Positions 1 to 64,000 of a DNA stretch of 64,000 bases are shown one piece after another. The stretch comes from Candidatus Eremiobacterota bacterium (GTDB lineage Bacteria; Vulcanimicrobiota; CADAWZ01; Ess09-12), in NCBI GenBank assembly GCA_031082125.1, contig JAVHLM010000005.1, positions 62,001 through 126,000 on the forward strand. The letters run 5' to 3'. Position numbers and translations under genes: made by a program. The notes below the pieces were generated by a model. It searched no databases, had not been told where the DNA came from, and saw only the letters and a program-made list of their open reading frames with translations. The number at the start of each line of letters is the position of its first letter. Positions within the stretch are counted from its first letter, which is position 1.

Positions 1-719
1 GTGACAAGCATCGAATCCTTGTTGCCGAAGCCGAGGGTCCCGTAGAACTTTGACTTGCTGATGGCGATGCTGTAAGCGCTGACGCCCGGCGCGTACAGGT
101 CGTAAATCTCGGTGTTCATAACAGAATAGTAGGGCTTGAGGTCGGGCACGGTGTAAAGCTCGGAGCTTATCATCGAGTTGAGGGCGTACTTGAAGGCGTT
201 CTTGTTGAAGATGACTTTTATCGCTTTTTCCCAGAGGCGGTTTGACGGATCGTCGCCGAGGGAATTATTCCTCTTGAAATAGCCTGTTGAAGTGACGGCG
301 CATGAAAAGAAGTCCGTGGCATCGACGGTGGTGGTGAAATAGGTGCCGTTCTGGGGGAAATAGCTGTCGTTGATGAGAAGGGGCGGGATTGACCCGCCGT
401 CCGGCACCACGGAAAAGTCTCTATGGCCGTGGCCGCCCCCGTCATCATCATCATGCTTGTTTTCCCGGTCCTCTTTTTCTTCCATCGTCATGGCCGCTTC
501 TATCTTGCCCCAGTCATAAATATCCCTGAGGATCAGGTATGCCTCCTGGATTCCCGCCTGGGCCGACTGCCTGGTGATGACCTCGTTGCCGCGCCTGAGG
601 GAGTACCGCGACTGCATGGTGGAGAGCCCGATGAGGGCAACGGAAAAGATGACGACAACAATGAGGACCACCAGCACGAGGATAAGGGCAATGCCCCGGT
701 TAGTATCCGTACGGTACAC
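1..719 (-). CDS. PilX-like type IV pilus minor pilin (3' truncated by window edge)
   Basis: Open on the minus strand for 239 codons with no stop before the window edge, so the C-terminus is missing. The GTG start at 719 is chosen because GGAGGTGA (726-733) sits 6 nt upstream. A short basic leader ends Asn-Arg-Gly and is followed by the hydrophobic stretch IALILVLVVLIVVVIFSVAL (about residues 10-29), then a GLSTMQSRYSLRRGNE-type segment. This resembles the PilX N-terminal domain, which like this one lacks the Glu5 of major pilins. The protein would be processed by a prepilin peptidase and assembled with other minor pilins at the pilus tip. Residues 88-100 are a His/Asp/Gly-rich insert. It could instead be a type II secretion pseudopilin. 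The two PilT ATPases at 48470-50868 favour type IV pili. Confidence 0.75.
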   Translation of the reverse strand, partial: MYRTDTNRGIALILVLVVLIVVVIFSVALIGLSTMQSRYSLRRGNEVITRQSAQAGIQEAYLILRDIYDWGKIEAAMTMEEKEDRENKHDDDDGGGHGHRDFSVVPDGGSIPPLLINDSYFPQNGTYFTTTVDATDFFSCAVTSTGYFKRNNSLGDDPSNRLWEKAIKVIFNKNAFKYALNSMISSELYTVPDLKPYYSVMNTEIYDLYAPGVSAYSIAISKSKFYGTLGFGNKDSMLV

Positions 720-760
720 GGAAAATCACCTCCCGTGAAGGAGTTCCTTTTACATATAAG

Positions 761-788
761 ATTATAGCAGAAAACGGCGCTTATGCAA
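761..788 (-). promoter_or_regulatory. Sigma70-like promoter of the pilin gene
   Basis: On the minus strand TTGCAT (783-788) is followed after 16 nt by TATAAT (761-766). The -10 box is a perfect match and lies about 40 nt upstream of the GTG start at 719. Confidence 0.6.
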
Positions 789-841
789 AGGTTCGGCGGT
801 AAAAAAGGTTTTTGGCATTCCCCCGGCAAAATGGGGAGTAC

Positions 842-1945
842 ATGGGGCGAGTGCAGATGGCGCGGGGTACAGGTATGGCCGAGGTGAGGCACTTAAAAAA
901 ACTTTATGATCTGCTGGGAAGCGACAGGCTCAGGGCAGGGGTGCTGCAGGCGGCCGAGGCCCTGGGGATGCGCAAGAATGTCCTGCGGATGGATACCAAC
1001 GACGTCTGCAATATCGAATGCATCATGTGCGAGAACAGGCCTCAGAAATGCACAGAAGAGCATATGATGCCCCTTCCCCGCTTCAATGCTCTCCTGGAAA
1101 GAGTCGGTCCCGCCGCGAGGCTCCTGTACCTCTCGTGCTCTTATGAGCCCCTCATGACGCCAGGTTTCATAGACTATATCGCGTCGGCGAAGGACCGGGG
1201 CATCCCCTTTGTCTCCTTTGCCACCAACGGCCTTCTCCTTGACGACACTATAATGAAATTCATGGTGGAGAGGCCTGTCGATGAGCTTGTCATCTCGATG
1301 AACGGATTTGCCCGCGATGACTATCACCGCATCATGTTCCGCTCGAATTTTGATGCCGTCACGGAAAAGCTCGCCAGGCTCAGGGAGCTGAAACGCTCGA
1401 GAAACTCGGCATTCCCGCGCCTCCGCGTCAACACCATCCTTATGAAGACAAACCTGCTGCGCTTTGATGAGGCGATGGCCTTCGTCGAGGAGTATGGCGC
1501 CTCCACTGTGCAGTTTCGCTCTTTCAAGGTTGATGAGCGCCACAACAACAACCCCGGGGAGATCGCAAAAGAGCGTCTCTCTCGCCTTGCGCCCGCAGAG
1601 ATCGCGTCTTTTGCCTCACATATCAGGGAAAAGGTCCACGAGCTCTCACGTAAGGGCATTACCGTCATCGTGCCGCGGGAGATTCTGGAAAAGGGCACCA
1701 TCAGCGAGGCCGGCGATTCATCGGCGAGGGGGAGCTGCTCCATCCCTTTTTTCTCCCAGTGGGTCGATTTCAAGGGGAACCTGCGCATCTGCTGCGGCGA
1801 GCACGAGGACTCCTGTATAGGGAATGTCATTGATGATGATCCCGGCGAGGTCAGGAAGAAGCGCGACGCCTTCAGGGCCCAGGCCCTCTCGGGGAAATGC
1901 CGGAAGAACTGCACCATGTTCATCAACTCGTCAACGATGACGTAG
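842..1945 (+). CDS. Radical SAM protein with SPASM-like C-terminal cysteines
   Basis: About 367 residues from ATG 842; in-frame starts at 812 (TTG), 857 and 875 are also possible because no Shine-Dalgarno site is decisive (GGGGAG at 833-838 is close to 842). The radical SAM cluster CNIECIMC (Cys 56, 60, 63) binds the 4Fe-4S cluster that cleaves S-adenosylmethionine. C-terminal cysteines (CSIPF..., RICCGEHEDSC, CRKNC) look like a SPASM auxiliary-cluster domain. The family modifies peptides, sugars or cofactors; the substrate cannot be told from sequence. It is the first plus-strand gene of a polysaccharide gene run, 81 nt before the next gene, so a role in modifying a sugar or a surface peptide is an inference from context only. 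Confidence 0.8.
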   Translation: MGRVQMARGTGMAEVRHLKKLYDLLGSDRLRAGVLQAAEALGMRKNVLRMDTNDVCNIECIMCENRPQKCTEEHMMPLPRFNALLERVGPAARLLYLSCSYEPLMTPGFIDYIASAKDRGIPFVSFATNGLLLDDTIMKFMVERPVDELVISMNGFARDDYHRIMFRSNFDAVTEKLARLRELKRSRNSAFPRLRVNTILMKTNLLRFDEAMAFVEEYGASTVQFRSFKVDERHNNNPGEIAKERLSRLAPAEIASFASHIREKVHELSRKGITVIVPREILEKGTISEAGDSSARGSCSIPFFSQWVDFKGNLRICCGEHEDSCIGNVIDDDPGEVRKKRDAFRAQALSGKCRKNCTMFINSSTMT

Positions 1946-2026
1946 GGTGAGGGGGCTATCATAAGCCGCGCTGCCGGCCGGCAGGAGATGGAATGAGGGT
2001 CTTGAATTGAGAAGGAGGAGGGTGCA

Positions 2027-4132
2027 GTGAAGCAGTTATTTCAGAGCCTCAGGACAGGCGCGCTTGAGCTCGCCGAGCTCCCGGTGCCGCAGGCCCGGGC
2101 GGGCCATCTCCTCATAAGGACAAGGCGGAGCGTCATCTCCCTCGGCACCGAGCGGATGCTCCTTGATTTCGGAAGGGCGGGGTGGATAGAGAAGGCCCGA
2201 CAGCAGCCTGACAGGGTGCGCCAGGTCCTCGAGAAGATTAAGACCGACGGCATCTTGCCCACGGTGCAGGCTGTGCAGAGCAAACTGGATCAGCCCATCA
2301 CGCTGGGCTATTCCCAGGCAGGCGAGGTCATTGCCGCGGGGAGCGGTGTCGAGGGCTTCAGGGCGGGAGACCGCGTCATCTCGAACGGCCCCCATGGCGA
2401 GATTGTCTCGGTGCCGGCCACTCTCTGCGCCCTTATCCCTCCCGGCGTTGACGACGATACGGCCGCTTTCACCGTGATTGCCGCCATTGCCCTCCAGGGG
2501 GTGCGCCTTATAAGCCCGACCCTCGGCGAGTCCGTGGCGGTAATGGGGCTCGGCCTCATAGGCCTCCTGACCTGCCAGATCCTGGGAGCCCACGGCTGTC
2601 GGGTCCTGGGCTTTGACCCTGATGAGAAGAAGGCTGACCACGCGCGGCGCTTTGGCGCTGAGGCCTATGCCCTCACCGAAAGCCTCGATGCCGTGGGGAT
2701 CGCCCACGCCTTTTCATCGGGCTACGGGGTTGACGGCGTCATTATTACCGCCTCCACCAAGAGCAATGACCCGATCCACATGGCGCCCCGGATGTGCCGT
2801 CCCCGCGGGCGGGTCATTCTTGTGGGCGTCGTGGGCCTTGCCCTTTCCCGCGATGATTTTTACAGGAAGGAGATTTCCTTCCAGGTCTCCTGCTCCTACG
2901 GGCCCGGGCGCTACCAGGCGCCCTATGAGAAGAAGGGTCTTGATTACCCCATAGGCTTCGTGCGCTGGACCGAGCAGCGCAACTTTGAGGCGGTCCTGCA
3001 GCTCATGAAGGAGAAAAAGCTCGTGACGGAGAGCCTCGTGACGGCGCGCTCTCCTTTCGGGAGCGCCCTCGATGCCTATGAAAATGTCTCGGGAGGTACC
3101 GATATGCTTGGCATCATGCTTGACTATGATGCCCCTGTTGACACCGCGCTGAAGGTGGTGCCTCTTGGCGTATCCCAGGCTTCAGGGAAGGCTGCAGCGC
3201 CGGTGATAGGATTTATCGGCGCCGGGAGCTTTGCCTCGTCAACGCTTATCCCCGCCTTCAGGGAGACAGGCGCGCGTCTCAAAATCATTGCGAGCGCCGG
3301 GGGAATGTCGGGGTACCATGCCGGCAGGAAGTTCGGCTTTGAGGCGGTGACCACTGACCACCGGGCCCTTCTCGATGACAGCGAGATAAACGCAGTCGTG
3401 ATAGCCACGCAGCATGACAGCCATGGGGCACTGGTCATGGAGGCCCTCAGGGCGGGAAAGCATGTCTTTGTGGAGAAGCCGCTCTGTATAAAGCGCGAAG
3501 AGCTTGAGGCCCTTGATGAGACTTACCGCTCCCTCGCAGAGAAGCCCTTGCTCATGGTAGGCTTCAACAGGCGCTTCGCCCCCCTTACCGTGAGGCTTCG
3601 TGAGATCCTCTCGGGCTTCAGGGAGCCCGGGACATTCGTGATGACGGTGAACGCCGGGAGCCTTCCCGCCGATCACTGGACCCTTGACGGCGAGGCCGGC
3701 GGCGGGCGCCTTATCGGCGAGGGATGCCACTTCATCGATCTTATAAGGTTCTGTGCCGGCTCACCCCTTGCGGAGGTGCAGTCTTTCCCCGGAGGTGCCT
3801 CTGCCGCTCCGGGCACGGTATCGCTCTTCCTGCGCTGCACAAACGGCTCCCAGGGCTTTCTCCACTACCTCACGGCAGGCCATAAGAGCTTTCCCAAGGA
3901 GCGCCTCGAGGTGATATGCGGCGGCGCCGTGCTGGTGCTTGACAATTTCAGGAGCCTCGCGGGCTTCGGCGTGAAAGGCTTTTCCAGGGAGAAGCCCATG
4001 GCCCAGGACAAGGGGCACGGCGGCTGCGCGAGGGCCTTTGTGGAGGCCGTCGAGAAGGGCCTCCCTTCACCCATACCCTTTGAGGAGCTCGTGGAAGTGA
4101 CAGATGCCACTTTCCGTGCCGCAGGCTTATGA
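2027..4132 (+). CDS. Bi-domain oxidoreductase (alcohol dehydrogenase-like + Gfo/Idh/MocA)
   Basis: 701 residues; GTG start with AAGGAGGAG at 2012-2020. The N-terminal half (about 1-370) is a medium-chain dehydrogenase fold with a Rossmann motif VMGLGLIGLL near residue 175. The C-terminal half (about 385-701) is a Gfo/Idh/MocA oxidoreductase with GFIGAGSFASS and the family signature HVFVEKPLC. Such fusions are common in bacterial surface-polysaccharide clusters, where they are presumed to oxidise or epimerise a nucleotide sugar; the exact reaction is not established for the family. The stop overlaps the start of the heparinase-like gene (ATGA, 4129-4132), so the two are translationally coupled. 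Confidence 0.85.
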   Translation: MKQLFQSLRTGALELAELPVPQARAGHLLIRTRRSVISLGTERMLLDFGRAGWIEKARQQPDRVRQVLEKIKTDGILPTVQAVQSKLDQPITLGYSQAGEVIAAGSGVEGFRAGDRVISNGPHGEIVSVPATLCALIPPGVDDDTAAFTVIAAIALQGVRLISPTLGESVAVMGLGLIGLLTCQILGAHGCRVLGFDPDEKKADHARRFGAEAYALTESLDAVGIAHAFSSGYGVDGVIITASTKSNDPIHMAPRMCRPRGRVILVGVVGLALSRDDFYRKEISFQVSCSYGPGRYQAPYEKKGLDYPIGFVRWTEQRNFEAVLQLMKEKKLVTESLVTARSPFGSALDAYENVSGGTDMLGIMLDYDAPVDTALKVVPLGVSQASGKAAAPVIGFIGAGSFASSTLIPAFRETGARLKIIASAGGMSGYHAGRKFGFEAVTTDHRALLDDSEINAVVIATQHDSHGALVMEALRAGKHVFVEKPLCIKREELEALDETYRSLAEKPLLMVGFNRRFAPLTVRLREILSGFREPGTFVMTVNAGSLPADHWTLDGEAGGGRLIGEGCHFIDLIRFCAGSPLAEVQSFPGGASAAPGTVSLFLRCTNGSQGFLHYLTAGHKSFPKERLEVICGGAVLVLDNFRSLAGFGVKGFSREKPMAQDKGHGGCARAFVEAVEKGLPSPIPFEELVEVTDATFRAAGL

Positions 4133-5793
4133 GGGTTGAAGATATCCCGGCGCTTCTTTCCTCTTTCCGCTACTACCGGCCCGGCCAGATGGCGGGACGG
4201 GTCCTTCATGGCATGAAGCGCCGCTTTGTGCGCGTCACGGGGGGTGAGAAGCCGTCCCTTCCCGAAGAAGCCCTCAGGCTTCGCGAGGAGGGGAGCCGCG
4301 CCGGGAGCACGGTGAAGGTCTCTCTTCTGAACAGGAGCATTGGCTATCCGTCGCCGTCATTCTGGGATGACGGCGCCTCGGAGAAGCTTTTCCGCTATCA
4401 GCTCAATGCCTTTGAGTTTCTTGCAGGGGCCTTCCCTTGTGAGGATGCCCTTCTTCTCATCGTGGACTGGATATTCTGCAATGCTGACGAAGGCGCCGAG
4501 CCGTGGGAGCCTTACGTGATCTCCCGGAGGATGGCCCGGTGGGTTCAGTGGATTGAGGGGCACCGTGGAGCGCCTGCCCCTTATGAGGCCGTCACGGCGG
4601 TGATGGCAGAGTCTCTTTACCGGCAGGGGCTGAGGCTTTTCTGCGACGTGGAATACCATATCGGGGCCAACCACCTCTTTGAGAATTACCGGGCCCTTTT
4701 CCTTGGCTCCCTCTTTCTCATGGATAAGCAGTTTCCCTCGCGGGAGCGGGCGGAAAGAGAGCTTGAAAAATGGCTTCTCTTTTCCTGCCGGGGACTCATG
4801 GAGGCCCTGGCCTCCCAGGTGCTCCCGGACGGCGCCCATTATGAGCTCTCACCCATGTATCACCAGGTGGTGATGGAAGGCACCTCATCGGTCATCGCTT
4901 CGGGGAGCGCCGCCCTGGCTGGCGGGCATCCTGCCCTCAGGGAGCACGGGGCCCTCATTGAAAAGCTTGTCGAGGCCTCGCGCTCCGCCTTTGAGAAGAT
5001 GAAGGCATGGCTTTCGCACCTTATGCACCCCGACGGGAAGATAGCCCTTTTCGGCGACGCCGCCTTCAACGGCTATCGCTTTTCCTTCCCTGGATTTTCG
5101 CCTTCAGACGCTCCCTGCGCCCTTCTCCTTCCCGACTCGGGGTATGCCCTGCGCCGATGGGGTGATGGCCATTACTTCGTAATGAAGTGCCAGGGCCCCC
5201 GCCCCTCGCACCAGCCGGGCCACTCCCACTGTGACGCCCTTTCCTTCGAGCTTTCCCTCCATGGCGAGCGCGCCATGGTGGACACGGGCTGCGGCTCATA
5301 CCAGGACAGCGATATCCGCACATACTGCCGGGGCACGGAAGCCCATAACGTGCCCCATGGCGAGGGCCTTGAGCAGTCGGAGTGCTTTGCCTCCTTCGGG
5401 ATAGGGCGCCGCGCGCGGGTCATGGAGAAATATCTTGAAGAGCAGGACGGCGCCGTTCTTATTTCCGCGGTGCTCCACGACTATCACGGCCACATCTTCC
5501 GCCGCGAAGTTTCCCTCAGGGATACCGCCATCTCCCTGGAGGATTCTCTTGTCTCTCCGCCTGGAAAGGACTTTGTCTCAGCGCTGCATCTCGGCCCTTT
5601 GGTAAGCATTCTGGAATGTTCCTCTCAAGCGGTGAAGGCCGAGTGCGCCGGGAAGAAGTTTACCATCACCTCAAAAGGGGGGCTTGAGGTGAAAGATGCC
5701 TCGTATTTCCCCGAGTTCGGCAGCAGGGTGCCCATCAAGGCCGTCGCGGCAAAAGGAGTGAACAGTGTGCAGTGCCTCATCGAGTGGTCGTGA
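4129..5793 (+). CDS. Heparinase II/III-like alginate-lyase-fold protein
   Basis: 554 residues; the ATG overlaps the previous stop by 4 nt. The N-terminal part is alpha-helical, as in alginate-lyase superfamily toroids, with NHLFENYRALF around residue 185. The C-terminal part carries the typical heparinase II/III segment GHSHCDALSFELSLHGERA and then MVDTGCGSYQ near residues 365-395. Enzymes of this family cleave acidic polysaccharides by beta-elimination. In polysaccharide biosynthesis clusters they are thought to trim or edit the nascent chain. No signal peptide is visible at the N-terminus, so where it meets polymer is unclear. It is coupled to the oxidoreductase upstream and overlaps the glycosyltransferase downstream. 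Confidence 0.85.
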   Translation: MRVEDIPALLSSFRYYRPGQMAGRVLHGMKRRFVRVTGGEKPSLPEEALRLREEGSRAGSTVKVSLLNRSIGYPSPSFWDDGASEKLFRYQLNAFEFLAGAFPCEDALLLIVDWIFCNADEGAEPWEPYVISRRMARWVQWIEGHRGAPAPYEAVTAVMAESLYRQGLRLFCDVEYHIGANHLFENYRALFLGSLFLMDKQFPSRERAERELEKWLLFSCRGLMEALASQVLPDGAHYELSPMYHQVVMEGTSSVIASGSAALAGGHPALREHGALIEKLVEASRSAFEKMKAWLSHLMHPDGKIALFGDAAFNGYRFSFPGFSPSDAPCALLLPDSGYALRRWGDGHYFVMKCQGPRPSHQPGHSHCDALSFELSLHGERAMVDTGCGSYQDSDIRTYCRGTEAHNVPHGEGLEQSECFASFGIGRRARVMEKYLEEQDGAVLISAVLHDYHGHIFRREVSLRDTAISLEDSLVSPPGKDFVSALHLGPLVSILECSSQAVKAECAGKKFTITSKGGLEVKDASYFPEFGSRVPIKAVAAKGVNSVQCLIEWS

Positions 5794-7003
5794 GACCTCT
5801 CTCCTCATAGTGACCCAGTATTACCACCCTGATGTGACGGCTGCCGCATTCCGCATCAAGGAGACTGCCGATTTGCTCGCAGGGAAGGGATATGAGGTGA
5901 CGGTCATCACGGCGCGCCCGCACCGCGGGATAGCCGAGGGGGAAAGTGCCGCTCCCCTTGATGACGGCGCCGTGAAAGTGATCAGGGTGCCCCTTGTGCC
6001 CTATTCCGGGAAAGGCAAGTGGAACTATATCGCTCATTATTCGTCATTCATGATGAACGCCCTCATGGCGGCTCTCAGGCTCAAAGGCCGCCCCTCGGTG
6101 GTTTTAGCCACGAGCCCGCCCCTCTTTGCGGGGTGGGCGGGCCTTCTCACCGCGCGCCTCAAGGGGGCGAAGTTCTTCCTTGACGTGCGGGATCTCTGGC
6201 CCGAGTCAGCCGTGTCGGCAGGGCAGCTCTCTCAGTCGGGCATTCTTTTCAGGGGGGCGAAAGTGGCCGAGCGCTTGCTCTACGGGGGCGCCGTGAAGAT
6301 ATCGGCCGTGTCAAGGCCCATGGCAGAGCGCATCGGCGGGATTATGGGCGCCCCGGGCAGTGAAAAGCTCTTCGTCATGTACAACGGGGTGCCGTCCTCA
6401 TATCTCCCGGAGGCAGGAAAGGAGCCTGAAGCGAGCTCCCGGGATTTCACGGTCTCCTATGTGGGGAACTTCGGGCGCTGCCAGAATCTTGAGGTGGTGG
6501 TCGAAGCGGCGGCGCTGCTGGAGAAGGAGGGGCATTCCGGCATCGACTTCCGCCTTATCGGAGATGGCGTGGAGCGAAGGAAGCTCGAGGCCATGGCTTT
6601 AGAGAGGGGCTTGAAGCGCTTCGCGATTGAGGGGCCTGTCGGCAAGGCCGAGGCTTTCAGGGAGATGGCGCAGGCTTCGGCGCTTGTCCTTCCCCTCCTC
6701 TCGGACGAGACGATGGCGAGAACAATCCCTTCGAAAGTCTTTGACTACATGTGCGCGGGAAAGCCTGTCATTTACGGCATCAAGGGCGAAGGCGCCGAGA
6801 TCCTGTCGCGCACCGGGGGAAATCTTGCCTTTATCCCCGACGATCCGCCGTCGCTCTCTGAGGCCATAAGGAAAGTGAAAGAGGAGCATGAGGCTTTCTC
6901 GCTCAGGGCATCGGGAAATGCCCGGGAAGTGGCGCAGTCTTATACAAGGGAAAAGATGGCGGACCTTCTCGATGAGAAGATAAGGGAGGTCCTGGGCAGA
7001 TAA
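5765..7003 (+). CDS. Glycosyltransferase family 4 (WbuB/WcaI-like)
   Basis: 412 residues from GTG 5765, chosen because AAGGAG (5753-5758) lies 6 nt upstream; it overlaps the heparinase-like gene by 29 nt. The N-terminus LLIVTQYYHPDVTAAAFR is typical of WbuB/WcaI-type GT4 enzymes, and the acceptor-side segment FFLDVRDLWPESAV is a family hallmark. The C-terminal Rossmann half contains VSYVGNFGRCQNLE and a nucleotide-sugar site around KVFDYMCAGKPVIYGI. It should transfer a sugar from a nucleotide donor to a lipid-linked polysaccharide intermediate on the cytoplasmic side of the membrane. It is the last gene of the 842-7003 run. Confidence 0.88.
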   Translation: MCSASSSGRETSLLIVTQYYHPDVTAAAFRIKETADLLAGKGYEVTVITARPHRGIAEGESAAPLDDGAVKVIRVPLVPYSGKGKWNYIAHYSSFMMNALMAALRLKGRPSVVLATSPPLFAGWAGLLTARLKGAKFFLDVRDLWPESAVSAGQLSQSGILFRGAKVAERLLYGGAVKISAVSRPMAERIGGIMGAPGSEKLFVMYNGVPSSYLPEAGKEPEASSRDFTVSYVGNFGRCQNLEVVVEAAALLEKEGHSGIDFRLIGDGVERRKLEAMALERGLKRFAIEGPVGKAEAFREMAQASALVLPLLSDETMARTIPSKVFDYMCAGKPVIYGIKGEGAEILSRTGGNLAFIPDDPPSLSEAIRKVKEEHEAFSLRASGNAREVAQSYTREKMADLLDEKIREVLGR

Positions 7004-7011
7004 ACAGCCTG

Positions 7012-7287
7012 TCAGCCCCTTCTTGCCTCGATATCAATGATTTTATGGGCGCCCACGGCTCTCAGGTAATAGTGATCTTCCCGGATCTCGAAGGTGAAGC
7101 GGTATGAGGCATCAACATATCCCTCCCAGATGGACCCTGTGCGCTCAATCAGGTGGAGCCTCAGCGAGGGATGGATCGGGTTCTCCCTGAGGAAGCGGAG
7201 ATGCTTGTCCACTTTTTTCCGGATCTCTCGGGGGAGCTTTTGGTAGCATTCTTTGAAGGTTCGTGAGATTTTCAGCTTTTTAGCCAT
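7012..7287 (-). CDS. RelE/ParE-family toxin
   Basis: 91 residues, basic, beginning MAKKLKISRTFKECYQKLP and ending with HKIIDIEARRG. The pattern of an N-terminal helical pair, a central LHLIERTGSIWEGYVD strand turn and the YRFTFEIREDHYYLRAVGAHKI strands matches RelE/YafQ-type ribosome-dependent mRNA interferases or ParE-type gyrase poisons; sequence alone does not separate them. The start overlaps the end of the antitoxin gene by 16 nt, the usual arrangement for coordinated translation. The gene lies on the opposite strand to the flanking polysaccharide genes. Confidence 0.82.
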   Translation of the reverse strand: MAKKLKISRTFKECYQKLPREIRKKVDKHLRFLRENPIHPSLRLHLIERTGSIWEGYVDASYRFTFEIREDHYYLRAVGAHKIIDIEARRG

Positions 7288-7547
7288 CTGAGGGCTTCTT
7301 CCACGTCGTCGAAGGACTTTGTCCTGCCGGCTTTTTCATCTTCAGTGGCGCTTTTCTCCTTCTCAAGCCATGAGGCTTCCCAGAACCATGCCTGCTCCCT
7401 TGGCACCTCCACGACAGGCTTTATCACGATCTCGTCATCGCGGGCGAAGACCTTGACGCGCGACCCGATCTCCAGGGGTATCTTTTTCCGCACCTCTTCG
7501 GGGATGGTGACCTGGTATTTCATGCTCACCTTCACGGTCTCGCCCAT
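7272..7547 (-). CDS. AbrB/MazE/SpoVT-type antitoxin
   Basis: 91 residues from ATG 7547, preferred over GTG 7556 because AAAGGGG lies 8 nt upstream of it. The N-terminal swapped-hairpin motif MKYQVTIPEEVRKKIPLEIG followed by SRVKVFARDDEIVIKPV is the AbrB/SpoVT DNA-binding domain. The acidic C-terminal tail (about residues 55-91) would wrap and neutralise the toxin. It overlaps the RelE-like toxin by 16 nt and is expected to repress its own promoter. AbrB-type antitoxins more often pair with MazF or VapC, so the RelE pairing is less usual. Confidence 0.85.
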   Translation of the reverse strand: MGETVKVSMKYQVTIPEEVRKKIPLEIGSRVKVFARDDEIVIKPVVEVPREQAWFWEASWLEKEKSATEDEKAGRTKSFDDVEEALRWLKS

Positions 7548-7566
7548 GAAAATCACCCCTTTGTAA

Positions 7567-7588
7567 AGTATTACAGTTTTACTATACT
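7567..7588. promoter_or_regulatory. Candidate antitoxin operator (inverted repeat)
   Basis: AGTAT (7567-7571) and ATACT (7584-7588) form an inverted repeat with a 12-nt spacer. The right arm overlaps the -10 box of the toxin-antitoxin promoter, which is where an autoregulating AbrB-type dimer would be expected to bind. Confidence 0.4.
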
Positions 7589-7609
7589 ACATTCTTACTG
7601 GAAAGTCAA
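7581..7609 (-). promoter_or_regulatory. Sigma70-like promoter of the toxin-antitoxin operon
   Basis: On the minus strand TTGACT (7604-7609), 17-nt spacer, TATAGT (7581-7586), about 35 nt before the antitoxin ATG at 7547. Confidence 0.72.
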
Positions 7610-7625
7610 AGCGATCACCCCGGTG

Positions 7626-7654
7626 TTGACGAAAGGCATCCCTTGGGTTACAAT
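7626..7654 (+). promoter_or_regulatory. Sigma70-like promoter of the sugar-transferase gene
   Basis: TTGACG (7626-7631), 17-nt spacer, TACAAT (7649-7654), 30 nt before the GTG at 7684. It is divergent from, and only 16 nt away from, the toxin-antitoxin promoter. Confidence 0.72.
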
Positions 7655-7683
7655 GGGGTGGCTGCGAAAAGAGGTGAGATGCC

Positions 7684-9120
7684 GTGGGCTCCATCGTCAC
7701 AAGAAATCCCTTCGTGCGCAGGCAGTATCTGCTTGTGGCCGTTGACACCGTTATCATCCTTGCCTCCATTATCTTCATGTACCTCCCCTGGTTCAGGTTT
7801 TCCTGGGCCGACCTCTTCGCGGGGCTTGCGAGAGGGCTCTGGATCCCCGTAGCCATAGCGGTCCTTGCCCACCTGGCAGTCTTCTATGTCTTCGACCTCT
7901 ATAACGTGAGGAGCGTCTCTCTCTCCCAGGGCAGGCTCGTCCGCATCATCCTGGCGGTGCTCCTCGCTGTCGGGGGGCTCACCATGCTCTTCTACTTCTT
8001 CCAGAAGGTGCCCAACCTCAGGAAGGTGCTGGTGACCCACATCCCCCTCATCATCATCGCAATCTATGCCTGGAGGCTCATCTTTTACCGCACGGTAATG
8101 AAGGCCCAGGTGCGCACCGTCGTCATGCTTCTCGGTGATGATGCCCTCAACTGGGCACTGGTGAAGGCCATCCGCGATGACCCGATGATGGAGTACCGCA
8201 CGGCAGCCCTCATCCCCGACACTTCCGGGGCGCAGGCCCTCTGCTGGAAGGACACCGACGGCGAGGCCCTCATGATGGGCCCCTGCAATGATATCGAAGA
8301 GGTCATGAAGGAGTGGGATATCAATGTGGTGGTGTTTTCTCTGAAGGCGCTCCCCCTGTTCCGCGCAAAGCTTCTCTTCCTGAAGTCGCGGGGCGTCCAG
8401 GTTTTTGATGCCCTTACCTTCTACTCCCTCATCACGGGGAGAATACCTGTCGTAAGCACCGAGGATTCCACGGTGGCAGTGCTTGCCGAGCGCTTCCCTC
8501 TCCCCGCCTATTACCTTAATGTGAAGCGCCTCGTTGATGTGTGCCTCTCGCTCTTTGGCATCATCATATCGTTCCCCTTTGTCGCCCTGTCAGCTATCCT
8601 CATCGCCATAGAATCGCCTGGCCCCCTCTTCTTCCGCCCCGAGCGCGTGGGGCAGTTCGGGAGGACCCTGCGCCTTTTCAAGCTCCGCACCATGCGCCAT
8701 ACAGCGAAAAAAGGGCCCCTTTTCACCCAGCCGGGCGATGAGCGCGTGACCCGCACGGGATGGCTCATCCGCAAGTTCGGCTTTGACGAGTTCCCCCAGC
8801 TTTTCAATGTCCTCTGGGGAGACCTCTCCCTCATCGGGCCCCGCCCCATCGAGGAGGTCTTCGTGGACAAATATGCGGCCATGACGCCTCTCTATTACCT
8901 CCGCCTGTCGGTGAAGCCCGGCATCTCGGGGTGGGCCCAGGTGAACCAGGTGGAGTACCCCAACTCCGACGAGAGCCAGCTCGTCAAGCTGGAGTATGAC
9001 CTCTTCTATGTCTCTCACGTGTCCCTTTTCCTTGACGTGATTATCATCCTGAAGACCCTGAAGAAGTTCTTCCACCTGGGCTACGACAGCCGCGAGGGGA
9101 AGGCTCCCGCTTTATTATAA
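7684..9120 (+). CDS. Polyprenyl-phosphate glycosylphosphotransferase (EPS initiating sugar transferase)
   Basis: 478 residues from GTG 7684, with GAGGTGA at 7671-7677. Four hydrophobic segments occupy the first 130 residues, followed by a CoA-binding-like Rossmann region and a further membrane helix (FGIIISFPFVALSAILI) near residue 300. The C-terminal catalytic domain contains ESPGPLFFRPERVGQFGR, FKLRTMR, TRTGWLIRKFGFDEFPQLFN and LSLIGPRP, the conserved pattern of WbaP/EpsE-type enzymes. It transfers sugar-1-phosphate from a UDP-sugar to undecaprenyl phosphate, starting repeat-unit synthesis at the inner membrane. It probably serves the same polysaccharide as the 2027-7003 genes. Confidence 0.92.
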   Translation: MGSIVTRNPFVRRQYLLVAVDTVIILASIIFMYLPWFRFSWADLFAGLARGLWIPVAIAVLAHLAVFYVFDLYNVRSVSLSQGRLVRIILAVLLAVGGLTMLFYFFQKVPNLRKVLVTHIPLIIIAIYAWRLIFYRTVMKAQVRTVVMLLGDDALNWALVKAIRDDPMMEYRTAALIPDTSGAQALCWKDTDGEALMMGPCNDIEEVMKEWDINVVVFSLKALPLFRAKLLFLKSRGVQVFDALTFYSLITGRIPVVSTEDSTVAVLAERFPLPAYYLNVKRLVDVCLSLFGIIISFPFVALSAILIAIESPGPLFFRPERVGQFGRTLRLFKLRTMRHTAKKGPLFTQPGDERVTRTGWLIRKFGFDEFPQLFNVLWGDLSLIGPRPIEEVFVDKYAAMTPLYYLRLSVKPGISGWAQVNQVEYPNSDESQLVKLEYDLFYVSHVSLFLDVIIILKTLKKFFHLGYDSREGKAPALL

Positions 9121-9249
9121 TCATTTTACATGGCGGCAAGGAAATCAGGTTTTTTTCAGTGATAATTCATTTCCTTTTGGTGAGATGAGGTGATAGCATG
9201 GGAAGTAGCATACTGTGTACTTTTCCAGAGAGCAGAGAGGAGACAAGAT

Positions 9250-11946
9250 ATGGCGCCCTCAGAGGACAAGGTTGAAGCGGTAGCATCAGCGCCCCCGAAA
9301 AAAAGGACCGAGGCTTCAGGAAAAGCCTCGCAGGCTGCGGTAAAAGAGCCTGCAGGCAAGGATGAAGCTCCCGGCGCAGATAAGGCCCGGGAAGCTTACG
9401 AGGAGAAGAAGTCAACCTTTACCCCGAGCCGCGAGGCCAGCGGGGAGGCTCCTGAGCCGGCTTCACCGGCTTCCGGCGAGGCCGGGAGAAGAAATGCCGA
9501 AAGAAGCCCCGCATTTCAGCAGGCGCTCGGCGAGGCCGTGAGAAATGCCAGGGCCCGCCGCGACGGTCCCGATGCCGTGGAAGCGCCCCCTGTCCCCGAG
9601 GGGGTGGAATATACCACCGAGAGCCGCACGGAAAACGGCACCCCCCACAAAGTCTATACCTACACCCAGGACGGCGTGAAATATACCGTGGACGTCTCAA
9701 AGAACAGCGCTGGCGCTGAGGTGACAGACCGCGACTTCAAGAAGGACGGCGTCAATTATTCCGTCAAAGAGACAAAGGCTGCCGACGGCAGCACCTCCTC
9801 GGTGACGACGGCCGAGCGCCCTGACGGGGTGAAAGAGCGCCGCGAAATGCGCACCAGGCCCGACGGCGAGTCATGGGAGGTCGTGGAGATTGAGAGACCT
9901 GACGGGGTAAAAGAAAGGACTTCCTCCCATACCTATGAGACTCCCAAATCACTGGAAGAGGCGAGCGGCCGCCCGATGCAGCCCGTGTCGCCTCTCCCCG
10001 GCCCTCCTCCCTCCGATGTGCCGGTGATCCGTCCCCCTTCGCCTCCCGGTGAATACGTGGACAAGCCTGCCGATGAGCTCATGGTCCCTCCCGAGGGCGC
10101 CGAGCGAGGCCCCACCCAGGTGACGGAGACGGAGACTACTGTCATCAACCCTTCAAAGAATCCGCCGGAAGAGGTGACGTCGCGCTCAAAAAGTTACCAG
10201 CAGCAGGTGTATCTTGACGAGGCGAAATTTGACGCCGGCGGCCCCATCACCGTGGACAAGGAGAAATCGGGCCTCTTTGTCTCCTATACCGAAAAGTCCT
10301 CGAAGGCTGCCACAGGCCAGATGGTCACCGAGAGCGCCCAGGCTTCAGATCTCCGCATGGCGGGAAAGCGTGAAGACGGGAAAGAGGTGCTCTTCTCGGA
10401 GGCGAACTCATGGAACCTCCAGAACGGCGAGCTTGCCACCACTACCGACGTGCGGGGCTTCACGAGGGAAGAGCTTGAGCAGAACGAAGCCGCAAGGACT
10501 TATGATGCAGACGCCTCCCTGATAAGCGCAAAGGTGGGCGGGAAGACCTTCACGCCTGATGTGGATGGGGTAATCTCGGAGAAGTCCCCTCCCGATCATC
10601 TCAGGGATAAAGGCCGCGGGATACTCGACTCGAAGGGCGATGCCGATGAATGGCTCGGCAAAAGCCATGACGACCCTCTCGATGTCCGTGTCACCGTCAC
10701 GCAGAGCCCCGGTGATGACAGGACCGAGCTCGTGGAGATGGGCGACTATGCCAGTCCCCAGAAGGACGGCAAGACCGTGACGCGCTTCCAGGACAGCGAC
10801 GGCATGGTCCACTGGAACTACCGCGCCGTCACTGACAACGGGCTTGACGTGGCCACCCAGGAGGTCATCGAGGGCTCCGATTACAACCACGTGGTAAAGC
10901 TTGACCGCAGCACCGACGGAACTTTCCGCATGACCGACGACACCTGGATGGGAGAAAAGCAGGTGGCCCACAGCGAGCAGGGCCGTGAAGCCGCCACTCT
11001 TGACAGGGCCAATCTCACCCCGGAGGAGCGCCGCACCCTTGAGCGCGGGGGAAATGCCCCCCTTTATCACGACTATACGACCTCATGGTCAAAGAATCCC
11101 AATACGGGAGAGGATCAGTCAAGCTACGATTCCCACCGCTACAGCGCCGAAGGGACGGGGCTGTCGGTGGGCCATGTGAAGAGCCTTGAGCTTGTGAGGG
11201 ACTATGGCGCGAGCTATGACGATCCCCCCCGCCGCGTAGAAGACTCGCTCTCCTATACGACCGATCCTTCATCAGAGAAGCCTTTGTCAATTAAGAATGA
11301 ATCGGGCTCGTCATCGATAGAGGTGACCAGGGACGGAAAGGTGCTTGTGAACGGCAAGGAGGCCCCCGGTGGAGGCCGGCTCCTTGTAAACCCAGGCGAT
11401 CCCCTCTCGTCTCTTGACGGTCTCTTTGGTGAAAACTCGCCTTATAAAGATGCTATTGAAGGCATGGAAGGCACCAAGGACTCCCAGGCTTTCGTGGGGG
11501 CTCTTAAGAGGGTGGCCGGGGGGCACTCGCTCAGCAGCAGCCTCTCTTCAAGCATTGAAGGCCAGGATCTTCTCAGCGCGGGAGGCCTGGCATGCCAGCC
11601 TTTCTCTTCGGCGCCCACTGTGGCAAAGCTTCTTTCCAAAACTCTGCCGGGAACGTCGGTAGGCACCAAGGCTACGGCGCTCCTGGAGTCGGGCGCCGCC
11701 GCATCCCTTGCCACGAAGGGCAACATAGCGAGCGGCTTCATCTCTTCGGGCACGGCGGTGCTCCACATGGCCGATGGCGAATGGGGCCGCGCCGCCATTG
11801 ACGGCACCGTGGCCGCCCTCACCTTCGCGGGCCTCGCATACCCGCCTCTCCTCATTGCTGCAGGGGTCCTCTCCCTGGGCGAGATGGGCTATGATTATGT
11901 CAAGGGGAAGCTTGACGAGACCAAGACCGAGGAGATTGCCATCTGA
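9250..11946 (+). CDS. Giant orphan protein of unknown function
   Basis: 898 residues from ATG 9250, with GAGGAG at 9237-9242; an upstream in-frame GTG at 9190 is possible but less well supported. I do not recognise a family. The first 120 residues are low-complexity (Ala, Pro, Glu, Lys) with no signal peptide. Residues about 125-250 contain repeated units around DGVKYTVDV, DGVNYSVKE and two PDGVKER copies, suggesting short beta repeats. The middle is charged and beta-rich. The last 120 residues are Gly/Ala/Ser-rich with hydrophobic segments (AAIDGTVAALTFAGLAY and LLIAAGVLSLGEMGYDYV) able to enter a membrane. The design recalls large secreted effectors with a C-terminal hydrophobic hairpin, but no toxin motif is visible. 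It stands alone between the sugar transferase and a convergent nucleotidyltransferase gene. Confidence 0.7.
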   Translation: MAPSEDKVEAVASAPPKKRTEASGKASQAAVKEPAGKDEAPGADKAREAYEEKKSTFTPSREASGEAPEPASPASGEAGRRNAERSPAFQQALGEAVRNARARRDGPDAVEAPPVPEGVEYTTESRTENGTPHKVYTYTQDGVKYTVDVSKNSAGAEVTDRDFKKDGVNYSVKETKAADGSTSSVTTAERPDGVKERREMRTRPDGESWEVVEIERPDGVKERTSSHTYETPKSLEEASGRPMQPVSPLPGPPPSDVPVIRPPSPPGEYVDKPADELMVPPEGAERGPTQVTETETTVINPSKNPPEEVTSRSKSYQQQVYLDEAKFDAGGPITVDKEKSGLFVSYTEKSSKAATGQMVTESAQASDLRMAGKREDGKEVLFSEANSWNLQNGELATTTDVRGFTREELEQNEAARTYDADASLISAKVGGKTFTPDVDGVISEKSPPDHLRDKGRGILDSKGDADEWLGKSHDDPLDVRVTVTQSPGDDRTELVEMGDYASPQKDGKTVTRFQDSDGMVHWNYRAVTDNGLDVATQEVIEGSDYNHVVKLDRSTDGTFRMTDDTWMGEKQVAHSEQGREAATLDRANLTPEERRTLERGGNAPLYHDYTTSWSKNPNTGEDQSSYDSHRYSAEGTGLSVGHVKSLELVRDYGASYDDPPRRVEDSLSYTTDPSSEKPLSIKNESGSSSIEVTRDGKVLVNGKEAPGGGRLLVNPGDPLSSLDGLFGENSPYKDAIEGMEGTKDSQAFVGALKRVAGGHSLSSSLSSSIEGQDLLSAGGLACQPFSSAPTVAKLLSKTLPGTSVGTKATALLESGAAASLATKGNIASGFISSGTAVLHMADGEWGRAAIDGTVAALTFAGLAYPPLLIAAGVLSLGEMGYDYVKGKLDETKTEEIAI

Positions 11947-11952
11947 GGGCTG

Positions 11953-12285
11953 TCACAGCTCTATGCCCTCCCTTCTCACGTTTTCAAGGAATGGAGTGCA
12001 CCAGGTATGCCAGGCTTCCTCGGTGGAATAGGTGAATACCACCACCTTGTCCTCGCAGAGCGCGCAGCACTCCTCGACGAGGCGCGCTTTCTCCTCGCGG
12101 GATATCCCGCCGCGATGGACGATGAGCACGTCGATATCGGAGTCGGGCTCGCTGTCTCCCCGGGCCCGGGAGCCGGAGAGCACCATCGCCGCAAGGCGGT
12201 CGCCCAGCACTTCCCTTGTTTTTTCTTTTAATGAGAGAAGGAGCTTGTGAAGCGCCTGGTCAAGAGAAGCGTTTTTTGCGGTCAT
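11953..12285 (-). CDS. MNT-type nucleotidyltransferase domain protein
   Basis: 110 residues. The motif LSGSRARGDSEPDSDIDVLI (about 35-54) is the GSxARG...SDxD signature of minimal nucleotidyltransferases of the Pol-beta superfamily; the two Asp residues bind metal. Such proteins transfer a nucleotide to a partner protein or small molecule. Many are MNT antitoxins that adenylylate a HEPN RNase toxin. No HEPN gene is adjacent, so a stand-alone role or a distant partner is possible. It is convergent with the giant orphan gene and ends 6 nt from its stop. Confidence 0.85.
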   Translation of the reverse strand: MTAKNASLDQALHKLLLSLKEKTREVLGDRLAAMVLSGSRARGDSEPDSDIDVLIVHRGGISREEKARLVEECCALCEDKVVVFTYSTEEAWHTWCTPFLENVRREGIEL

Positions 12286-12309
12286 TGCCTGAAGTGTCTC
12301 CTTTCTCCT

Positions 12310-12337
12310 ATCATACCATACTTTTTTTCGCGGGCAA
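12310..12337 (-). promoter_or_regulatory. Possible promoter of the MNT gene
   Basis: Minus strand TTGCCC (12332-12337), 16-nt spacer, TATGAT (12310-12315), 25 nt before the ATG at 12285. The -35 match is weak. The remaining gene-free stretch to 12531 shows no gene. Confidence 0.4.
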
Positions 12338-12531
12338 AGAGATTTCCGGTGAGGGCAGGAAAGGGGCCTTTCAGGGAGAATTCCTCATGGGATTTTGTAG
12401 AGGTGCGCGTCGGGGGGGCCAGGTTTTCCTCGCTTATTCTTCGCCAAAACCGCTCTTATTGATGGAGTGCTTCCGGGACGCACGGCTTATCCGGGGTAAC
12501 TAAATTCTTTCTTTAAGGAGGATGTTCAGGC

Positions 12532-15522
12532 ATGAAGACAGGGAAGTTATTGGCGGTGCTCTGTGTGGCGGCTTTCATGGCCTTTGCCATGGCGGGCTGC
12601 GGCGGAGGAAGCGGCGATGCCGGCGGCGGATACTGGGGAGGAGGAGGGAGCTCTTCCACGACGCCGGTTGTTTCAAGCGTGACCAACACATCAGGCACCT
12701 CGACCCTCACGCCGGGCCAGGAGTGCGTGATCAGGGGATCCAACTTTGGCACCCGGGGAGGGCGCGTGGACACCTCGAAGAGTTACGTGACCTTCGTGGA
12801 CAACACGACGGCAAGCAGCCCTCTCTATGCAACAGTCTATCTTTACTGGGGCTCCGACAGGATTAACTGTCTCACGCCTGAGCTTGTGGCGGGCCGCCAG
12901 TACACCATCATAGTGACCATCATTGTGTCGGGCCAGGCGGTAAGCTCTACCTCGTCGGCTTCTCCAGGCACGAACACCATCACCCCCACCCAGGGGACAA
13001 ACCCGCCGACCATTTCATCAATCAGCCCCTCGACGGTCAATGCCGGCCAGAACGTCGTGATCACCGGCACCAACTTTGCGGCCACCCAGGCCACGGGGAG
13101 CTATGTAGCCGCGGTCAATGGTGATACAGTGGGCACTGTGGTCTCGTGGAGCAACACGCAGCTCACCATTACGATACCTTCCGGCGCCACAGCAGGGACC
13201 TACCAGATCTATGTTCACACCGATGCGGGCGGGAACAGCAATCTTTACAACATCACCGTTGTCTCCTCTTCAGGGCCGGCGATCACTTCCGTGTCGCCCA
13301 CCACGCAGGGCCTCGGCGGGCAGGTCATCATCACCGGGTCAGGCTTCGGGAGCAGCCAGGGCACCAATTACGTCGTATTTTCAGGGTCCACGTCGGTGAC
13401 CCAGTCAACGGTCTCTTCATGGGGAGACACGCAGGTCATATGCAACATCCCGTTGACTTCATCTCAGGGCTCGGTGAATGTCTATATAAATGTAAACGGC
13501 GCTTACAGCAATGGGTATACTATCACCATCACCTCGGGAACGCCGGTCATCACGAGCATTGTGCCGGGAACGGTGAACCAGGGCGCCCAGATAACGATTA
13601 CGGGAACGGGCTTCACGACGACACAGGGCACTATTACCGTGGGCTCGACGCAGATCGCTGTTAACTCCTGGACAGCTACACAAGTTGTAGGAACAATTCC
13701 CACAACATATGCAGTTGGTGCAGCGGCAGTCTATGTGACGGCAGGTGGAACCAACTCAAGTTCCTATAATATCAGTGTGGTTTCCGCTTCTGCGCCAACA
13801 ATAAGCTATATTACTCCCTCCACTGCGACGGCAGGTCAAGGTCAGACCCTCACCATTGTGGGGACAAATCTGGGAACCACTCAAGGAACAAGCACTGTGA
13901 CAGTAAGTACAACGGGCGCCGGGATTATTTCTTGGGGCACGACAGGAACAAGCGTCCAGTTCACAGTCCCTGTAGCACTTGCGGCAGGAACTTATAGTGT
14001 CTATGCTACTATCTCAGGTACTAATACCAACACCTATCCCATCACGCTCACCACTGCGGCGGCACCGACTATTACAAGCGGTGCGCAGACTCTTGCAGGT
14101 GGAGGTCTTTGTACTCTCAGCGGTACCAATTTTGGCGGAACTCAGGGTGTCGGTACGGTTACCTTCGGCGGTATTGCAGCACTCGCTTACGGTTCGTGGA
14201 CTTCCACCGGTATTTCCTGCACGGTGCCCTATAACTGCCCTCCCACAGGGAATGTTACGGTAACAACAGCACTTGGTACGGCATCGGTGGCTTATACGAG
14301 GACCTATGCATGGGGAGCGGCATCTCTGCGCGATTCCGCGGCAGGGGGAATAGACTCACCCAAAGTGCTCTTTGACCGGCGGACCACTAATGGAGGAGAT
14401 GCACTCCTTGTCTATCAAAAGCATGACGGAGCAAATACCGGTATCTACAGCATGCGGTTCTCCGCCACGGGAGGGTGGGCCGCTGCGGTCCGCATAGACG
14501 CCGGTGGAGCAAATTGCACAAGTCCTGATTTTGCCATGGACTCAAATGGGAAAGCCATTGCGGTTTTCGTGCGCGGGGGGACAGTAATCAAATCATATAC
14601 CTATGATCCTGCAACGCTTGTATGGACGGCGAGCACTGATCTGGAGACTGCTGGCGCGGCAGCGGTGGCAACGCCCAAGATTGCCTTTGATGCGAGTAAT
14701 AATGCGATATGTGTATTCCGTGAAACTATTGTTGCAGAATTGCAGATTACCGCCCGCTACTGGCCGTCAGGAGGTGGATGGAATGCCGGCGCTCTCCGAC
14801 TTGACAGCGGTGATGCAAGAGATGGTGAAGCGACGCCGATGATTGGTTTTGACGGGAGCAACAACGGGATATGCACATTCCTGGAAAATGATGCAGGTAA
14901 TACATTTGCCCAGTTGAATGCACGCAAATACACGGCGGCAGGTGGCTGGATCATCGGCTCATGGGGTGCACCAGCAGTGCTGAGCGGTGGTGTGAATGCT
15001 GCCAGTGCTCCTGCATTAGCAGTGCAATCAGGCGGGACTGCAGCTGCTGTCTTTGTAGAATTAGGCGCGGTCTATTGCAACCGCTATACTGCAGGCGCTT
15101 GGCAGGCTGGCGGAGCGGCGACAGTACTCAATGCCGCCGCAGGATCGCCCTATGTCGCCATGGATTCAAGCGGCTATGTCTATGCAGTCTATGTCTCTGG
15201 TGCAGGGAGAACCTTTGTGAACCGCTATGTCGCCGCCTGGACAGAGACGCAGCTTGATGATGGCACTGCCGCGACTACAATCCCCTTCATTGGCTTTGAC
15301 CCCTCTGGTGCCTATGGAATGTGCGGATTTGTTCAGAGCAATAGAGTGGTGACGCGTAATTACACCGCTTCAACCAATACGTGGGCAGCGCAGCAGCTTG
15401 TTGACGGCAACACGGGGAATGCCCTCACACAGCTTTACATAGGGGCTGGATCAGGCCCCCAGAGGCTTCCCGTATGGCGTGATGCAGGAGTTCCTGCCAT
15501 ATATAGCAATATATATCGATAG
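12532..15522 (+). CDS. Lipoprotein with six IPT/TIG domains and a C-terminal seven-repeat propeller-like region
   Basis: 996 residues; AAGGAGG at 12515-12521. The signal peptide ends in the lipobox AMAGC, so Cys23 should be lipidated and the protein anchored at the cell surface or outer membrane. Six IPT/TIG Ig-like domains follow (about residues 40-600), each opening with a P-x-I-x-S-I-x-P and G-x-x-V-x-I-x-G-T-N-F pattern. From about residue 605 come seven roughly 45-60-residue repeats opening with SPKVLFD, SPDFAMD, TPKIAFD, TPMIGFD, APALAVQ, SPYVAMD and IPFIGFD, as expected for a seven-bladed beta propeller. TIG chains act as stalks, so the propeller may be a displayed binding head. From about 13660 the base composition becomes visibly more AT-rich than in the first domains. 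Confidence 0.8.
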   Translation: MKTGKLLAVLCVAAFMAFAMAGCGGGSGDAGGGYWGGGGSSSTTPVVSSVTNTSGTSTLTPGQECVIRGSNFGTRGGRVDTSKSYVTFVDNTTASSPLYATVYLYWGSDRINCLTPELVAGRQYTIIVTIIVSGQAVSSTSSASPGTNTITPTQGTNPPTISSISPSTVNAGQNVVITGTNFAATQATGSYVAAVNGDTVGTVVSWSNTQLTITIPSGATAGTYQIYVHTDAGGNSNLYNITVVSSSGPAITSVSPTTQGLGGQVIITGSGFGSSQGTNYVVFSGSTSVTQSTVSSWGDTQVICNIPLTSSQGSVNVYINVNGAYSNGYTITITSGTPVITSIVPGTVNQGAQITITGTGFTTTQGTITVGSTQIAVNSWTATQVVGTIPTTYAVGAAAVYVTAGGTNSSSYNISVVSASAPTISYITPSTATAGQGQTLTIVGTNLGTTQGTSTVTVSTTGAGIISWGTTGTSVQFTVPVALAAGTYSVYATISGTNTNTYPITLTTAAAPTITSGAQTLAGGGLCTLSGTNFGGTQGVGTVTFGGIAALAYGSWTSTGISCTVPYNCPPTGNVTVTTALGTASVAYTRTYAWGAASLRDSAAGGIDSPKVLFDRRTTNGGDALLVYQKHDGANTGIYSMRFSATGGWAAAVRIDAGGANCTSPDFAMDSNGKAIAVFVRGGTVIKSYTYDPATLVWTASTDLETAGAAAVATPKIAFDASNNAICVFRETIVAELQITARYWPSGGGWNAGALRLDSGDARDGEATPMIGFDGSNNGICTFLENDAGNTFAQLNARKYTAAGGWIIGSWGAPAVLSGGVNAASAPALAVQSGGTAAAVFVELGAVYCNRYTAGAWQAGGAATVLNAAAGSPYVAMDSSGYVYAVYVSGAGRTFVNRYVAAWTETQLDDGTAATTIPFIGFDPSGAYGMCGFVQSNRVVTRNYTASTNTWAAQQLVDGNTGNALTQLYIGAGSGPQRLPVWRDAGVPAIYSNIYR

Positions 15523-15547
15523 AATATGACTCCTTAGGGAAAACCGA

Positions 15548-15577
15548 GGCAGGGGAGAAATCTCCTGCCTTTTCTTT
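15548..15577 (+). terminator. Rho-independent terminator of the TIG lipoprotein gene
   Basis: Nine-base-pair stem GGCAGGGGA/TCTCCTGCC closed by a GAAA tetraloop (15557-15560) and followed by TTTTCTTT (15570-15577), 26 nt after the stop. Confidence 0.88.
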
Positions 15578-15645
15578 ATCCCGAAATGACAAAGCTCCTC
15601 AATGCCAGGGGGGGGAAAGGCGACGGGAAAGAGAAGCCCCGCTGA

Positions 15646-15674
15646 TTGCGGAATCCCCCGGCCTGTGCTACAAT
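15646..15674 (+). promoter_or_regulatory. Possible promoter of the Uma2 gene
   Basis: TTGCGG (15646-15651), 17-nt spacer, TACAAT (15669-15674), 20 nt upstream of the ATG at 15694. Confidence 0.5.
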
Positions 15675-15693
15675 CGAGGTGAGGTGATACATC

Positions 15694-16254
15694 ATGGCAG
15701 ACCTGGTCCGACCCGAGAGGCCTCCTCTCACCTATGAAGATTACGCTGCCTTCCCTGATGACAGGAACCGCTACGAGATAATGGAAGGAGAGCTTTATAT
15801 GACGCCTGGGCCCGGAACGAAACATCAAAAGCTCTCAGGCAGGCTTTTTTCAATATTGAGCACTTATATTGAGCACTTAGAGGAAGGCAGTTTTTATTAT
15901 GCACCCCTTGATGTCATTCTTGACAACCGCACGGTGATGCAGCCCGATCTCCTCTATCTGTCAAAAGAGCGCGCCTCCCTTGAGAGCGAGCGGGGCATCG
16001 AGGGCCCTCCAGACCTCGTGATAGAGATCCTCTCCCCGTCATCAATGCGCAATGACCGGGTCTTCAAGTTCCGCATCTATGCGAAATACCGGATCGAGTG
16101 GTACTGGATGCTGGACCCTGATACAAAGGTGTTGGAAGAGTATGCCCTTTCCGGTGAGGGTTACACCCTTGTAGCGCAGATCAATGGCGACGAGCCCTTC
16201 AGGCCCCGCCTTTTCCCCGGCCTTTCCCTCGACCTCTCCCGCGTGTGGGTCTGA
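15694..16254 (+). CDS. Uma2 family (DUF820) PD-(D/E)XK nuclease-like protein
   Basis: 186 residues, the usual family length; GAGGTGA about 10 nt upstream. The family signatures are visible in order: LTYEDYAAFPD, YEIMEGELYMTPGPG, KLSGRLFSIL, VMQPDLLYLS (the catalytic Pro-Asp), GPPDLVIEILSPSS (catalytic Glu-x-Leu-SPS), then DRVFKFRIYAKYRIEWYWMLDP. The fold is that of PD-(D/E)XK nucleases. Uma2 genes are multiplied in cyanobacteria and other bacteria, and their biological role is unsettled. It stands as a single gene with its own promoter. Confidence 0.92.
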   Translation: MADLVRPERPPLTYEDYAAFPDDRNRYEIMEGELYMTPGPGTKHQKLSGRLFSILSTYIEHLEEGSFYYAPLDVILDNRTVMQPDLLYLSKERASLESERGIEGPPDLVIEILSPSSMRNDRVFKFRIYAKYRIEWYWMLDPDTKVLEEYALSGEGYTLVAQINGDEPFRPRLFPGLSLDLSRVWV

Positions 16255-16448
16255 AAATATTTTTCTTTGCCCATCCATTTCCGCTCCCCATCCTTTTCCC
16301 TGCCGGCAGGCCCCTTTTCTCTGCGTTGGAGAGGCCTTCAGCGGTTTTGTCGGAAAAAATCTCAAAACAGGCCTTTCTATCCCCTTACGGGCCATGTGGT
16401 GATGGCATTGAAACCCAATAAATACAAGCATTTTAGCGATCTTAACTT

Positions 16449-16477
16449 TTGACTTTCCATGTTTAATAGGTTATAAT
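16449..16477 (+). promoter_or_regulatory. Near-consensus sigma70 promoter of the HNH gene
   Basis: TTGACT (16449-16454), 17-nt spacer, TATAAT (16472-16477), about 60 nt before the GTG at 16538. Confidence 0.8.
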
Positions 16478-16537
16478 AAGATAAGGGATACATGGGTATC
16501 CCGCAGCATATAGATAACTGATGAAAGGAGGACTATC

Positions 16538-18901
16538 GTGAATACGCCGGCGGGATCTCAACTCAGGGAGGCCCCACACCGAGAGGCTGCTCAGGCCACC
16601 CAGGCTGCTGAGGCATCTGCCGGGGCGATCCGCGAGTATCCCGGATACGAGGCCGTCATGGAGGGCGGGCAGGTTTTCAAGGCTGCCACCGGCCTCCCGC
16701 TGGTCACGTACGGCGCCGACGAGGTGCTCTCACGGGCTGACAGCCGGCATATCTTCAGGGATCTCACCGGGGAGGTCCTGGACTGGAACCTCTGGTGCCT
16801 CTCTTCCGCCGGGGTCAGGCTCGATCTTCTCATCGGGGAGGCACTTCTTTCTCTACACGGGAAGCTCGAGAAGCTCGGCTATGTGCGTGTCGGCGACTTT
16901 GCACGCGAGGAGCTGGGCCTCTCATCCAGGAGCGGTTATGAGCTGATGAGGAATGCGAAGGCCCTTCAGAAGCTCCCCCTCATCAGGGAGGCTCTTGAAC
17001 AGGGGCTTCTGCGCAAAAGCGCACTGCGGCATCTTTTCCAGGTCGTGACGCCTGAGACCGAGGCGGAGTGGCTCTCAAGAGCCATGCACTCCACCATAAG
17101 AGAAATTGAAGAGGAGGTGAAGAAATTCAAGTCGGGTGCCGGGGAGGCCGGCATCGATTCCTTTGTCGCCGGCGATGACGATGAAGAGGACGCAGGGAGC
17201 CTCGCGGTGACTGTGGGGGTTCCTTTTTCCGTTGCCGCAAAGTGGGATCGAGCCATCGAGGTCTTCCGCAGGATCGAGGAGGCGGAGCTTCCCTCGGATT
17301 CGTTCGTAGAGGCCCTTCTTGCGGAGTTTGTCGCTTCGGCGCCGCTTGTGGGTCTCGGGTGTCCTGGCACAGCGACGCAGGCACCGGAGGATTCGGATTC
17401 CGGGACAGGGAAGCCAGGCGCTCATCACACCGGGGAGCTTTCTCTCTGCTGCGCGCAGGAGAAAGGCTCCCAGGGCATTGAGGCTTCCCATGGCGACTGC
17501 GCCAACCACGGTGAGGGGGCATACTCTCGGAATAGCCTTGATGCTTCCGACACAAGGGAGAACGGAGCCGATCCCGCCATCGAGGAGAAGACCCTTCTCC
17601 TTGGCGCCCTGGCGGGTGCCATCGGCTCCCTCGATGACGAGGCCTCCTTCGGCGAGCGGGACAAGGAGCTTGCCCGCCAGGTCCACAAGGATCTTGAAGA
17701 GGTGTCGCACCTGTGGGAGTACCTCCCCTGGAAGCCCGTCACGGTGGAGCTTCCCAAGGAGCTCCAGGCTCCCGGTGGCTCTGCGCCTCCTGCCGCCGAT
17801 CCTTTCGAAGCGCTCGCACGGCTGAGGTCGATGGTGGCGCTCCGCCACTCCCTCTCTTTTTACCAGGGGAGGCTCCTGCGGACTCTCAACAATTTCGGCC
17901 TCTATAAGGATATGCTCTTCCTCTCCCTGGGCCATTACACCAGGGAGCGCCTCGGGATGTCCCGCAGCACGGCATATTCCTTAATCTCATTAGAAAGGAG
18001 CTATTTGGAGTATCCGGATATGCTCGACCTCGTCAAGGTGGGGAAGCTCACGCCCGAGCAGGCGCGGCATCTTGCCAAGGTCTTCAATGAGGGGACCCGC
18101 GTCCAGGGGGCGTGGCTTGACTACGCCCAGGAGATCCCGGTGGCCACCCTCATCCAGGCGGTCGAGGGGTTTCTCCGCTTCGCGAAGAGGGCGGTTCACA
18201 AAAAGTGGGACATCGCTCCCGAGGCCTTCGAAGTGGCCGTCACGGGAAGGTCCGTCAAGAGGCTCCCCGCCCTGGCTTCAAATGCCACGGAAACCAATGG
18301 GGATATGGGTTTGGATGCCGGAGTACAGATTTGTGCACAGCAAAAAACTGTGGAAGGAGGCTCATGTGTTCCGTGGGGGGAGCCACCCGCCGTCATCTGG
18401 GAGGTCACCGCGGGCGGGGAGCACCCCGAGCTCCCCGGGATTCTCTCGATCCTCTCGGGAGAGCACCCGAAAGAAGGGACCTTCGGATCAAACCCTCCGG
18501 ACAGAGGGGCCCTTATCCGCTTCTTTTTGAAGCGGGACCTCATCCCCCTCTGGAATCACGCGGTGAGGCTCTGGGGCGGAGAGGAGCTCGCTCTCTTCGT
18601 AGAGGCCCTCCTTGATGCCTTCCTTGCCGCCTGGGACCACCCAGAGAAAAAAGACCTCCACAGCCGCGTGCTTGCCCGCGACCACTACCAGTGCCAGGCT
18701 CCCGGCTGCCGGTGCCGGCGCAATCTGCACGGCCATCATATCAGGTTCCGCTCCCACGGCGGCCCCACCACCGAGGGCAATCTCATCACCCTCTGCAGGG
18801 CCCACCACCTGCGGTGCCTCCACGAGGGGCACCTTGTCATCAGGGGCAAGGCTCCTCACGGTCTCACCTTCATCTTCCCCCGTGGCGGCAGAGTCCGTTA
18901 G
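16538..18901 (+). CDS. HNH endonuclease-domain protein with duplicated helical module
   Basis: 787 residues from GTG 16538, with AAAGGAGG at 16524-16531. The C-terminus is an HNH nuclease domain: CQAPGCRCRRNLHGHHIRFR, then GPTTEGNLITLCRAHH, with zinc cysteines and the His-His and Asn-His catalytic pattern. The rest holds two copies of a helical module: about residues 105-205 (VGDFAREELGLSSRSGYELM) and about 450-555 (LGHYTRERLGMSRSTAYSLI), each followed by a long helical segment ending in an EEVKKF or VEGFLRF-like helix. The module resembles helix-turn-helix proteins of the ParB/KorB type. Between the copies lies a variable acidic linker. The protein could be a site-recognising nuclease from a mobile or defence context; no methylase or transposase is adjacent. 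Confidence 0.82.
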   Translation: MNTPAGSQLREAPHREAAQATQAAEASAGAIREYPGYEAVMEGGQVFKAATGLPLVTYGADEVLSRADSRHIFRDLTGEVLDWNLWCLSSAGVRLDLLIGEALLSLHGKLEKLGYVRVGDFAREELGLSSRSGYELMRNAKALQKLPLIREALEQGLLRKSALRHLFQVVTPETEAEWLSRAMHSTIREIEEEVKKFKSGAGEAGIDSFVAGDDDEEDAGSLAVTVGVPFSVAAKWDRAIEVFRRIEEAELPSDSFVEALLAEFVASAPLVGLGCPGTATQAPEDSDSGTGKPGAHHTGELSLCCAQEKGSQGIEASHGDCANHGEGAYSRNSLDASDTRENGADPAIEEKTLLLGALAGAIGSLDDEASFGERDKELARQVHKDLEEVSHLWEYLPWKPVTVELPKELQAPGGSAPPAADPFEALARLRSMVALRHSLSFYQGRLLRTLNNFGLYKDMLFLSLGHYTRERLGMSRSTAYSLISLERSYLEYPDMLDLVKVGKLTPEQARHLAKVFNEGTRVQGAWLDYAQEIPVATLIQAVEGFLRFAKRAVHKKWDIAPEAFEVAVTGRSVKRLPALASNATETNGDMGLDAGVQICAQQKTVEGGSCVPWGEPPAVIWEVTAGGEHPELPGILSILSGEHPKEGTFGSNPPDRGALIRFFLKRDLIPLWNHAVRLWGGEELALFVEALLDAFLAAWDHPEKKDLHSRVLARDHYQCQAPGCRCRRNLHGHHIRFRSHGGPTTEGNLITLCRAHHLRCLHEGHLVIRGKAPHGLTFIFPRGGRVR

Positions 18902-19314
18902 CATATGAAATCCCGGTGAAACTGAGTTGCCGGACTGTGCCAGGAGGCCAGGGGACATTCTCCTCTTCAGCACACATTGGATTTTGTCCCTACAGGTGCA
19001 TCGGGACACAGACAAAATCCTGTGTGCCGGGAGAATTCCCCTGGCCTCTCGATACAGCGTGATAACGGGCCGGCATGGGGCGCCTTCGAATGTTGACAAA
19101 GGGAATGAGTATCGCAGGTCATGACCTTCTTATCGCGGGAGCCTGCCTCTGCCATCACAGGCCCCTCTATACGCGGAACGTGAGCCATTTCAGCAGGATT
19201 GAAGGCCTTCAGCTCCTCAGCGGGGAAGAAATCACCTGAAGGATTTCCCCTCCTGGCCCCGAATCATCACACCACGGCAAAGGCTGCGCTCTCAACGATT
19301 GACAAGGAGCTTCC
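18902..19314. other. Gene-free stretch holding a long inverted repeat
   Basis: 413 nt without a convincing gene on either strand. It contains the inverted repeat at 18946-19046. The remainder shows no clear promoter or terminator; a TTGACA at 19093-19098 lacks a matching -10 box. Confidence 0.6.
18946..19046. repeat. 101-nt imperfect inverted repeat (long hairpin, possible REP/MITE-like element)
   Basis: The left arm from 18946 (GGCCAGGGGACATTCTCC) pairs with the right arm ending 19046 (GGAGAATTCCCCTGGCC) with one bulged base. Further in, GCACACA and GGATTTTGTC (18970-18988) pair with GACAAAATCC and TGTGTGC (19011-19027), separated by a two-base bulge. The apical part is unpaired for about 20 nt. 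The arms look like the palindromic ends left by REP-associated (IS200-like) transposases, but no such gene is nearby. Confidence 0.65.
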
Positions 19315-20556
19315 ATGGCACTTCCGCGCATCTGCATACTGGGACTAGGGTATATCGGCCTCCCCACGGCGGGGATGTTCGCCGTGAACGGCATGCCCGT
19401 GCTGGGTGTGGACGTGAATTCCGCCGTGGTGAGCCAGGTGGCCAAGGGGGGAGTCCACATCGCCGAGCCGGGCCTTCGCACGGTGATCCAGGCCGCCGTG
19501 GGCTCAGGGGCGCTCCGCGTATCGGAGCGGCCTGAGCCTTCCGATGTCTTTATCATCGCCGTGCCCACGCCTCTTACCGCTGAAAAGCGCGCAGATCTCT
19601 CCTTTGTTGAGGAAGCCTCCTCCATGATCGCCCCATGCCTTGCCAAAGGGAACATGGTGATAGTGGAGTCCACGATCCCACCCCGGACCACGGAAAAGAC
19701 CGTCATCCCCCTCATTGAGCGCCCGGGCCTCAAGGCAGGCGTGGATTTTGACGTGGTCCACTGCCCTGAGCGCGTGATCCCGGGGAAAATTCTCCTTGAG
19801 CTGGTGGAGAATGACCGGGTCATCGGCGGCATTACCGCTGAGGCGGCGCGGCGCGCCGAGGCTCTTTACCGCGCCTTCGTGCGCGGGAAGATCCTGCTTA
19901 CCGATTTAGTGACGGCAGAGATGGTGAAGCTCGTGGAGAACAGCTTCCGCGATGTCAATGTCGCCTTTGCCAACGAGCTCTCCCGCATCAGCGCGGTGCT
20001 GGGAATCAACGCGAGAGAGGTCATTTCGCTGGCGAACCACCATCCCCGCGTGCGCATCCTGGACCCCGGCCCCGGCGTGGGAGGCCACTGCATCGCCGTG
20101 GACCCCTGGTTTATCGCCGAGTGCGTCCCCAACGAGGCCCGCCTTATCAGGGCCGCCAGGGCCGTCAACGACGGGATGCCGGCCTTCGTCGTGGACCGTA
20201 TCATTGCCCGGGTGCCCGAGAAGGCCAAGGTGGCCCTCTGGGGCCTCACCTACAAGGCCGACGTGGACGACCTCCGCGAGAGCCCTTCGCTTGAAGTGGC
20301 CCGCCTTTTAAGGGAAGGAGGCTTCAGTGCGGGCCTTTTTGACCCATACGTGCGCAACGCTCCCGAAATAGAGGTGGCCACGCTTGAGGAGTCCGTAAAA
20401 GACGCCTCCCTTATCGTGCTCCTTGTGGGGCACAGGGACTTCCGCTTCATCAACCCCCGCGTCGTGGCGCCCCTTGTGAGGGAGAAGCGCCTGCTGGACG
20501 TGAAGCAGTTCCTGGACCGCGCCGAGTGGGAGGCCGCCGGCTTCATCTGCCATTAG
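19315..20556 (+). CDS. wecC: UDP-N-acetyl-D-mannosamine dehydrogenase (WecC-like)
   Basis: 413 residues, the usual family length; AAGGAG 6 nt upstream. The N-terminal NAD-binding motif is ILGLGYIGLPTAGMFA. CPERVIPGKILLELVENDRVIGG is cut short here to its key words CPERVIPGK and NDRVIGG, which are typical of the ManNAc rather than the glucose branch. The catalytic cysteine is in GPGVGGHCIAVDPWF (about residue 258). It oxidises UDP-ManNAc twice at C6 to UDP-ManNAcA in the cytoplasm, supplying an acidic sugar for surface polysaccharide. No epimerase gene is adjacent. It is 12 nt from the NusG-like gene and probably co-transcribed with it. The symbol is given by family; a GlcNAc substrate is not excluded. 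Confidence 0.88.
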   Translation: MALPRICILGLGYIGLPTAGMFAVNGMPVLGVDVNSAVVSQVAKGGVHIAEPGLRTVIQAAVGSGALRVSERPEPSDVFIIAVPTPLTAEKRADLSFVEEASSMIAPCLAKGNMVIVESTIPPRTTEKTVIPLIERPGLKAGVDFDVVHCPERVIPGKILLELVENDRVIGGITAEAARRAEALYRAFVRGKILLTDLVTAEMVKLVENSFRDVNVAFANELSRISAVLGINAREVISLANHHPRVRILDPGPGVGGHCIAVDPWFIAECVPNEARLIRAARAVNDGMPAFVVDRIIARVPEKAKVALWGLTYKADVDDLRESPSLEVARLLREGGFSAGLFDPYVRNAPEIEVATLEESVKDASLIVLLVGHRDFRFINPRVVAPLVREKRLLDVKQFLDRAEWEAAGFICH

Positions 20557-20568
20557 AAGGTGAGTCTC

Positions 20569-21087
20569 ATGTGGTTTGCCGTCAACACGAAGCCCCGCAA
20601 CGAAAACCTTGCGAAGCAGAGCATCGAGGAGAAGGGCGTGGAAGTCTTTCTGCCCAGGTTCGAGACGTCGCGCCGCCGCGGCGGGAAGCGCGTCCTCACC
20701 GTGGAGCCCCTCTTCCCGGGCTACCTTTTCGTGAGCACCGGCGAAGGCGAAGGGGAGAAATCGCCTGTTGACGTCCTGATCGCCATCCGCTGGGTCCCCG
20801 GGGTGAAGCGCGTCCTCTGCTCGGGCCTGAGCCCCGTGCAGGTGCCCGACGAGGCCATCAACCTCATCAGGTGGCGCATCGGCGAGGGAGGCCCGGGGGT
20901 GCCCAAGGTGGAGCGCGAGTTCCGGGAGGGAGACTCCGTTGCCGTGCGCCACGGCCCCTTCAAGGGCCTCATCGGCGTGGTAGACAGGACAATCCCCGCC
21001 AAGGACCGCGTGCGGGTCTTCCTGGACTTCATGTCCCACCAGACGCCCGTGGAGCTTGATTCAGTGCTGCTCGACCGCCTCTCCTGA
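20569..21087 (+). CDS. NusG-family specialised antiterminator (RfaH/LoaP/UpxY-like)
   Basis: 172 residues from ATG 20569, with AAGGTGAG at 20557-20564. The N-terminal NGN domain shows WFAVNTKPRNENLAKQSIEE, VFLPRFE and EPLFPGYLFV, and the linker leads to a C-terminal KOW domain with GDSVAVRHGPFKGLIGVVD. Shorter sequence identity to housekeeping NusG and placement after a polysaccharide gene suggest a paralogue that loads onto RNA polymerase at particular long operons and prevents early termination. It lies 12 nt after the UDP-ManNAc dehydrogenase. Only one plus-strand gene follows it, so its target operon is probably elsewhere. Confidence 0.88.
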   Translation: MWFAVNTKPRNENLAKQSIEEKGVEVFLPRFETSRRRGGKRVLTVEPLFPGYLFVSTGEGEGEKSPVDVLIAIRWVPGVKRVLCSGLSPVQVPDEAINLIRWRIGEGGPGVPKVEREFREGDSVAVRHGPFKGLIGVVDRTIPAKDRVRVFLDFMSHQTPVELDSVLLDRLS

Positions 21088-21110
21088 AGGCTGAAAGGGC
21101 CTTTCCCGCA

Positions 21111-21803
21111 ATGCTGGAGTACGGACCTCATCTATACCAGAAGAAGGGCTTCGCAAGGAATCCTTTCCAGGAGCTCAGCGAGAGGGAGCTTCTTGCCCTG
21201 TTCCCCCCGGGAGGAGAGCTTCTCACCCTCATTGAGGGGGGAGATCCTCAGCCCCTCCAGCTCGTGGGCCCTGAGGGATCGGGGAAGTCATCGGCCCTCC
21301 TCCAGATAAGGCGCTATTTTCTGCAGAAGGGTGTCGAGGTCATGTATTTTCATATAGATCATGAAGGCGAGGCGCTGTCCGGGCAGAGCATTCTCGAGGT
21401 GCCCGTCCTTCTTATTGACGAGGCCTGGCGGCTGGTGCCGCAGAATCTTGAGGAACTCCTCGCTCCCCGCCTGTCCCGGAGTCTTTTTACCGCTTTCTCA
21501 AGCCATGGCGATCTCGGTCCTGTTCTCAAGATGCCTCTCAGCACCTGGAGCACGGAACAGGGGGCTCTCTCAAGGACCGGCGAGCTGTTTGCCGTTCTTG
21601 TGGAGGCTTTCCGGGAGCGCCATGAGCGCCATGAGCTCTCGGAGGGCGGAAAAGAGGCTCTTCTCAGGTGCGCCGCGGGGAACCTGAGGACCTGGAGAGC
21701 CCATCTCTACGAGATCTTCACCTGGGACCCCATTCCTCCCGTCATCGAGGCATGCCATGCGGCAACGGCCCATGCCGCGCTCTGGGGGGAAAAACCTGCT
21801 TGA
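21111..21803 (+). CDS. P-loop ATPase of unknown role
   Basis: 230 residues. Walker A is GPEGSGKSS near residue 58 and Walker B is VPVLLIDEAW near residue 103, with a helical C-terminal lid region. The outline is that of small AAA/ExeA-like ATPases that sense a bound partner. It lacks any membrane segment and has no visible partner domain. It starts 23 nt after the NusG-like gene on the same strand and is convergent with the arrestin-like pair. A role in assembly or regulation of the polysaccharide machinery is only a guess from position. Confidence 0.7.
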   Translation: MLEYGPHLYQKKGFARNPFQELSERELLALFPPGGELLTLIEGGDPQPLQLVGPEGSGKSSALLQIRRYFLQKGVEVMYFHIDHEGEALSGQSILEVPVLLIDEAWRLVPQNLEELLAPRLSRSLFTAFSSHGDLGPVLKMPLSTWSTEQGALSRTGELFAVLVEAFRERHERHELSEGGKEALLRCAAGNLRTWRAHLYEIFTWDPIPPVIEACHAATAHAALWGEKPA

Positions 21804-21839
21804 GCGGGAAAAAGGTGTGGCTTGAGCCGGGGAAAGGCC

Positions 21840-22250
21840 TTACTTGAGGCGCGGAAGCACGGTAAACTCGCGCTCCTCGCGCTTGTCAAACCAGAAGGGG
21901 ATGTCGATGCGCACCCTCACATACCACTCAAACTTCGCGTAGGAGCCCTTGTAGGTCACCGGTCCCTCGCGGGGGACCTTGAAGGCGAAGTGCTTCTCCA
22001 CGGGGTTGTTCCTTATAAGGTTCCCGTGGAAGAACATCTCCTGGACCATCTGCTGGTCATGGGGCGTCCCCATGCCGCCCTCCTTGTAGCCGATTTCGAG
22101 CCACAGCCCCCGGCAGTTCACGTCTTCAGAGGGAATAAGCACGATATCTCCCTCGAAGCTCCCGCCGCAGGGCGTGCCTGACACCTCGATGTCGCCGAGG
22201 CGATGGTATTTCTCATCGATTTTTACTCTCAGCTCATAGCTGCCGGCCAT
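21840..22250 (-). CDS. Arrestin-like beta-sandwich protein, copy 2
   Basis: 136 residues; GGGAGG 5 nt upstream. The C-terminal segment FEWYVRVRIDIPFWFDKREE matches, position by position, VNWELRVRLDVPWWPDTRYT of the upstream neighbour, so the two are paralogues. The strand pattern and the R-V-R-I-D-I-P motif are those of Vps26/arrestin/Spo0M-type proteins. No signal peptide or membrane segment is present, so it is probably cytoplasmic and acts by protein binding. It follows the other copy by 22 nt on the minus strand and is convergent with the ATPase gene. Confidence 0.65.
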   Translation of the reverse strand: MAGSYELRVKIDEKYHRLGDIEVSGTPCGGSFEGDIVLIPSEDVNCRGLWLEIGYKEGGMGTPHDQQMVQEMFFHGNLIRNNPVEKHFAFKVPREGPVTYKGSYAKFEWYVRVRIDIPFWFDKREEREFTVLPRLK

Positions 22251-22272
22251 GGATGCCTCCCTTGTCGCTGAG

Positions 22273-22686
22273 TCACTTCGCCACCACGTTCGAGACTATG
22301 ATCTCCTTGGTGTAACGGGTATCGGGCCACCAGGGCACGTCGAGGCGCACGCGGAGCTCCCAGTTCACCATGTGGTTTTTGCCGTTGTAAGTGGGCGCCG
22401 AAAGGGTGGGAAGGGAGAAGGCCTCCTTGATGGTGACCGGGATGCCCGGCATGAGGGTTGTCTCCCCTATGGCTTCCCTGTTGTCGGTGTAAACGTCCTT
22501 GCGGTAATAGCTGTCGGAGGTGCCCCGCGAGATGCCCGTCTCCTTGCAGAAGAGCCCTACCTCTATCTTCCTGAGCTTCGCCTGGCACTGGGGCGTGACG
22601 GTCACCTCGCAGGGAATCTCATCTCCCATGTTCACCTGGAAAGGTGAGGTGACGGTAATGTCTGCCTTGTCAAAAATTCCTGTCAT
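22273..22686 (-). CDS. Arrestin-like (Spo0M-type) beta-sandwich protein, copy 1
   Basis: 137 residues from ATG 22686, chosen over upstream starts because GAGGGGG lies 6 nt before it. The sequence begins with DITVTSPFQVNMGDEIPCEV, an opening strand pair seen in arrestin-fold proteins (a ligand-side strand followed by a G-D-x-I-x-x-x-V pattern), and ends with WELRVRLDVPWWPDTRYTKE. It forms a two-gene minus-strand unit with its paralogue and is divergent from the TPR/HD-GYP gene. Spo0M-type arrestins are known in Bacillus as modulators of development; the role here is unknown. Confidence 0.65.
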   Translation of the reverse strand: MTGIFDKADITVTSPFQVNMGDEIPCEVTVTPQCQAKLRKIEVGLFCKETGISRGTSDSYYRKDVYTDNREAIGETTLMPGIPVTIKEAFSLPTLSAPTYNGKNHMVNWELRVRLDVPWWPDTRYTKEIIVSNVVAK

Positions 22687-22828
22687 AGCGTGCCCCCTCA
22701 GTGCTCCCATGAGATATTCCACGCCAGGGCCTTCAAGCCCTTCCGGAGAAGAGGGTGGAAGAACCGGCCTAAAAGGAAAGCTTCAGTGCGAAGGAGAATA
22801 CCCCTTGTGGCACTATTTGCGGGAAATG

Positions 22829-22855
22829 AAGGGCCTCCCTTTCAAAGGAGCCCTT
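22829..22855 (+). other. Hairpin just upstream of the TPR/HD-GYP ribosome binding site
   Basis: AAGGG-C-CTCC (22829-22838) pairs with GGAG-CCCTT (22847-22855), one bulged C, 8-nt loop. It ends 8 nt before the Shine-Dalgarno GGAGGG (22864-22869) and could affect translation. Confidence 0.4.
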
Positions 22856-22874
22856 GAAGGCCCGGAGGGAATTG

Positions 22875-25103
22875 ATGAGAAACGAGCAGACCATCAAGAA
22901 GCTGGAGCGCATCGTTGCCGATGAGCCAAGCAATCATGAGGCCCTTTTCCAGCTCGGAAGGCACTACATAGAGAATGACGATCTCAACGGCGCGATCTAT
23001 TACCTGGAAAAAGCCCTCACGGTAAACCCCAACCTCATCAATGCCCGCTACGAGCTGGCCGTGGTGTTCTCGCGGAACTTCGCCTACGAGTACGCGGTGA
23101 AAGAGTGGCAGAAGATCGTCGATGAAGACGGCGATTTCCGCTTCCACGAGATTGACATGGCCTCCATGGTGAACCTGACCATCGCCGTGAAAGCCTGGGA
23201 ACGCTATGACGCCTCGGAAGCCGACTCGCCGTACAAGCATTTCACCCTGGGCTTTATCTACTACTGCCTCAGGATGATTGACAAGTCCATCAGCCAGTAT
23301 ATCAAGGCCGTGACGAGCAACGACAAGTTTGAGATGGCCCATTATTTTCTGGGCCTCTCCTTTGCCGAGAAAGGCGATTTTGCCAATGCCTTCAAGGCCT
23401 ACAGCATCGAGCTCACTCTCAGGCCCCAGTCTCCCAATGTGTGCTACCATCTGGGCATGGCCAACTACCGCCTCGGGAAGATCCAGCAGGCCGTCCTGTC
23501 ATACCAGAAAGCCATCCAGTACCGGCCGAGGTATCTCAAGGCCAATTTTCAGCTCGGCATCTCATTCTCCGCCCAGGGGCTCTTCCCCCAGGCTGAGAAG
23601 GCATTCAAGCTGACCCTTGACTACAAGCCTAATTTTGCCGACGCCCACCTTGAGCTGGGCAAGGCCTATCACAAGCAGTACAGGATGGACGAGGCAGCCA
23701 AGGAATACGAGCTTGCCATCCGCTCCAATCCCCGCCTCAAGGAGGCCGCGTTCAAGCTCGGCGAGCTCAAGAAATCGCTGGGAAAGATGGACGAGGCCGT
23801 CAACTATTTCCAGAGGGCCTCCGAGCTTGATCCCACCGACGGCGACATATACTACTACGTGGGCTCCATTTACTCGCAGCAGAAAAAATTCGAGGAAGCG
23901 GTGCTGGAGTTCCGTAAGGCCCTCAACCTCATCCCCAACCATGACTTCGCCATCTATGCCCTCGGCGAGGTGCTCTTCAACATGGGCGAGCTTGATCGGG
24001 CCATCGAGATGTACAAGAGGGGTCTTCAGCTCAATCCCAACGACAACAAGTTCCGCAACGCCCTCGGCAAGGCCCTTTTCAGGACCGGCGACCTCGAGCA
24101 GGCCATCTGCGAGTTCCAGAAAGTCCTCGAGGAGAATCCCAAGGACGCCTTCTCCCATTACTACCTCGGCCTCTCCCTTTTCAAGACGGGCAAGATTGCC
24201 GAGGCTGCACGGGAGTACCAGCGCTCGGTGGAGTCAAACCCCAACAGCGCCTATGCCCATTTCTGCCTGGGAGCGAGCTACTCCAAGAACAAGGAGTTCG
24301 AGCTCGCCGTCAGGGAGTTTGAGAAGGCCACGGAGCTCATGCCCTCCTCGGAGGCAGAGCTGGCCCTCTTCGGCACGCTGCAGCTTCTTGCGGCCATCGG
24401 GATTGAGCATGCCCAGCAGGGCCAGGAGCTTGAGCGCCGTTATATCCAGATCCGCGAGGTATACCGCGAGACGGTGAAGGCCCTCGCCAACGCCATCGAT
24501 GCCCGCGATCCCTACACGCGCTTCCACTCGGCCCGCGTCTCGCGCATTGCCAAGACCCTGGCCATCCATATCAGGAACATTGATTCCGAGCTCATCCCCG
24601 CGTCTTACATCGAGGATATCGAGATTGGGGGCCTCCTCCACGACGTGGGCAAGATAGCCATTCCCGACTATATCGTGCGCAAGGAGGCAGCCCTCACCGA
24701 CGAGGAGATGGCTTACATGAGAAAGCACCCCCTCGAGGGGGAGAAGATTCTCAAGGACATCAACTTCCCGTGGCAGGTCATCCCCCTCGTGCGCCACCAC
24801 CACGAGAAATACAACGGGAGAGGCTATCCTGACGGCCTTTTCGGCGAGAGCATCCCCTTCGGCGCCATGATCATCTGCATTGCCGATGTCTATGACGCCC
24901 TTGTGACGAACAGGCCCTACCGGAAAGCTTATTCAGCCGAGCAGGCCCTCGGCATCATCACCAAGGGGAGGGGCACCGAGTTCGCCGAGGGGATAGTGGA
25001 CGCCTTCATCGAGATTGTGCCTACCCTGGAGCCGCTCCTGGTGGACATTACCCAGAAACGCGACAGCGATTATAACCCCGAGCGCCGCTCACCCCGGGCC
25101 TGA
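22875..25103 (+). CDS. TPR-repeat protein with C-terminal HD-GYP phosphodiesterase domain
   Basis: 742 residues from ATG 22875, with GGAGGG 5 nt upstream. About a dozen tetratricopeptide repeats fill residues 1-510; typical units are AHYFLGLSFAEKGDFANAFK and AIYALGEVLFNMGELDRAIE. The HD-GYP domain (about 535-720) keeps the metal ligands in FHSARVSRIA, LLHDVGKIAIPDYIV, HPLEGEKIL and the signature HHEKYNGRGYPDGL. It should degrade cyclic di-GMP in the cytoplasm while the TPR array recruits a partner. No membrane segment is visible. The next gene is ftsY, 40 nt downstream. Confidence 0.92.
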   Translation: MRNEQTIKKLERIVADEPSNHEALFQLGRHYIENDDLNGAIYYLEKALTVNPNLINARYELAVVFSRNFAYEYAVKEWQKIVDEDGDFRFHEIDMASMVNLTIAVKAWERYDASEADSPYKHFTLGFIYYCLRMIDKSISQYIKAVTSNDKFEMAHYFLGLSFAEKGDFANAFKAYSIELTLRPQSPNVCYHLGMANYRLGKIQQAVLSYQKAIQYRPRYLKANFQLGISFSAQGLFPQAEKAFKLTLDYKPNFADAHLELGKAYHKQYRMDEAAKEYELAIRSNPRLKEAAFKLGELKKSLGKMDEAVNYFQRASELDPTDGDIYYYVGSIYSQQKKFEEAVLEFRKALNLIPNHDFAIYALGEVLFNMGELDRAIEMYKRGLQLNPNDNKFRNALGKALFRTGDLEQAICEFQKVLEENPKDAFSHYYLGLSLFKTGKIAEAAREYQRSVESNPNSAYAHFCLGASYSKNKEFELAVREFEKATELMPSSEAELALFGTLQLLAAIGIEHAQQGQELERRYIQIREVYRETVKALANAIDARDPYTRFHSARVSRIAKTLAIHIRNIDSELIPASYIEDIEIGGLLHDVGKIAIPDYIVRKEAALTDEEMAYMRKHPLEGEKILKDINFPWQVIPLVRHHHEKYNGRGYPDGLFGESIPFGAMIICIADVYDALVTNRPYRKAYSAEQALGIITKGRGTEFAEGIVDAFIEIVPTLEPLLVDITQKRDSDYNPERRSPRA

Positions 25104-25143
25104 GGGCTGGAAGGTGCGCCGCGGGGCAACAGGAGGAATTTTC

Positions 25144-26094
25144 ATGCTCGACAAGCTCAACAAGTTTTCGCCGAAAAATCTTTTCACCCAGCTCAAGGAG
25201 GGCCTCAACAAGACGCGGGAGCACCTCGTGGGCCGGATGAAGAATCTCTTTTCCCTCTTCAAGAAAATCGATGACCAGTTCTGGGAGGAGCTCGAGGAGA
25301 TCCTGATCTCGGCCGACGTGGGCGTGACCACTACTGAAAAGATCATTGAAGGCCTCAAGGAGAAGGCAAAGCGCATCAAGGAGCCCTCGGAGCTCATGGA
25401 GGCCCTCAAGGGGGATCTTGCCACCATCCTCCAGGGGAAGGGAGGAGCCCTTATCGAGTGCGCCGAGAAGCCCACGGTAGTGCTGGTCGTAGGGGTGAAC
25501 GGCACGGGAAAAACCACCAGCATCGCCAAGCTTGCCCACAAGCTGAAAAGCGAAGGCCGCAAGGTGCTGCTCGCTGCCGCCGACACCTTCAGGGCTGCCG
25601 CTATTGACCAGCTCCAGATATGGGCGGGCCGCGTCGGCGTTGACCTTATCAAGCACAAGGAGGGCGCAGACCCTGCTGCAGTCTGCTATGACGCCCTTTC
25701 TGCCGCCAAGGCCCGTGACGTCGATTACCTTATAATCGATACGGCGGGGAGGCTTCACTCCAAGTCCAACCTGATGGAAGAGCTCAGGAAGGTGAAGAGG
25801 GTCACAAGCCGCGAGGTGCCCGGCGCGCCCCATGAGACGCTGCTGGTCCTTGACGCCACGGCGGGGCAGAACGCCTTCCTCCAGGCCCGCACCTTCATGG
25901 AGATGAGCGACGTGACAGGCATCTTCCTCGCGAAGCTTGACGGCACCGCCAAGGGAGGCATCGTGATAGGGATAGCCGATGAGCTTGAGATTCCCGTGAA
26001 GTTCATCGGCCTGGGGGAGCGCCTCGAGGACATAAGGGAATTCAGCCCCCAGGACTTCCTTGAGGCACTCTTTGAGGCGCCTGAGAAAAGCTGA
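25144..26094 (+). CDS. ftsY: Signal recognition particle receptor FtsY
   Basis: 316 residues from ATG 25144, with AGGAGG at 25131-25136. The SRP-type GTPase NG domain is complete: GVNGTGKTTSIAKLAHKL (G1), LLAAADTFRAAAIDQL (G2), LIIDTAGRLHSKSNLMEEL (G3), GIFLAKLDGTAKGG (G4) and FIGLGERLEDIREFSPQDF (G5/closer). The acidic A domain seen in E. coli FtsY is absent, leaving only a short N-terminal region that may itself bind lipid. It docks SRP-ribosome complexes to SecYEG at the inner membrane and hydrolyses GTP with Ffh. It is convergent with the YkgJ gene, with 2 nt between stops. Confidence 0.97.
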   Translation: MLDKLNKFSPKNLFTQLKEGLNKTREHLVGRMKNLFSLFKKIDDQFWEELEEILISADVGVTTTEKIIEGLKEKAKRIKEPSELMEALKGDLATILQGKGGALIECAEKPTVVLVVGVNGTGKTTSIAKLAHKLKSEGRKVLLAAADTFRAAAIDQLQIWAGRVGVDLIKHKEGADPAAVCYDALSAAKARDVDYLIIDTAGRLHSKSNLMEELRKVKRVTSREVPGAPHETLLVLDATAGQNAFLQARTFMEMSDVTGIFLAKLDGTAKGGIVIGIADELEIPVKFIGLGERLEDIREFSPQDFLEALFEAPEKS

Positions 26095-26096
26095 GC

Positions 26097-26657
26097 TCAG
26101 AGGGGGAGTGACCTCCAGCGGGACCAGGGCACCCTGAAGCCGGAGAGGAGCTCAAGGGCCGGGGCATTGAAGAGCACCTGGTCGGGGAAGATATAGCCTC
26201 TCCTGAAATCGTACTGGCGAAGGATCGAGGCGTACCGGCCCCAGAGGGGAATCTCGGGCGGGATGGAATAGACACGGGGCTTTGTGAAAGCGCATCCCTC
26301 GAAGGTTTCGGGCTCCTGGGAGAGGGGCCCGAAGATGCGGCAGGCAAAGGGGCGCACCGGATAGACGGCGCATCCGGAGGAGCGCGTGTAAAAGGGGCAT
26401 GTCCAGTTGAGAAAGCTCTCGCGCTCATCAAGGGCATCGCCCGCAAGGGGGCGGAAGTGAACCCTGTAGGGGAGCCTCTGCTCGTGGAGGTACTGCTGCA
26501 CAAGGGCATACTCCAGGTCAGAGGTGGTCATCAGGAAGGGGGGCGAGGTGCAGCAGCGGCCGCAGTCGCCGCAGTCGGCCTCCTCGAGGCCGAGGCTCTT
26601 CACCTCCCTGTGAAACTCGTCAAAAAAGGCCCTAAGCTGGGGAAAAAGGTGCTCCAT
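26097..26657 (-). CDS. YkgJ-family zinc/iron-chelating cysteine-cluster protein
   Basis: 186 residues; AAGGAG 7 nt upstream. The cysteine motifs CGDCGRCC (about residues 33-40), CPFYTRSSGCAVYPVRPFAC near residue 100, and FCRIFG-like CRIFGPLS follow the YkgJ/CxxCxxCC pattern proposed to bind a metal or Fe-S cluster. No enzymatic activity is established for the family. It is divergent from the radical SAM gene at 26741 (84 nt apart), so the two may share a regulatory region, and a role alongside that Fe-S enzyme is possible. Confidence 0.88.
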   Translation of the reverse strand: MEHLFPQLRAFFDEFHREVKSLGLEEADCGDCGRCCTSPPFLMTTSDLEYALVQQYLHEQRLPYRVHFRPLAGDALDERESFLNWTCPFYTRSSGCAVYPVRPFACRIFGPLSQEPETFEGCAFTKPRVYSIPPEIPLWGRYASILRQYDFRRGYIFPDQVLFNAPALELLSGFRVPWSRWRSLPL

Positions 26658-26740
26658 GGCGAACTCCTTGAAGAAGTGGTCTCATGGCTATATTCTCCCC
26701 CGCCGGCCTTACTCCCTCTGGAGAGGACAAGGAGGTAGCC

Positions 26741-28006
26741 ATGAAAAAAAACACCGCGCCTGAAGAACAGGCAGGCTCCCTGGTAAGGCACGCCCGCCTC
26801 AAAGCGCCGGTCCTCGCGAGGCTTGAGCTGACCTATGCCTGCAGGGCACGCTGCCCCGGCTGCCCCAGAGAGGTGAGAAGCGCCGTGAGGGATATCCTTC
26901 CCGGCAGCGCCTGGCATGCCATGATAAAGAAGCTTGCCCCTTACGTGGGCGAGGTGCACCTCACGGGCGGAGAGCCGGTGCTCCACCCGGATTTTCAGGA
27001 GATCACCGCCTCGCTTGAGCGGGAGAAAGTGCCCTTCATGCTTTACACCTCGGGCCTCTGGGAGCATCCGGGAAAGGTGCTTGCGGCCTTGAAGAAATGC
27101 ACACAGCTGAAAGGGATCACCTTTTCTGTCCATGGCCATAACGAGGGGACCCATGACTTCTTCACGGGCATCAGGTCATATGAGGAGATGAAAGCCTCCC
27201 TTGAGATGGCGGCCCGTTCAGGGCTTGTTTTTCACACTGCCGGGGTGATGGGTGATTTTGCCAAGCATTATGGCAAGGATATCGTGAAGTCTGTCTTTGC
27301 GATGGGCTCCCGCTCCCATACCTTTCAGCGCTATATCGGCCCTATCCGCAACGGGATAAGCATGTACCGCGATGACCTCCAGGTGCTGCTCCGCTTTATA
27401 GGCGAGCTTGCCGGCAGGCACCTTCCGGTCATGCTGGAGGGCTGCATTCCCTCCTGTTTTCATGCCGGCGGCACCCACTGCCTCTCGGGCATCACCCGCT
27501 GCACCCTTGATCCCCTGGGACAGATAAGACCCTGCTCTTTCTCGGAGCATTCATTCGGATCGCTGGTGGAAAAGCCCCTTACCGCTCTCTGGAGGCGTAA
27601 GGCCATGTCAGCCTGGGCCGGCGAATATCCAGGACCCTGCGCCCCCTGTGCCATGCGTTTCCTCTGTCTTGGGGGCTGCAGGGCCGTGAGGGAGCGCTTC
27701 CAGGTCCGGTGCGACACCCTCATGGAGGAGCCCCTGGCACAAGGGCCCGTTGCCCCCATGGCCCTCCCGGTGACGGGTCATGACCTGGAATCACGCCCCC
27801 GGGCTCTTTTCAAGACAAGAAAGGAGTCATTCGGCTATGCCCTCATCCATGGCGGCGAGGTGGTGCCGGTGCTTGCCGGGGCGAGGCCTCTTGTGGCCTC
27901 TTACGGGGGGGAGAAGAGCCTTGCCGAGATAAGGGCCCGGTTTGGTGAAGAGGGAATGGCCTTCACTCTCTTTCTGGCCCGCCGGGGTTTTATCGAGCTC
28001 TCATGA
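26741..28006 (+). CDS. Radical SAM/SPASM enzyme with PqqD-like C-terminal domain
   Basis: 421 residues from ATG 26741, with AAGGAGG at 26729-26735. The SAM-binding cluster is CRARCPGC (about residues 34-41), followed by GEVHLTGGEPVLHPDF (the GGEP motif). The SPASM region has CTLDPLGQIRPCSFSEHSFG and CAPCAMRFLCLGGC, enough cysteines for auxiliary Fe-S clusters. The last 70 residues resemble a PqqD/RRE domain that binds a leader peptide. This arrangement is typical of enzymes that modify ribosomally made peptides. No obvious short precursor gene is seen next to it. Its stop overlaps the stop of the convergent gene by 6 nt. Confidence 0.85.
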   Translation: MKKNTAPEEQAGSLVRHARLKAPVLARLELTYACRARCPGCPREVRSAVRDILPGSAWHAMIKKLAPYVGEVHLTGGEPVLHPDFQEITASLEREKVPFMLYTSGLWEHPGKVLAALKKCTQLKGITFSVHGHNEGTHDFFTGIRSYEEMKASLEMAARSGLVFHTAGVMGDFAKHYGKDIVKSVFAMGSRSHTFQRYIGPIRNGISMYRDDLQVLLRFIGELAGRHLPVMLEGCIPSCFHAGGTHCLSGITRCTLDPLGQIRPCSFSEHSFGSLVEKPLTALWRRKAMSAWAGEYPGPCAPCAMRFLCLGGCRAVRERFQVRCDTLMEEPLAQGPVAPMALPVTGHDLESRPRALFKTRKESFGYALIHGGEVVPVLAGARPLVASYGGEKSLAEIRARFGEEGMAFTLFLARRGFIELS

Positions 28007-29137
28007 GATGCTTTTCAGCCGCTTTGCAAAGGCATAGAGCATTTCTTCCACGGTGGGAATACTTATCTCCTGGGATTCTCCCTCGGCGGCTGCTGCAGAT
28101 TCCTTGAGAGGGGAATGGGAGGACTTCTCAAAGATTTCCCTGTACGAGGCGGGAGGCTGCATCAGATCTCCCAGGTTTTCTCTCTGCGGCGGCTCTGGAG
28201 GCGGTGCCTGAGGCTTGGTCTGCCGAATCTTCGTGGTTTCCAGGGCACCGGCCGGGGGAGCCTGGGTCCCCCCTTTGCCGAGAAAATCGGAGAAGCCAAA
28301 GTCCCCCGGGGAAGGCGTCTGGGAAGCCCCGGACTGCGGAATCCTCGCGGTCTCGAAATTCTCGCGGACCGGAGCCTGGGTCCCCCCCTTGCCGAGAAAA
28401 TCGGAGAATTCAAAATCGCCTCTGCCCTTGTCGTCGGCGAGAGGTGCCACCGGCCTGGGCGCTGACGCTTTCGCAGGCTTCTGCGGAACAAGCTCTTCAA
28501 TAAGGCTCTGTGAAGAGCGCTGGGCCGTGCTCACCTTGGGAAGCTCCGGCGGCGGCTTGGGCGCCGGTTTCGGCGGTGGTGCCGCCGGGGCCTCTTCCTT
28601 GCGCTGGGGAGGCTTCCAGCCCTGTGGCTTCACCGGCTGGCGGGGCGCAGGCGGGGATTTGGCCGAGGACTTCTCCTCCTCAGGTGCCTTTCCGCCCTCC
28701 TGGGATCCTTCCTTCTGGACAAGCCTCTTGGAAAACCTCTGGAAGGTCTCGTAGAATTCAGGATACTCCTCAAGGTTCTTGAATATCTCCTCCTGGCCCC
28801 GGATGGTGATAATCTTTATGGAGTGCCGGGTCTCGTTGAAGCCCGTGATGTCTTCCCACTTGATGGTGGTCTTGATGCCCTGGGGGTGGACAATCCTGAA
28901 GCCGCCGTGGTCGATTTCGTAGCTGATGAGGCGCTGCTTGAAGCCCTGGATGACCCTGGGCACCCCGAGGGCGAAGATGAAGAAGATTCCCAGCGCCATG
29001 AGGAGCAGGTGGAGAGCAGGGCTCTGCTTGAGGATATTCAGGGAGAAGAGGATCAGCGCAAGGGTGCCCGTCGTCAGGAAGACAAATCCCGTGATGACTA
29101 TGCGCTTGTACTGGCTCTCAGAGTACCGGTATGCCAT
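28001..29137 (-). CDS. Membrane protein with PH-like domain and Pro-rich repeat tail
   Basis: 378 residues. Two transmembrane helices (about residues 12-34 and 42-61, ending ALGIFFIFALGVP) are followed by a beta-rich region (about 68-125: ISYEIDHGGFRIV, TTIKWEDITGFNE, IKIITIRG) that looks like a bacterial PH domain. Residues 140-270 are Pro/Ala/Lys-rich and disordered. Then come two 38-residue tandem units starting DFEFSDFLGKGGTQAP and DFGFSDFLGKGGTQAP, and a short helical end. The cytoplasmic tail looks like a docking platform for partner proteins. No family name is recognised. No strong Shine-Dalgarno precedes the ATG. Confidence 0.72.
   Translation of the reverse strand: MAYRYSESQYKRIVITGFVFLTTGTLALILFSLNILKQSPALHLLLMALGIFFIFALGVPRVIQGFKQRLISYEIDHGGFRIVHPQGIKTTIKWEDITGFNETRHSIKIITIRGQEEIFKNLEEYPEFYETFQRFSKRLVQKEGSQEGGKAPEEEKSSAKSPPAPRQPVKPQGWKPPQRKEEAPAAPPPKPAPKPPPELPKVSTAQRSSQSLIEELVPQKPAKASAPRPVAPLADDKGRGDFEFSDFLGKGGTQAPVRENFETARIPQSGASQTPSPGDFGFSDFLGKGGTQAPPAGALETTKIRQTKPQAPPPEPPQRENLGDLMQPPASYREIFEKSSHSPLKESAAAAEGESQEISIPTVEEMLYAFAKRLKSIS
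28257..28408. repeat. Tandem 114-nt direct repeat inside the PH-like membrane protein gene
   Basis: The 38-nt segment at 28257-28294 recurs nearly identically at 28371-28408, a spacing of 114 nt (38 codons). Flanking codons also match, so the unit is a recent in-frame duplication. Confidence 0.88.
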
Positions 29138-29210
29138 GTATAATTCTCACTTGCATCGAAAAGATCACACGATTACTATTATACACAAAACCGGTCACTT
29201 GTCCACTGTG

Positions 29211-29393
29211 CTAGTTTTTCCAGAGACCCGACAGGGGCACGATGTACTCATCGATGCGCTTCTCGAGGTGCTCAATATGGAGGATGCTGTGACAATGGTG
29301 GCAGTAAAGGAATCCCCTTTCGGTGAGTCCTTCCGTCCAGAACTCGTCGTACGGCGCCTTACACGTGGGGCAGGTGAGGGCAGTCTCTATCAT
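29211..29393 (-). CDS. Small zinc-ribbon protein
   Basis: 60 residues from ATG 29393, with AAAGGAG 8 nt upstream; a longer in-frame start at 29447 is less likely. Two CxxC pairs, CPTC (residues 8-11) and CHHC (about 32-35), form a zinc-ribbon, with an aromatic DEFWTEGLTERGFLYC segment between them and a short acidic helix after. Proteins of this kind bind nucleic acid or another protein; no specific family is recognised. Confidence 0.7.
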   Translation of the reverse strand: MIETALTCPTCKAPYDEFWTEGLTERGFLYCHHCHSILHIEHLEKRIDEYIVPLSGLWKN

Positions 29394-29446
29394 CGGCAAC
29401 GGCTCCTTTCGCGCGGGCAAGTAGTGCTCTGGTGACCTGCAGTTCA

Positions 29447-29475
29447 TTGAAAAACAAGAAATACGCGCATATTAT
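29447..29475 (+). promoter_or_regulatory. Possible promoter of the PTS EIIC gene
   Basis: TTGAAA (29447-29452), 17-nt spacer, TATTAT (29470-29475), giving a 5' leader of roughly 175 nt before the ATG at 29659. The leader contains an inverted repeat TCTGCAA/TTGCAGA (29596-29602/29619-29625). Confidence 0.5.
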
Positions 29476-29491
29476 ACTGAAAGCCAGTATA
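29473..29491. promoter_or_regulatory. Candidate operator overlapping the EIIC promoter
   Basis: Perfect inverted repeat TATACTG-AAAGC-CAGTATA starting inside the -10 box and covering the expected transcription start. Its position suits a dimeric repressor. Confidence 0.5.
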
Positions 29492-29658
29492 GTATACCGT
29501 ATCCCGCATTCACCTTATTAGGCGTCCGCCGGAAAAATCCTTCTGGTGAAAAAATTCTCATGGGGGGAAGCCGCGGCGGGAGGATTTCCGCCGGCTCTGC
29601 AAGAATCTGAAAAGCCTTTTGCAGAAATAACCTCCAACGGAGGGAAAGGGGAGCCCCC

Positions 29659-30954
29659 ATGAAAGCATGGGACAGGGCGCTTGAAGGCCTCTCGGTGCTT
29701 GCGAAACAGCGGCATCTCCTCGCCCTCAGGGACGGAATGATAGCCGTCGTGCCTCTTATCCTCGTGGGGAGCACCTTCCTTCTGCTGGGATCGCAGAAAG
29801 ACGTGATAAGCCAGTATTTTCCCGCGCTGGCCCAGTCCGAGGCGGGACAGTGGTATTCCTCCATGTGCCCCACGATCCTCATCCCCTTCCGTTTCACCAT
29901 GGGCATGCTCTCTGTCTATGTGGCTTTCACCATTGCCGCGTCACTGGCGGGGCACTACAGGATGCCCGTGCTCCCCCAGGGCCTTGGAGCCGTCGTGGCC
30001 CTCATGATCACCATAAAGCCCTCAAGGGTGCCGCTCGTCGAGGGGGGAAAGCCCGAATGGATAATTCCCCTGAAACAGCTCGGCGGCGAGGGCCTCTTTC
30101 TCGGGATCCTCTGCGGGCTTTTTACCGTGGAGCTCTCAAGGGGCGTCATCTATCTCTGGGAGAAAGTCTTTCCCAAGAAAGAGGCCAGTGAGGAAGAAAA
30201 GCAGGGGCTCTCCATCCCCTCTGCCGTCGCGGAAGCCTTTGCGAGCTTTCTCCCCCTGCTGGTGGTGGTCACGGCCATCTGGGCTGTCGTGTATACGGCC
30301 AACATAGATATTTATCACAGCCTCATCAATGCGATGATGCCCCTCGAGAAGATGGGCGACACGGTGGGGTGCGTCGTGGTGGTGAATTTCTTTCTCCATG
30401 TTCTTGGCGTGGCGGGGCTCCACGGCATATCGGTGATCAACGGGGTCTTTTTCGCGCTCTGGCAGAAGTTTCTTCTGATGAACACCGAGGCTCACATGGC
30501 GGGCACCCCCCTCCCTGTCATCACGGCCTATCCCTTTTACCAGTGGTTTATCTGGGCAGGAGGCGCAGGAACTACTCTTCCCGTGCCTTTTCTGCTCCTG
30601 TTCAGCAGGAATTCCCACATGAAGCGCATCGGGAAGGTCGGCCTCGTCCCCACGCTCTTCAACGTCAACGAGCCCGTGCTCTTCGGCCTGCCCGTCGTGG
30701 CGAACCCTCTTCTCGCCATCCCCTTCGTGGCCGCTCCCATTACCGTGGGGATCATCTCCTTCCTTGCCTTCTCGTCGGGCCTTGTGGGGAGGCCTTTCAT
30801 CGAGGTGCCGTGGGTATTGCCGGCCTTTTTAGGGGCGCCCCTCTGCACCCAGGACCCGAGGGCACTGGTGCTGCTTGCGGTGAACGTCATGGTGAGCGCC
30901 CTCATATGGCTCCCCTTCCTCAGGGCTTACGAGAAGAAGCTCTCATCGGAATAA
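29659..30954 (+). CDS. PTS system EIIC component, lactose/cellobiose family, orphan
   Basis: 431 residues, close to the usual 430-440. About ten hydrophobic segments are spread along the chain, beginning with GMIAVVPLILVGSTFLLLG. Family landmarks include FTMGMLSVYVAFTIAASLAG, the substrate-loop FLHVLGVAGLHGISVINGV and the signature PTLFNVNEPVLFGLPVVANP. EIIC forms the sugar-translocating channel of the phosphotransferase system in the inner membrane and normally works with EIIA and EIIB. Neither is encoded in the window, nor are HPr, EI or a 6-phospho-beta-glucosidase. Either the partners are elsewhere, or the protein acts as a PTS-independent transporter. Confidence 0.9.
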   Translation: MKAWDRALEGLSVLAKQRHLLALRDGMIAVVPLILVGSTFLLLGSQKDVISQYFPALAQSEAGQWYSSMCPTILIPFRFTMGMLSVYVAFTIAASLAGHYRMPVLPQGLGAVVALMITIKPSRVPLVEGGKPEWIIPLKQLGGEGLFLGILCGLFTVELSRGVIYLWEKVFPKKEASEEEKQGLSIPSAVAEAFASFLPLLVVVTAIWAVVYTANIDIYHSLINAMMPLEKMGDTVGCVVVVNFFLHVLGVAGLHGISVINGVFFALWQKFLLMNTEAHMAGTPLPVITAYPFYQWFIWAGGAGTTLPVPFLLLFSRNSHMKRIGKVGLVPTLFNVNEPVLFGLPVVANPLLAIPFVAAPITVGIISFLAFSSGLVGRPFIEVPWVLPAFLGAPLCTQDPRALVLLAVNVMVSALIWLPFLRAYEKKLSSE

Positions 30955-30972
30955 TCTGCCGCACGCGGGGTA

Positions 30973-31002
30973 TTTACAAAGTGATCCCATGTGTGGTATA
31001 GT
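30973..31002 (+). promoter_or_regulatory. Sigma70-like promoter of the amidase gene
   Basis: TTTACA (30973-30978), 18-nt spacer, TATAGT (30997-31002), 63 nt before the GTG at 31066. Confidence 0.65.
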
Positions 31003-31065
31003 TTTTAAGATATTGCTGATAATTGCCTTATGGCCTGGAAAGAGGTTCTGTTTCGGGAGGTTGCA

Positions 31066-32967
31066 GTGAAGAGATTCTTGCGGTTTCTTCTTCTTTGTGT
31101 CGTGATGGTATCGCTGGTCATGCCCTTGGCGGCCATAGCGGAAAAGGAAGAGGAGCCCTGGGTCACGACTCCCGAATCACAGGTCCTTGAGTCCGAAGCG
31201 GCCGCTCCTGAAACGGGGCCGTCGCTTCTCATCATCCTCCCTTCAGGCTCATTCTCCCTGAGAGTTCTCCCCGGCGTTGCCTCCATGGGCACGGGGAGTG
31301 CCGACAGGATCCCCGACTCCCTCTATATTCCTCTCGAGGACAAGGGCACAGAGCGCTTTCTGAAAGCCATCGGCGCCTTTGCCTCATGGTCAGGGAAAGG
31401 GGACATCCTTTTCATCAGCTCCTCGGGGAGGGATATTTTCTTCGGGAGCGACTCCTCGCGGGCGAAGTTCAAGGAGCTTCACCTGTCGGCTCCACGGGGC
31501 TATCTCAGGAAGGACGGGGTCACATGGCTTCCCATGGCGGATTTTGCCGGCTACCTGGGCCTTAACGTGGTGAGCTTCTCCTCCGACGGCACCGGCCAGG
31601 CGTCGGCACGCCTTGTTCCCTCCCTCGACGAGGTAAGCGTCAAGGAGGATGACGGCGCAAGGAAGCTCCTCCTCCATACCTCTGTACCCGTAAAATACTC
31701 CGTCCTGGCGGAAGATCTCTCCCAGGTGACGATCCTTTTCCCTGCCACGCGGTTCACCGCTTCGGGCTATCAGGAGGCGATAGGCGACTTCACCGTGATC
31801 CCCGAGACTCTCCCCGGGGGGGTAAAAGTCACCGTGAAGTTCCCGAAACACTGGGACGGCCGCCTTCTCTCGCGGGCCGCTTCGGGTGACCTCACCCTTG
31901 AGCTCATGCCCGCCTTTCCCCTTTCGGCAGGGTACAAGGCCGAGACGATTGAAAAGGCGGTCTTTGAGCCGGGGGCAGGCGAGGCATCTTTCAGGATCTC
32001 CGCCTCGGGCCCCCTCCAGTACTTCTGGCGCTATTTCCCCGAAAGGAGAATGCTCCTTGTTGATTTCCCGCTCATCACGGCCAAGGCATCCCTCCCGGCC
32101 TCGGAAGACAGGGCTTTTATCCGGCAGAGCTCGCTCTCGTCCTATTCCACAGGCTATGGCACGAGCCGCCTTGCCCTCTCCCTCGCGCAGGATGTGACCT
32201 TCGCCATTGAGGCTGACGAGGAGGATCCCTATATGGTCAGGGTGCGCCTGAGGCGCGCCGCGGCGCCGGGCCCCTCGGCCCTGGAAGGGAAAGGCTGCAC
32301 TTCGGCGCCTGAGGTGTGCGGGACCATCGTGATTGACCCGGGCCATGGCGGCTGTGACCCCGGCGCCTGCAACGGCGCTATGGGCCTCAAGGAGAAGGAT
32401 CTCACCCTTGACATGGCGAGGACTCTTGCGGCGGTCCTCGAGGAAAAGGGATGGAAAGTGATCCTCACAAGAAGCTCCGACAGGGATGTCACGTGGGCCT
32501 ATTCACCTGACAGGCTCGAGCTCCAGGCCCGCTCCGACGTGGGGAACGTGAACGGCGCCGATGCCTTCATAAGCATTCACTGCAACGCCTCGACCTCGTC
32601 GGCCCTTCATGGCTCGTCGATACACTGGTGCAAGGAGGCTGACTATGCCCTCGCAAAGAGCCTTGGAGGCATCCTGGGACCGGCGCTGGGCCTCAAGGAC
32701 CGCGGGCTCTGCCGTGACACCTTTTATGTGATCAACCACGCCCGCATGCCTGCAGTGCTTGTAGAGACGGCCTTCATGAGCAACTCCGCCGATGCGCAGA
32801 AGCTTGCCGACAGGAGCTTCAGGGAGCTCGTGGCAAAGGCCCTCGCCCAGGCCCTCGACGAGTTCATGGGGACCCGGTTTGCAAGGAAAGCGAAGCGGAA
32901 CGCAATATCGGGAATAAGGCACGACGGTGCCGGCGGGAGCGAGGGAGCCGCAAGGGAGAAGCGCTGA
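31066..32967 (+). CDS. N-acetylmuramoyl-L-alanine amidase (Amidase_3)
   Basis: 633 residues from GTG 31066, chosen for GGAGG at 31056-31060 and because it puts a signal peptide (RFLLLCVVMVSLVMPLAAIA) at the very N-terminus; ATG 31030 is an alternative. Residues about 35-420 contain a copper-amine-oxidase-N-like/AMIN-type region that should bind the wall or another envelope component. The catalytic domain (about 425-605) starts GTIVIDPGHGGCDPGA, with zinc ligands in DPGHGG, GLKEKDLTLD and ISIHCNAS, and the catalytic Glu in VLVETAFMSN. It cleaves the bond between MurNAc and L-Ala in peptidoglycan, for cell separation or remodelling in the periplasm. Confidence 0.93.
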   Translation: MKRFLRFLLLCVVMVSLVMPLAAIAEKEEEPWVTTPESQVLESEAAAPETGPSLLIILPSGSFSLRVLPGVASMGTGSADRIPDSLYIPLEDKGTERFLKAIGAFASWSGKGDILFISSSGRDIFFGSDSSRAKFKELHLSAPRGYLRKDGVTWLPMADFAGYLGLNVVSFSSDGTGQASARLVPSLDEVSVKEDDGARKLLLHTSVPVKYSVLAEDLSQVTILFPATRFTASGYQEAIGDFTVIPETLPGGVKVTVKFPKHWDGRLLSRAASGDLTLELMPAFPLSAGYKAETIEKAVFEPGAGEASFRISASGPLQYFWRYFPERRMLLVDFPLITAKASLPASEDRAFIRQSSLSSYSTGYGTSRLALSLAQDVTFAIEADEEDPYMVRVRLRRAAAPGPSALEGKGCTSAPEVCGTIVIDPGHGGCDPGACNGAMGLKEKDLTLDMARTLAAVLEEKGWKVILTRSSDRDVTWAYSPDRLELQARSDVGNVNGADAFISIHCNASTSSALHGSSIHWCKEADYALAKSLGGILGPALGLKDRGLCRDTFYVINHARMPAVLVETAFMSNSADAQKLADRSFRELVAKALAQALDEFMGTRFARKAKRNAISGIRHDGAGGSEGAAREKR

Positions 32968-34170
32968 TCAGAGAAAGTTGAGCTTCTCGTTCCGGATAAG
33001 CCCGTCCCAGTAATTCACTACTTTTTTATCCCTCGTGAGGATGTCCAGGTTAAGCCCCTTTATCTCCTCGTAGTCAAGAATGTGCTTGTCGGGCCAGGAA
33101 AAGAGCACGAAAAGGAAGGTGGGCCGCGTCACCGGCGGCCGGTAGTCCTCGGGCTTGTGGCGGAGCACCCGGACCGCGTTCTCCTCGCCGACAAATTTTG
33201 AAAGATACGCCTCGAGATGCTCCGCATTCCCGTCAAATCCCAGGGCTTTCGCCACCGCGGGGCTCCTGAGGAATTCGAAATATTCAATGGAGCACATGAA
33301 GGGGTTGGGGAACCAGTCCTGCGACACCCAGTGATCGACAAAAAGCTCGCAGGGGATCGCCGTCTCTTCAGCCAGGAGCTTCAGGAAATCGGAGAGATAG
33401 ATGTCCTTCTCGCCAAGGCGCCTCCCTATGCCCGCGGCGACGCGGGCCCTTATCTGGTAAATGAAATCGTTGTTCTTCAGGGCGTATTTGATAACCTCGC
33501 CGAACTGGTCGTCATTGACGCCCCGCGCCATGGTGAAGGAGACCTGCGTATAGATGCCCCCGACCTTTCTTACATTTTCCAGGGCCCGGAGCTTGATGTC
33601 GAGGAGCTTTGTGCCTTCGATGCCCAGGTAGGCTTCCTCCTTGAGGCCGTTAAAAGAGAAATTAAGGAGCGTGAGCCCCGCTTCCCTGAGCTCCTTCACA
33701 TAACGGTAATCGGCAAGCTTCACGCCGTTCGTGATCACGGCCGGTATTTTTTTCTTTTCAAAGGTATAGCGTATCAGCTCGGGGAGATGGGGGTAAAGGG
33801 TGGGCTCTCCTCCTGAGAAGGCTATGGAATAACCGGGATAGGCATCAATTGACTCTTTGATCTCTTCAAGAGAGAGATCGAGGGCAGTATCACGCTCGGG
33901 GAGATAACAGAGGTGGCACTTCAGGTTGCAGGCATGGGTGGCATTGATCATCAGGCAGCGGTAAGGAAAGGGATTGGGATCGTCGCGCCGCGGCGCCGAG
34001 AGGATTTTCTTCATAAAAGAGGCGTCTTTTTCAATGACCCCCCTGGTGGTGCCGTGGGTGGGGCAGAATTTTTCTATGACGGCCTCTCCCCCCTCCTCGA
34101 TGATGCGCCCGTCAACCTCTTCATAGCACTCGCTGCAGAGGGCTCTTGTCTTCTCTTTCAGTACCTCCAT
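32968..34170 (-). CDS. Radical SAM protein with N-terminal zinc-ribbon-like motif (Tes/MJ0619-like)
   Basis: 400 residues; AAGGAG 4 nt upstream. The N-terminus has CSECYEEVDGRI and then EKFCPTHGTTRG, a Cys-rich finger found before the SAM domain in the family that includes tetraether synthase (Tes/MJ0619). The cluster is CNLKCHLC (about residues 80-87) and the GGEP motif is SIAFSGGEPTLYPHL. The C-terminal 120 residues contain single Cys residues rather than a clear SPASM domain. Family members act on lipids, cofactors or peptides; the substrate is unknown here. It ends next to the convergent amidase stop. Confidence 0.78.
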   Translation of the reverse strand: MEVLKEKTRALCSECYEEVDGRIIEEGGEAVIEKFCPTHGTTRGVIEKDASFMKKILSAPRRDDPNPFPYRCLMINATHACNLKCHLCYLPERDTALDLSLEEIKESIDAYPGYSIAFSGGEPTLYPHLPELIRYTFEKKKIPAVITNGVKLADYRYVKELREAGLTLLNFSFNGLKEEAYLGIEGTKLLDIKLRALENVRKVGGIYTQVSFTMARGVNDDQFGEVIKYALKNNDFIYQIRARVAAGIGRRLGEKDIYLSDFLKLLAEETAIPCELFVDHWVSQDWFPNPFMCSIEYFEFLRSPAVAKALGFDGNAEHLEAYLSKFVGEENAVRVLRHKPEDYRPPVTRPTFLFVLFSWPDKHILDYEEIKGLNLDILTRDKKVVNYWDGLIRNEKLNFL

Positions 34171-34236
34171 GGATCTCCTTCTTTCTTCGGGTTTTATCCC
34201 TTGTTTCGACGCCCCGGCCGCGGCGCCCTCTTGCTG

Positions 34237-35685
34237 CTAGCGGAAAAAGAATGCTCTCATGGAGCCTGTGAGGTTTTTGCTCCCCCTGCCGTCGGGAGAG
34301 GCCAGCAGGATATCCGTCGAGACGTCGTTCCTCTTTCCCTCAAAGAGAAGTGAGGTGCCGTCAGGTGACCAGACTACGCGCCGGTGAAAGCCTCCCGGGA
34401 CGGGTCCCGCGAATTTGAGGGACCTGAGCTCATGCTCGTGGACCGCCTTTTTCCGGCCTGTGGCCGCATCGATGACGAAGAGCGCTTCAGTGTAGGTTCC
34501 CCGGTCCTTGTTGATGGTGTAGCAGAGAAGGGCGATTCTTGAGGAGTCGGGAGACCACGCCAGGTAATAGGGCGAAAGCGGCAGCCCCCACCAGAGTCCC
34601 TCGTCAGCGGCGACGAGGGGCTTCGACTCCCCGGAGCGGGGCCTGTGGCAGAGGAGTGACGAGCCCTTCTGGACCAGGAGGCTTTCTCCGTCAGGAGCCC
34701 ATCCATAGAGAAAGAGCTCTTCATCGGAGCGCTCTTCGGAGAGGAGCTTCGGCTTTTCATCACCCAGGTCCTTCACTACGAGCTGCCAGCAAGCCTTCCT
34801 GGGGCTTTCCGCGGGAGATTCCCTGTCCTGGGGCACCAGGTACGCGATCTTATCGCCGCCCGGTGAAGCCACGGCATTGAAGCAGTCCTCGGAAAGCCTG
34901 GTGAGCTTCTGGGAGGAGCAGGAATACCACCAGAGCTCGTTGTGGTAGAGCAATCCCGAAAGGGTGTGATACTGGAAGAAGAAATTGTCGCCCTGCCAGG
35001 CGAGGCCGTTGAAGCTGTCTTTTTCCGCGAGGGCCTCCATGAGGGTGGCCCTCTCTTTCCCTTCCTCCTCAAGGACGAGCTTTGCCGGTCCCTGGGAGGG
35101 GGGGGATTTTTCCACTGCCGCTCTTCTCTTTCTGTCAGGGCTTTCGCATGCGGGGGCGCCCGCTTTTTCAGGTGCTTTCGGCTCCTGGCAGCTTCCCAGG
35201 CCTATATCACAGTTTCCCGCTGATTTCAAAAAGCTGCGGTATTCGGTCTTTTCATAGACCACGAGCTGCTTTTCCCGGTCATAGGAGGTGATGGCTGCCC
35301 CCTCGAGGCCTTTCATCGGGAGAGGCACCGCTTTGCTCCCCGCCTTTTTCACCGTGCCTGTCCATACCCTGGTCCCACGGGGCGCCGCCGGATCACCTGC
35401 CGAGGCCGCTTCGGCCTCCAGGAAGGCGATCCCCTTCCCGTCCGGCGAAAAAAGAGGATTGAAATAGGTGGTGCTCTCCCTGGTAAAGACAAGAAGCTTT
35501 CCCTCGGAAAGGTGAGCCTTTCCTTTCCAGAGGAACAAGGCCACGCAGGCCGCCATGATGAGCAGTGCTGCAATGACGAGCCTTTTTGCAGGCCTTATGA
35601 AACCTCTTTCAGCGGGGTTCACCATTTCTCTGACATTTAATTCTGTCACTATTTTTGAATACATGCCTACAGTTTTTCCCCTCAC
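34237..35685 (-). CDS. TolB-like/WD40-like beta-propeller protein with N-terminal membrane anchor
   Basis: 482 residues from GTG 35685, with AGAGGGA about 9 nt upstream; in-frame ATGs at 35664 and 35625 are alternatives. A single hydrophobic helix near residues 34-53 (LVIAALLIMAACVALFLWKG) anchors it in the inner membrane with the rest exported. Repeated PD40-like units follow: YFNPLFSPDGKGIAFLE, NAVASPGGDKIAYLVPQ, YGWAPDGESLLVQKG, LAWSPDSSRIALLCYT and VVWSPDGTSLLFEGKR. Such six-bladed propellers bind proteins or peptides; no catalytic motif is evident. The gene lies between a radical SAM gene and uvrB on the same strand. Confidence 0.85.
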   Translation of the reverse strand: MRGKTVGMYSKIVTELNVREMVNPAERGFIRPAKRLVIAALLIMAACVALFLWKGKAHLSEGKLLVFTRESTTYFNPLFSPDGKGIAFLEAEAASAGDPAAPRGTRVWTGTVKKAGSKAVPLPMKGLEGAAITSYDREKQLVVYEKTEYRSFLKSAGNCDIGLGSCQEPKAPEKAGAPACESPDRKRRAAVEKSPPSQGPAKLVLEEEGKERATLMEALAEKDSFNGLAWQGDNFFFQYHTLSGLLYHNELWWYSCSSQKLTRLSEDCFNAVASPGGDKIAYLVPQDRESPAESPRKACWQLVVKDLGDEKPKLLSEERSDEELFLYGWAPDGESLLVQKGSSLLCHRPRSGESKPLVAADEGLWWGLPLSPYYLAWSPDSSRIALLCYTINKDRGTYTEALFVIDAATGRKKAVHEHELRSLKFAGPVPGGFHRRVVWSPDGTSLLFEGKRNDVSTDILLASPDGRGSKNLTGSMRAFFFR

Positions 35686-35775
35686 CGCCGATTTTCCCTC
35701 TATTTTTTATTCCTGTCACAGAGCCTTTCCCGCCCACTTTTTCCCGAAACACCGGGGTTGAATGGCATTCATAAT

Positions 35776-35793
35776 TTATCCACATTATCCCCA
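35776..35793. promoter_or_regulatory. Tandem DnaA-box-like 9-mers
   Basis: TTATCCACA (35776-35784), a perfect match to the consensus DnaA box, is directly followed by TTATCCCCA (35785-35793), a one-base variant. Both lie in the gap between uvrB and the propeller gene. Confidence 0.5.
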
Positions 35794-35799
35794 GGAAAT

Positions 35800-37860
<2,061 letters not shown>

Positions 37861-38040
37861 GGGGACCTCCCGGCCCTTTCAGTTCTCCCCGGGCGGTGCC
37901 TACTCCTTCAAGTGCCTGCCTCTTCAGGCGGGGCAGGCTGCCGGGAGAGGCTCCGGGATCCTGCGCCATGAGAGGATTTTACCGATAATATGAGAATACC
38001 CATGACAGATCAAAGATCACTTCGCAGAACCGAGGATGCC

Positions 38041-39270
38041 ATGAGCACGGAAAAAGATCTTCCCCAGCAGCTGTGCCTGAGGGCTTATGCTGCCATACAG
38101 CTTAAAAAATATCCCGAGGCGTCATCAAAAGCGAAGGAGGCGCTCGGGATAAGGGCCCATTATCCCATTGCCCACCATCTGAATGCCTTTGCCCTCAGGT
38201 CCATGGGAAACTTCAAGGATGCCCAGTATGCCATTACCCAGGCAATAAACCAGGAGCAGGGAAATCCTCACCATGTCTTCCTGCTGGCCTTGATCCTCTG
38301 GTCGAGCGGCGATGCCGACGAGGCTGAAAAGCGCTTCCAGGAGGCCCTGAAGATGGAGGATAACCTGGGCTTCAACCTGAACTACGGCGTGTTCCTTATC
38401 CACCAGAAGATGTTTGAAGAGGCGTCAGCCCTCGCAAAGAAGCTCATTGAGAAGCGCCCCAATGACGAGCGGGTCAAGGTGATTGTGGCGAGCGCGAAGG
38501 CCCATGAATGGAAAACCGAGCTCGCTACCATCCAGTACCGCCCGCCGCTCCCTGCCGATTCCTCAGACAGCGCCACCTTTACCGACCTGGGGAAGGTCTA
38601 CTTTGAATGGGGCCACTACGATGAGGCCCTTGCCGAGTTTGACAGGGCCCTCTCGAGAAACCACAGGGATTCAGAGGCCCAGCGCCTCAGCGCCACGGTG
38701 TTCAAGGTAAAGAATGACCGCATGTACCGCATGCTGTGGAATTACAGCGCCTTCATCCTCTCGCCCCTGGTGATGCTTTTCAACATCCTGATTTTTGTGG
38801 CCCTTATCGTGCTCTGCTTCTCGGGGTCAGATTATACGAAGCTCTATACCCTTGCCCTTATCTTTTACTTCGCTCTCTTCATAGTCGTTCCCATATGGAT
38901 TTCCCGGGGGGCAACGCCCGAGGAGTTCAAGAGCATTGAGGACGATCGCCTCATAGGTGATATCCCCATTGATGAAAATGTTGCCGACGAGGAAGAGGAG
39001 ATTGACTCTGTCACCAAGATCCACATGGAAAGAAGGGGTAAGCTCTTCAAGAGCCTTTACCAGGTCTTCGTGGCCATGGCGGTGCTCTGCTTCCTGGGGG
39101 TATTTCTCGCCGCCGGCCTCGAACAGATCGCCAGGGCCTACATCCCGGCAGCCATAATGACGCCGGTGAAGATAGGCCTCTTTATCGGGATGCTGCTCTT
39201 CTTCATCCTCTCCTTCTTGATGGACAAAGAGAGCAGGAAGTATGCAGGCTTTACCATGCAGGGTCAGTAA
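38041..39270 (+). CDS. TPR-repeat membrane protein
   Basis: 409 residues from ATG 38041 (GAGGA 4 nt upstream); ATGs at 37990 and 38002 are in frame but have no ribosome binding site. Residues 1-230 hold about five tetratricopeptide repeats, for example AYAAIQLKKYPEASSKAKEA and LGKVYFEWGHYDEALAEFDR. The rest has four hydrophobic segments, a pair around 245-320 (SPLVMLFNILIFVALIVLCF; TLALIFYFALFIVVPIWIS) and a pair around 345-400, with an acidic cytoplasmic or periplasmic loop between. The TPR part would recruit partners to the membrane. It is convergent with the M48 protease, overlapping by 7 nt. Confidence 0.8.
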   Translation: MSTEKDLPQQLCLRAYAAIQLKKYPEASSKAKEALGIRAHYPIAHHLNAFALRSMGNFKDAQYAITQAINQEQGNPHHVFLLALILWSSGDADEAEKRFQEALKMEDNLGFNLNYGVFLIHQKMFEEASALAKKLIEKRPNDERVKVIVASAKAHEWKTELATIQYRPPLPADSSDSATFTDLGKVYFEWGHYDEALAEFDRALSRNHRDSEAQRLSATVFKVKNDRMYRMLWNYSAFILSPLVMLFNILIFVALIVLCFSGSDYTKLYTLALIFYFALFIVVPIWISRGATPEEFKSIEDDRLIGDIPIDENVADEEEEIDSVTKIHMERRGKLFKSLYQVFVAMAVLCFLGVFLAAGLEQIARAYIPAAIMTPVKIGLFIGMLLFFILSFLMDKESRKYAGFTMQGQ

Positions 39271-39998
39271 CCCATCCTGGACGCTTCCTCCTCAATCACC
39301 TTGATGCGCTCGTCCGTGAGGGGATGAGAGCCTATAAGGGAGTTGACAAAGCCCGGCAGCTCGCCGCCGCCGGCTTTTTTCATTTTCCTCATGAAGCTCG
39401 CACCGGCTCTCGGATTGAAGCCAAGGCCCGCCACCATGTAGACGCAGGAGGCCACATCGGCCTCTCTTTCATCATCGCGGCTATACTGGCTGTTGATGAT
39501 AAGGCTCGCGGCCTGGATGGTCGTCGCGCTTCCCTGGCTGATCTGCCCCTTGTTGAGGACTGCCGCGAGGGTGACAAGGCCTATGTCGGTCCACATCTGC
39601 TTCTCAAGCTGGTGGATGCTGTGCCTTTTGGAGACATGGGCTATCTCGTGGCCCAGCACGAAGCCGAGCTCCTCCTCGGTGACGAGGGGAAGGAGGCCCT
39701 TGGTCACATAGACGAAGCCTCCCGGGAGCGCCAGTGCGTTCACGTTGTCGGTGTTCAGGATCTTGAAGGTGTAGCCAAGGCCCCGCCTCTCGGTGACGGG
39801 GATAATCTTTTTCCCAAGGTTTTCAAGCCGCAGGACCTGGGCAGCATCTGCGTAGAGGCCGAATTTGGCCTCGAGCTGCGCGGCGCCCTGCTTTCCGATG
39901 GTGGTCTCCTCACTTTCGGAGATCCCTGCAGAGGCCGGCATGGCGGCAATGACGAATAGCGCGATAATGAGTGCGAGTAAGGGCAGGCTGTGTCTCAT
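39264..39998 (-). CDS. M48-family periplasmic metalloprotease
   Basis: 244 residues from ATG 39998, with GGGGGTGAT just upstream; GTG 40007 is a poorer alternative. A signal peptide (LPLLALIIALFVIAAMPASA) is followed by the M48 catalytic core: HEIAHVSKRH (zinc ligands and catalytic Glu, about residue 125) and the third ligand in SRDDEREADVASC. The short length and absence of transmembrane helices place it with the LoiP/BepA-like secreted M48 group that degrades or repairs misfolded outer-membrane proteins. The C-terminal segment SLIGSHPLTDERIKVIEEEA is typical of this group. The lack of a TPR tail separates it from BepA. Confidence 0.92.
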   Translation of the reverse strand: MRHSLPLLALIIALFVIAAMPASAGISESEETTIGKQGAAQLEAKFGLYADAAQVLRLENLGKKIIPVTERRGLGYTFKILNTDNVNALALPGGFVYVTKGLLPLVTEEELGFVLGHEIAHVSKRHSIHQLEKQMWTDIGLVTLAAVLNKGQISQGSATTIQAASLIINSQYSRDDEREADVASCVYMVAGLGFNPRAGASFMRKMKKAGGGELPGFVNSLIGSHPLTDERIKVIEEEASRMGY

Positions 39999-40007
39999 CG
40001 GTATCAC

Positions 40008-40341
40008 CCCCGGTTTATGCTACTGACTATGATGCGCCGTCAGTCCCCTGGATTCACTGCGGGAAGAGAGGCCACCCCGTCGATCACCCCACCCAGAAGG
40101 TGACGGTCACCAGAATTACATGGCTTGAGAAGATTTTATTCCAGGGCGGGGCAGGCTCATGCATACCTTTTTCCTCATCAAAAGGGAATTACCTGCGCTT
40201 CTTGCTGGTATATTTTGTAGAGCCTTGGGAGAAATCGTTAACAGGAGGACAAAAGTTTGACTTTTCACCGGCCTTCACCTATAATTTCACCAGGGAGGCT
40301 CCCGTGATTTCTGGAATATTCTCTATCGGAGCTGCGTTACT
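40008..40341. other. Gene-free intergenic stretch with a strong promoter
   Basis: 334 nt between the divergent M48 and AsmA-like genes. No gene or RNA family is recognised; the only clear signal is the promoter at 40257-40285. Confidence 0.6.
40257..40285 (+). promoter_or_regulatory. Near-consensus sigma70 promoter of the AsmA-like gene
   Basis: TTGACT (40257-40262), 17-nt spacer, TATAAT (40280-40285), 56 nt before the ATG at 40342. Confidence 0.8.
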
Positions 40342-43300
40342 ATGATTCTGGAAGGCATCAGGCTGAGGCGGAAGCGTATTTTCATTATCATAATACTTAT
40401 TGCGCTTGCCGGCTGTGCTGCTCTCTATCTCATGGCGAGCTCCGTGCTGAAGACCTTCAATGATCCCCGCCTGATTGCCTCCTTTCTGCAACAGAAGCTC
40501 GGCGCGCCTGTGGAAATAAAAAAAGTCACGACAAGCTATACAGGAAAGCTTGTGCTCAAAGGGGTGAGAGTGAATCAGCCGGCTGAGCTCAACGAGGAGG
40601 GAGAGTTCCTGGTGATCCCCGAGGTGGTGATCCGTTTCCAGCCGTGGAAAGTTCTCGCGAATCCCTCTCTTGAAAGCGCCGACCGCATCGATCTCATTGA
40701 ACCGACCCTCACGCTCACCCCGCGTCTCATAGACTGGTTCGCCGCCCGGTATGGCAAGGAAGGGGCTCTTGAAGCCATGCCTCCCCTGTCGGTGAGATCG
40801 GGCTCCCTGGACATGACTGTCGGAGCCGAGGCATATCCCCTCTTTTTCAGGGAAATGCGGGGCAAGGCCTCGGTGAAGAAAGGGGGGCTTGAGTTCCGTT
40901 TCCGGGGCAAGGCCGAGGACCTTGTGGAGAGCTGGGAAGTCTCGGGCATTGCCGGCCCCGGGGCTCACCGCGAGGTTCAGGTGGCGATCCATGCCATGGG
41001 CCTCGAGAAGATAGGGGAGCGGATAGGGAGGAAGGACCTCCCCCTCGAAGGGAAAGCCGAAATCACGGCATCGATGAGCGGCACCGGCCAGCCCCTGTGG
41101 AAAGGCTCCATTTCCATCGACAGGGCAAAGCTGGGAAAGGTGGAGGTGGCGGGAATAACCTCCCAGTTTGTCCAGAGCGCCGAGAAGACCGAGATTCCCC
41201 AGTGCACGGTAAAGCTTTTCGGGGGCGGATTCAAGGGGAGCGGCGAGCTGCGCCAGGTGAAAAGCGCGTCGTCGCTCCGCATCAAAGGCGATTTCCTGGA
41301 CATATCCCTCGAAGAGGTACGACGCATCTGGGACAGGATCCCCCTCAGGGGGAATGTCTCGGGCTCTCTCTCTGTCGAGCTCACGCCGGCCAAGGTCACT
41401 TCCGAAGGCACCTTTCTGATGAAGGAGGGCACCCTCTTCTCCTCCACCTCCTTCGAGCGCCTTGAAGGAGGCTACTGCCTCACCCCCCAGGGGGTGATCC
41501 TGAAGAACACCACGATGAAGACCGAAGTGGGGAACCTCACGCTGGCCGGGACCCTCAAAAAGGACCGTTTCAGGCTTACCGTGGGCTGCCGGGAGCTGAA
41601 CCTCAAGAAGCCCCTTGAAGAGCTGAAGTCCCTGAAGGTCGCGCCGGGGGGGACGGTAAAAGGCGTGCTCGAGGGCACCATTGACAATACCGTCTTTGAG
41701 GGCTCTGCCGAGGTCCCCTCCCTCACGGTGGGAGAGAAGATGATAGGGAAGGTGGCACTTCAAGGCTCCCTGATCATCAAAGGCACCACCGTTCGGTTCT
41801 CGGACCTGGCCCTTGCCCTCGGGAAAGAGCATCTTGCCCTCTCGGGCACCCTCACCCGCGACGAGAAAAAGAGGCTCCACCTCAGCCTTCCCGCCATCTC
41901 CCCCTCCCTGGTTGAGGCCTTTTCGCCCGTGCCTTTCAGCGGGTATGTAAAGCTTGATGCCGATACCATGAACCTGGCCCTTGAGGGGGACAAGACCTCC
42001 ATGAAAGGAACTCTTGAGGCCGGAAAGGGAGCCCTTGCCGGCATGGCCTTCAAGAATATCTCCCTCTCCTTTGAAGGAGGTGGCGAGAAGCCTCTTGCCC
42101 TCAAAGGAACCGTTGCCTGTCAAGAGCCCCTGCAGCTTGAAGGCACCCTGGACAAGGACAAGGCTGATCTCTCTTTTGCCACAAAGAAATGCTCTTACCA
42201 GGATATGGAGCTCAGAGCGGCGAGGCTTGTGGTCCACCAGGCCAAGGGATCCTTCAGGGGCGAGCTTGAGGCCGAAGAGATCAAAACAGGCAAAGAGCTC
42301 TTCCGGGATCCCAAGATAACCTTCTCCCAGGAAGTGGCAGGCCATACCACCCTTGGAGGGAGTATGGCGTGGCATGGGCAGGTCATGGAGCTCTCGGGGC
42401 TCCTCTCCCGCGCGTCGCAGGAAGTGAGGTTCTCCCATGACTCCTTCCCTCTCGGCGCCTTTTCCACAGGCCATGAGAAGGCCCCCCTCGAGGGCAGGGC
42501 AAAGGTGGAGATCATCTGCCGGAAGGACAAGGAGAGCCTGAGGACCCTTGTGAAGCTGGCTTCGGACAGCCTTGTGGCAGGGGGGAGAAAGCTCCCTCCC
42601 CTGTCAAGCCTTTTTACCGTGAAGGATGAGGTCCTGGAGTTTTCGCTTCTCAGGCTCATGGGCAGGAAATCCCCTCTTGACTTTACCGGCACCCTCTCGC
42701 TTAAGAATAACCGGGCGGCCCTCAAGGCGGCTCTTAAGGACTATGACCTTGCCGAGCTCTCCGATATGCTCGGCCCTTCGTCGGCCTCCCCCCCCCAGAG
42801 CCCGCCGGCCGCCAATGCTCCCGCGGCCATTGCAGGCAAGATCACCGGCACCCTCTCGATGAGCGGACCCCTGGAAAAGCCCGAGATGGCTTTTGAGGGA
42901 ACCGCCACAGGCCTGGGATTCCAGGATCTTGCCCTCGGAGGGGGAAAAGTCCGCTTTACCCTCGGGGGCCCGACCCTCTCGGGGGAGTTCACCCCCCAGG
43001 CGCCGTCGGTATGCCTTGCCTCTCTGATGGGAAAAGGGAAGGGCGAGCTTTCCAGGCTTCTTGGCGAAGGATGGAAAGAGATGAGGCTCTCTTTCTCGCG
43101 GCGCGACAAGGAGGCCCTCACCGTCAGGGGCGAGGCCCTCCATGAGGTGCTGGGAAAGACCCTTTTCAGCGGTGTGGTGAAGGACAAAGGATGGGATTTC
43201 ACTATCGAGCCGGAAAAATTCTCCCTTGAGTCCCTGCAGTTTGCCAAACCTGAAATCTCCCTCTCCCATGACGGCGAGAAGCTTGCGGGCACCATCTCCG

Positions 43301-44160
43301 CCCCCTCGGGGAGGCTCCAGGAAATGGCCGTGGCGTCGCCGCGGTTCACTTTCCGTGAAAGCCAGGGCGGCGGGCTTGCTTTTTCCGGCTCCTGCAGGCT
43401 TGAAGGCAGCGAGGCATCGGTGGAGGGTGAATCGGCGGGCGGCGCCTTGAGCGCCGTGGTGAAGTTCCCTGAAATGGATCTGAAGTCTTCAGGCTTCTTC
43501 CCCCTCAAGGACGACAGGCTCTCGGGGAAGGCCGCCGTCGAGGTGCGCATAAACGAGGGCAAGGAAAAGTCCCGGAAGGTCGTGGTCTCGAGCGAGAGCC
43601 TCAAGTGGGACGGCAAGAAGCTTCCCCGCCTCACCCTCGAAGGCGAGGAGAAAAAAGGGCTTTTTTTCATCTCGGCCTTAAGGGTGCATTTCGAGGACGG
43701 TCCGCTCTTTCTTGCCGGGAACGTGTCGCCGGAGAAACAGTCTCTGATGCTGAACGGGAAGATTGAGGGGAATTCCATCCCGATGCTGGTGGACAGGCTC
43801 GGAGGAACCATGCCCGATATCCAGGGAAACCTTCAGGGCGCCCTCTCCCTGTCGGGACCCCTGAAGAAGCCCGATTTCAGCTATGACGGGAGGGTGCTGA
43901 ACCTGGTCTATCAAGGCAAGGAACTCGGCGACGGGACCCTCAGGCTTTCAGGCAACAGTGACGGAATGAAGGGGAGGCTTGACCTGGACAAGAAGCCCAA
44001 GCTCCAGGTGGGTATCTCGCAGGCCAACGTGGAGGTGAGCTATTACTTTACCCTCGAGGGGACACCGAAGAACCCCGTGGTGAAGCCCCATGCCACCGAC
44101 ACGAAGCTCCACGTGAGCCCCTCGGTAATCTGGAATCTCTTCAGAGCGGGAACCTATTGA
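40342..44160 (+). CDS. AsmA/TamB-like inner-membrane-anchored giant protein
   Basis: 1272 residues. One N-terminal helix (IFIIIILIALAGCAALYLMA) anchors it in the inner membrane. The rest is a long beta-rich periplasmic region with dozens of short repeated strands such as GTLKKDRFRLTVG, GEKPLALKGTVAC and GTLSLKNNRAALKAALKDYD, the repeating-groove pattern of AsmA-like/TamB/YhdP proteins, which are proposed to carry phospholipids to the outer membrane. A Pro/Ser/Ala linker lies near residue 815. Presence of this family supports an outer membrane in this organism. It starts with its own strong promoter and is followed after 17 nt by the transglutaminase-like gene, probably co-transcribed. Confidence 0.85.
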   Translation: MILEGIRLRRKRIFIIIILIALAGCAALYLMASSVLKTFNDPRLIASFLQQKLGAPVEIKKVTTSYTGKLVLKGVRVNQPAELNEEGEFLVIPEVVIRFQPWKVLANPSLESADRIDLIEPTLTLTPRLIDWFAARYGKEGALEAMPPLSVRSGSLDMTVGAEAYPLFFREMRGKASVKKGGLEFRFRGKAEDLVESWEVSGIAGPGAHREVQVAIHAMGLEKIGERIGRKDLPLEGKAEITASMSGTGQPLWKGSISIDRAKLGKVEVAGITSQFVQSAEKTEIPQCTVKLFGGGFKGSGELRQVKSASSLRIKGDFLDISLEEVRRIWDRIPLRGNVSGSLSVELTPAKVTSEGTFLMKEGTLFSSTSFERLEGGYCLTPQGVILKNTTMKTEVGNLTLAGTLKKDRFRLTVGCRELNLKKPLEELKSLKVAPGGTVKGVLEGTIDNTVFEGSAEVPSLTVGEKMIGKVALQGSLIIKGTTVRFSDLALALGKEHLALSGTLTRDEKKRLHLSLPAISPSLVEAFSPVPFSGYVKLDADTMNLALEGDKTSMKGTLEAGKGALAGMAFKNISLSFEGGGEKPLALKGTVACQEPLQLEGTLDKDKADLSFATKKCSYQDMELRAARLVVHQAKGSFRGELEAEEIKTGKELFRDPKITFSQEVAGHTTLGGSMAWHGQVMELSGLLSRASQEVRFSHDSFPLGAFSTGHEKAPLEGRAKVEIICRKDKESLRTLVKLASDSLVAGGRKLPPLSSLFTVKDEVLEFSLLRLMGRKSPLDFTGTLSLKNNRAALKAALKDYDLAELSDMLGPSSASPPQSPPAANAPAAIAGKITGTLSMSGPLEKPEMAFEGTATGLGFQDLALGGGKVRFTLGGPTLSGEFTPQAPSVCLASLMGKGKGELSRLLGEGWKEMRLSFSRRDKEALTVRGEALHEVLGKTLFSGVVKDKGWDFTIEPEKFSLESLQFAKPEISLSHDGEKLAGTISAPSGRLQEMAVASPRFTFRESQGGGLAFSGSCRLEGSEASVEGESAGGALSAVVKFPEMDLKSSGFFPLKDDRLSGKAAVEVRINEGKEKSRKVVVSSESLKWDGKKLPRLTLEGEEKKGLFFISALRVHFEDGPLFLAGNVSPEKQSLMLNGKIEGNSIPMLVDRLGGTMPDIQGNLQGALSLSGPLKKPDFSYDGRVLNLVYQGKELGDGTLRLSGNSDGMKGRLDLDKKPKLQVGISQANVEVSYYFTLEGTPKNPVVKPHATDTKLHVSPSVIWNLFRAGTY

Positions 44161-44177
44161 CATGAAAGGATGGCATC

Positions 44178-45719
44178 ATGAAAAAAATACTGTTTTACGG
44201 AGCGGCCCTCGCGGTTCTTTTCTTTGCGGCGGCGCCGCGGGATCTTTCTGCCTCAGGAATCGGCCCGGGCACCCTCTCTCCCGAAGAAGGGGAATACGCC
44301 GTCTATTACGGGAAGGAACTGGCGGGGCAGAGCCGCTATACGATAACGGAAGAGAGCACCCCGGGGGCAAAGCCCCTGCTGCGGGTGGCGGTGGATTCCT
44401 CGACCTCAGCCCTTGTGAGGATTGACCAGAGAATAGAGTTTTCCCAGGAGCTCCGGGCGACCCTTGCAGCGGACACGTGCAGGCCCATGGAGTACACCAT
44501 AAAGAACTCTTCGCCCTTCGTCAAGGAAGAGACAGTGATGCGCTTCGGAGAGAGAGCCGCCGAGGTGAGGCGCGCCACGGAAGGGGCAACGGTGGAACGG
44601 AAGCTCCCTTATGAAGAAGTCCCCTTTATCACCGACCTTTCGAGCCCCTCGGGAGGCACCTTCAACGTGGCCCTTCTCACGCTGCTGGTGAGGCAGAAAA
44701 AGCTGCTGGAAAGTGAAACGCTTGCCGTGAAGGGCCTCGCAGCAGGAGCCTTCGCTCACGTGGAGCTTCTCTTCACCAGGGAGGGCACAGAGACGCTTGG
44801 GGGAAGGCAGGCTATGGTCTACCGCGTGAAAGAAAAGTCCGAAGGGTGTGAAAATGCCCACCGGCTTTTCATCGCACCTGACAAGGGAGGCACCATCCTC
44901 AGGATGGAGTCGCCCTCTCTCAATTATAGCTATGTGAAGGAAAAGGCCCGCCGCGTTCTCACCCCGCCCGACATAGGAGCGGCATTTGCCTTATCGATCC
45001 CCTTCGATGTGAAAAACTGCGCATCGCTCCGGGCCAAAATCGCCCTGAAGGTGCTTGGCGAGGCCACAGGGAAGGAGAAGCTGGCGAGAAGCTGCCAGAG
45101 CTTTGAGGGAGCTTTCCAGGACGGCGTGCTCCAGGGGACCCTCTCCTCCCGGAGCATATCCCTGAAGACTCTTCCCCGGAAGGCTTTCCCCTGCGAGTAT
45201 TCACAGGACCTTGTCAAGCAATACTGCCAGCCTGAGTTTCTGGTGGAATCCGATGACAGCCTTGTTGCGGCAAAGGCCCGCGATATCGTGAAGGGCGCGG
45301 CGACGGTCGGCGAGGCCACCGGGCGCCTTGGCGCCTGGGTCTATGAACAGGTGGCATTTGCCTACACGGGAGGCTCTGCCAAGGCCACGCTCATCGCCAT
45401 GAAGGGCGACTGGGTCCCAAGAACGAGGCTTTTCATAGCCCTTTTAAGGAGCGCAGGGATCCCCGCCCGGTCCGCCGGGGGGCTCCTGGTCTCCGAGAAT
45501 ATCGCGGGGAACTATCTCTGGGCCGAAGCCTATCTTGGAGAAGAGGCGGGATGGGTGCCTTTCGATGTGGCCATGGGGCAGGTGGAGTATTTCTCGGCAA
45601 ACCACCTCACCCTCTGGACCGGCGGCATGTGGGATCCTTACACCTTCAAGCCCCAGTGCTCCCTTGTGGAATACAGGGAAGAGCCCCGGCCCAAGGGCAC
45701 CAAGTTCACGGTTAAATAG
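44178..45719 (+). CDS. Transglutaminase-like protein lacking catalytic Cys and His
   Basis: 513 residues; AAAGGA 8 nt upstream. A signal peptide (ILFYGAALAVLFFAAAPRDL) directs export. Residues about 30-370 form a beta-rich region of unknown family. The C-terminal 140 residues show the transglutaminase/protease-core fold: KGDWVPRTRLFIALLRSAGI, then GNYLWAEAYLGEEAGW and VPFDVAMG. In active members the first segment reads GDC and the second HAW; here they read GDW and YLW, while the Asp is kept. The domain is therefore probably non-catalytic and may bind a protein or wall peptide. It follows the AsmA-like gene by 17 nt and overlaps the convergent murB stop by 8 nt. Confidence 0.82.
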   Translation: MKKILFYGAALAVLFFAAAPRDLSASGIGPGTLSPEEGEYAVYYGKELAGQSRYTITEESTPGAKPLLRVAVDSSTSALVRIDQRIEFSQELRATLAADTCRPMEYTIKNSSPFVKEETVMRFGERAAEVRRATEGATVERKLPYEEVPFITDLSSPSGGTFNVALLTLLVRQKKLLESETLAVKGLAAGAFAHVELLFTREGTETLGGRQAMVYRVKEKSEGCENAHRLFIAPDKGGTILRMESPSLNYSYVKEKARRVLTPPDIGAAFALSIPFDVKNCASLRAKIALKVLGEATGKEKLARSCQSFEGAFQDGVLQGTLSSRSISLKTLPRKAFPCEYSQDLVKQYCQPEFLVESDDSLVAAKARDIVKGAATVGEATGRLGAWVYEQVAFAYTGGSAKATLIAMKGDWVPRTRLFIALLRSAGIPARSAGGLLVSENIAGNYLWAEAYLGEEAGWVPFDVAMGQVEYFSANHLTLWTGGMWDPYTFKPQCSLVEYREEPRPKGTKFTVK

Positions 45720-46623
45720 AGCGCTCCCAGGGCGGTCTCTCGCCGATTATCTGCACTTCCTCTTCAAGAGTGATGTGGTGGGCTTCTCTCACTTTTTCCT
45801 TCAGCAGCGCCGCCAGGGAGAGGATGTCGCGGGCCGTGGCGCCGCCGGCGTTTATCAGGAAGTTGCAGTGCTTTTCATAGACGAGGGCCCTGCCCCTGGC
45901 GAGGCCTCTGGCGCCCACGCTGTCAAGGAGCTTTCCGGCCGCGAGCTTCCTCCCTCCCGGGTCATCGGTGGCGACATTCTTGAAGAAGCAGCCGCAGGAG
46001 CCATGATGCCAGGGGTGCTTCTCCCTGCGCTCTGCCATGATGGCTTCCATCTCACGGCCTATGGAGTCACTGTCGCGCTCTCTGAGCTCGAGCGTGGCCG
46101 TGAGGATGATCTCCCTGGTGTGCTTGAGGGAGCTGTGGCGGTAGCGGAATTCAAAGTAATCGGGGCCCACCTCTCTCTCTATTCCGCCGGCGTCGATGAG
46201 TGTGGCCTTCACCAGGGTTTCGGAGATGCTTCTTCCGTAAGCACCGGCATTCCCGTAGAGAGCGCCGCCCACCGTTCCCGGTATTCCCGCCAGGAACTCC
46301 AGGCCTCCAAGCGATAAGGCGCGAGCCTCCTTGAGAAGGCACTCAAGCGGGAGCCCTGAATCGGCCATGACGGTGCTCCCCCGGAACACAAGACCGGAGG
46401 CGGCATTTCTGAGCACCATCCCCCTTATCCCCTCGTCGGCAAAGAGCACGTTGCTTCCCCCTCCCAGCAGAAAGAGGGGGATCCCCTCGTCCCCTGCAAA
46501 GTGCAGGCCTTTTTTCAGCGAGTCAAGTGAGGGCGCCTCCCAGAAATAATCGGCTCTGCCCCCAATGCCGTACGTGGTATAAGGGGCGAGGGCGACATCT
46601 CTGGACAATTCCCGGCCCTTCAT
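45712..46623 (-). CDS. murB: UDP-N-acetylenolpyruvoylglucosamine reductase MurB
   Basis: 303 residues, the usual length of the short (type II) MurB. FAD-binding landmarks are YGIGGRADYF, LGGGSNVLFADEGIRG, FLAGIPGTVGGALYGNAGAYG and the YFEFRYRHS strand. The proton-donor loop reads HHGSCGCFFKN, so the residue at the catalytic serine position is cysteine; the C-terminal Glu occurs in HHITLEEEVQIIGE. It reduces the enolpyruvyl group to lactyl in the second step of UDP-MurNAc synthesis. Its ATG overlaps the stop of the upstream membrane-protein gene (TAATG), indicating translational coupling in a three-gene operon. Confidence 0.95.
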   Translation of the reverse strand: MKGRELSRDVALAPYTTYGIGGRADYFWEAPSLDSLKKGLHFAGDEGIPLFLLGGGSNVLFADEGIRGMVLRNAASGLVFRGSTVMADSGLPLECLLKEARALSLGGLEFLAGIPGTVGGALYGNAGAYGRSISETLVKATLIDAGGIEREVGPDYFEFRYRHSSLKHTREIILTATLELRERDSDSIGREMEAIMAERREKHPWHHGSCGCFFKNVATDDPGGRKLAAGKLLDSVGARGLARGRALVYEKHCNFLINAGGATARDILSLAALLKEKVREAHHITLEEEVQIIGERPPWERSI

Positions 46624-46988
46624 TACCTCTCACCTGGAGAGGCGGAGCTCTCGCCGGGGGACTGCCCCGGATCGACGCGCTCGCTGCGCTCGCCGCAGAG
46701 GCTCAGGAGCAGGGAGATATCCTTGCAGTAGGAGAGAATCGTGGTCCCTGTGAGGAATGTCGAGAATGCAAGGAGGATAAAGGTGACGCACCAGAGCAGG
46801 AATATCTGCGTGACCTCTTCAGAGCCCGGTGTGCTGATGGGAAGCCGCTGCACGATGAGATATACTCCCATGGCCATGAAGAGCAGGCTGAAGCAGAGGG
46901 CCGCCTTTCCGCCCACCTCGTTGAGGAGGCGCCAGTTCTTATCATTTTTCACAATGCGGTCATATTCTTTTTTTTCTCTCTCTTCCAC
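46623..46988 (-). CDS. Small two-helix membrane protein of unknown function
   Basis: 121 residues from GTG 46988, with TGAGG 8 nt upstream overlapping the stop of the preceding gene. Two transmembrane helices (AALCFSLLFMAMGVYLIV about residues 30-47 and IFLLWCVTFILLAFSTFLTG about 62-81) separate a charged N-terminus from a Gly/Ser/Glu-rich tail. No family is recognised. It sits between the Ig-like protein gene and murB, overlapping murB by 1 nt. Confidence 0.72.
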   Translation of the reverse strand: MEEREKKEYDRIVKNDKNWRLLNEVGGKAALCFSLLFMAMGVYLIVQRLPISTPGSEEVTQIFLLWCVTFILLAFSTFLTGTTILSYCKDISLLLSLCGERSERVDPGQSPGESSASPGER

Positions 46989-46998
46989 TCGTTAAGCC

Positions 46999-48357
46999 TC
47001 ATTTCTTGGTGATGGTGAAGGTAAAGGGGCTTGATTCCTTTCCTTCCTGGCTGTTGTAAAAGATGGGCTTGACGGCCCAGTAAAAGGAGCCCGAGCCCAG
47101 GTTTCCCCATTTTACCCAGTCAGGAGTGTAGGAATTGGTCTCGCATTTAATCCAGTCTTCCTTGGCGAAAGTCCTGTTTTTTCCAATGGCGATGAAATAA
47201 GCGACAGCCGACGGGTTTGATGACCACCTGAACAAGGGAGGGGTCCCTCCCGGCAGGGTAAATGATGAGGCATCGGCAGGCTTGATAAGGATCGGAAGGG
47301 CCGAAGGCGAAGTGGCGACAAAGTAGTCCACCTCTTCGGAGACTCTTTTTTCAGGAGAGATGAGCTGCATCGAGAGGGTATTCTTTCCCTCCGTCTCGGC
47401 GAAGGCCTTTTCAGATGCGAGGACCTTCACCATCTCGCCGTTCTGCATCTTTGCCACGAAGAAGGAGAGAGGCTTCCCGTTCAGGATGAAGGAGCCGTGG
47501 ATGTCGCCGCTCCCTATCCCCCTGATGCGTCCTTCCGCTGAGATGATGGAGCCTTTGGGGATCATCATCCCGTATTCAGGGGCCTTTATGGCCACCTCGT
47601 TGATGCGGATCGAGGGGGCCGTGGGATCCGTGATGGTCACCCTGGCCCCGGTCCTCAGCTCAATCTTGTTGGCATCATGGTCGAGCCCCACGAAGGTCCT
47701 TCTCACCATGATGGTCTGCCCCTTCATCATGGTGCCCACATCCTGGGGGATGGCGATGGAAGAGGGAAACTTGGTGGTCTTGTTTCCTCCGATGATGAGC
47801 TTCATGGTCTCGCTTGACTTGGAGAGCAGCCTTCCTCCCGAGTCCTCATAGACCAGGATGCTCTGCATGAGCTCCGCGAGGCCTCCTCCAGTCTCAATGA
47901 AGGTATAGGTCACGTCCTTGACGCCACCCGGAGGGAGGGTGAGTTCGGCAGGCGACACATAGGTAGCCACCTGAAGGTGCCCCCCCCTGGTGGTGAAGCC
48001 TATCGTGTTGTGATCATGGTGGAGGATTGACGAGCTTGTCGCCTGGACATCCTGGAGGTATATCACATAGTAGGTGCCCGGCTTGAGGGGGATCTTGGGG
48101 TGGATATAAATGGTCTCCTCGGTGTCGGAGTAAGTCACCTCGGTGGGGACCGCTTTCCCCGTCGTTCCCTCGAAAAGGATGTCCTTCCGAATGCTCTGCA
48201 CCCTGATCTGGTGGTTGAAATTGACAAAGAGCGAGACGTCCAGGGGCACATCGATGGAGCCATGCCGGGGCGAGGAGCTCGTGATGTTGAAGAACTGCGC
48301 CGATGCAGGCAGGGCTGTGAACAGCAGAAAGAGCGCAAGAAAGAAAAATGGCCTCAT
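46999..48357 (-). CDS. Exported protein with bacterial Ig-like (Big_5) domain
   Basis: 452 residues from ATG 48357, chosen because the signal peptide FFFLALFLLFTALPASA starts there; longer in-frame extensions look non-coding. The first mature domain (about residues 20-120) has HGSIDVPLDVSLFVNFNH, IYIHPKIPLKPGTYYVIYL and TIGFTTRG, the Big_5/SbsA-like Ig pattern. The middle is beta-rich with no hallmark. The C-terminal 90 residues (SALPILIKPADASSFTLPGG; FRWSSNPSAVAYFIAIGKNR) look like a fibronectin-type fold. It is probably a surface or periplasmic structural protein. It is the first gene of a minus-strand operon with the membrane protein and murB. Confidence 0.75.
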   Translation of the reverse strand: MRPFFFLALFLLFTALPASAQFFNITSSSPRHGSIDVPLDVSLFVNFNHQIRVQSIRKDILFEGTTGKAVPTEVTYSDTEETIYIHPKIPLKPGTYYVIYLQDVQATSSSILHHDHNTIGFTTRGGHLQVATYVSPAELTLPPGGVKDVTYTFIETGGGLAELMQSILVYEDSGGRLLSKSSETMKLIIGGNKTTKFPSSIAIPQDVGTMMKGQTIMVRRTFVGLDHDANKIELRTGARVTITDPTAPSIRINEVAIKAPEYGMMIPKGSIISAEGRIRGIGSGDIHGSFILNGKPLSFFVAKMQNGEMVKVLASEKAFAETEGKNTLSMQLISPEKRVSEEVDYFVATSPSALPILIKPADASSFTLPGGTPPLFRWSSNPSAVAYFIAIGKNRTFAKEDWIKCETNSYTPDWVKWGNLGSGSFYWAVKPIFYNSQEGKESSPFTFTITKK

Positions 48358-48364
48358 GGTATAT

Positions 48365-48393
48365 GTTGTACAGCATGGAAGGCTCCCTGTCAA
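48365..48393 (-). promoter_or_regulatory. Promoter giving a probably leaderless mRNA for the Ig-like protein operon
   Basis: Minus strand TTGACA (48388-48393), 17-nt spacer, TACAAC (48365-48370). Only 7 nt (48364-48358) separate the -10 box from the ATG at 48357, and no Shine-Dalgarno is present. Confidence 0.62.
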
Positions 48394-48447
48394 GGGTGCG
48401 CATGGAATGAAGGATAAAGAGGGTCTTACGAGAATAGAAAGGAGAGT

Positions 48448-48468
48448 ATGCAAAGAACAAGGACCTAG
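48448..48468 (+). other. Six-codon leader ORF before the first pilT
   Basis: ATG (48448) to TAG (48466-48468), reading M-Q-R-T-R-T, preceded by AAAGGAGAG. The stop is 1 nt before the pilT ATG at 48470, in a different frame, which would allow termination-reinitiation. Confidence 0.35.
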
Positions 48469-48469
48469 G

Positions 48470-49555
48470 ATGTACAGGCTGGAAGATCTTTTAAAGGAAG
48501 TGATAGGCCGGGGAGGCTCGGATCTCCATCTCTGCTCCCAGTCCCCTCCCATCATGAGGCTCTACGGCAAGCTGGTAAAGCTTGACAACCGCGTGAGCTC
48601 CCCCCAGGAGGTCTCGGCGATGATAAGCGGGATCCTCACTGAGGAGCAGAAATATGAGCTCGCCTCCAAGAAGAACATCGATTTCGCCTTTGAGATCTCC
48701 ATTGCGGGAAACTCCCAGCGCTTCCGCGCAAACGTCTATTACCAGCGCTACGGCGTGGACGGCGTGTTCAGGGTGATTCCCTCCAAGATCCCCTCTCTCG
48801 GCGAGCTGAACCTGCCCAAGGCCCTCGAGGTCTTTACCACCGTCCCTGAAGGGCTCATCCTCATCACCGGCTCGGCGGGGAGCGGGAAAACCACGACGCT
48901 CTCGAGCATCCTGGACATGATAAACTCCAGGCACCGGCTCCACATCATCACCATAGAGGACCCCGTGGAGTTTGTCATCCCCATCAAGCAGTGCCTCATC
49001 AACCAGCGCCAGGTGGGCCTCCATACCCGCTCCTTTGCGGCGGCCCTCAGGGCTGCCATAAGGGAGGACCCCGACATCATAGTGGTGGGCGAGATGCGGG
49101 ACCTGGAGACGATACAGATGGCCATAATTGCCGCCGAAACGGGGCACTGCGTCTTTGGCACGATGCACACTGCCGGCGCCGTGAAAACCATTGACAGGAT
49201 CATTGACTCCTTCAATGTTGACCAGCAGCAGCAGGTGCGGGCAATGCTCTCCGATTCACTCCGCGGCGTCATCGGGCAGCAGCTCCTCACGAGGGCCGAC
49301 GGGTGGGGCCTCATCCCCGCCGTCGAGATCCTGCTGGCCACGAGGCCTGTCTGCAACACCATCAGGGAGGGCAAGACCCACCAGCTTTCCACCATTATCC
49401 AGACCGGGAGGGCCCAGGGGATGCAGATGATGGACGATGAGATCCTGAAGCTTCTCCAGGAGGGTAAGATAGAGGCCGAGACAGCCTATGAGTACGCCGT
49501 GGAAAAGAAGAACTTTGAGCCCTATCTCAAGAAGACGGGGAAGATGGGCTATTAA
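48470..49555 (+). CDS. pilT: PilT-like twitching-motility ATPase, copy 1
   Basis: 361 residues from ATG 48470; the longer upstream reading frame is not PilT-like, and M-Y-R-L-E-D-L-L is the normal start region. Motifs in order: GSDLHLCSQSPP (N-terminal PAS-like domain), Walker A GSAGSGKTTTLS near residue 135, Asp box ITIEDPVEFVI, Walker B PDIIVVGEMRD, and the His box GTMHTAGAVKTIDR. It is the hexameric motor that retracts type IV pili by depolymerising pilin at the inner membrane. The Walker A loop reads GSAGSGKT rather than the GPTGSGKT of its neighbour. A second copy follows after 23 nt. Confidence 0.93.
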   Translation: MYRLEDLLKEVIGRGGSDLHLCSQSPPIMRLYGKLVKLDNRVSSPQEVSAMISGILTEEQKYELASKKNIDFAFEISIAGNSQRFRANVYYQRYGVDGVFRVIPSKIPSLGELNLPKALEVFTTVPEGLILITGSAGSGKTTTLSSILDMINSRHRLHIITIEDPVEFVIPIKQCLINQRQVGLHTRSFAAALRAAIREDPDIIVVGEMRDLETIQMAIIAAETGHCVFGTMHTAGAVKTIDRIIDSFNVDQQQQVRAMLSDSLRGVIGQQLLTRADGWGLIPAVEILLATRPVCNTIREGKTHQLSTIIQTGRAQGMQMMDDEILKLLQEGKIEAETAYEYAVEKKNFEPYLKKTGKMGY

Positions 49556-49578
49556 AAAGCAAGGAATGCCTGAGTGCC

Positions 49579-50868
49579 ATGAAAGATCCGCGTTATGAAT
49601 ATGAGCAGTCCCTCAACAAGGGCACAGAGCAGGGCCGCCCTGCCGCCGATGTGAGGTTTTCTCCCAACGGGGCCGCGAAGCTTCAGGGCCAGCAGCCCGG
49701 GAAGATCCAGGGGGCCTCTCTCGGGGGCGACGAAAAAGGCTCTGCAATCTCGCCGTATCTGCCCGAGATGGTGACCATGGATCTCATCTCGCGCCCCACG
49801 GCCCACCGCGTGACTCTTGCGGCGCTCTTCAAAGCCATGGGCGACAATAACGCCTCCGATCTGCACCTCACGCCCGGAGTTTCTCCCATATTCAGGGTCA
49901 ACGGCGATATTTTCATCAGCAATCTTCCCGTGATAAGCAACGAGGACCTGGAGACCATCCTCATCCCGCTCCTCAACGAGGACCAGTATATGAAATTCAA
50001 CGAGGCCGGCGACATTGACTTCGCCATCGAGGTGCCGCGCTTCGCCCGCTACCGGATAAACTATTATGCCCATCACCGCGGGATAGGCGCCGTGTTCCGC
50101 ATGATCCCCCTGGTCCCCAGGGATATTGAAGACCTGAACCTGCCCCCGGTGGTGAAAAACATCGTGGAGTTCAAAAGAGGGCTTGTTCTTGTCACAGGCC
50201 CCACGGGATCCGGCAAGACCACCACCCTTGCCGCGATGCTCAACTATCTTAACAGGAACAGGAACGCCCATATCATCACCATCGAGGACCCCCTTGAATA
50301 TGTGCATATCAACAACAAGTGCCTTATCACCCACAGGGAGCTCGGCGTCCATGCCAACTCTTTTGCCGATGCCCTCCGCGCCTCGATAAGGGAAGATCCC
50401 GACGTGATACTTGTCGGAGAGATGAGAGACATGGAAACGATGGATCTGGCCCTGAAAGCTGCGGAGATGGGCCTTCTTGTGCTCTCGACCCTTCATACCA
50501 TCGATGCGGCAAAGTCGGTGGACAGGATAATCGACTCATTCCCCCTCAAGCAGCAGGAACAGATCCGCCTTGTGCTCTCCCAGACCCTCAAAGCCGTCAT
50601 TGCCCAGCAGCTCGTGAAGCGCAAGGACCTGGAGGGCCGTTACCCCGCCGTGGAAGTGCTGATTGCCACCAAGGGGCTCTCAAGCCTCATCAGGGATGGA
50701 AAAACGCACCAGATATCGAGCATCATTCAGACCGGTGCCGACGTGGGGATGCAGTCTCTTGACCAGGCCTTCATCGATCTCATCAGGAAGGGGATAATCA
50801 GGAAAGAGGAAGTGCGGTCGAAGGTGAACGATATCAAGCTCTTTGAGAGGGCCGGCATTACCTTTTAG
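49579..50868 (+). CDS. PilT-like ATPase, copy 2, with N-terminal extension (PilU-type partner)
   Basis: 429 residues. The first 75 are a charged, Gln/Gly/Pro-rich extension absent from copy 1 and from ordinary PilT. The conserved part starts TLAALFKAMGDNNASDLHLT. Walker A is GPTGSGKTTTLAAML, the Asp box ITIEDPLEYVH, Walker B PDVILVGEMRDMETM and the His box STLHTIDAAKSVDRII. Tandem PilT paralogues occur where one is the main retraction motor and the other (PilU) supports it; which is which cannot be decided here. The gene lies 23 nt after copy 1 and 48 nt before a TPR gene. Confidence 0.92.
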   Translation: MKDPRYEYEQSLNKGTEQGRPAADVRFSPNGAAKLQGQQPGKIQGASLGGDEKGSAISPYLPEMVTMDLISRPTAHRVTLAALFKAMGDNNASDLHLTPGVSPIFRVNGDIFISNLPVISNEDLETILIPLLNEDQYMKFNEAGDIDFAIEVPRFARYRINYYAHHRGIGAVFRMIPLVPRDIEDLNLPPVVKNIVEFKRGLVLVTGPTGSGKTTTLAAMLNYLNRNRNAHIITIEDPLEYVHINNKCLITHRELGVHANSFADALRASIREDPDVILVGEMRDMETMDLALKAAEMGLLVLSTLHTIDAAKSVDRIIDSFPLKQQEQIRLVLSQTLKAVIAQQLVKRKDLEGRYPAVEVLIATKGLSSLIRDGKTHQISSIIQTGADVGMQSLDQAFIDLIRKGIIRKEEVRSKVNDIKLFERAGITF

Positions 50869-50916
50869 CACCGGGAAGGGGATCATCACTTTACCTTTTG
50901 GCAGGAGGTGGCTCCT

Positions 50917-51948
50917 GTGGATCAGCAGGATAACCCACAAGCCTCCGGCGAGGCTTCCTTTCAGCATCACCTTATGGAAGGTGAGAGAGCCTTTGTGGAT
51001 CAGGACTGGGAAAAGGCCCTGGGCCACTTCAGGAAGGTCATTGAGGCTTCCCCAGGGCAGAAGCGGGCTTTCGAGGGAATCAGGGAATGTTACGCCCTCC
51101 GCGGCGACATCTCCTCCCTTATTGATCACCTCTCATGGCAGGCGCAGTATTTTCTCTCGCAGAAAATGTATTCCGAGGCCATAGCCATCCTTGAGCAGAT
51201 AGTGAGGATCAAGCCCGATCACTATTTTTCCAGGCTCATGATTGCCGACATCACCAGGGAGATCGGCCGGCAGGAAGATGCGCTGTCGCAGTTCCTGCAC
51301 TGGGGGAGAACTTTCAGGGTCTCGGGCATGCTTGAGGAGGCCCTCCTTTTCATGCAGAACGCCTATGAGATGAACACCCGTGACGTGGCAATCGCCCATG
51401 AGATCGCCGATATCCTCGTCGAGGTGAAGCACCCCGCCCAGGCAATGCGCTTTTACCACCACCTGGCCGTTGAATGCCTGAAAAAGGGCTTCATCAAGGA
51501 CGCGAAGACTGCCCTTAAAGCCTCGGCAAGGTTTTCAGCCGAGCCGGGGAAGACCACTCTCGAGCACCTCTCCTTCCTGGCCGGCCAGGTCGGCGAGGGA
51601 GTGCCCCTGAAAGGGCTCCTGTCCCTTGAATTTGATGAGGTGCTCATGCTCCGGGAAAAAGCCGAGGCGAAGAAAAAAGAAGGTCTTCTTGAAGAGGCAG
51701 CGGCCCTGTACGGCGTGATTACGGCAATTGAGCCGGAGGCGGCGGATATCCATGAACTGCTGGGCGATCTGGCCTGTGGCGGGGGCGACATAAGGAGCGC
51801 CGCGGGCTCATTCCTTACAAGCGCCGAGCACTATGCTTCAAAGGGGAACATTGAAAAGGCAAGGGCCCTTTACGAAAAGGTCCTGGAGATTGACCAGGAA
51901 AACGGCATTGCCCTCTACAAGCTTGGCGAGCTTGGCGGCCCCTCGTGA
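50917..51948 (+). CDS. TPR-repeat protein of the pilT cluster
   Basis: 343 residues from GTG 50917, with AGGAGG at 50903-50908; an in-frame GTG at 50908 overlaps that site. Tetratricopeptide repeats fill the chain: RAFVDQDWEKALGHFRKVIE, MYSEAIAILEQIVRIKPDHY and GNIEKARALYEKVLEIDQEN. No signal peptide or membrane helix is present, so it is a cytoplasmic scaffold. Position right after two PilT ATPases suggests it organises or regulates the retraction motor, which is an inference. Confidence 0.82.
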   Translation: MDQQDNPQASGEASFQHHLMEGERAFVDQDWEKALGHFRKVIEASPGQKRAFEGIRECYALRGDISSLIDHLSWQAQYFLSQKMYSEAIAILEQIVRIKPDHYFSRLMIADITREIGRQEDALSQFLHWGRTFRVSGMLEEALLFMQNAYEMNTRDVAIAHEIADILVEVKHPAQAMRFYHHLAVECLKKGFIKDAKTALKASARFSAEPGKTTLEHLSFLAGQVGEGVPLKGLLSLEFDEVLMLREKAEAKKKEGLLEEAAALYGVITAIEPEAADIHELLGDLACGGGDIRSAAGSFLTSAEHYASKGNIEKARALYEKVLEIDQENGIALYKLGELGGPS

Positions 51949-52088
51949 ACACCATTGTTACCAATCCTTAACAAATTTTTCGGGAATTTCAGGTTTTTTT
52001 CACGGCCTTTTCACGGGGATTTCATTGAAGGCCGCGATAAAGAGCATGAGGCGAGGCCTCGTATCGTTATTTTTTCAGGGGGTGCACC

Positions 52089-53069
52089 ATGGAAGGAATA
52101 TCAGATGCGCAAAAATACCGGCAGCTCAATCTCCCCGGCGACTCAGTGAGAAAGGAAGAGCGGGACAGGGACAAGAAGGTGACCGATATCGAGGAGCGCC
52201 AGCCCCGCCAGGACAACCAGGAGGGGCAGAGCCGCAAGGAGGACAACCGCCAGGAGGGCGGCATGGGGCAGCAGTCCCAGGGTGATCAGGTCCATGACGG
52301 CCCCCAGGCTTCCCAGCAGCAGGCCGCGGCCGCAGGGAAGGATGAAGGCATTGATCCTGGAGGCCAGGAGACTTATATAAGCAAGGGAGGCTCCAAGATC
52401 ACCGATGCCGACGAGGTGGTGGCGATAGCCAAGATATGCGCCGAGCACAACCAGATGGACATCAAGGCGGGAGACCTCTGCAAGGACCTCAAAGAGCAGG
52501 GCTTTGACTGCTATGAAACCACCATCGACGGGAAGCCCGCCATCCGCTTCGCCAACGGCGACGTCTTCATTGACTCAAGCGGCAACAACGCCCTTGGCCT
52601 TGAAGACGGTGATTTCACCAAGGCCCTTGACAAGATTGAGCAGAAATTCGGCCTGAACCTGGATACGCTCCAGGCCAAGGTGCAGGAGCTCACGATAAAG
52701 CGTTATGCCCATGAGGGAGAGGACGGCGGACTTGAGTGCGACACCGATCTTCTCGCCGGCGGCTTCCAGGGAATCCAGGAAGCTGACGGTGCCGGCGAGG
52801 CCGGTGGCGCCTCTCAGGGAGGCGATCTTTCCTCGCAGTTTGAGCAGATAGACAGGCAGCTTGGAGAAAGGGGCTACAAGGGCCCCAAAGCCCAGGAGCT
52901 TTATGAGCGGGAGCTCCTTGATGACACCCTGAAGCAGTATGGGGTGAATGCGCCGATGCGCCAGGATCTTGCCCAGAAGATCCAGTATGCCGGCGCCTTC
53001 GCCGGGCAGCTTTTCAATGCCGCCCTTGTGGTGTCGAGGCTCAAGGAGCGAAGTGCCCCTCCTGCTTGA
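52089..53069 (+). CDS. Orphan hydrophilic protein of unknown function
   Basis: 326 residues; AGGGGGTG 4 nt upstream. I do not recognise a family. Residues 1-95 are a Gln/Asp/Arg/Gly-rich disordered region. A compact-looking region follows (about 100-190: TDADEVVAIAKICAEHNQMD, GKPAIRFANGDVFIDSSGNN, and FTKALDKIEQKFGLNLDTL). After a Gly-rich linker the last 80 residues are helical and end with a mildly hydrophobic stretch (AGAFAGQLFNAALVVSRL). No signal peptide is present. The style (disordered head, compact core) resembles the giant orphan at 9250. Its TGA stop overlaps the -35 box of the next gene's promoter. Confidence 0.7.
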   Translation: MEGISDAQKYRQLNLPGDSVRKEERDRDKKVTDIEERQPRQDNQEGQSRKEDNRQEGGMGQQSQGDQVHDGPQASQQQAAAAGKDEGIDPGGQETYISKGGSKITDADEVVAIAKICAEHNQMDIKAGDLCKDLKEQGFDCYETTIDGKPAIRFANGDVFIDSSGNNALGLEDGDFTKALDKIEQKFGLNLDTLQAKVQELTIKRYAHEGEDGGLECDTDLLAGGFQGIQEADGAGEAGGASQGGDLSSQFEQIDRQLGERGYKGPKAQELYERELLDDTLKQYGVNAPMRQDLAQKIQYAGAFAGQLFNAALVVSRLKERSAPPA

Positions 53070-53095
53070 CCCCCTTTGTGAAAATCATATATAAT
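53066..53095 (+). promoter_or_regulatory. Sigma70-like promoter nested before a terminator
   Basis: TTGACC (53066-53071) contains the TGA stop of the upstream gene; after an 18-nt spacer comes a perfect TATAAT (53090-53095). Confidence 0.65.
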
Positions 53096-53096
53096 G

Positions 53097-53128
53097 AAGG
53101 AGAGATTCGGGACATCTCTCCTTTTTTT
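53097..53128 (+). terminator. Rho-independent terminator
   Basis: GGAGAGAT (53099-53106) pairs with ATCTCTCC (53114-53121), loop TCGGGAC, followed by seven T (53122-53128). Confidence 0.85.
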
Positions 53129-53183
53129 ATGGCTTTCACAGAGCGCCTGACCGCTCCAGGAAAGCCTTTTCGGGAAGGCATCT

Positions 53184-53573
53184 ATGGAGTTTTCACCAGA
53201 AGAGATCTTGCACAGGATGGACGTATATGAGCGGTATGCCTATCGCATCAAGGAGCTCAAGGATCTCCTGCTGGATTTCGACATATACGGCGATGACGAC
53301 CTCATAGAGGCCTCCATGAGACATCAGGATCAGATCATCAGGGAGATTCGGGCCATCTATCAGGACAAGATGATCCCGCTCCTGGAGGAGATGGCCTGCT
53401 ACGTCAGTGAGAATATCTATCTTCTTGGTGCCGCATCTTCCGCTTCCCATGACAGGCCTTTGCCGGCCGGCGGGAGCGGCGACGACGGCTCCCGTTCCCG
53501 GGGGCAGGCCCTGGACATGGGGACTTCCTTACTCTCGTCAATAATTGATAACATAGTGGATTCAAATGGATAG
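53184..53573 (+). CDS. Small helical protein of unknown function
   Basis: 129 residues; GGAAGG 8 nt upstream. The first 75 residues are two or three amphipathic helices (HRMDVYERYAYRIKELKDLL; HQDQIIREIRAIYQDKMIPL) of the length and charge of small export chaperones or coiled-coil adaptors. Residues 80-110 are Gly/Ser/Asp-rich, and the end is helical (SLLSSIIDNIVDS). No family is recognised. It overlaps the radical SAM gene by 8 nt, so the two are coupled and may work together. Its promoter at 53066-53095 precedes it. Confidence 0.7.
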   Translation: MEFSPEEILHRMDVYERYAYRIKELKDLLLDFDIYGDDDLIEASMRHQDQIIREIRAIYQDKMIPLLEEMACYVSENIYLLGAASSASHDRPLPAGGSGDDGSRSRGQALDMGTSLLSSIIDNIVDSNG

Positions 53574-55431
53574 CAAAATACTCCGGTCGCTCCTTGTCTT
53601 TGTCCCGCAGTGGATTCCTCTCAACCCCCACTTCTCACTCTGCCAGCTCGCGGGGCACCTCAGGGGCGAGGGACATGACGTGCTGGTGGAGGACCTGAAT
53701 ATCGGCTTTTACCGCCATGTTCTCACCCCGGAATACCTTACCTATTCGATGGCAAAAGCGGAGAATGTCCATGAATACCTGAATGAGAAGCTTGCCATGG
53801 GCGTCGCCCGCGGCGAGAGAGGTGAAAAGGCCTGCTTCGAGAGCGCCCGCTTCCTGGAGATAGACCGGTACCTCGAAGGGCGGATGGAGGAGTACCATCA
53901 CCTTCTGATGGCACTCCCCGATGCAATCTCGGTATTTGACGAGAGAGAGAGGTTTTACCGACCCTTTGAACTTGTGAAGGCCTTCATCGCCGTGGACAAG
54001 GCCCTCGAAGTGGTGTCGCTTCCCTATTTCCCCGCCCGGATAAAGTTCAATGACTTTTTCACCCCCCTGTTCCCCCTCACGATGCAGGGCCTTATTAATT
54101 TTACCACTGATAAGGATGAGAACCTCTTTTACCGCTTTCTCTCCAGGGAGGCGACAAGGCTCCTGGGCCTCGAAGCCCGCCTTATCGGCATCTCAATCAA
54201 CTCTCCCACGCAGCTTTTCCCCGGCCTCACCCTTGCATCGATGCTGATGAAGCGCAAGCCCCCGGGCACCTTTCTGGCCCTCGGGGGCAACTATTTTACC
54301 AGGCTCAGCGAGGTCCTCTCGGCCCACCGAGAGTTCTTCACCCTTTTTGCAGATGCCGTCGTCCTCGGTGAGGGAGAAAGGCCTCTTTGTAAGCTTATCG
54401 ATGAGCTTGAAAAGTCCCATGGTGCTCCTCTGCTTTCCGCAGTGCCATCCCTTGTGTACATTGACGGAGAAGAGCCAAGGGCCACCCCCCGCGGAGCGCC
54501 TTTATCCCTCAATGAGCTTCACATGCAGGACCTGGTGGGGCTGCCCATGGGGGATTATTTTGTGCCCGACCCGGTCATCTCGGTGCAGTCAAGCAAGGGG
54601 TGCTACTGGCAGAAATGCACTTTCTGCGACACGGACTTTGGCATCACGCCCGATGTGAAAGCCCCCGACCGCCTCATGGCGGAGGTCAGGCTCCTCAGAC
54701 ACCGTTTTGGCATCACCCATTTCGAGTTCATCGACGAGTCCATTCTTCCCCAGTACATGGAGGAATTCTCGAAAAGGCTTCTGGCGGAGAAGCTCGATAT
54801 CGCCTGGTTCTCAAACGGGCGCACTGAGGAGGCTTTTACTGAAGGGCGCCTCAGGCTTTTCAGGGAGAGCGGGCTTCTGATGATACTCTGGGGAGTCGAG
54901 TCAGGCTGCAGGAGGATAATGGACCTTGTGAACAAGGGCGTCCATTTTGATAAGCGGCTTGAGATTCTGAGGCGCTCAGCGGCGGCGGGCATATGGAATT
55001 TTGCCTACATTTTCTTCGGCTTCCCCACGGAGACCGAGGCGGAAGCCGCCGAGACCATTTCGCTCATAAGGGACCATACCGATATCATCCATTCCTACGG
55101 GAGAAGCATCTTCACACTGGGCAAGCATTCAAAGCTCCGTGAGAAGAGCATGCTCCGGGGCCTTATCCATGTCATCCATGACGACATGGAGCTGTCAACG
55201 AGCCTCGCCTACGAATCCACTTCGGGCATGGCGCCCCTTGATATCATGAAGGTCGCCGAGATATGCAAGTATGCCTGCGCGGAAAAATACGGCGAGCCCC
55301 TCTGGATGTACCTCCGCTACCGCGAGGTTCTTTTCCTTTACCTGAGGCATTGCGGCCTCCCCTTCCTCCTCTCCCATACGCTGACGGGCGAGGAAAGGCA
55401 GGCAGTCCAGAGGGAGGCCTTCATGCCCTGA
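53566..55431 (+). CDS. B12-binding-like radical SAM enzyme
   Basis: 621 residues; the ATG overlaps the preceding gene. The N-terminal region (about 1-230) contains LLVFVPQWIPLNPHFSLCQL and HDVLVEDLNIGFY, a Rossmann-like region in the position of the cobalamin-binding domain, but no DxHxxG B12-His motif is visible. The radical SAM cluster is SKGCYWQKCTFCDTDFG (about residues 345-361), and downstream come WGVESGCRRIMDLVNKG and FIFFGFPTETEAEA-like FFGFPTETEAEAAETI elements typical of the B12-binding radical SAM superfamily (methylthiotransferase/BchE-like). Substrate unknown. Ends 3 nt before the convergent kinase-like gene. Confidence 0.85.
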   Translation: MDSKILRSLLVFVPQWIPLNPHFSLCQLAGHLRGEGHDVLVEDLNIGFYRHVLTPEYLTYSMAKAENVHEYLNEKLAMGVARGERGEKACFESARFLEIDRYLEGRMEEYHHLLMALPDAISVFDERERFYRPFELVKAFIAVDKALEVVSLPYFPARIKFNDFFTPLFPLTMQGLINFTTDKDENLFYRFLSREATRLLGLEARLIGISINSPTQLFPGLTLASMLMKRKPPGTFLALGGNYFTRLSEVLSAHREFFTLFADAVVLGEGERPLCKLIDELEKSHGAPLLSAVPSLVYIDGEEPRATPRGAPLSLNELHMQDLVGLPMGDYFVPDPVISVQSSKGCYWQKCTFCDTDFGITPDVKAPDRLMAEVRLLRHRFGITHFEFIDESILPQYMEEFSKRLLAEKLDIAWFSNGRTEEAFTEGRLRLFRESGLLMILWGVESGCRRIMDLVNKGVHFDKRLEILRRSAAAGIWNFAYIFFGFPTETEAEAAETISLIRDHTDIIHSYGRSIFTLGKHSKLREKSMLRGLIHVIHDDMELSTSLAYESTSGMAPLDIMKVAEICKYACAEKYGEPLWMYLRYREVLFLYLRHCGLPFLLSHTLTGEERQAVQREAFMP

Positions 55432-55434
55432 AAG

Positions 55435-56532
55435 CTATCGCTTCCTGAAAAAGAGAAAGTACCCTCCCGCGCCCAGCGCTATGGCGGCGAGAAAGGCTGC
55501 GGCAAGCGCCGTCGTCAGGGGCTTCAAGAGGAGAGCGAGGCAGAGTATCACGATCAGGGCGATTACCAGGAAGATTCCCCTGGCCATAACCGGAGCGGTG
55601 CTCTTCTGCGGTTTTTCAGCTCTTACCGCCGGCCTGCCTGTGAAAGGCAAGCTCTGCGGTACCGGCAGGGGGTCGGGCCCGTTTTTCTGTTCTGCGGCAG
55701 GACGGCCCCCGTTTTCGGAATGCTGCTCCGTGAGGCCCTGGATATCCCTGAGGAGGTCTCTCGCCGTTTTATATCGGTTCTCGCTTTTAAGCTCCGTTGC
55801 TTTCGAGATGATGGACTGCCACCCTGGCCACAGGTCGCTGCGCAGTGACGAAAGGGGGGGGAGGTTGAAAGGAGACTTGGAGGGATCGTGCCCTGTGAGC
55901 ATGCGGTGGACAGTGACGCCGAAGGAGTAAATATCGGCCTTTGCATCGGTCTGCCCTCTCCCCCCATACTGCTCAGGGGCTGCATAGCCCTTTGAGCCCC
56001 TCACCACGGTGTCCTGTGTCTTGAAAGGCTTGTAGGTTCTCGCAAGGCCGAAGTTGATGAGCTCAACGGTGCCGTCATTCTTAATCAGGATATTCTCGGG
56101 CTTGAGGTCCCTGAAGATGACGGGCGGGTACCGGGAGTGAAGGTAATCGATAACGCGCAGGATCTCAAGAGCCCATTTCTGCACATCTTCCTGGGAAAAC
56201 TGCTTCACCACCATGAGCATCTGCTCGAGCGACCGGCCTTCGTGGTGCTCGGTGACGATGCACATCTTCATCTTTTCGGTGAAGCCCTCGAGAATCATGG
56301 GAAGCCCCTTGTGCTCGAGGCGGCAGAGGACGTCAAGCTGGTTCTGGAACATGGTCTCTGCTTCCCTGATCGCCTCGGCATCCTGGTAATTGTAAGGGAT
56401 TATTCTCATCGAGACTATTTTTCCCCCGATGACGTCCTCGGCAAGGAGCACATCGTCTTCTTCGCTCGATGAGAGTTCCCTGATGATCCTGTAACGGTCC
56501 TTGATGACGCGGCCGGCGTAGCTCTCTTTCAT
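55435..56532 (-). CDS. Serine/threonine kinase-like membrane protein, probable pseudokinase
   Basis: 365 residues from ATG 56532, which has no clear Shine-Dalgarno. The fold is that of a Hanks-type kinase: RDLKPENILI (catalytic loop), GSKGYAAPEQYGGRG (activation/APE region) and KADIYSFGVTVHRML. Key ATP-site residues differ: the Gly-rich loop is missing (ELSSSEEDDVLLAED), the VAIK lysine is Arg (VSMR), and DFG reads NFG. The catalytic-loop Asp is kept but the protein is likely inactive or weak. After a Pro/Lys-rich linker, two hydrophobic segments (VIALIVILCLALLL; TALAAAFLAAIALGAGGYFL) anchor the C-terminus in the membrane. It may act as a scaffold or peptide sensor. An in-frame ATG at 56580 with a good Shine-Dalgarno is followed by TAG at codon 5. 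Confidence 0.8.
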   Translation of the reverse strand: MKESYAGRVIKDRYRIIRELSSSEEDDVLLAEDVIGGKIVSMRIIPYNYQDAEAIREAETMFQNQLDVLCRLEHKGLPMILEGFTEKMKMCIVTEHHEGRSLEQMLMVVKQFSQEDVQKWALEILRVIDYLHSRYPPVIFRDLKPENILIKNDGTVELINFGLARTYKPFKTQDTVVRGSKGYAAPEQYGGRGQTDAKADIYSFGVTVHRMLTGHDPSKSPFNLPPLSSLRSDLWPGWQSIISKATELKSENRYKTARDLLRDIQGLTEQHSENGGRPAAEQKNGPDPLPVPQSLPFTGRPAVRAEKPQKSTAPVMARGIFLVIALIVILCLALLLKPLTTALAAAFLAAIALGAGGYFLFFRKR

Positions 56533-56565
56533 GGCAGGTGGTGTAAAGGCCCCTTTCTCACACTT

Positions 56566-56580
56566 CTATTCATCGGTCAT
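56566..56580 (-). other. In-frame upstream start and amber codon before the kinase-like gene
   Basis: AAGGAGG (56590-56596) precedes ATG at 56578-56580 by 9 nt; the frame reads M-T-D-E and then TAG (56566-56568). This ATG is exactly 16 codons upstream of, and in frame with, the kinase-like ATG at 56532. Confidence 0.7.
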
Positions 56581-56724
56581 GCCATTTATCCTCCTTGTGA
56601 GCCGGTGAGAGGTCTTTCTGCCCCGGCGGAAAATATGTACGCCTTCCACTGGATTTTTTGGGAAAATGAGGTATACTATACAATGAGAAGACTGTGGGTT
56701 TATCAGGAATCAGGGGGTGGATCC

Positions 56725-57366
56725 ATGAAAACAACAATTTATCAGGGCGTTCTGGCCCTCCTTTTTGCGGTGGCATGCGGCATGCCCTCGTGGGGAGCCG
56801 ATGTGTTCCTCTCGTCGAACTCCCAGGTCCAGGGAGCCCAGGCGACGGTGACGAGCACCAGCGCCTCACCGTACCTGAACCTCACCTCTGTCGATCCCTC
56901 GGTGAACAGGCTCAGGATTGTCGATGGCATCGGGAGAGTCTTTTATGATGACCGGCCCGGGCCGTACACCTCAATATACCTTCCGGCGGGCTCGTACAGA
57001 GCTTTTGTCTGGTCGGGCTACGGCAGCGACCGCTCCACGGCCATCACCGGGGATTTTGCCGCGGCTCCCAGGCAGGCTCCCCTCAAGGAGAGCGAGAGCC
57101 CGAAGCAGGCGCAGACCCAGTCCACTCAGGCACCCTATTCATACTATGACAGCGCTCCTTACGGTATTTACAGCTCCGGCTATTACTATAACAATTACCC
57201 CTATTATTATTACAATAATAATCCCACCCTCACTACCAGCACCGTGACGACTGCCACCAGACCCGCAAGCATCCTGGACCCGAGCAACAGCCAGCGCTCC
57301 ATATTCAACTCGTCACCCGCTCCCAGTGTTTTTACTCAGCCTGCACGATCCATTTTTGATCACTAG
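56725..57366 (+). CDS. Exported Tyr/Asn-rich protein of unknown function
   Basis: 213 residues from ATG 56725, with GGGGGTGG a few nt upstream. The signal peptide ends in MPSWGAD, giving cleavage after Ala. The mature part begins with a small beta-rich region (PYLNLTSVDPSVNRLRIVDG; GPYTSIYLPAGSYRAFVWSG) about 80 residues long. A Gln/Ala-rich linker leads to a Tyr/Asn-rich segment (SGYYYNNYPYYYYNNNP) and a Ser/Thr/Pro tail. It is probably a periplasmic or surface protein. No family is recognised. It precedes the GGDEF gene by 24 nt and may be co-transcribed with it. Confidence 0.72.
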   Translation: MKTTIYQGVLALLFAVACGMPSWGADVFLSSNSQVQGAQATVTSTSASPYLNLTSVDPSVNRLRIVDGIGRVFYDDRPGPYTSIYLPAGSYRAFVWSGYGSDRSTAITGDFAAAPRQAPLKESESPKQAQTQSTQAPYSYYDSAPYGIYSSGYYYNNYPYYYYNNNPTLTTSTVTTATRPASILDPSNSQRSIFNSSPAPSVFTQPARSIFDH

Positions 57367-57390
57367 GGGTCTGAAAAGGGAGTGAGCACC

Positions 57391-59259
57391 ATGAAACACC
57401 CTGATGACCATTCAGACACCGGGAATGACGGGCTCTTTTCCCTTTTGAACATCACCTCGGGAGGAGGGCTCTGGCTCCAGCATGATGAGTATGCTCCGGG
57501 ACCCGAGGATTTCAAAGTGCCGGAGAGAGATTCCCCTCAGGAGCTCCTGGCGCTCATTGCGGCAGAGGATTACGGCACCCTCAGGAAAAAGCTCGAGGAG
57601 CTTGTCAATGAGAACAGGGAGCTCAGGGAGAAGCTCAGCCATGCGGGCTTGCGTAGCAGGCAGCTTGACGAGCGGGTCTTTGACCTTTTCACCATCGCCC
57701 AGGCCAATAAAGTCCTTGTGGCCCATCATCAGGTGAAGGTCCTTGCCGAGATATTTCTCTCTGTCGTCGTGGAGCGCGTGAAAGTAAAGAAGTGCTGCCT
57801 CTTTGTCCTTGATGAAGAGGAAGCGATCTACAAGGTGGCTTTTTCACAGGGATACGGGGCGGGAGAGGCTGAGAAGTTCCGCTACCGGGGAAGGGAGGGG
57901 TTCTTCTGGCGTCTCGTTGCGAACGGTGAGCCCTTCTCAGTCAGGAACGTGGACGGAGAGCTCCGTTTTCCCGGCATCTTCAAGGAAAACGCCCTTTCAG
58001 GCATTGAATCGGCATTCTGGATCCCCCTGAGGGCCAAGGAAAATGTCGTGGGGATCCTGACCATTGACGCGCCCTCGCTCAGCGATGTTGACAGCGCTTT
58101 CCTTTCCCTTCTCTCCTCTCAGGCCGCCGTGGCTCTCGAAAATGCCTTTCTGCTGAAGAAGCTCGAGGACGCCACAAAGCGCCTTGAAAAGCAGATGAAG
58201 AACCTCTCCATCCTCTATGACGTGGGGAAAGCCCTGAATTTTGTTGACAGCCTCACCAGGCTCCTGGCCCTCATCCTTGACAGGGCCATTGCCATTGCGG
58301 AGAGCCAGCGCGGCTCCCTCATGCTTTACGATGAAAAGACCGATGAGATGGTGATCCGCGTGGTAAGGGGCGTTGATCCTGATATCGAGGAAAAGATCCT
58401 GAGCGGCGAAATCCAGTGCACACGGATCAAAAAGGGCGAAGGAGTGGCGGGAAGGGTCTTTGTCACGGGCGATCCCCTCATCATCAATGATGCCAGAAAC
58501 GATCCCCGCTTCATCGAGTCCCGGGACCCTTCGATGCGCATAGAAAACATTCTCTGCGTGCCTCTCAAAGTCTATGAAGAATGCATCGGCGTGATCAATA
58601 TCTCCAACAAGAAGGATTCCTCGGACTTTACTGAAGATGATCTTGGCATGAGCATGGCCCTTGCCAACCAGGCCGCCGTGGCCATCAATAACGCCCGCCT
58701 CTTCGAGCTCGCAGTCTCCGACGGCCTTACCGGTCTCTTTATAAAACGCCATTTCATGCAGAAGCTCGAGGACGAGGTGCGGCGTTCCAAGAGGTACAAT
58801 CACAAGCTCTCTCTCGTGATGGTCGATATCGACCATTTCAAGGAGGTGAATGACCGATACGGCCACCAGGAAGGTGATATGATCCTCGTGGCGGTGAGCA
58901 GGATTTTCAGAAAATCGGTCCGGTCCATCGATTTCATAGGGCGCTATGGCGGCGACGAGTTCTGCTTCGCCCTTCCCGAGACCTCGCTTGAAGGGGCCAG
59001 GGGGTTCTGCGAGCGCCTCAGGAAGATGATTGAGGCCACATCCCACGAGTATGAGAGCTTTCTTGTGAAAAACACCGTGAGCCTTGGCATTGCCACGTTC
59101 CCTGATGATGCGGGGGACTTTCAGCTCCTGATGAAGTATGCCGACTGCGCGCTCTATAAGGCAAAGAGAGCGGGCCGCAACAGGACCTGCGCCTTTGAGG
59201 AGATCACCGCCGAAGAGCTCGCCGACATGGCAGGCTTTGACAGCTCCCTAGGGGAGTGA
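57391..59259 (+). CDS. GAF-GAF-GGDEF diguanylate cyclase
   Basis: 622 residues from ATG 57391, with AAGGGAG 8 nt upstream; GTG 57382 is in frame but overlaps that site. A coiled-coil (about 60-95) precedes two GAF domains (about 105-265 and 285-440) with ESAFWIPLRAKENVVGILTI and ENILCVPLKVYEECIGVINI as their conserved strands. The GGDEF domain (about 445-605) has DGLTGLFIKRHF, the active-site GGDEF in GRYGGDEFCFALPE, and an RxxD inhibitory site (RSID) five residues before it. It should make cyclic di-GMP and be feedback-inhibited. GAF domains probably sense a small molecule or redox state. Confidence 0.93.
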   Translation: MKHPDDHSDTGNDGLFSLLNITSGGGLWLQHDEYAPGPEDFKVPERDSPQELLALIAAEDYGTLRKKLEELVNENRELREKLSHAGLRSRQLDERVFDLFTIAQANKVLVAHHQVKVLAEIFLSVVVERVKVKKCCLFVLDEEEAIYKVAFSQGYGAGEAEKFRYRGREGFFWRLVANGEPFSVRNVDGELRFPGIFKENALSGIESAFWIPLRAKENVVGILTIDAPSLSDVDSAFLSLLSSQAAVALENAFLLKKLEDATKRLEKQMKNLSILYDVGKALNFVDSLTRLLALILDRAIAIAESQRGSLMLYDEKTDEMVIRVVRGVDPDIEEKILSGEIQCTRIKKGEGVAGRVFVTGDPLIINDARNDPRFIESRDPSMRIENILCVPLKVYEECIGVINISNKKDSSDFTEDDLGMSMALANQAAVAINNARLFELAVSDGLTGLFIKRHFMQKLEDEVRRSKRYNHKLSLVMVDIDHFKEVNDRYGHQEGDMILVAVSRIFRKSVRSIDFIGRYGGDEFCFALPETSLEGARGFCERLRKMIEATSHEYESFLVKNTVSLGIATFPDDAGDFQLLMKYADCALYKAKRAGRNRTCAFEEITAEELADMAGFDSSLGE

Positions 59260-59919
59260 CTTGGCGCTCATCCCCTCGGCGAGCCAGGCGGTCCACCCGT
59301 CGAAGCCCTCGCCAGTTTTTGCCGAGAGGGTGATTATCTTTATGGCGGCATTAATCTCTTTCACGGCTGCAAACAGAGCATCCATGGAAAACTCAAGGTG
59401 CGGGAGCAGGTCCACCTTGTTGATGAGGAGCAGATCGCTGTTCCTGAACATGGCGGGGTACTTGAGTGGCTTGTCTTCCCCTTCGGTCACCGAGAGCACG
59501 ACGACATTCCTGTCGGTTCCGAGCTTGAAGCCGGCGGGGCACACGAGGTTCCCCACGTTTTCCACGAAGAGAAGCCGGAAGGGCTCGTCTCCGGGAAGGC
59601 TCCTGAAGGCCCTCATGACCATGTTGGCGTCAAGGTGGCATGTGCTCCCGAAAAGCTCCGTATGGATCTGCACCACGGGGACCTGATATTTTGCAAGCCT
59701 CTCGGCGTCAAGGGTCGTTTTCACGTCGCCCTCTATCACGGCCACCTTCGTGGTCCCCGCCAGGAGCGAGAGGGTGCGCTCCAGGATCGTGGTCTTCCCT
59801 GATCCCGGTGAGCTCATCATGTTGACGGCGAATATTCTCCTTGCCTTGAAGAGCGACGCGTTTTCCTCGGCAAGTGAATCGTTCGCCTTCATTATATCCT
59901 GAAGGACCTTAACTTCCAT
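59248..59919 (-). CDS. hypB: Hydrogenase nickel incorporation GTPase HypB
   Basis: 223 residues. G1 is MMSSPGSGKTTILERTLSLL, G3 and metal site region lie around VQIHTELFGSTCHLDANMV, FVENVGNLVCPAGFKLG and LLINKVDLLPHLEF (G4). Cys and His of GSTCHLDA bind nickel. No His-rich N-terminal extension is present. HypB couples GTP hydrolysis to nickel delivery to [NiFe]-hydrogenase with HypA, or to nickel insertion in urease-like systems. It overlaps hypA by 11 nt and is convergent with the GGDEF gene, overlapping by 12 nt. No hydrogenase structural gene is in the window. Confidence 0.95.
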   Translation of the reverse strand: MEVKVLQDIMKANDSLAEENASLFKARRIFAVNMMSSPGSGKTTILERTLSLLAGTTKVAVIEGDVKTTLDAERLAKYQVPVVQIHTELFGSTCHLDANMVMRAFRSLPGDEPFRLLFVENVGNLVCPAGFKLGTDRNVVVLSVTEGEDKPLKYPAMFRNSDLLLINKVDLLPHLEFSMDALFAAVKEINAAIKIITLSAKTGEGFDGWTAWLAEGMSAKSLP

Positions 59920-60295
59920 TGCGGGTACTCCTTTCAGACATGGTCTCAGACACCTCTACGGAATCAATAAAGAGCTCTCTCCCCCCCGTGATGCCGATAT
60001 CGGGGCTTGCGCAGCGGGGGCAGTGAAATGAAGGCTCCTCTATCTCAAATGACGAAGAGCAGGCCCGGCAGAGGCAGGAAATGGGGATCTCCCTGATAAG
60101 GAGCTCGGCATTCTCGAAAATGGTCCCCTTTTTCATGGTCTCGAAGGCGAACTGAAGAGCATCGGGCACGACGGTGGAAAGCTTGCCCACGGCCATGGCC
60201 ACCTTCTCCACGGGAACCTCTTTTTCGCCATACTCCGCCGCGAGCTTTTCCCTTATTATATCAGTCATGGTCATGATGATTGAAAGTTCATGCAC
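59909..60295 (-). CDS. hypA: Hydrogenase nickel incorporation protein HypA
   Basis: 128 residues from GTG 60295, chosen because it places His at residue 2 (M-H-E-L-S-I), the nickel ligand conserved in all HypA proteins; the longer frame up to 60337 would bury it. The zinc site is formed by CLCRACSSSF and CPRCASPD in the C-terminal half (two CxxC pairs). It delivers nickel with HypB. AAAGGA lies about 11 nt upstream and AGAGGG directly before the start. Overlaps hypB by 11 nt. Confidence 0.93.
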   Translation of the reverse strand: MHELSIIMTMTDIIREKLAAEYGEKEVPVEKVAMAVGKLSTVVPDALQFAFETMKKGTIFENAELLIREIPISCLCRACSSSFEIEEPSFHCPRCASPDIGITGGRELFIDSVEVSETMSERSTRNGS

Positions 60296-60324
60296 CCCTC
60301 TAGGCATCCTTTTTTTATAAAATG

Positions 60325-60341
60325 GGCGGTGCTGCACCGCC
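60325..60341. promoter_or_regulatory. 17-bp perfect palindrome upstream of hypA
   Basis: GGCGGTGC-T-GCACCGCC, 30 nt upstream of the hypA start, between hypA and the divergent tRNA promoter. The one-nt loop argues for a protein-binding site. Confidence 0.5.
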
Positions 60342-60384
60342 GGGGGATTTGGAAGTTCTCGCTTGAAAGGAAAAATCCTTCATA

Positions 60385-60413
60385 TTGACAAACCCTTTTA
60401 TTCGGGTTATACT
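60385..60413 (+). promoter_or_regulatory. Consensus sigma70 promoter of the tRNA array
   Basis: TTGACA (60385-60390), 17-nt spacer, TATACT (60408-60413), about 20 nt before the first tRNA. Confidence 0.85.
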
Positions 60414-60433
60414 ATGGTAAACCTAATGGTGTT

Positions 60434-60512
<79 letters not shown>

Positions 60513-60531
60513 AGAGTCCGGTTAAATGCGT

Positions 60532-60604
60532 GCGGCCATAGCTCAGAGGATAGAGCAGCTGCCTTCTAAGCAGCGGGTCAGGGGTTCGAGTCCCTTTGGC
60601 CGCG
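60532..60604 (+). tRNA. tRNA-Arg (TCT)
   Basis: Acceptor GCGGCCA/TGGCCGC, discriminator G, anticodon loop CTTCTAA giving TCT, T-arm GGGGTTCGAGTCCC. Confidence 0.95.
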
Positions 60605-60648
60605 CCTTGGGTAAAAGAGTGTTGAAATAGATGGTCTTTGACAGAGAC

Positions 60649-60723
60649 GGTGAGTGTAGCTCAGTGGTTTAGAGCACTGGTCTGTGGAACCAGGGGCCGT
60701 GGGTTCAAATCCCATCACTCACC
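60649..60723 (+). tRNA. tRNA-His (GTG)
   Basis: Acceptor GTGAGTG/CACTCAC with the extra 5' G (60649) opposite the discriminator C (60723) that marks tRNA-His; anticodon GTG. Confidence 0.95.
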
Positions 60724-60764
60724 CTGAACGTGTGAGGGCGCAGAGCGCATCTTTCCGGTGGTGT

Positions 60765-60837
60765 GCGCTCGTAGCTCAATGGATAGAGCAACGGACTTCG
60801 GATCCGTGTGTTGGGGGTTCAAGTCCCTCCGGGCGCG
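60765..60837 (+). tRNA. tRNA-Arg (TCG)
   Basis: Acceptor GCGCTCG/CGGGCGC (one G-T pair), discriminator G, anticodon loop CTTCGGA giving TCG, T-arm GGGGGTTCAAGTCCCTC. Confidence 0.93.
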
Positions 60838-60855
60838 CCGGGAAAACCAGGCACC

Positions 60856-60927
60856 GGGCCGTTAGCTCAGTGGTAGAGCACCTGACTTTTAATCAGGGTG
60901 TCGCTGGTTCGATCCCAGCACGGCCCA
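60856..60927 (+). tRNA. tRNA-Lys (TTT)
   Basis: Acceptor GGGCCGT/ACGGCCC, discriminator A, anticodon loop CTTTTAA giving TTT. Confidence 0.95.
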
Positions 60928-60958
60928 CGCACTCACGACCGGTCATGCAGCAAAATAC

Positions 60959-61029
<71 letters not shown>

Positions 61030-61031
<2 letters not shown>

Positions 61032-61055
61032 TCCCTCGGGAATCAGGGAGGGATG
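61030..61055 (+). other. Hairpin between tRNA-Lys (CTT) and tRNA-Leu
   Basis: CATCCCTC (61030-61037) pairs with GAGGGATG (61048-61055), loop of 10 nt. No T-run follows, so a processing or structural role is more likely than termination. Confidence 0.45.
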
Positions 61056-61114
61056 AAAGGAAATTTTCTCCCTCTCTTGAATAGTATAAGAGATCGTGCC
61101 GGATTAAGCGTCAC

Positions 61115-61198
61115 GGGCGAGTGGCGGAACTGGCAGACGCGCAAGACTTAGGATCTTGTGGCCTCGCGGCCGTGGGGGTTCAAGTCCCTTCTCGCCCA
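61115..61198 (+). tRNA. tRNA-Leu (TAG)
   Basis: 84 nt with the long variable arm of class II tRNAs; acceptor GGGCGAG/CTCGCCC, discriminator A, anticodon loop CTTAGGA giving TAG. Confidence 0.95.
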
Positions 61199-61225
61199 TG
61201 TGAAAGAGTCTGAGATGAGACATAT

Positions 61226-61300
61226 GCGGAAGTAGCTCAGCGGTAGAGCATCGCCTTGCCAAGGCGGGGGTCGAGGGTTCGAATCCCTTCTTCCGCTCCA
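61226..61300 (+). tRNA. tRNA-Gly (GCC) with encoded CCA
   Basis: Acceptor GCGGAAG/CTTCCGC, discriminator T (61297), followed directly by CCA (61298-61300); anticodon loop TTGCCAA giving GCC. It is the only tRNA of the array with CCA in the DNA. Confidence 0.95.
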
Positions 61301-61342
61301 CACGATTCTCCGGACAACCAGTCTCTATGGGGAATGTTCATC

Positions 61343-61386
61343 AAAAAGAAGGCGCGGACCGGCTAGTGGGGGCGCGTTTCTTTTTC
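61343..61386 (+). terminator. Terminator of the tRNA array
   Basis: AAAAAGAA-GG-CGCG (61343-61356) pairs with CGCG-T-TTCTTTTT (61373-61385), an extended stem that includes the T-run of a Rho-independent terminator. Confidence 0.68.
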
Positions 61387-61508
61387 TGGGGGATACTCTT
61401 CGCCGGTGTGCGGGAGATGCACTCAGCAGCGAGGCATGCGCCGGGATGTTCTCTGGCCTGATGAGATGTCGGTGAAAATACGATTATTACAAGGCAAGGA
61501 GTGAGGTT

Positions 61509-62867
61509 ATGAGCGTAGAGGTGAAGAAGGGCGAGAATTCCACGTATACTTTTGAAATTGCCGTCGAGGCAGCGGAAGTAGACCGTGCCTTTGAAAAGAC
61601 GGTAAAAGAGGCGGTGAGGCACGTGGTGGTGCCGGGCTTCAGGAAAGGGAAAGCCCCCCTGAAACTGGCCGAGCGCCAGATAAGCCGTGACCTTATCATG
61701 CAGCAGGTCCGTGATCTGCTTTTGCCCAAAGCGCTCCAGGATGCGATAGAGAAAGAGCAGCTCACTCCTCTCGCGGAGCCTTCCATAGAAATCAAGGAGC
61801 TCGAAAAGGGAAAGGATTTCAAGTTCACTGCCCTCATCGAGGTGAAACCTGAGGTTGACCTGGAGGGCTACAAGGGCCTCGAGATTGAGCAGGAAAAGCC
61901 TGAGGTGAAGGACGAGGATGTCGAAAAAACCATCCATATCATGCAGGAAAATGCAGCCCGCTTCGAGGACATTGGAGAGGACAGAGGACTGGACGCAGGC
62001 GACATGGCCATTGTCGATTTCGAGAGCATTTCGGAAGGCAGGCCTGTGGACAAGGGAAGCGCCACCAACTACCAGATGGAGATCCGCGAGGACATGTTCA
62101 TTCCCGGCTTCATCGATCACCTCAGGGGCCTGAAAAAGGGTGAAGAAAAGACTTTTTCCATGGCCTTTCCTGAGGACTATCCCTCCGATCTGAAGGGAAA
62201 ACCCGTAGACTTCCACTTCAAGCTGCACGGCATCAAGAAAAAGGTACTGAGCGACCTCAATGATGACTTTGCAAAAGAGGTTTCCAGGTTCCAGACCCTT
62301 GAAGAGCTCAGAAATGATATCAAGGAGAAGCTTGTGAAAAAGGTCGATGAGCAGACCAGGGCTCAGGTGGAGGACTCCATAGCGGAAAAGCTCCTGGGAA
62401 AAGTGGCAATTTCCCTTCCTCCCTCGCTTGTGGCCTATGAGCAGCAGATGATGCTCGATGACATGCGCAGAAACTTCGCCGCCAAGGGCCTCTCTTTTGA
62501 AGACTATGTGAGAAAGAACCAGAGCGAGGTGGTGAGTTACCTTGAGAGCCTCAAGCCTCAGGCCGAGCGCATTGGAAAGCTTGAAATAGCCCTTGAGGCT
62601 GTGGCAAAGAAGGAAAACATTGCCGTTTCCGACGAGGAGGTAGAGGCAAAGGTAAAGGAAATCGCCGGAGAGCTGAAGCAGGATTTTGGCGCACTGAAAG
62701 AAAATTTACAAAAGGAAGGCAGGCTTGCAGGCCTCAAGTACGCGATGCTCAAGAAGAAAGCCATGGAGTTCCTGGTGGCGAATGCCGTCATCTCTTACGT
62801 GCCTCTCCGGAAGGAAAAAGGCGGGCCGGAAGAGGAAAAGGCCGTGGAAGCCCTTGCTTCAGAATAA
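61509..62867 (+). CDS. tig: Trigger factor (ribosome-associated chaperone)
   Basis: 452 residues; AAGGAGTGAGG just upstream. The ribosome-docking signature is VVPGFRKGKAPLKLAERQ (about residues 38-55). The FKBP-type peptidyl-prolyl isomerase domain (about 150-235) includes GDMAIVDFES and FSMAFPEDYPSDLKGKPVDF. The long helical C-terminal chaperone domain follows. It binds nascent chains at the ribosome exit tunnel. It is the first gene of a tig-clpP-clpX run and lies 45 nt upstream of clpP. Confidence 0.97.
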   Translation: MSVEVKKGENSTYTFEIAVEAAEVDRAFEKTVKEAVRHVVVPGFRKGKAPLKLAERQISRDLIMQQVRDLLLPKALQDAIEKEQLTPLAEPSIEIKELEKGKDFKFTALIEVKPEVDLEGYKGLEIEQEKPEVKDEDVEKTIHIMQENAARFEDIGEDRGLDAGDMAIVDFESISEGRPVDKGSATNYQMEIREDMFIPGFIDHLRGLKKGEEKTFSMAFPEDYPSDLKGKPVDFHFKLHGIKKKVLSDLNDDFAKEVSRFQTLEELRNDIKEKLVKKVDEQTRAQVEDSIAEKLLGKVAISLPPSLVAYEQQMMLDDMRRNFAAKGLSFEDYVRKNQSEVVSYLESLKPQAERIGKLEIALEAVAKKENIAVSDEEVEAKVKEIAGELKQDFGALKENLQKEGRLAGLKYAMLKKKAMEFLVANAVISYVPLRKEKGGPEEEKAVEALASE

Positions 62868-62912
62868 GGCCGGGATTTAGCAACGATGCTTTAATAGAAA
62901 GGGGAGTTCACA

Positions 62913-63524
62913 GTGGTTCCTGATATCCGGTCACAGCACCTTGTCCCTATGGTGGTCGAGCAGACTGCCCGCGGCGAGCGTGCCTATGATATCTATTCGA
63001 GGCTTCTTAAGAACAGGATTGTCTTTCTCGGCGACGCCATAGACGATCACCTGGCGAACTTGGTGATCGCCCAGCTTCTTTACCTGGAGCAGGAGGACGC
63101 CGACAAGGACATAGACCTCTATATCAACAGCCCTGGCGGATCAACCACGGCAGGGCTCGCGATTTATGACTGCATGCAGGTGATAAAGCCAGATGTCTCC
63201 ACTATCTGCATCGGCATGGGCGCCAGTGCTGCAGCGCTCCTTCTCTGCGGCGGCGCGAAAGGGAAGCGCTTTTCCCTTCCCTACTCGCGTATCCTCATCC
63301 ATCAGCCCTGGGTGAAGGGAATCGGCGGGCAGGCCACCGATGTAGACATTCATGCGAAAGAGATTATCAAGACAAAAGAGACCCTTAACAAGATAATCGC
63401 CATGCACACGGGGCAGCCTCTTGAGAAAGTGATCCATGATACCGAGAGAGATTACTATATGTCAGCCGATGAGGCCGTGGGGTACGGGATTATCGACAAG
63501 GTCATCACCAAGGAAGCCCGGTAG
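62913..63524 (+). CDS. clpP: ATP-dependent Clp protease proteolytic subunit ClpP
   Basis: 203 residues from GTG 62913, with GGGGAG 6 nt upstream. Serine-protease motifs: catalytic Ser in [12 protein letters not shown] (the usual Met after Ser is Ala), catalytic His in RILIHQPW, Asp in [35 protein letters not shown] is the tetradecamer-forming signature. It degrades substrates unfolded by ClpX or ClpA. The adjoining tig and clpX genes fit the classical order. Confidence 0.97.
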
Positions 63525-63554
63525 TTGTCTCGGGGTGCCTTTTTGTGGTACAAT
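63525..63554 (+). promoter_or_regulatory. Possible internal promoter before clpX
   Basis: TTGTCT (63525-63530) immediately after the clpP stop, 18-nt spacer, TACAAT (63549-63554). Confidence 0.5.
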
Positions 63555-63559
63555 TTAGA

Positions 63560-63597
63560 AGAGAGATCAAAGCAGTATTTCCTTCTGGGATCTCTCT
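63560..63597 (+). other. Hairpin in the clpX leader
   Basis: AGAGAGATC (63560-63568) pairs with GATCTCTCT (63589-63597) across a 20-nt loop; a smaller GTGCG/CGCAC hairpin follows at about 63598-63615. No T-run, so this looks like leader structure rather than a terminator. Confidence 0.5.
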
Positions 63598-63700
63598 GTG
63601 CGGCAGCGCACGGAAGGGATTTATTCATTTTCCTTTTACAGGACCTCACAGGAGTGCCTGTGGCGCCGGCTCATGCGGCAGGGGAGCAAGGAGGCAGTAA

Positions 63701-64000
63701 ATGTTTCGTTTTGGCGATGACAGGGGACAGCTTAAGTGCTCCTTCTGCGGGAAGAACCAGGAGCAGGTGAGAAAGCTTATCGCCGGGCCCGGTGTCTATA
63801 TCTGCGATGAGTGCATCGAGCTCTGCAATGAGATTATCGAGGAGGAGCTCTCCCATCACGGCGAGGACTCGCTCCGCTTCATCAACCTTCCCAAGCCCAA
63901 GGAGATCAATAATATCCTGAACCAGTATGTCATAGGCCAGGAGAAGGCGAAGAAGACCCTCTCCGTGGCTGTGTATAACCATTACAAGAGGATCCACCTC
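63701..64000 (+). CDS. clpX: ATP-dependent Clp protease ATP-binding subunit ClpX (truncated by window edge)
   Basis: Exactly 100 codons are visible, starting at ATG 63701 with GGAGGCAG about 5 nt upstream. The N-terminal C4 zinc-finger of ClpX is complete: [19 protein letters not shown] and [10 protein letters not shown]. The start of the AAA+ domain is reached at [18 protein letters not shown] and HYKRI. ClpX unfolds tagged substrates and threads them into ClpP. Confidence 0.97.

Follow-up and report, generated by a model that had tools for sequence, protein, structure and literature searches.

In the eukaryotic members of the arrestin clan, two lobes are typically carried by one polypeptide, and VPS26 is also one chain with two lobes. 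Bacterial members of the clan have been proposed as kin of the eukaryotic arrestins, and among the matches listed in our literature search Spo0M is the bacterial protein of arrestin fold that has been studied in its own right. It has been described as a bacterial member of the arrestin clan (PMC2515105), and cell-division partners have been reported for it (PMC5325327). Here we analyse a stretch of 64,000 nucleotides from a Candidatus Eremiobacterota bacterium (hereafter the window), in which two arrestin lobes are encoded by two adjacent genes, A and B, and a small AAA-type ATPase is encoded next to them.

Results

Gene organization

The features under study, listed with coordinates on the window, are:

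21111..21803, plus strand: small AAA-type P-loop ATPase, 230 aa (profile E=4.2e-13, motif alignment)
21840..22250 including the stop, minus strand: gene B, 136 aa, single arrestin lobe, predicted equivalent of the N-lobe in fused proteins
22273..22686 including the stop, minus strand: gene A, 137 aa, single arrestin lobe, predicted equivalent of the C-lobe in fused two-lobe membrane proteins
ORF from 22854, likelier ATG at 22875, plus strand: TPR/HD-GYP gene, with TPR repeats and HD_5

Gene A begins with an ATG at 22686 behind GAGGGGG, its coding part covering 22276-22686(-) and its stop 22273-22275; gene B begins with an ATG at 22250 behind GGGAGG and is coded on 21843-22250(-). B lies behind A with a gap of 22 bp and each gene has a plausible ribosome-binding site. 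The positions first described for both were confirmed. The original prediction of adjacent paralogues with a common closing motif was likewise upheld: BLASTP aligns A with B at E=1e-10 over residues 70-131, and a profile-profile comparison (three sequences each) gives a probability of 97.9 (E=3e-13). The two proteins are about 22% identical. To judge from these alignments, the closing motif common to the two is more than chance. No hydrophobic (membrane-like) stretch was found in window A, in window B or in the window ATPase, and A and B of this lineage are probably soluble.

As had been described, the pair is transcribed away from a divergent plus-strand gene in which Pfam finds TPR repeats and HD_5; 188 bp separate the starts. 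On the other side of the pair the ATPase gene is convergent with gene B, and 36 bp lie between their ends. The window also carries a NusG paralogue (20560-21087, plus strand), which is closest to the RfaH and UpxY models, below their cut-offs, and which stands directly behind a UDP-glucose/GDP-mannose dehydrogenase gene; a sugar transferase is encoded at 7684-9120. This paralogue is possibly an exopolysaccharide antiterminator.

Fold of the two proteins

Both proteins pass the gathering score of Pfam Arrestin_N (PF00339; 24.9 bits), B with 26.5 and A with 27.5 bits, and A in addition matches Arrestin_C (E=4.5e-5) at 24.2 bits, below the cut-off of 27.7. AlphaFold models made from six-sequence alignments had a mean pLDDT of 74.5 for A, which is least certain at residues 58-74, and of 88.1 for B. 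The arrestin-like fold originally claimed for the two proteins was borne out by these models, which match arrestin lobes, VPS26 and Spo0M. For both, the best match was the N-lobe of ARRDC3 (A: VIA Z 13.3, rmsd 2.5 over 126 residues; B: VIA Z 13.7, rmsd 2.6 over 127 residues). The A model also matched the C-lobe of arrestin-2 with a Z of 12.4, the B model the N-lobes of VPS26 (13.4) and VPS26C (13.5), and both models matched Spo0M (A 12.3, B 11.9); TXNIP was also among the VIA matches listed. The best Foldseek E-values were 1e-7 for A and 4e-9 for B. By their models A and B have the beta-sandwich fold of an arrestin lobe and pass a curated sequence cut-off of the clan; they are separate proteins and not two lobes in one chain, and one-piece relatives exist. 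The cut-off of the Spo0M family itself (PF07070) was missed, B scoring 11.8 bits against the 23 required and A having no listed match.

The identity of each lobe was assigned with one profile for the N-lobe and one for the C-lobe, both built on 11 fused proteins of the order B-membrane-A, which are described below. Window A matched the C-lobe profile at E=9e-25 versus 2e-10 for the N-lobe profile, and window B the N-lobe profile at E=2e-20 versus 3e-12 for the C-lobe profile. The same profiles sorted correctly 32/32 two-gene B proteins and 33/33 two-gene A lobes, and by this measure window B corresponds to the N-lobe and window A to the C-lobe. Earlier profiles, made from the A lobes and two-gene B lobes of the phylum of genome G283 (see below), left window B unseparated (A 2e-12, B 1e-9). 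The likeness of that phylum's lobe profiles to window A and B is not fully independent, because their sequences were found using profiles that contained window A and B. In Pfam the N-lobe/C-lobe split is not clean: the one fused protein of G283's phylum given to it (L175) has Arrestin_N on its B half and Arrestin_C on its A half, both above cut-off, while window A also passes Arrestin_N and one two-gene B protein (L187) weakly matches Arrestin_C.

Relatives in the window's phylum

In a set of 58 genomes that included the window's, a full-length adjacent A-B pair in the same order was found in the window's genome (G000) and in two others, G006 and G012, where the A orthologues are 49-50% and the B orthologues 45-47% identical to the window proteins. 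Extended to 149 genomes of the phylum, the A profile gave strong matches in these three and a weak one in G026 (5.6e-5); Arrestin_N matches of any kind (E<=0.001) occurred in 7 of the 149. A 599-aa protein of another genome of the phylum, G028, has two arrestin-like domains, the second matching the B profile at 4e-10 and the first matching the A profile weakly (0.0014); the fused-protein lobe profiles were no cleaner as to which domain is which. Neither plasmids (tblastn with A, one ATPase and one fused protein) nor viral contigs (profile A2) yielded any relatives.

Several other arrestin-type genes were noted along the way. A two-lobe arrestin lies between a DUF4127-type gene and a gene that by eye is NanE-like, in the window's genome (L052:4812-5642, contig C2) and in G005 (L086:6122-6973, contig C13); the DUF4127-type neighbour was Pfam-tested in the window's genome only, and near both arrestins a protein begins like FFDANPSLRQL / FFNINPTLKQL. 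In both genomes read, this context forms a second conserved arrestin neighbourhood. The window's genome also encodes, on contig C4 (L054:5362-5895 and 5911-7137), a second A-type lobe of 178 aa, whose gene immediately follows that of a SpoIIE-type PP2C phosphatase; the N-terminus of the lobe protein is hydrophobic by eye, and the stretch searched contained no ATPase match. In G026 (contig C364, L010/L040) a 688-aa frame combines an arrestin domain with a C-terminal part that looks by eye like ankyrin repeats. The window's genome is rich in c-di-GMP phosphodiesterase-type and secretion genes (51 HD_5 and 29 GspF matches).

Relatives in other phyla

Beyond the window's phylum, a joint A+B profile run on 388 genomes including the window's reached E<=1e-6 in two, G216 and G283. 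Both have overlapping two-gene operons that encode a protein with a hydrophobic stretch ending in an A-like lobe, followed by a B-like lobe, the A-B overlap being 4 bp (GTGA or ATGA). DUF3592 is present in both two-gene A proteins of G283's phylum that were given to Pfam and absent from that of G216, and in the stretches of G216 searched A and B are present and an ATPase match is absent. Sulfatases and a PSD1-type cytochrome gene (best plasmid match Singulisphaera) suggest that G283 belongs to the Planctomycetota.

In G283's phylum, of which 392 genomes were scanned, an A-lobe profile (A8) matched 60 times. These matches come from 55 genomes and lie in 57 loci, and every locus was read; four are under 8 kb, and eight are weak A matches (E>1e-20) that may not be A lobes and were kept in the 57. 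A B lobe was found in 50 of the 57 loci, as the next gene in 33 and fused in 17, three of these B calls being weak (L195 0.021, L204 0.0058, L200 0.0023). With a strong A (E<1e-20) the proportion is 47/49, the exceptions being L202, which runs off its contig, and L191, which does not. Fourteen of the fusions are ordered B - hydrophobic segment - A (11 at E<1e-10) and three A-B. An in-frame B start at -4 is present in 24 of the 33 two-gene loci, the start nearest to -4 having been chosen. As many as 50 of the 57 A frames contain a hydrophobic stretch (31/33 of the two-gene type and 14/14 of the B-membrane-A type). Four B-membrane-A proteins (L157, L175, L177 and L168) continue past the A lobe with an additional C-terminal region, which by eye is alike between loci. 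When ORFs of at least 80 aa around the 34 complete loci were clustered, no cluster other than those of the lobes, the ATPases and opposite-strand frames covered more than 4 families, among the 25 clusters listed.

The linked ATPase

The conserved neighbour of the pair is the ATPase on its other side, which was absent from the original description. In the 57 loci, ATPases were first picked by screening all ORFs of more than 120 aa, wherever they lay, for a pattern of NPF and then a P-loop, which gave 33; ATPases without NPF could be missed because the pattern required it, and one of these (L188) was recovered by profile. The ATPase profile then gave 34 matches at E<1e-10 in the 742,939 bases of the 57 loci and none elsewhere in those loci, a specificity counted within loci that had been selected for an A lobe. 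All 34 belong to loci that also have B and share A's strand, with no more than 1.8 kb between the stops of A and the ATPase; they are spread over 13 family codes. The gene lies downstream in 29 loci, 27 of the two-gene type and two with A-B fusions, and upstream in five of the B-membrane-A type; 23 of the 57 loci, including the three of the G283 genus, have no linked ATPase.

This profile was built from 33 ATPases of G283-phylum arrestin loci and included no sequence from the window's phylum. Searched against ORFs of at least 100 aa in 153 loci, it finds the window ATPase at E=4.2e-13 and its window-phylum homologues at 1.9e-13 and 5.6e-6; the next match outside arrestin operons is at 3e-5, and the next within the window, an FtsY-like gene, at 2.4e-4. 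The window protein has NPF near its N-terminus, a Walker A motif GPEGSGKSS, a Walker B motif LLIDEAW, the pair SH, and GNLR...Y. The aligned rows have in common NPF, Walker A, the Walker B aspartate and, near the C-terminus, a tyrosine that follows a G(N/D)-x-R-like motif; an (S/T)H pair is present in most of them. The window ATPase (ARNPFQELSERELLAL) and an upstream-type ATPase (RRNPFGELSLEEWATL) are especially alike at their N-termini. The window ATPase is below all Pfam and NCBIfam cut-offs, and in Pfam only P-loop families were matched: with AAA_22 it reaches 20.6 bits against a cut-off of 27, which the homologue L162 passes with 27.7. Some homologues match NACHT and AAA_16, two of them NACHT above cut-off. 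NCBIfam placed A, B and the ATPases below its cut-offs, and PDB sequence searches with ATPase profiles returned other P-loop proteins only, among the matches listed (in one search the best 60 of 752).

In 58 genomes, a single-sequence search with the window ATPase gave matches at E<=0.01 in four: its own, G012, G006 and G050, the last at 0.0098 and in a frame resembling an ABC transporter. When a three-row profile was used, three of the 149 genomes matched at E<=1e-4, and these are the three that have the A-B pair. The chance of this coincidence would be 1.9e-6 if the two were independent, a figure weakened by shared ancestry and by the profile having been made from those three genomes. The window's genome contains both lobes and an NPF ATPase. 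The ATPase gene adjoins B but is convergent with it, on the opposite strand and not co-transcribed with the pair; in G006 it lies 0.8 kb beyond B, convergent and with one gene between, and is cut by the contig end, and in G012 it is on a contig other than the pair's. These arrangements count against the reading preferred below, as do the 23 loci without a linked ATPase and the lack of a match in the stretches of G216 searched.

Discussion

Our preferred reading, to which we give a probability of roughly 0.62, is that A and B together make up an arrestin adaptor of two lobes, each encoded by its own gene, and that a dedicated AAA-type ATPase drives or resets the adaptor, usually at a membrane. 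The lobe fold comes from models and the lobe identities from profiles, and the linkage of A with B, and of both with the ATPase, is recurrent. Because of the natural fusions and the tight gene order, an A-B heterodimer would be the likeliest product, and we infer from these that A and B assemble into one two-lobed arrestin made of two chains. The heterodimer would then bind a target, probably a membrane protein or a membrane-bound complex, since A carries hydrophobic stretches in most relatives; the 50/57 A frames with such a stretch suggest that the adaptor usually works at a membrane. The NPF/AAA-type ATPase, with its P-loop and Walker B motifs, would act on the adaptor, and ATP binding or hydrolysis would load, release or reset it. 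As a tentative extension, which may well not hold, the module could be a machine for trafficking or sorting in bacteria of at least two phyla, in which a dedicated ATPase cycles a two-lobed arrestin tethered to the membrane. One of these phyla looks like the Planctomycetota, which are known for complex internal membranes. If such a machine exists, it could be a functional counterpart, perhaps a distant relative, of the eukaryotic arrestin/VPS26 cargo adaptors.

A different role had been proposed originally, in which the arrestin pair serves the TPR/HD-GYP c-di-GMP phosphodiesterase next to it as output or adaptor, and a conserved HD-GYP neighbourhood had been set beforehand as a test of it. 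The close divergent placement of the two transcription units is what this proposal has in its favour, together with a rough count by which an HD-GYP gene flanks a given gene pair in only about 1% of cases. The neighbourhood, however, did not recur. No HD_5 match is present on the pair's contig in G006 or G012, one of these contigs being 9.4 kb long and the other carrying the pair 1.5 kb from its end; the full-length TPR/HD-GYP homologue of G012 sits on another contig, and no arrestin was found among the ORFs read around it. In G283's phylum, where about 14 kb were read per locus, an HD-GYP-like frame occurs in one of the 34 complete loci (1/57 overall). HD-GYP genes are moreover abundant, with 51 HD_5 matches in about 43 genes of the window's genome, 41 matches in G006 and 20 in G012. 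The HD-GYP neighbour is not conserved, the c-di-GMP reading is without comparative support, and we consider it very improbable.

Three other explanations were weighed against the adaptor-ATPase reading. A and B could be ordinary stand-alone regulators of the Spo0M kind, acting in cell division or stress, with an incidental ATPase linkage. The clan membership and cell-division partners described for Spo0M in the reports cited above, and the match of both models to its structure, are consistent with this, but both lobes are below the Spo0M cut-off, each of the 34 ATPase matches in the 57 loci lies next to an A lobe, and ATPase and pair co-occur in the same 3/149 genomes, which makes it unlikely. 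It is quite unlikely, too, that the module serves type II secretion or type IV pili as an accessory, its ATPase acting like GspA/ExeA. The pair of G012 does lie behind a GspF gene and ahead of a prepilin-like gene, and the ATPase of that genome adjoins prepilin-like genes, yet no second genome showed such a context, GspF-like proteins are common (29 matches in the window's genome, 19 in G012), and a GspF query had no match in the 57 loci of G283's phylum, the same query finding all 16 control loci. The type II secretion link was accordingly dropped. A conflict or defence device, made of a small NACHT/STAND-like ATPase and Ig-like adaptor subunits, would fit the NACHT and AAA_16 matches of some ATPase homologues, the patchy distribution and the PADLOC result for the window ATPase, a weak hit to mad8 (E=7e-4). 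PADLOC, however, gave matches, all of them weak, for ATPases and none for A or B, and neighbouring gene families recur in no more than four families among the 25 clusters listed, and we hold this explanation to be decidedly unlikely.

Of an operon of arrestin lobes and ATPase, no description was found among the matches listed in the open-access literature (titles and abstract openings); we found no named counterpart for the three-part module, both components of which belong to known folds. The preferred adaptor-ATPase reading matters in several respects. A split pair with one-piece relatives elsewhere bears on the kinship of bacterial and eukaryotic arrestins, and a recurrent operon of two lobes and one ATPase family would give bacterial arrestins a defined partner and a biochemical cycle that can be put to the test. 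The module also allows one to ask what role arrestins had before there were receptors, and it gives a setting to proteins known to Pfam only as DUF3592 or as generic AAA.

Compared with the AAA_22, ExeA-GspA and TniB-type ATPases, the window ATPase has the same P-loop and Walker B acidic pair and an NPF near its N-terminus, which presumably resembles that of ExeA; it differs from AAA_22-type ATPases in being a protein of 230 aa that is below the AAA_22 cut-off and matches only P-loop families. With Spo0M of Bacillus subtilis (PDB 5cl2) the pair shares the bacterial arrestin fold (Z 12.3 and 11.9), whereas A and B are below the family cut-off and the match spans one lobe of its roughly 246 residues. 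The likeness of the B model to the N-lobes of VPS26 in retromer and VPS26C in retriever (Z 13.4 and 13.5) makes a VPS26-like adaptor role a conceivable analogy; to our knowledge, the retromer and retriever cores include no ATPase. With the arrestin clan at large, from the alpha-arrestins ARRDC3 and TXNIP to the visual and beta-arrestins, the pair has in common the lobe fold, the Pfam Arrestin_N and Arrestin_C matches and, in its fused bacterial relatives, two lobes per chain. We know of no GPCR or ubiquitin system attached to the bacterial module, unlike the eukaryotic arrestins. It differs from the clan further in that the window's lobes are on two proteins, that the fused bacterial form has a hydrophobic segment between its lobes, and that an ATPase gene is linked to it.
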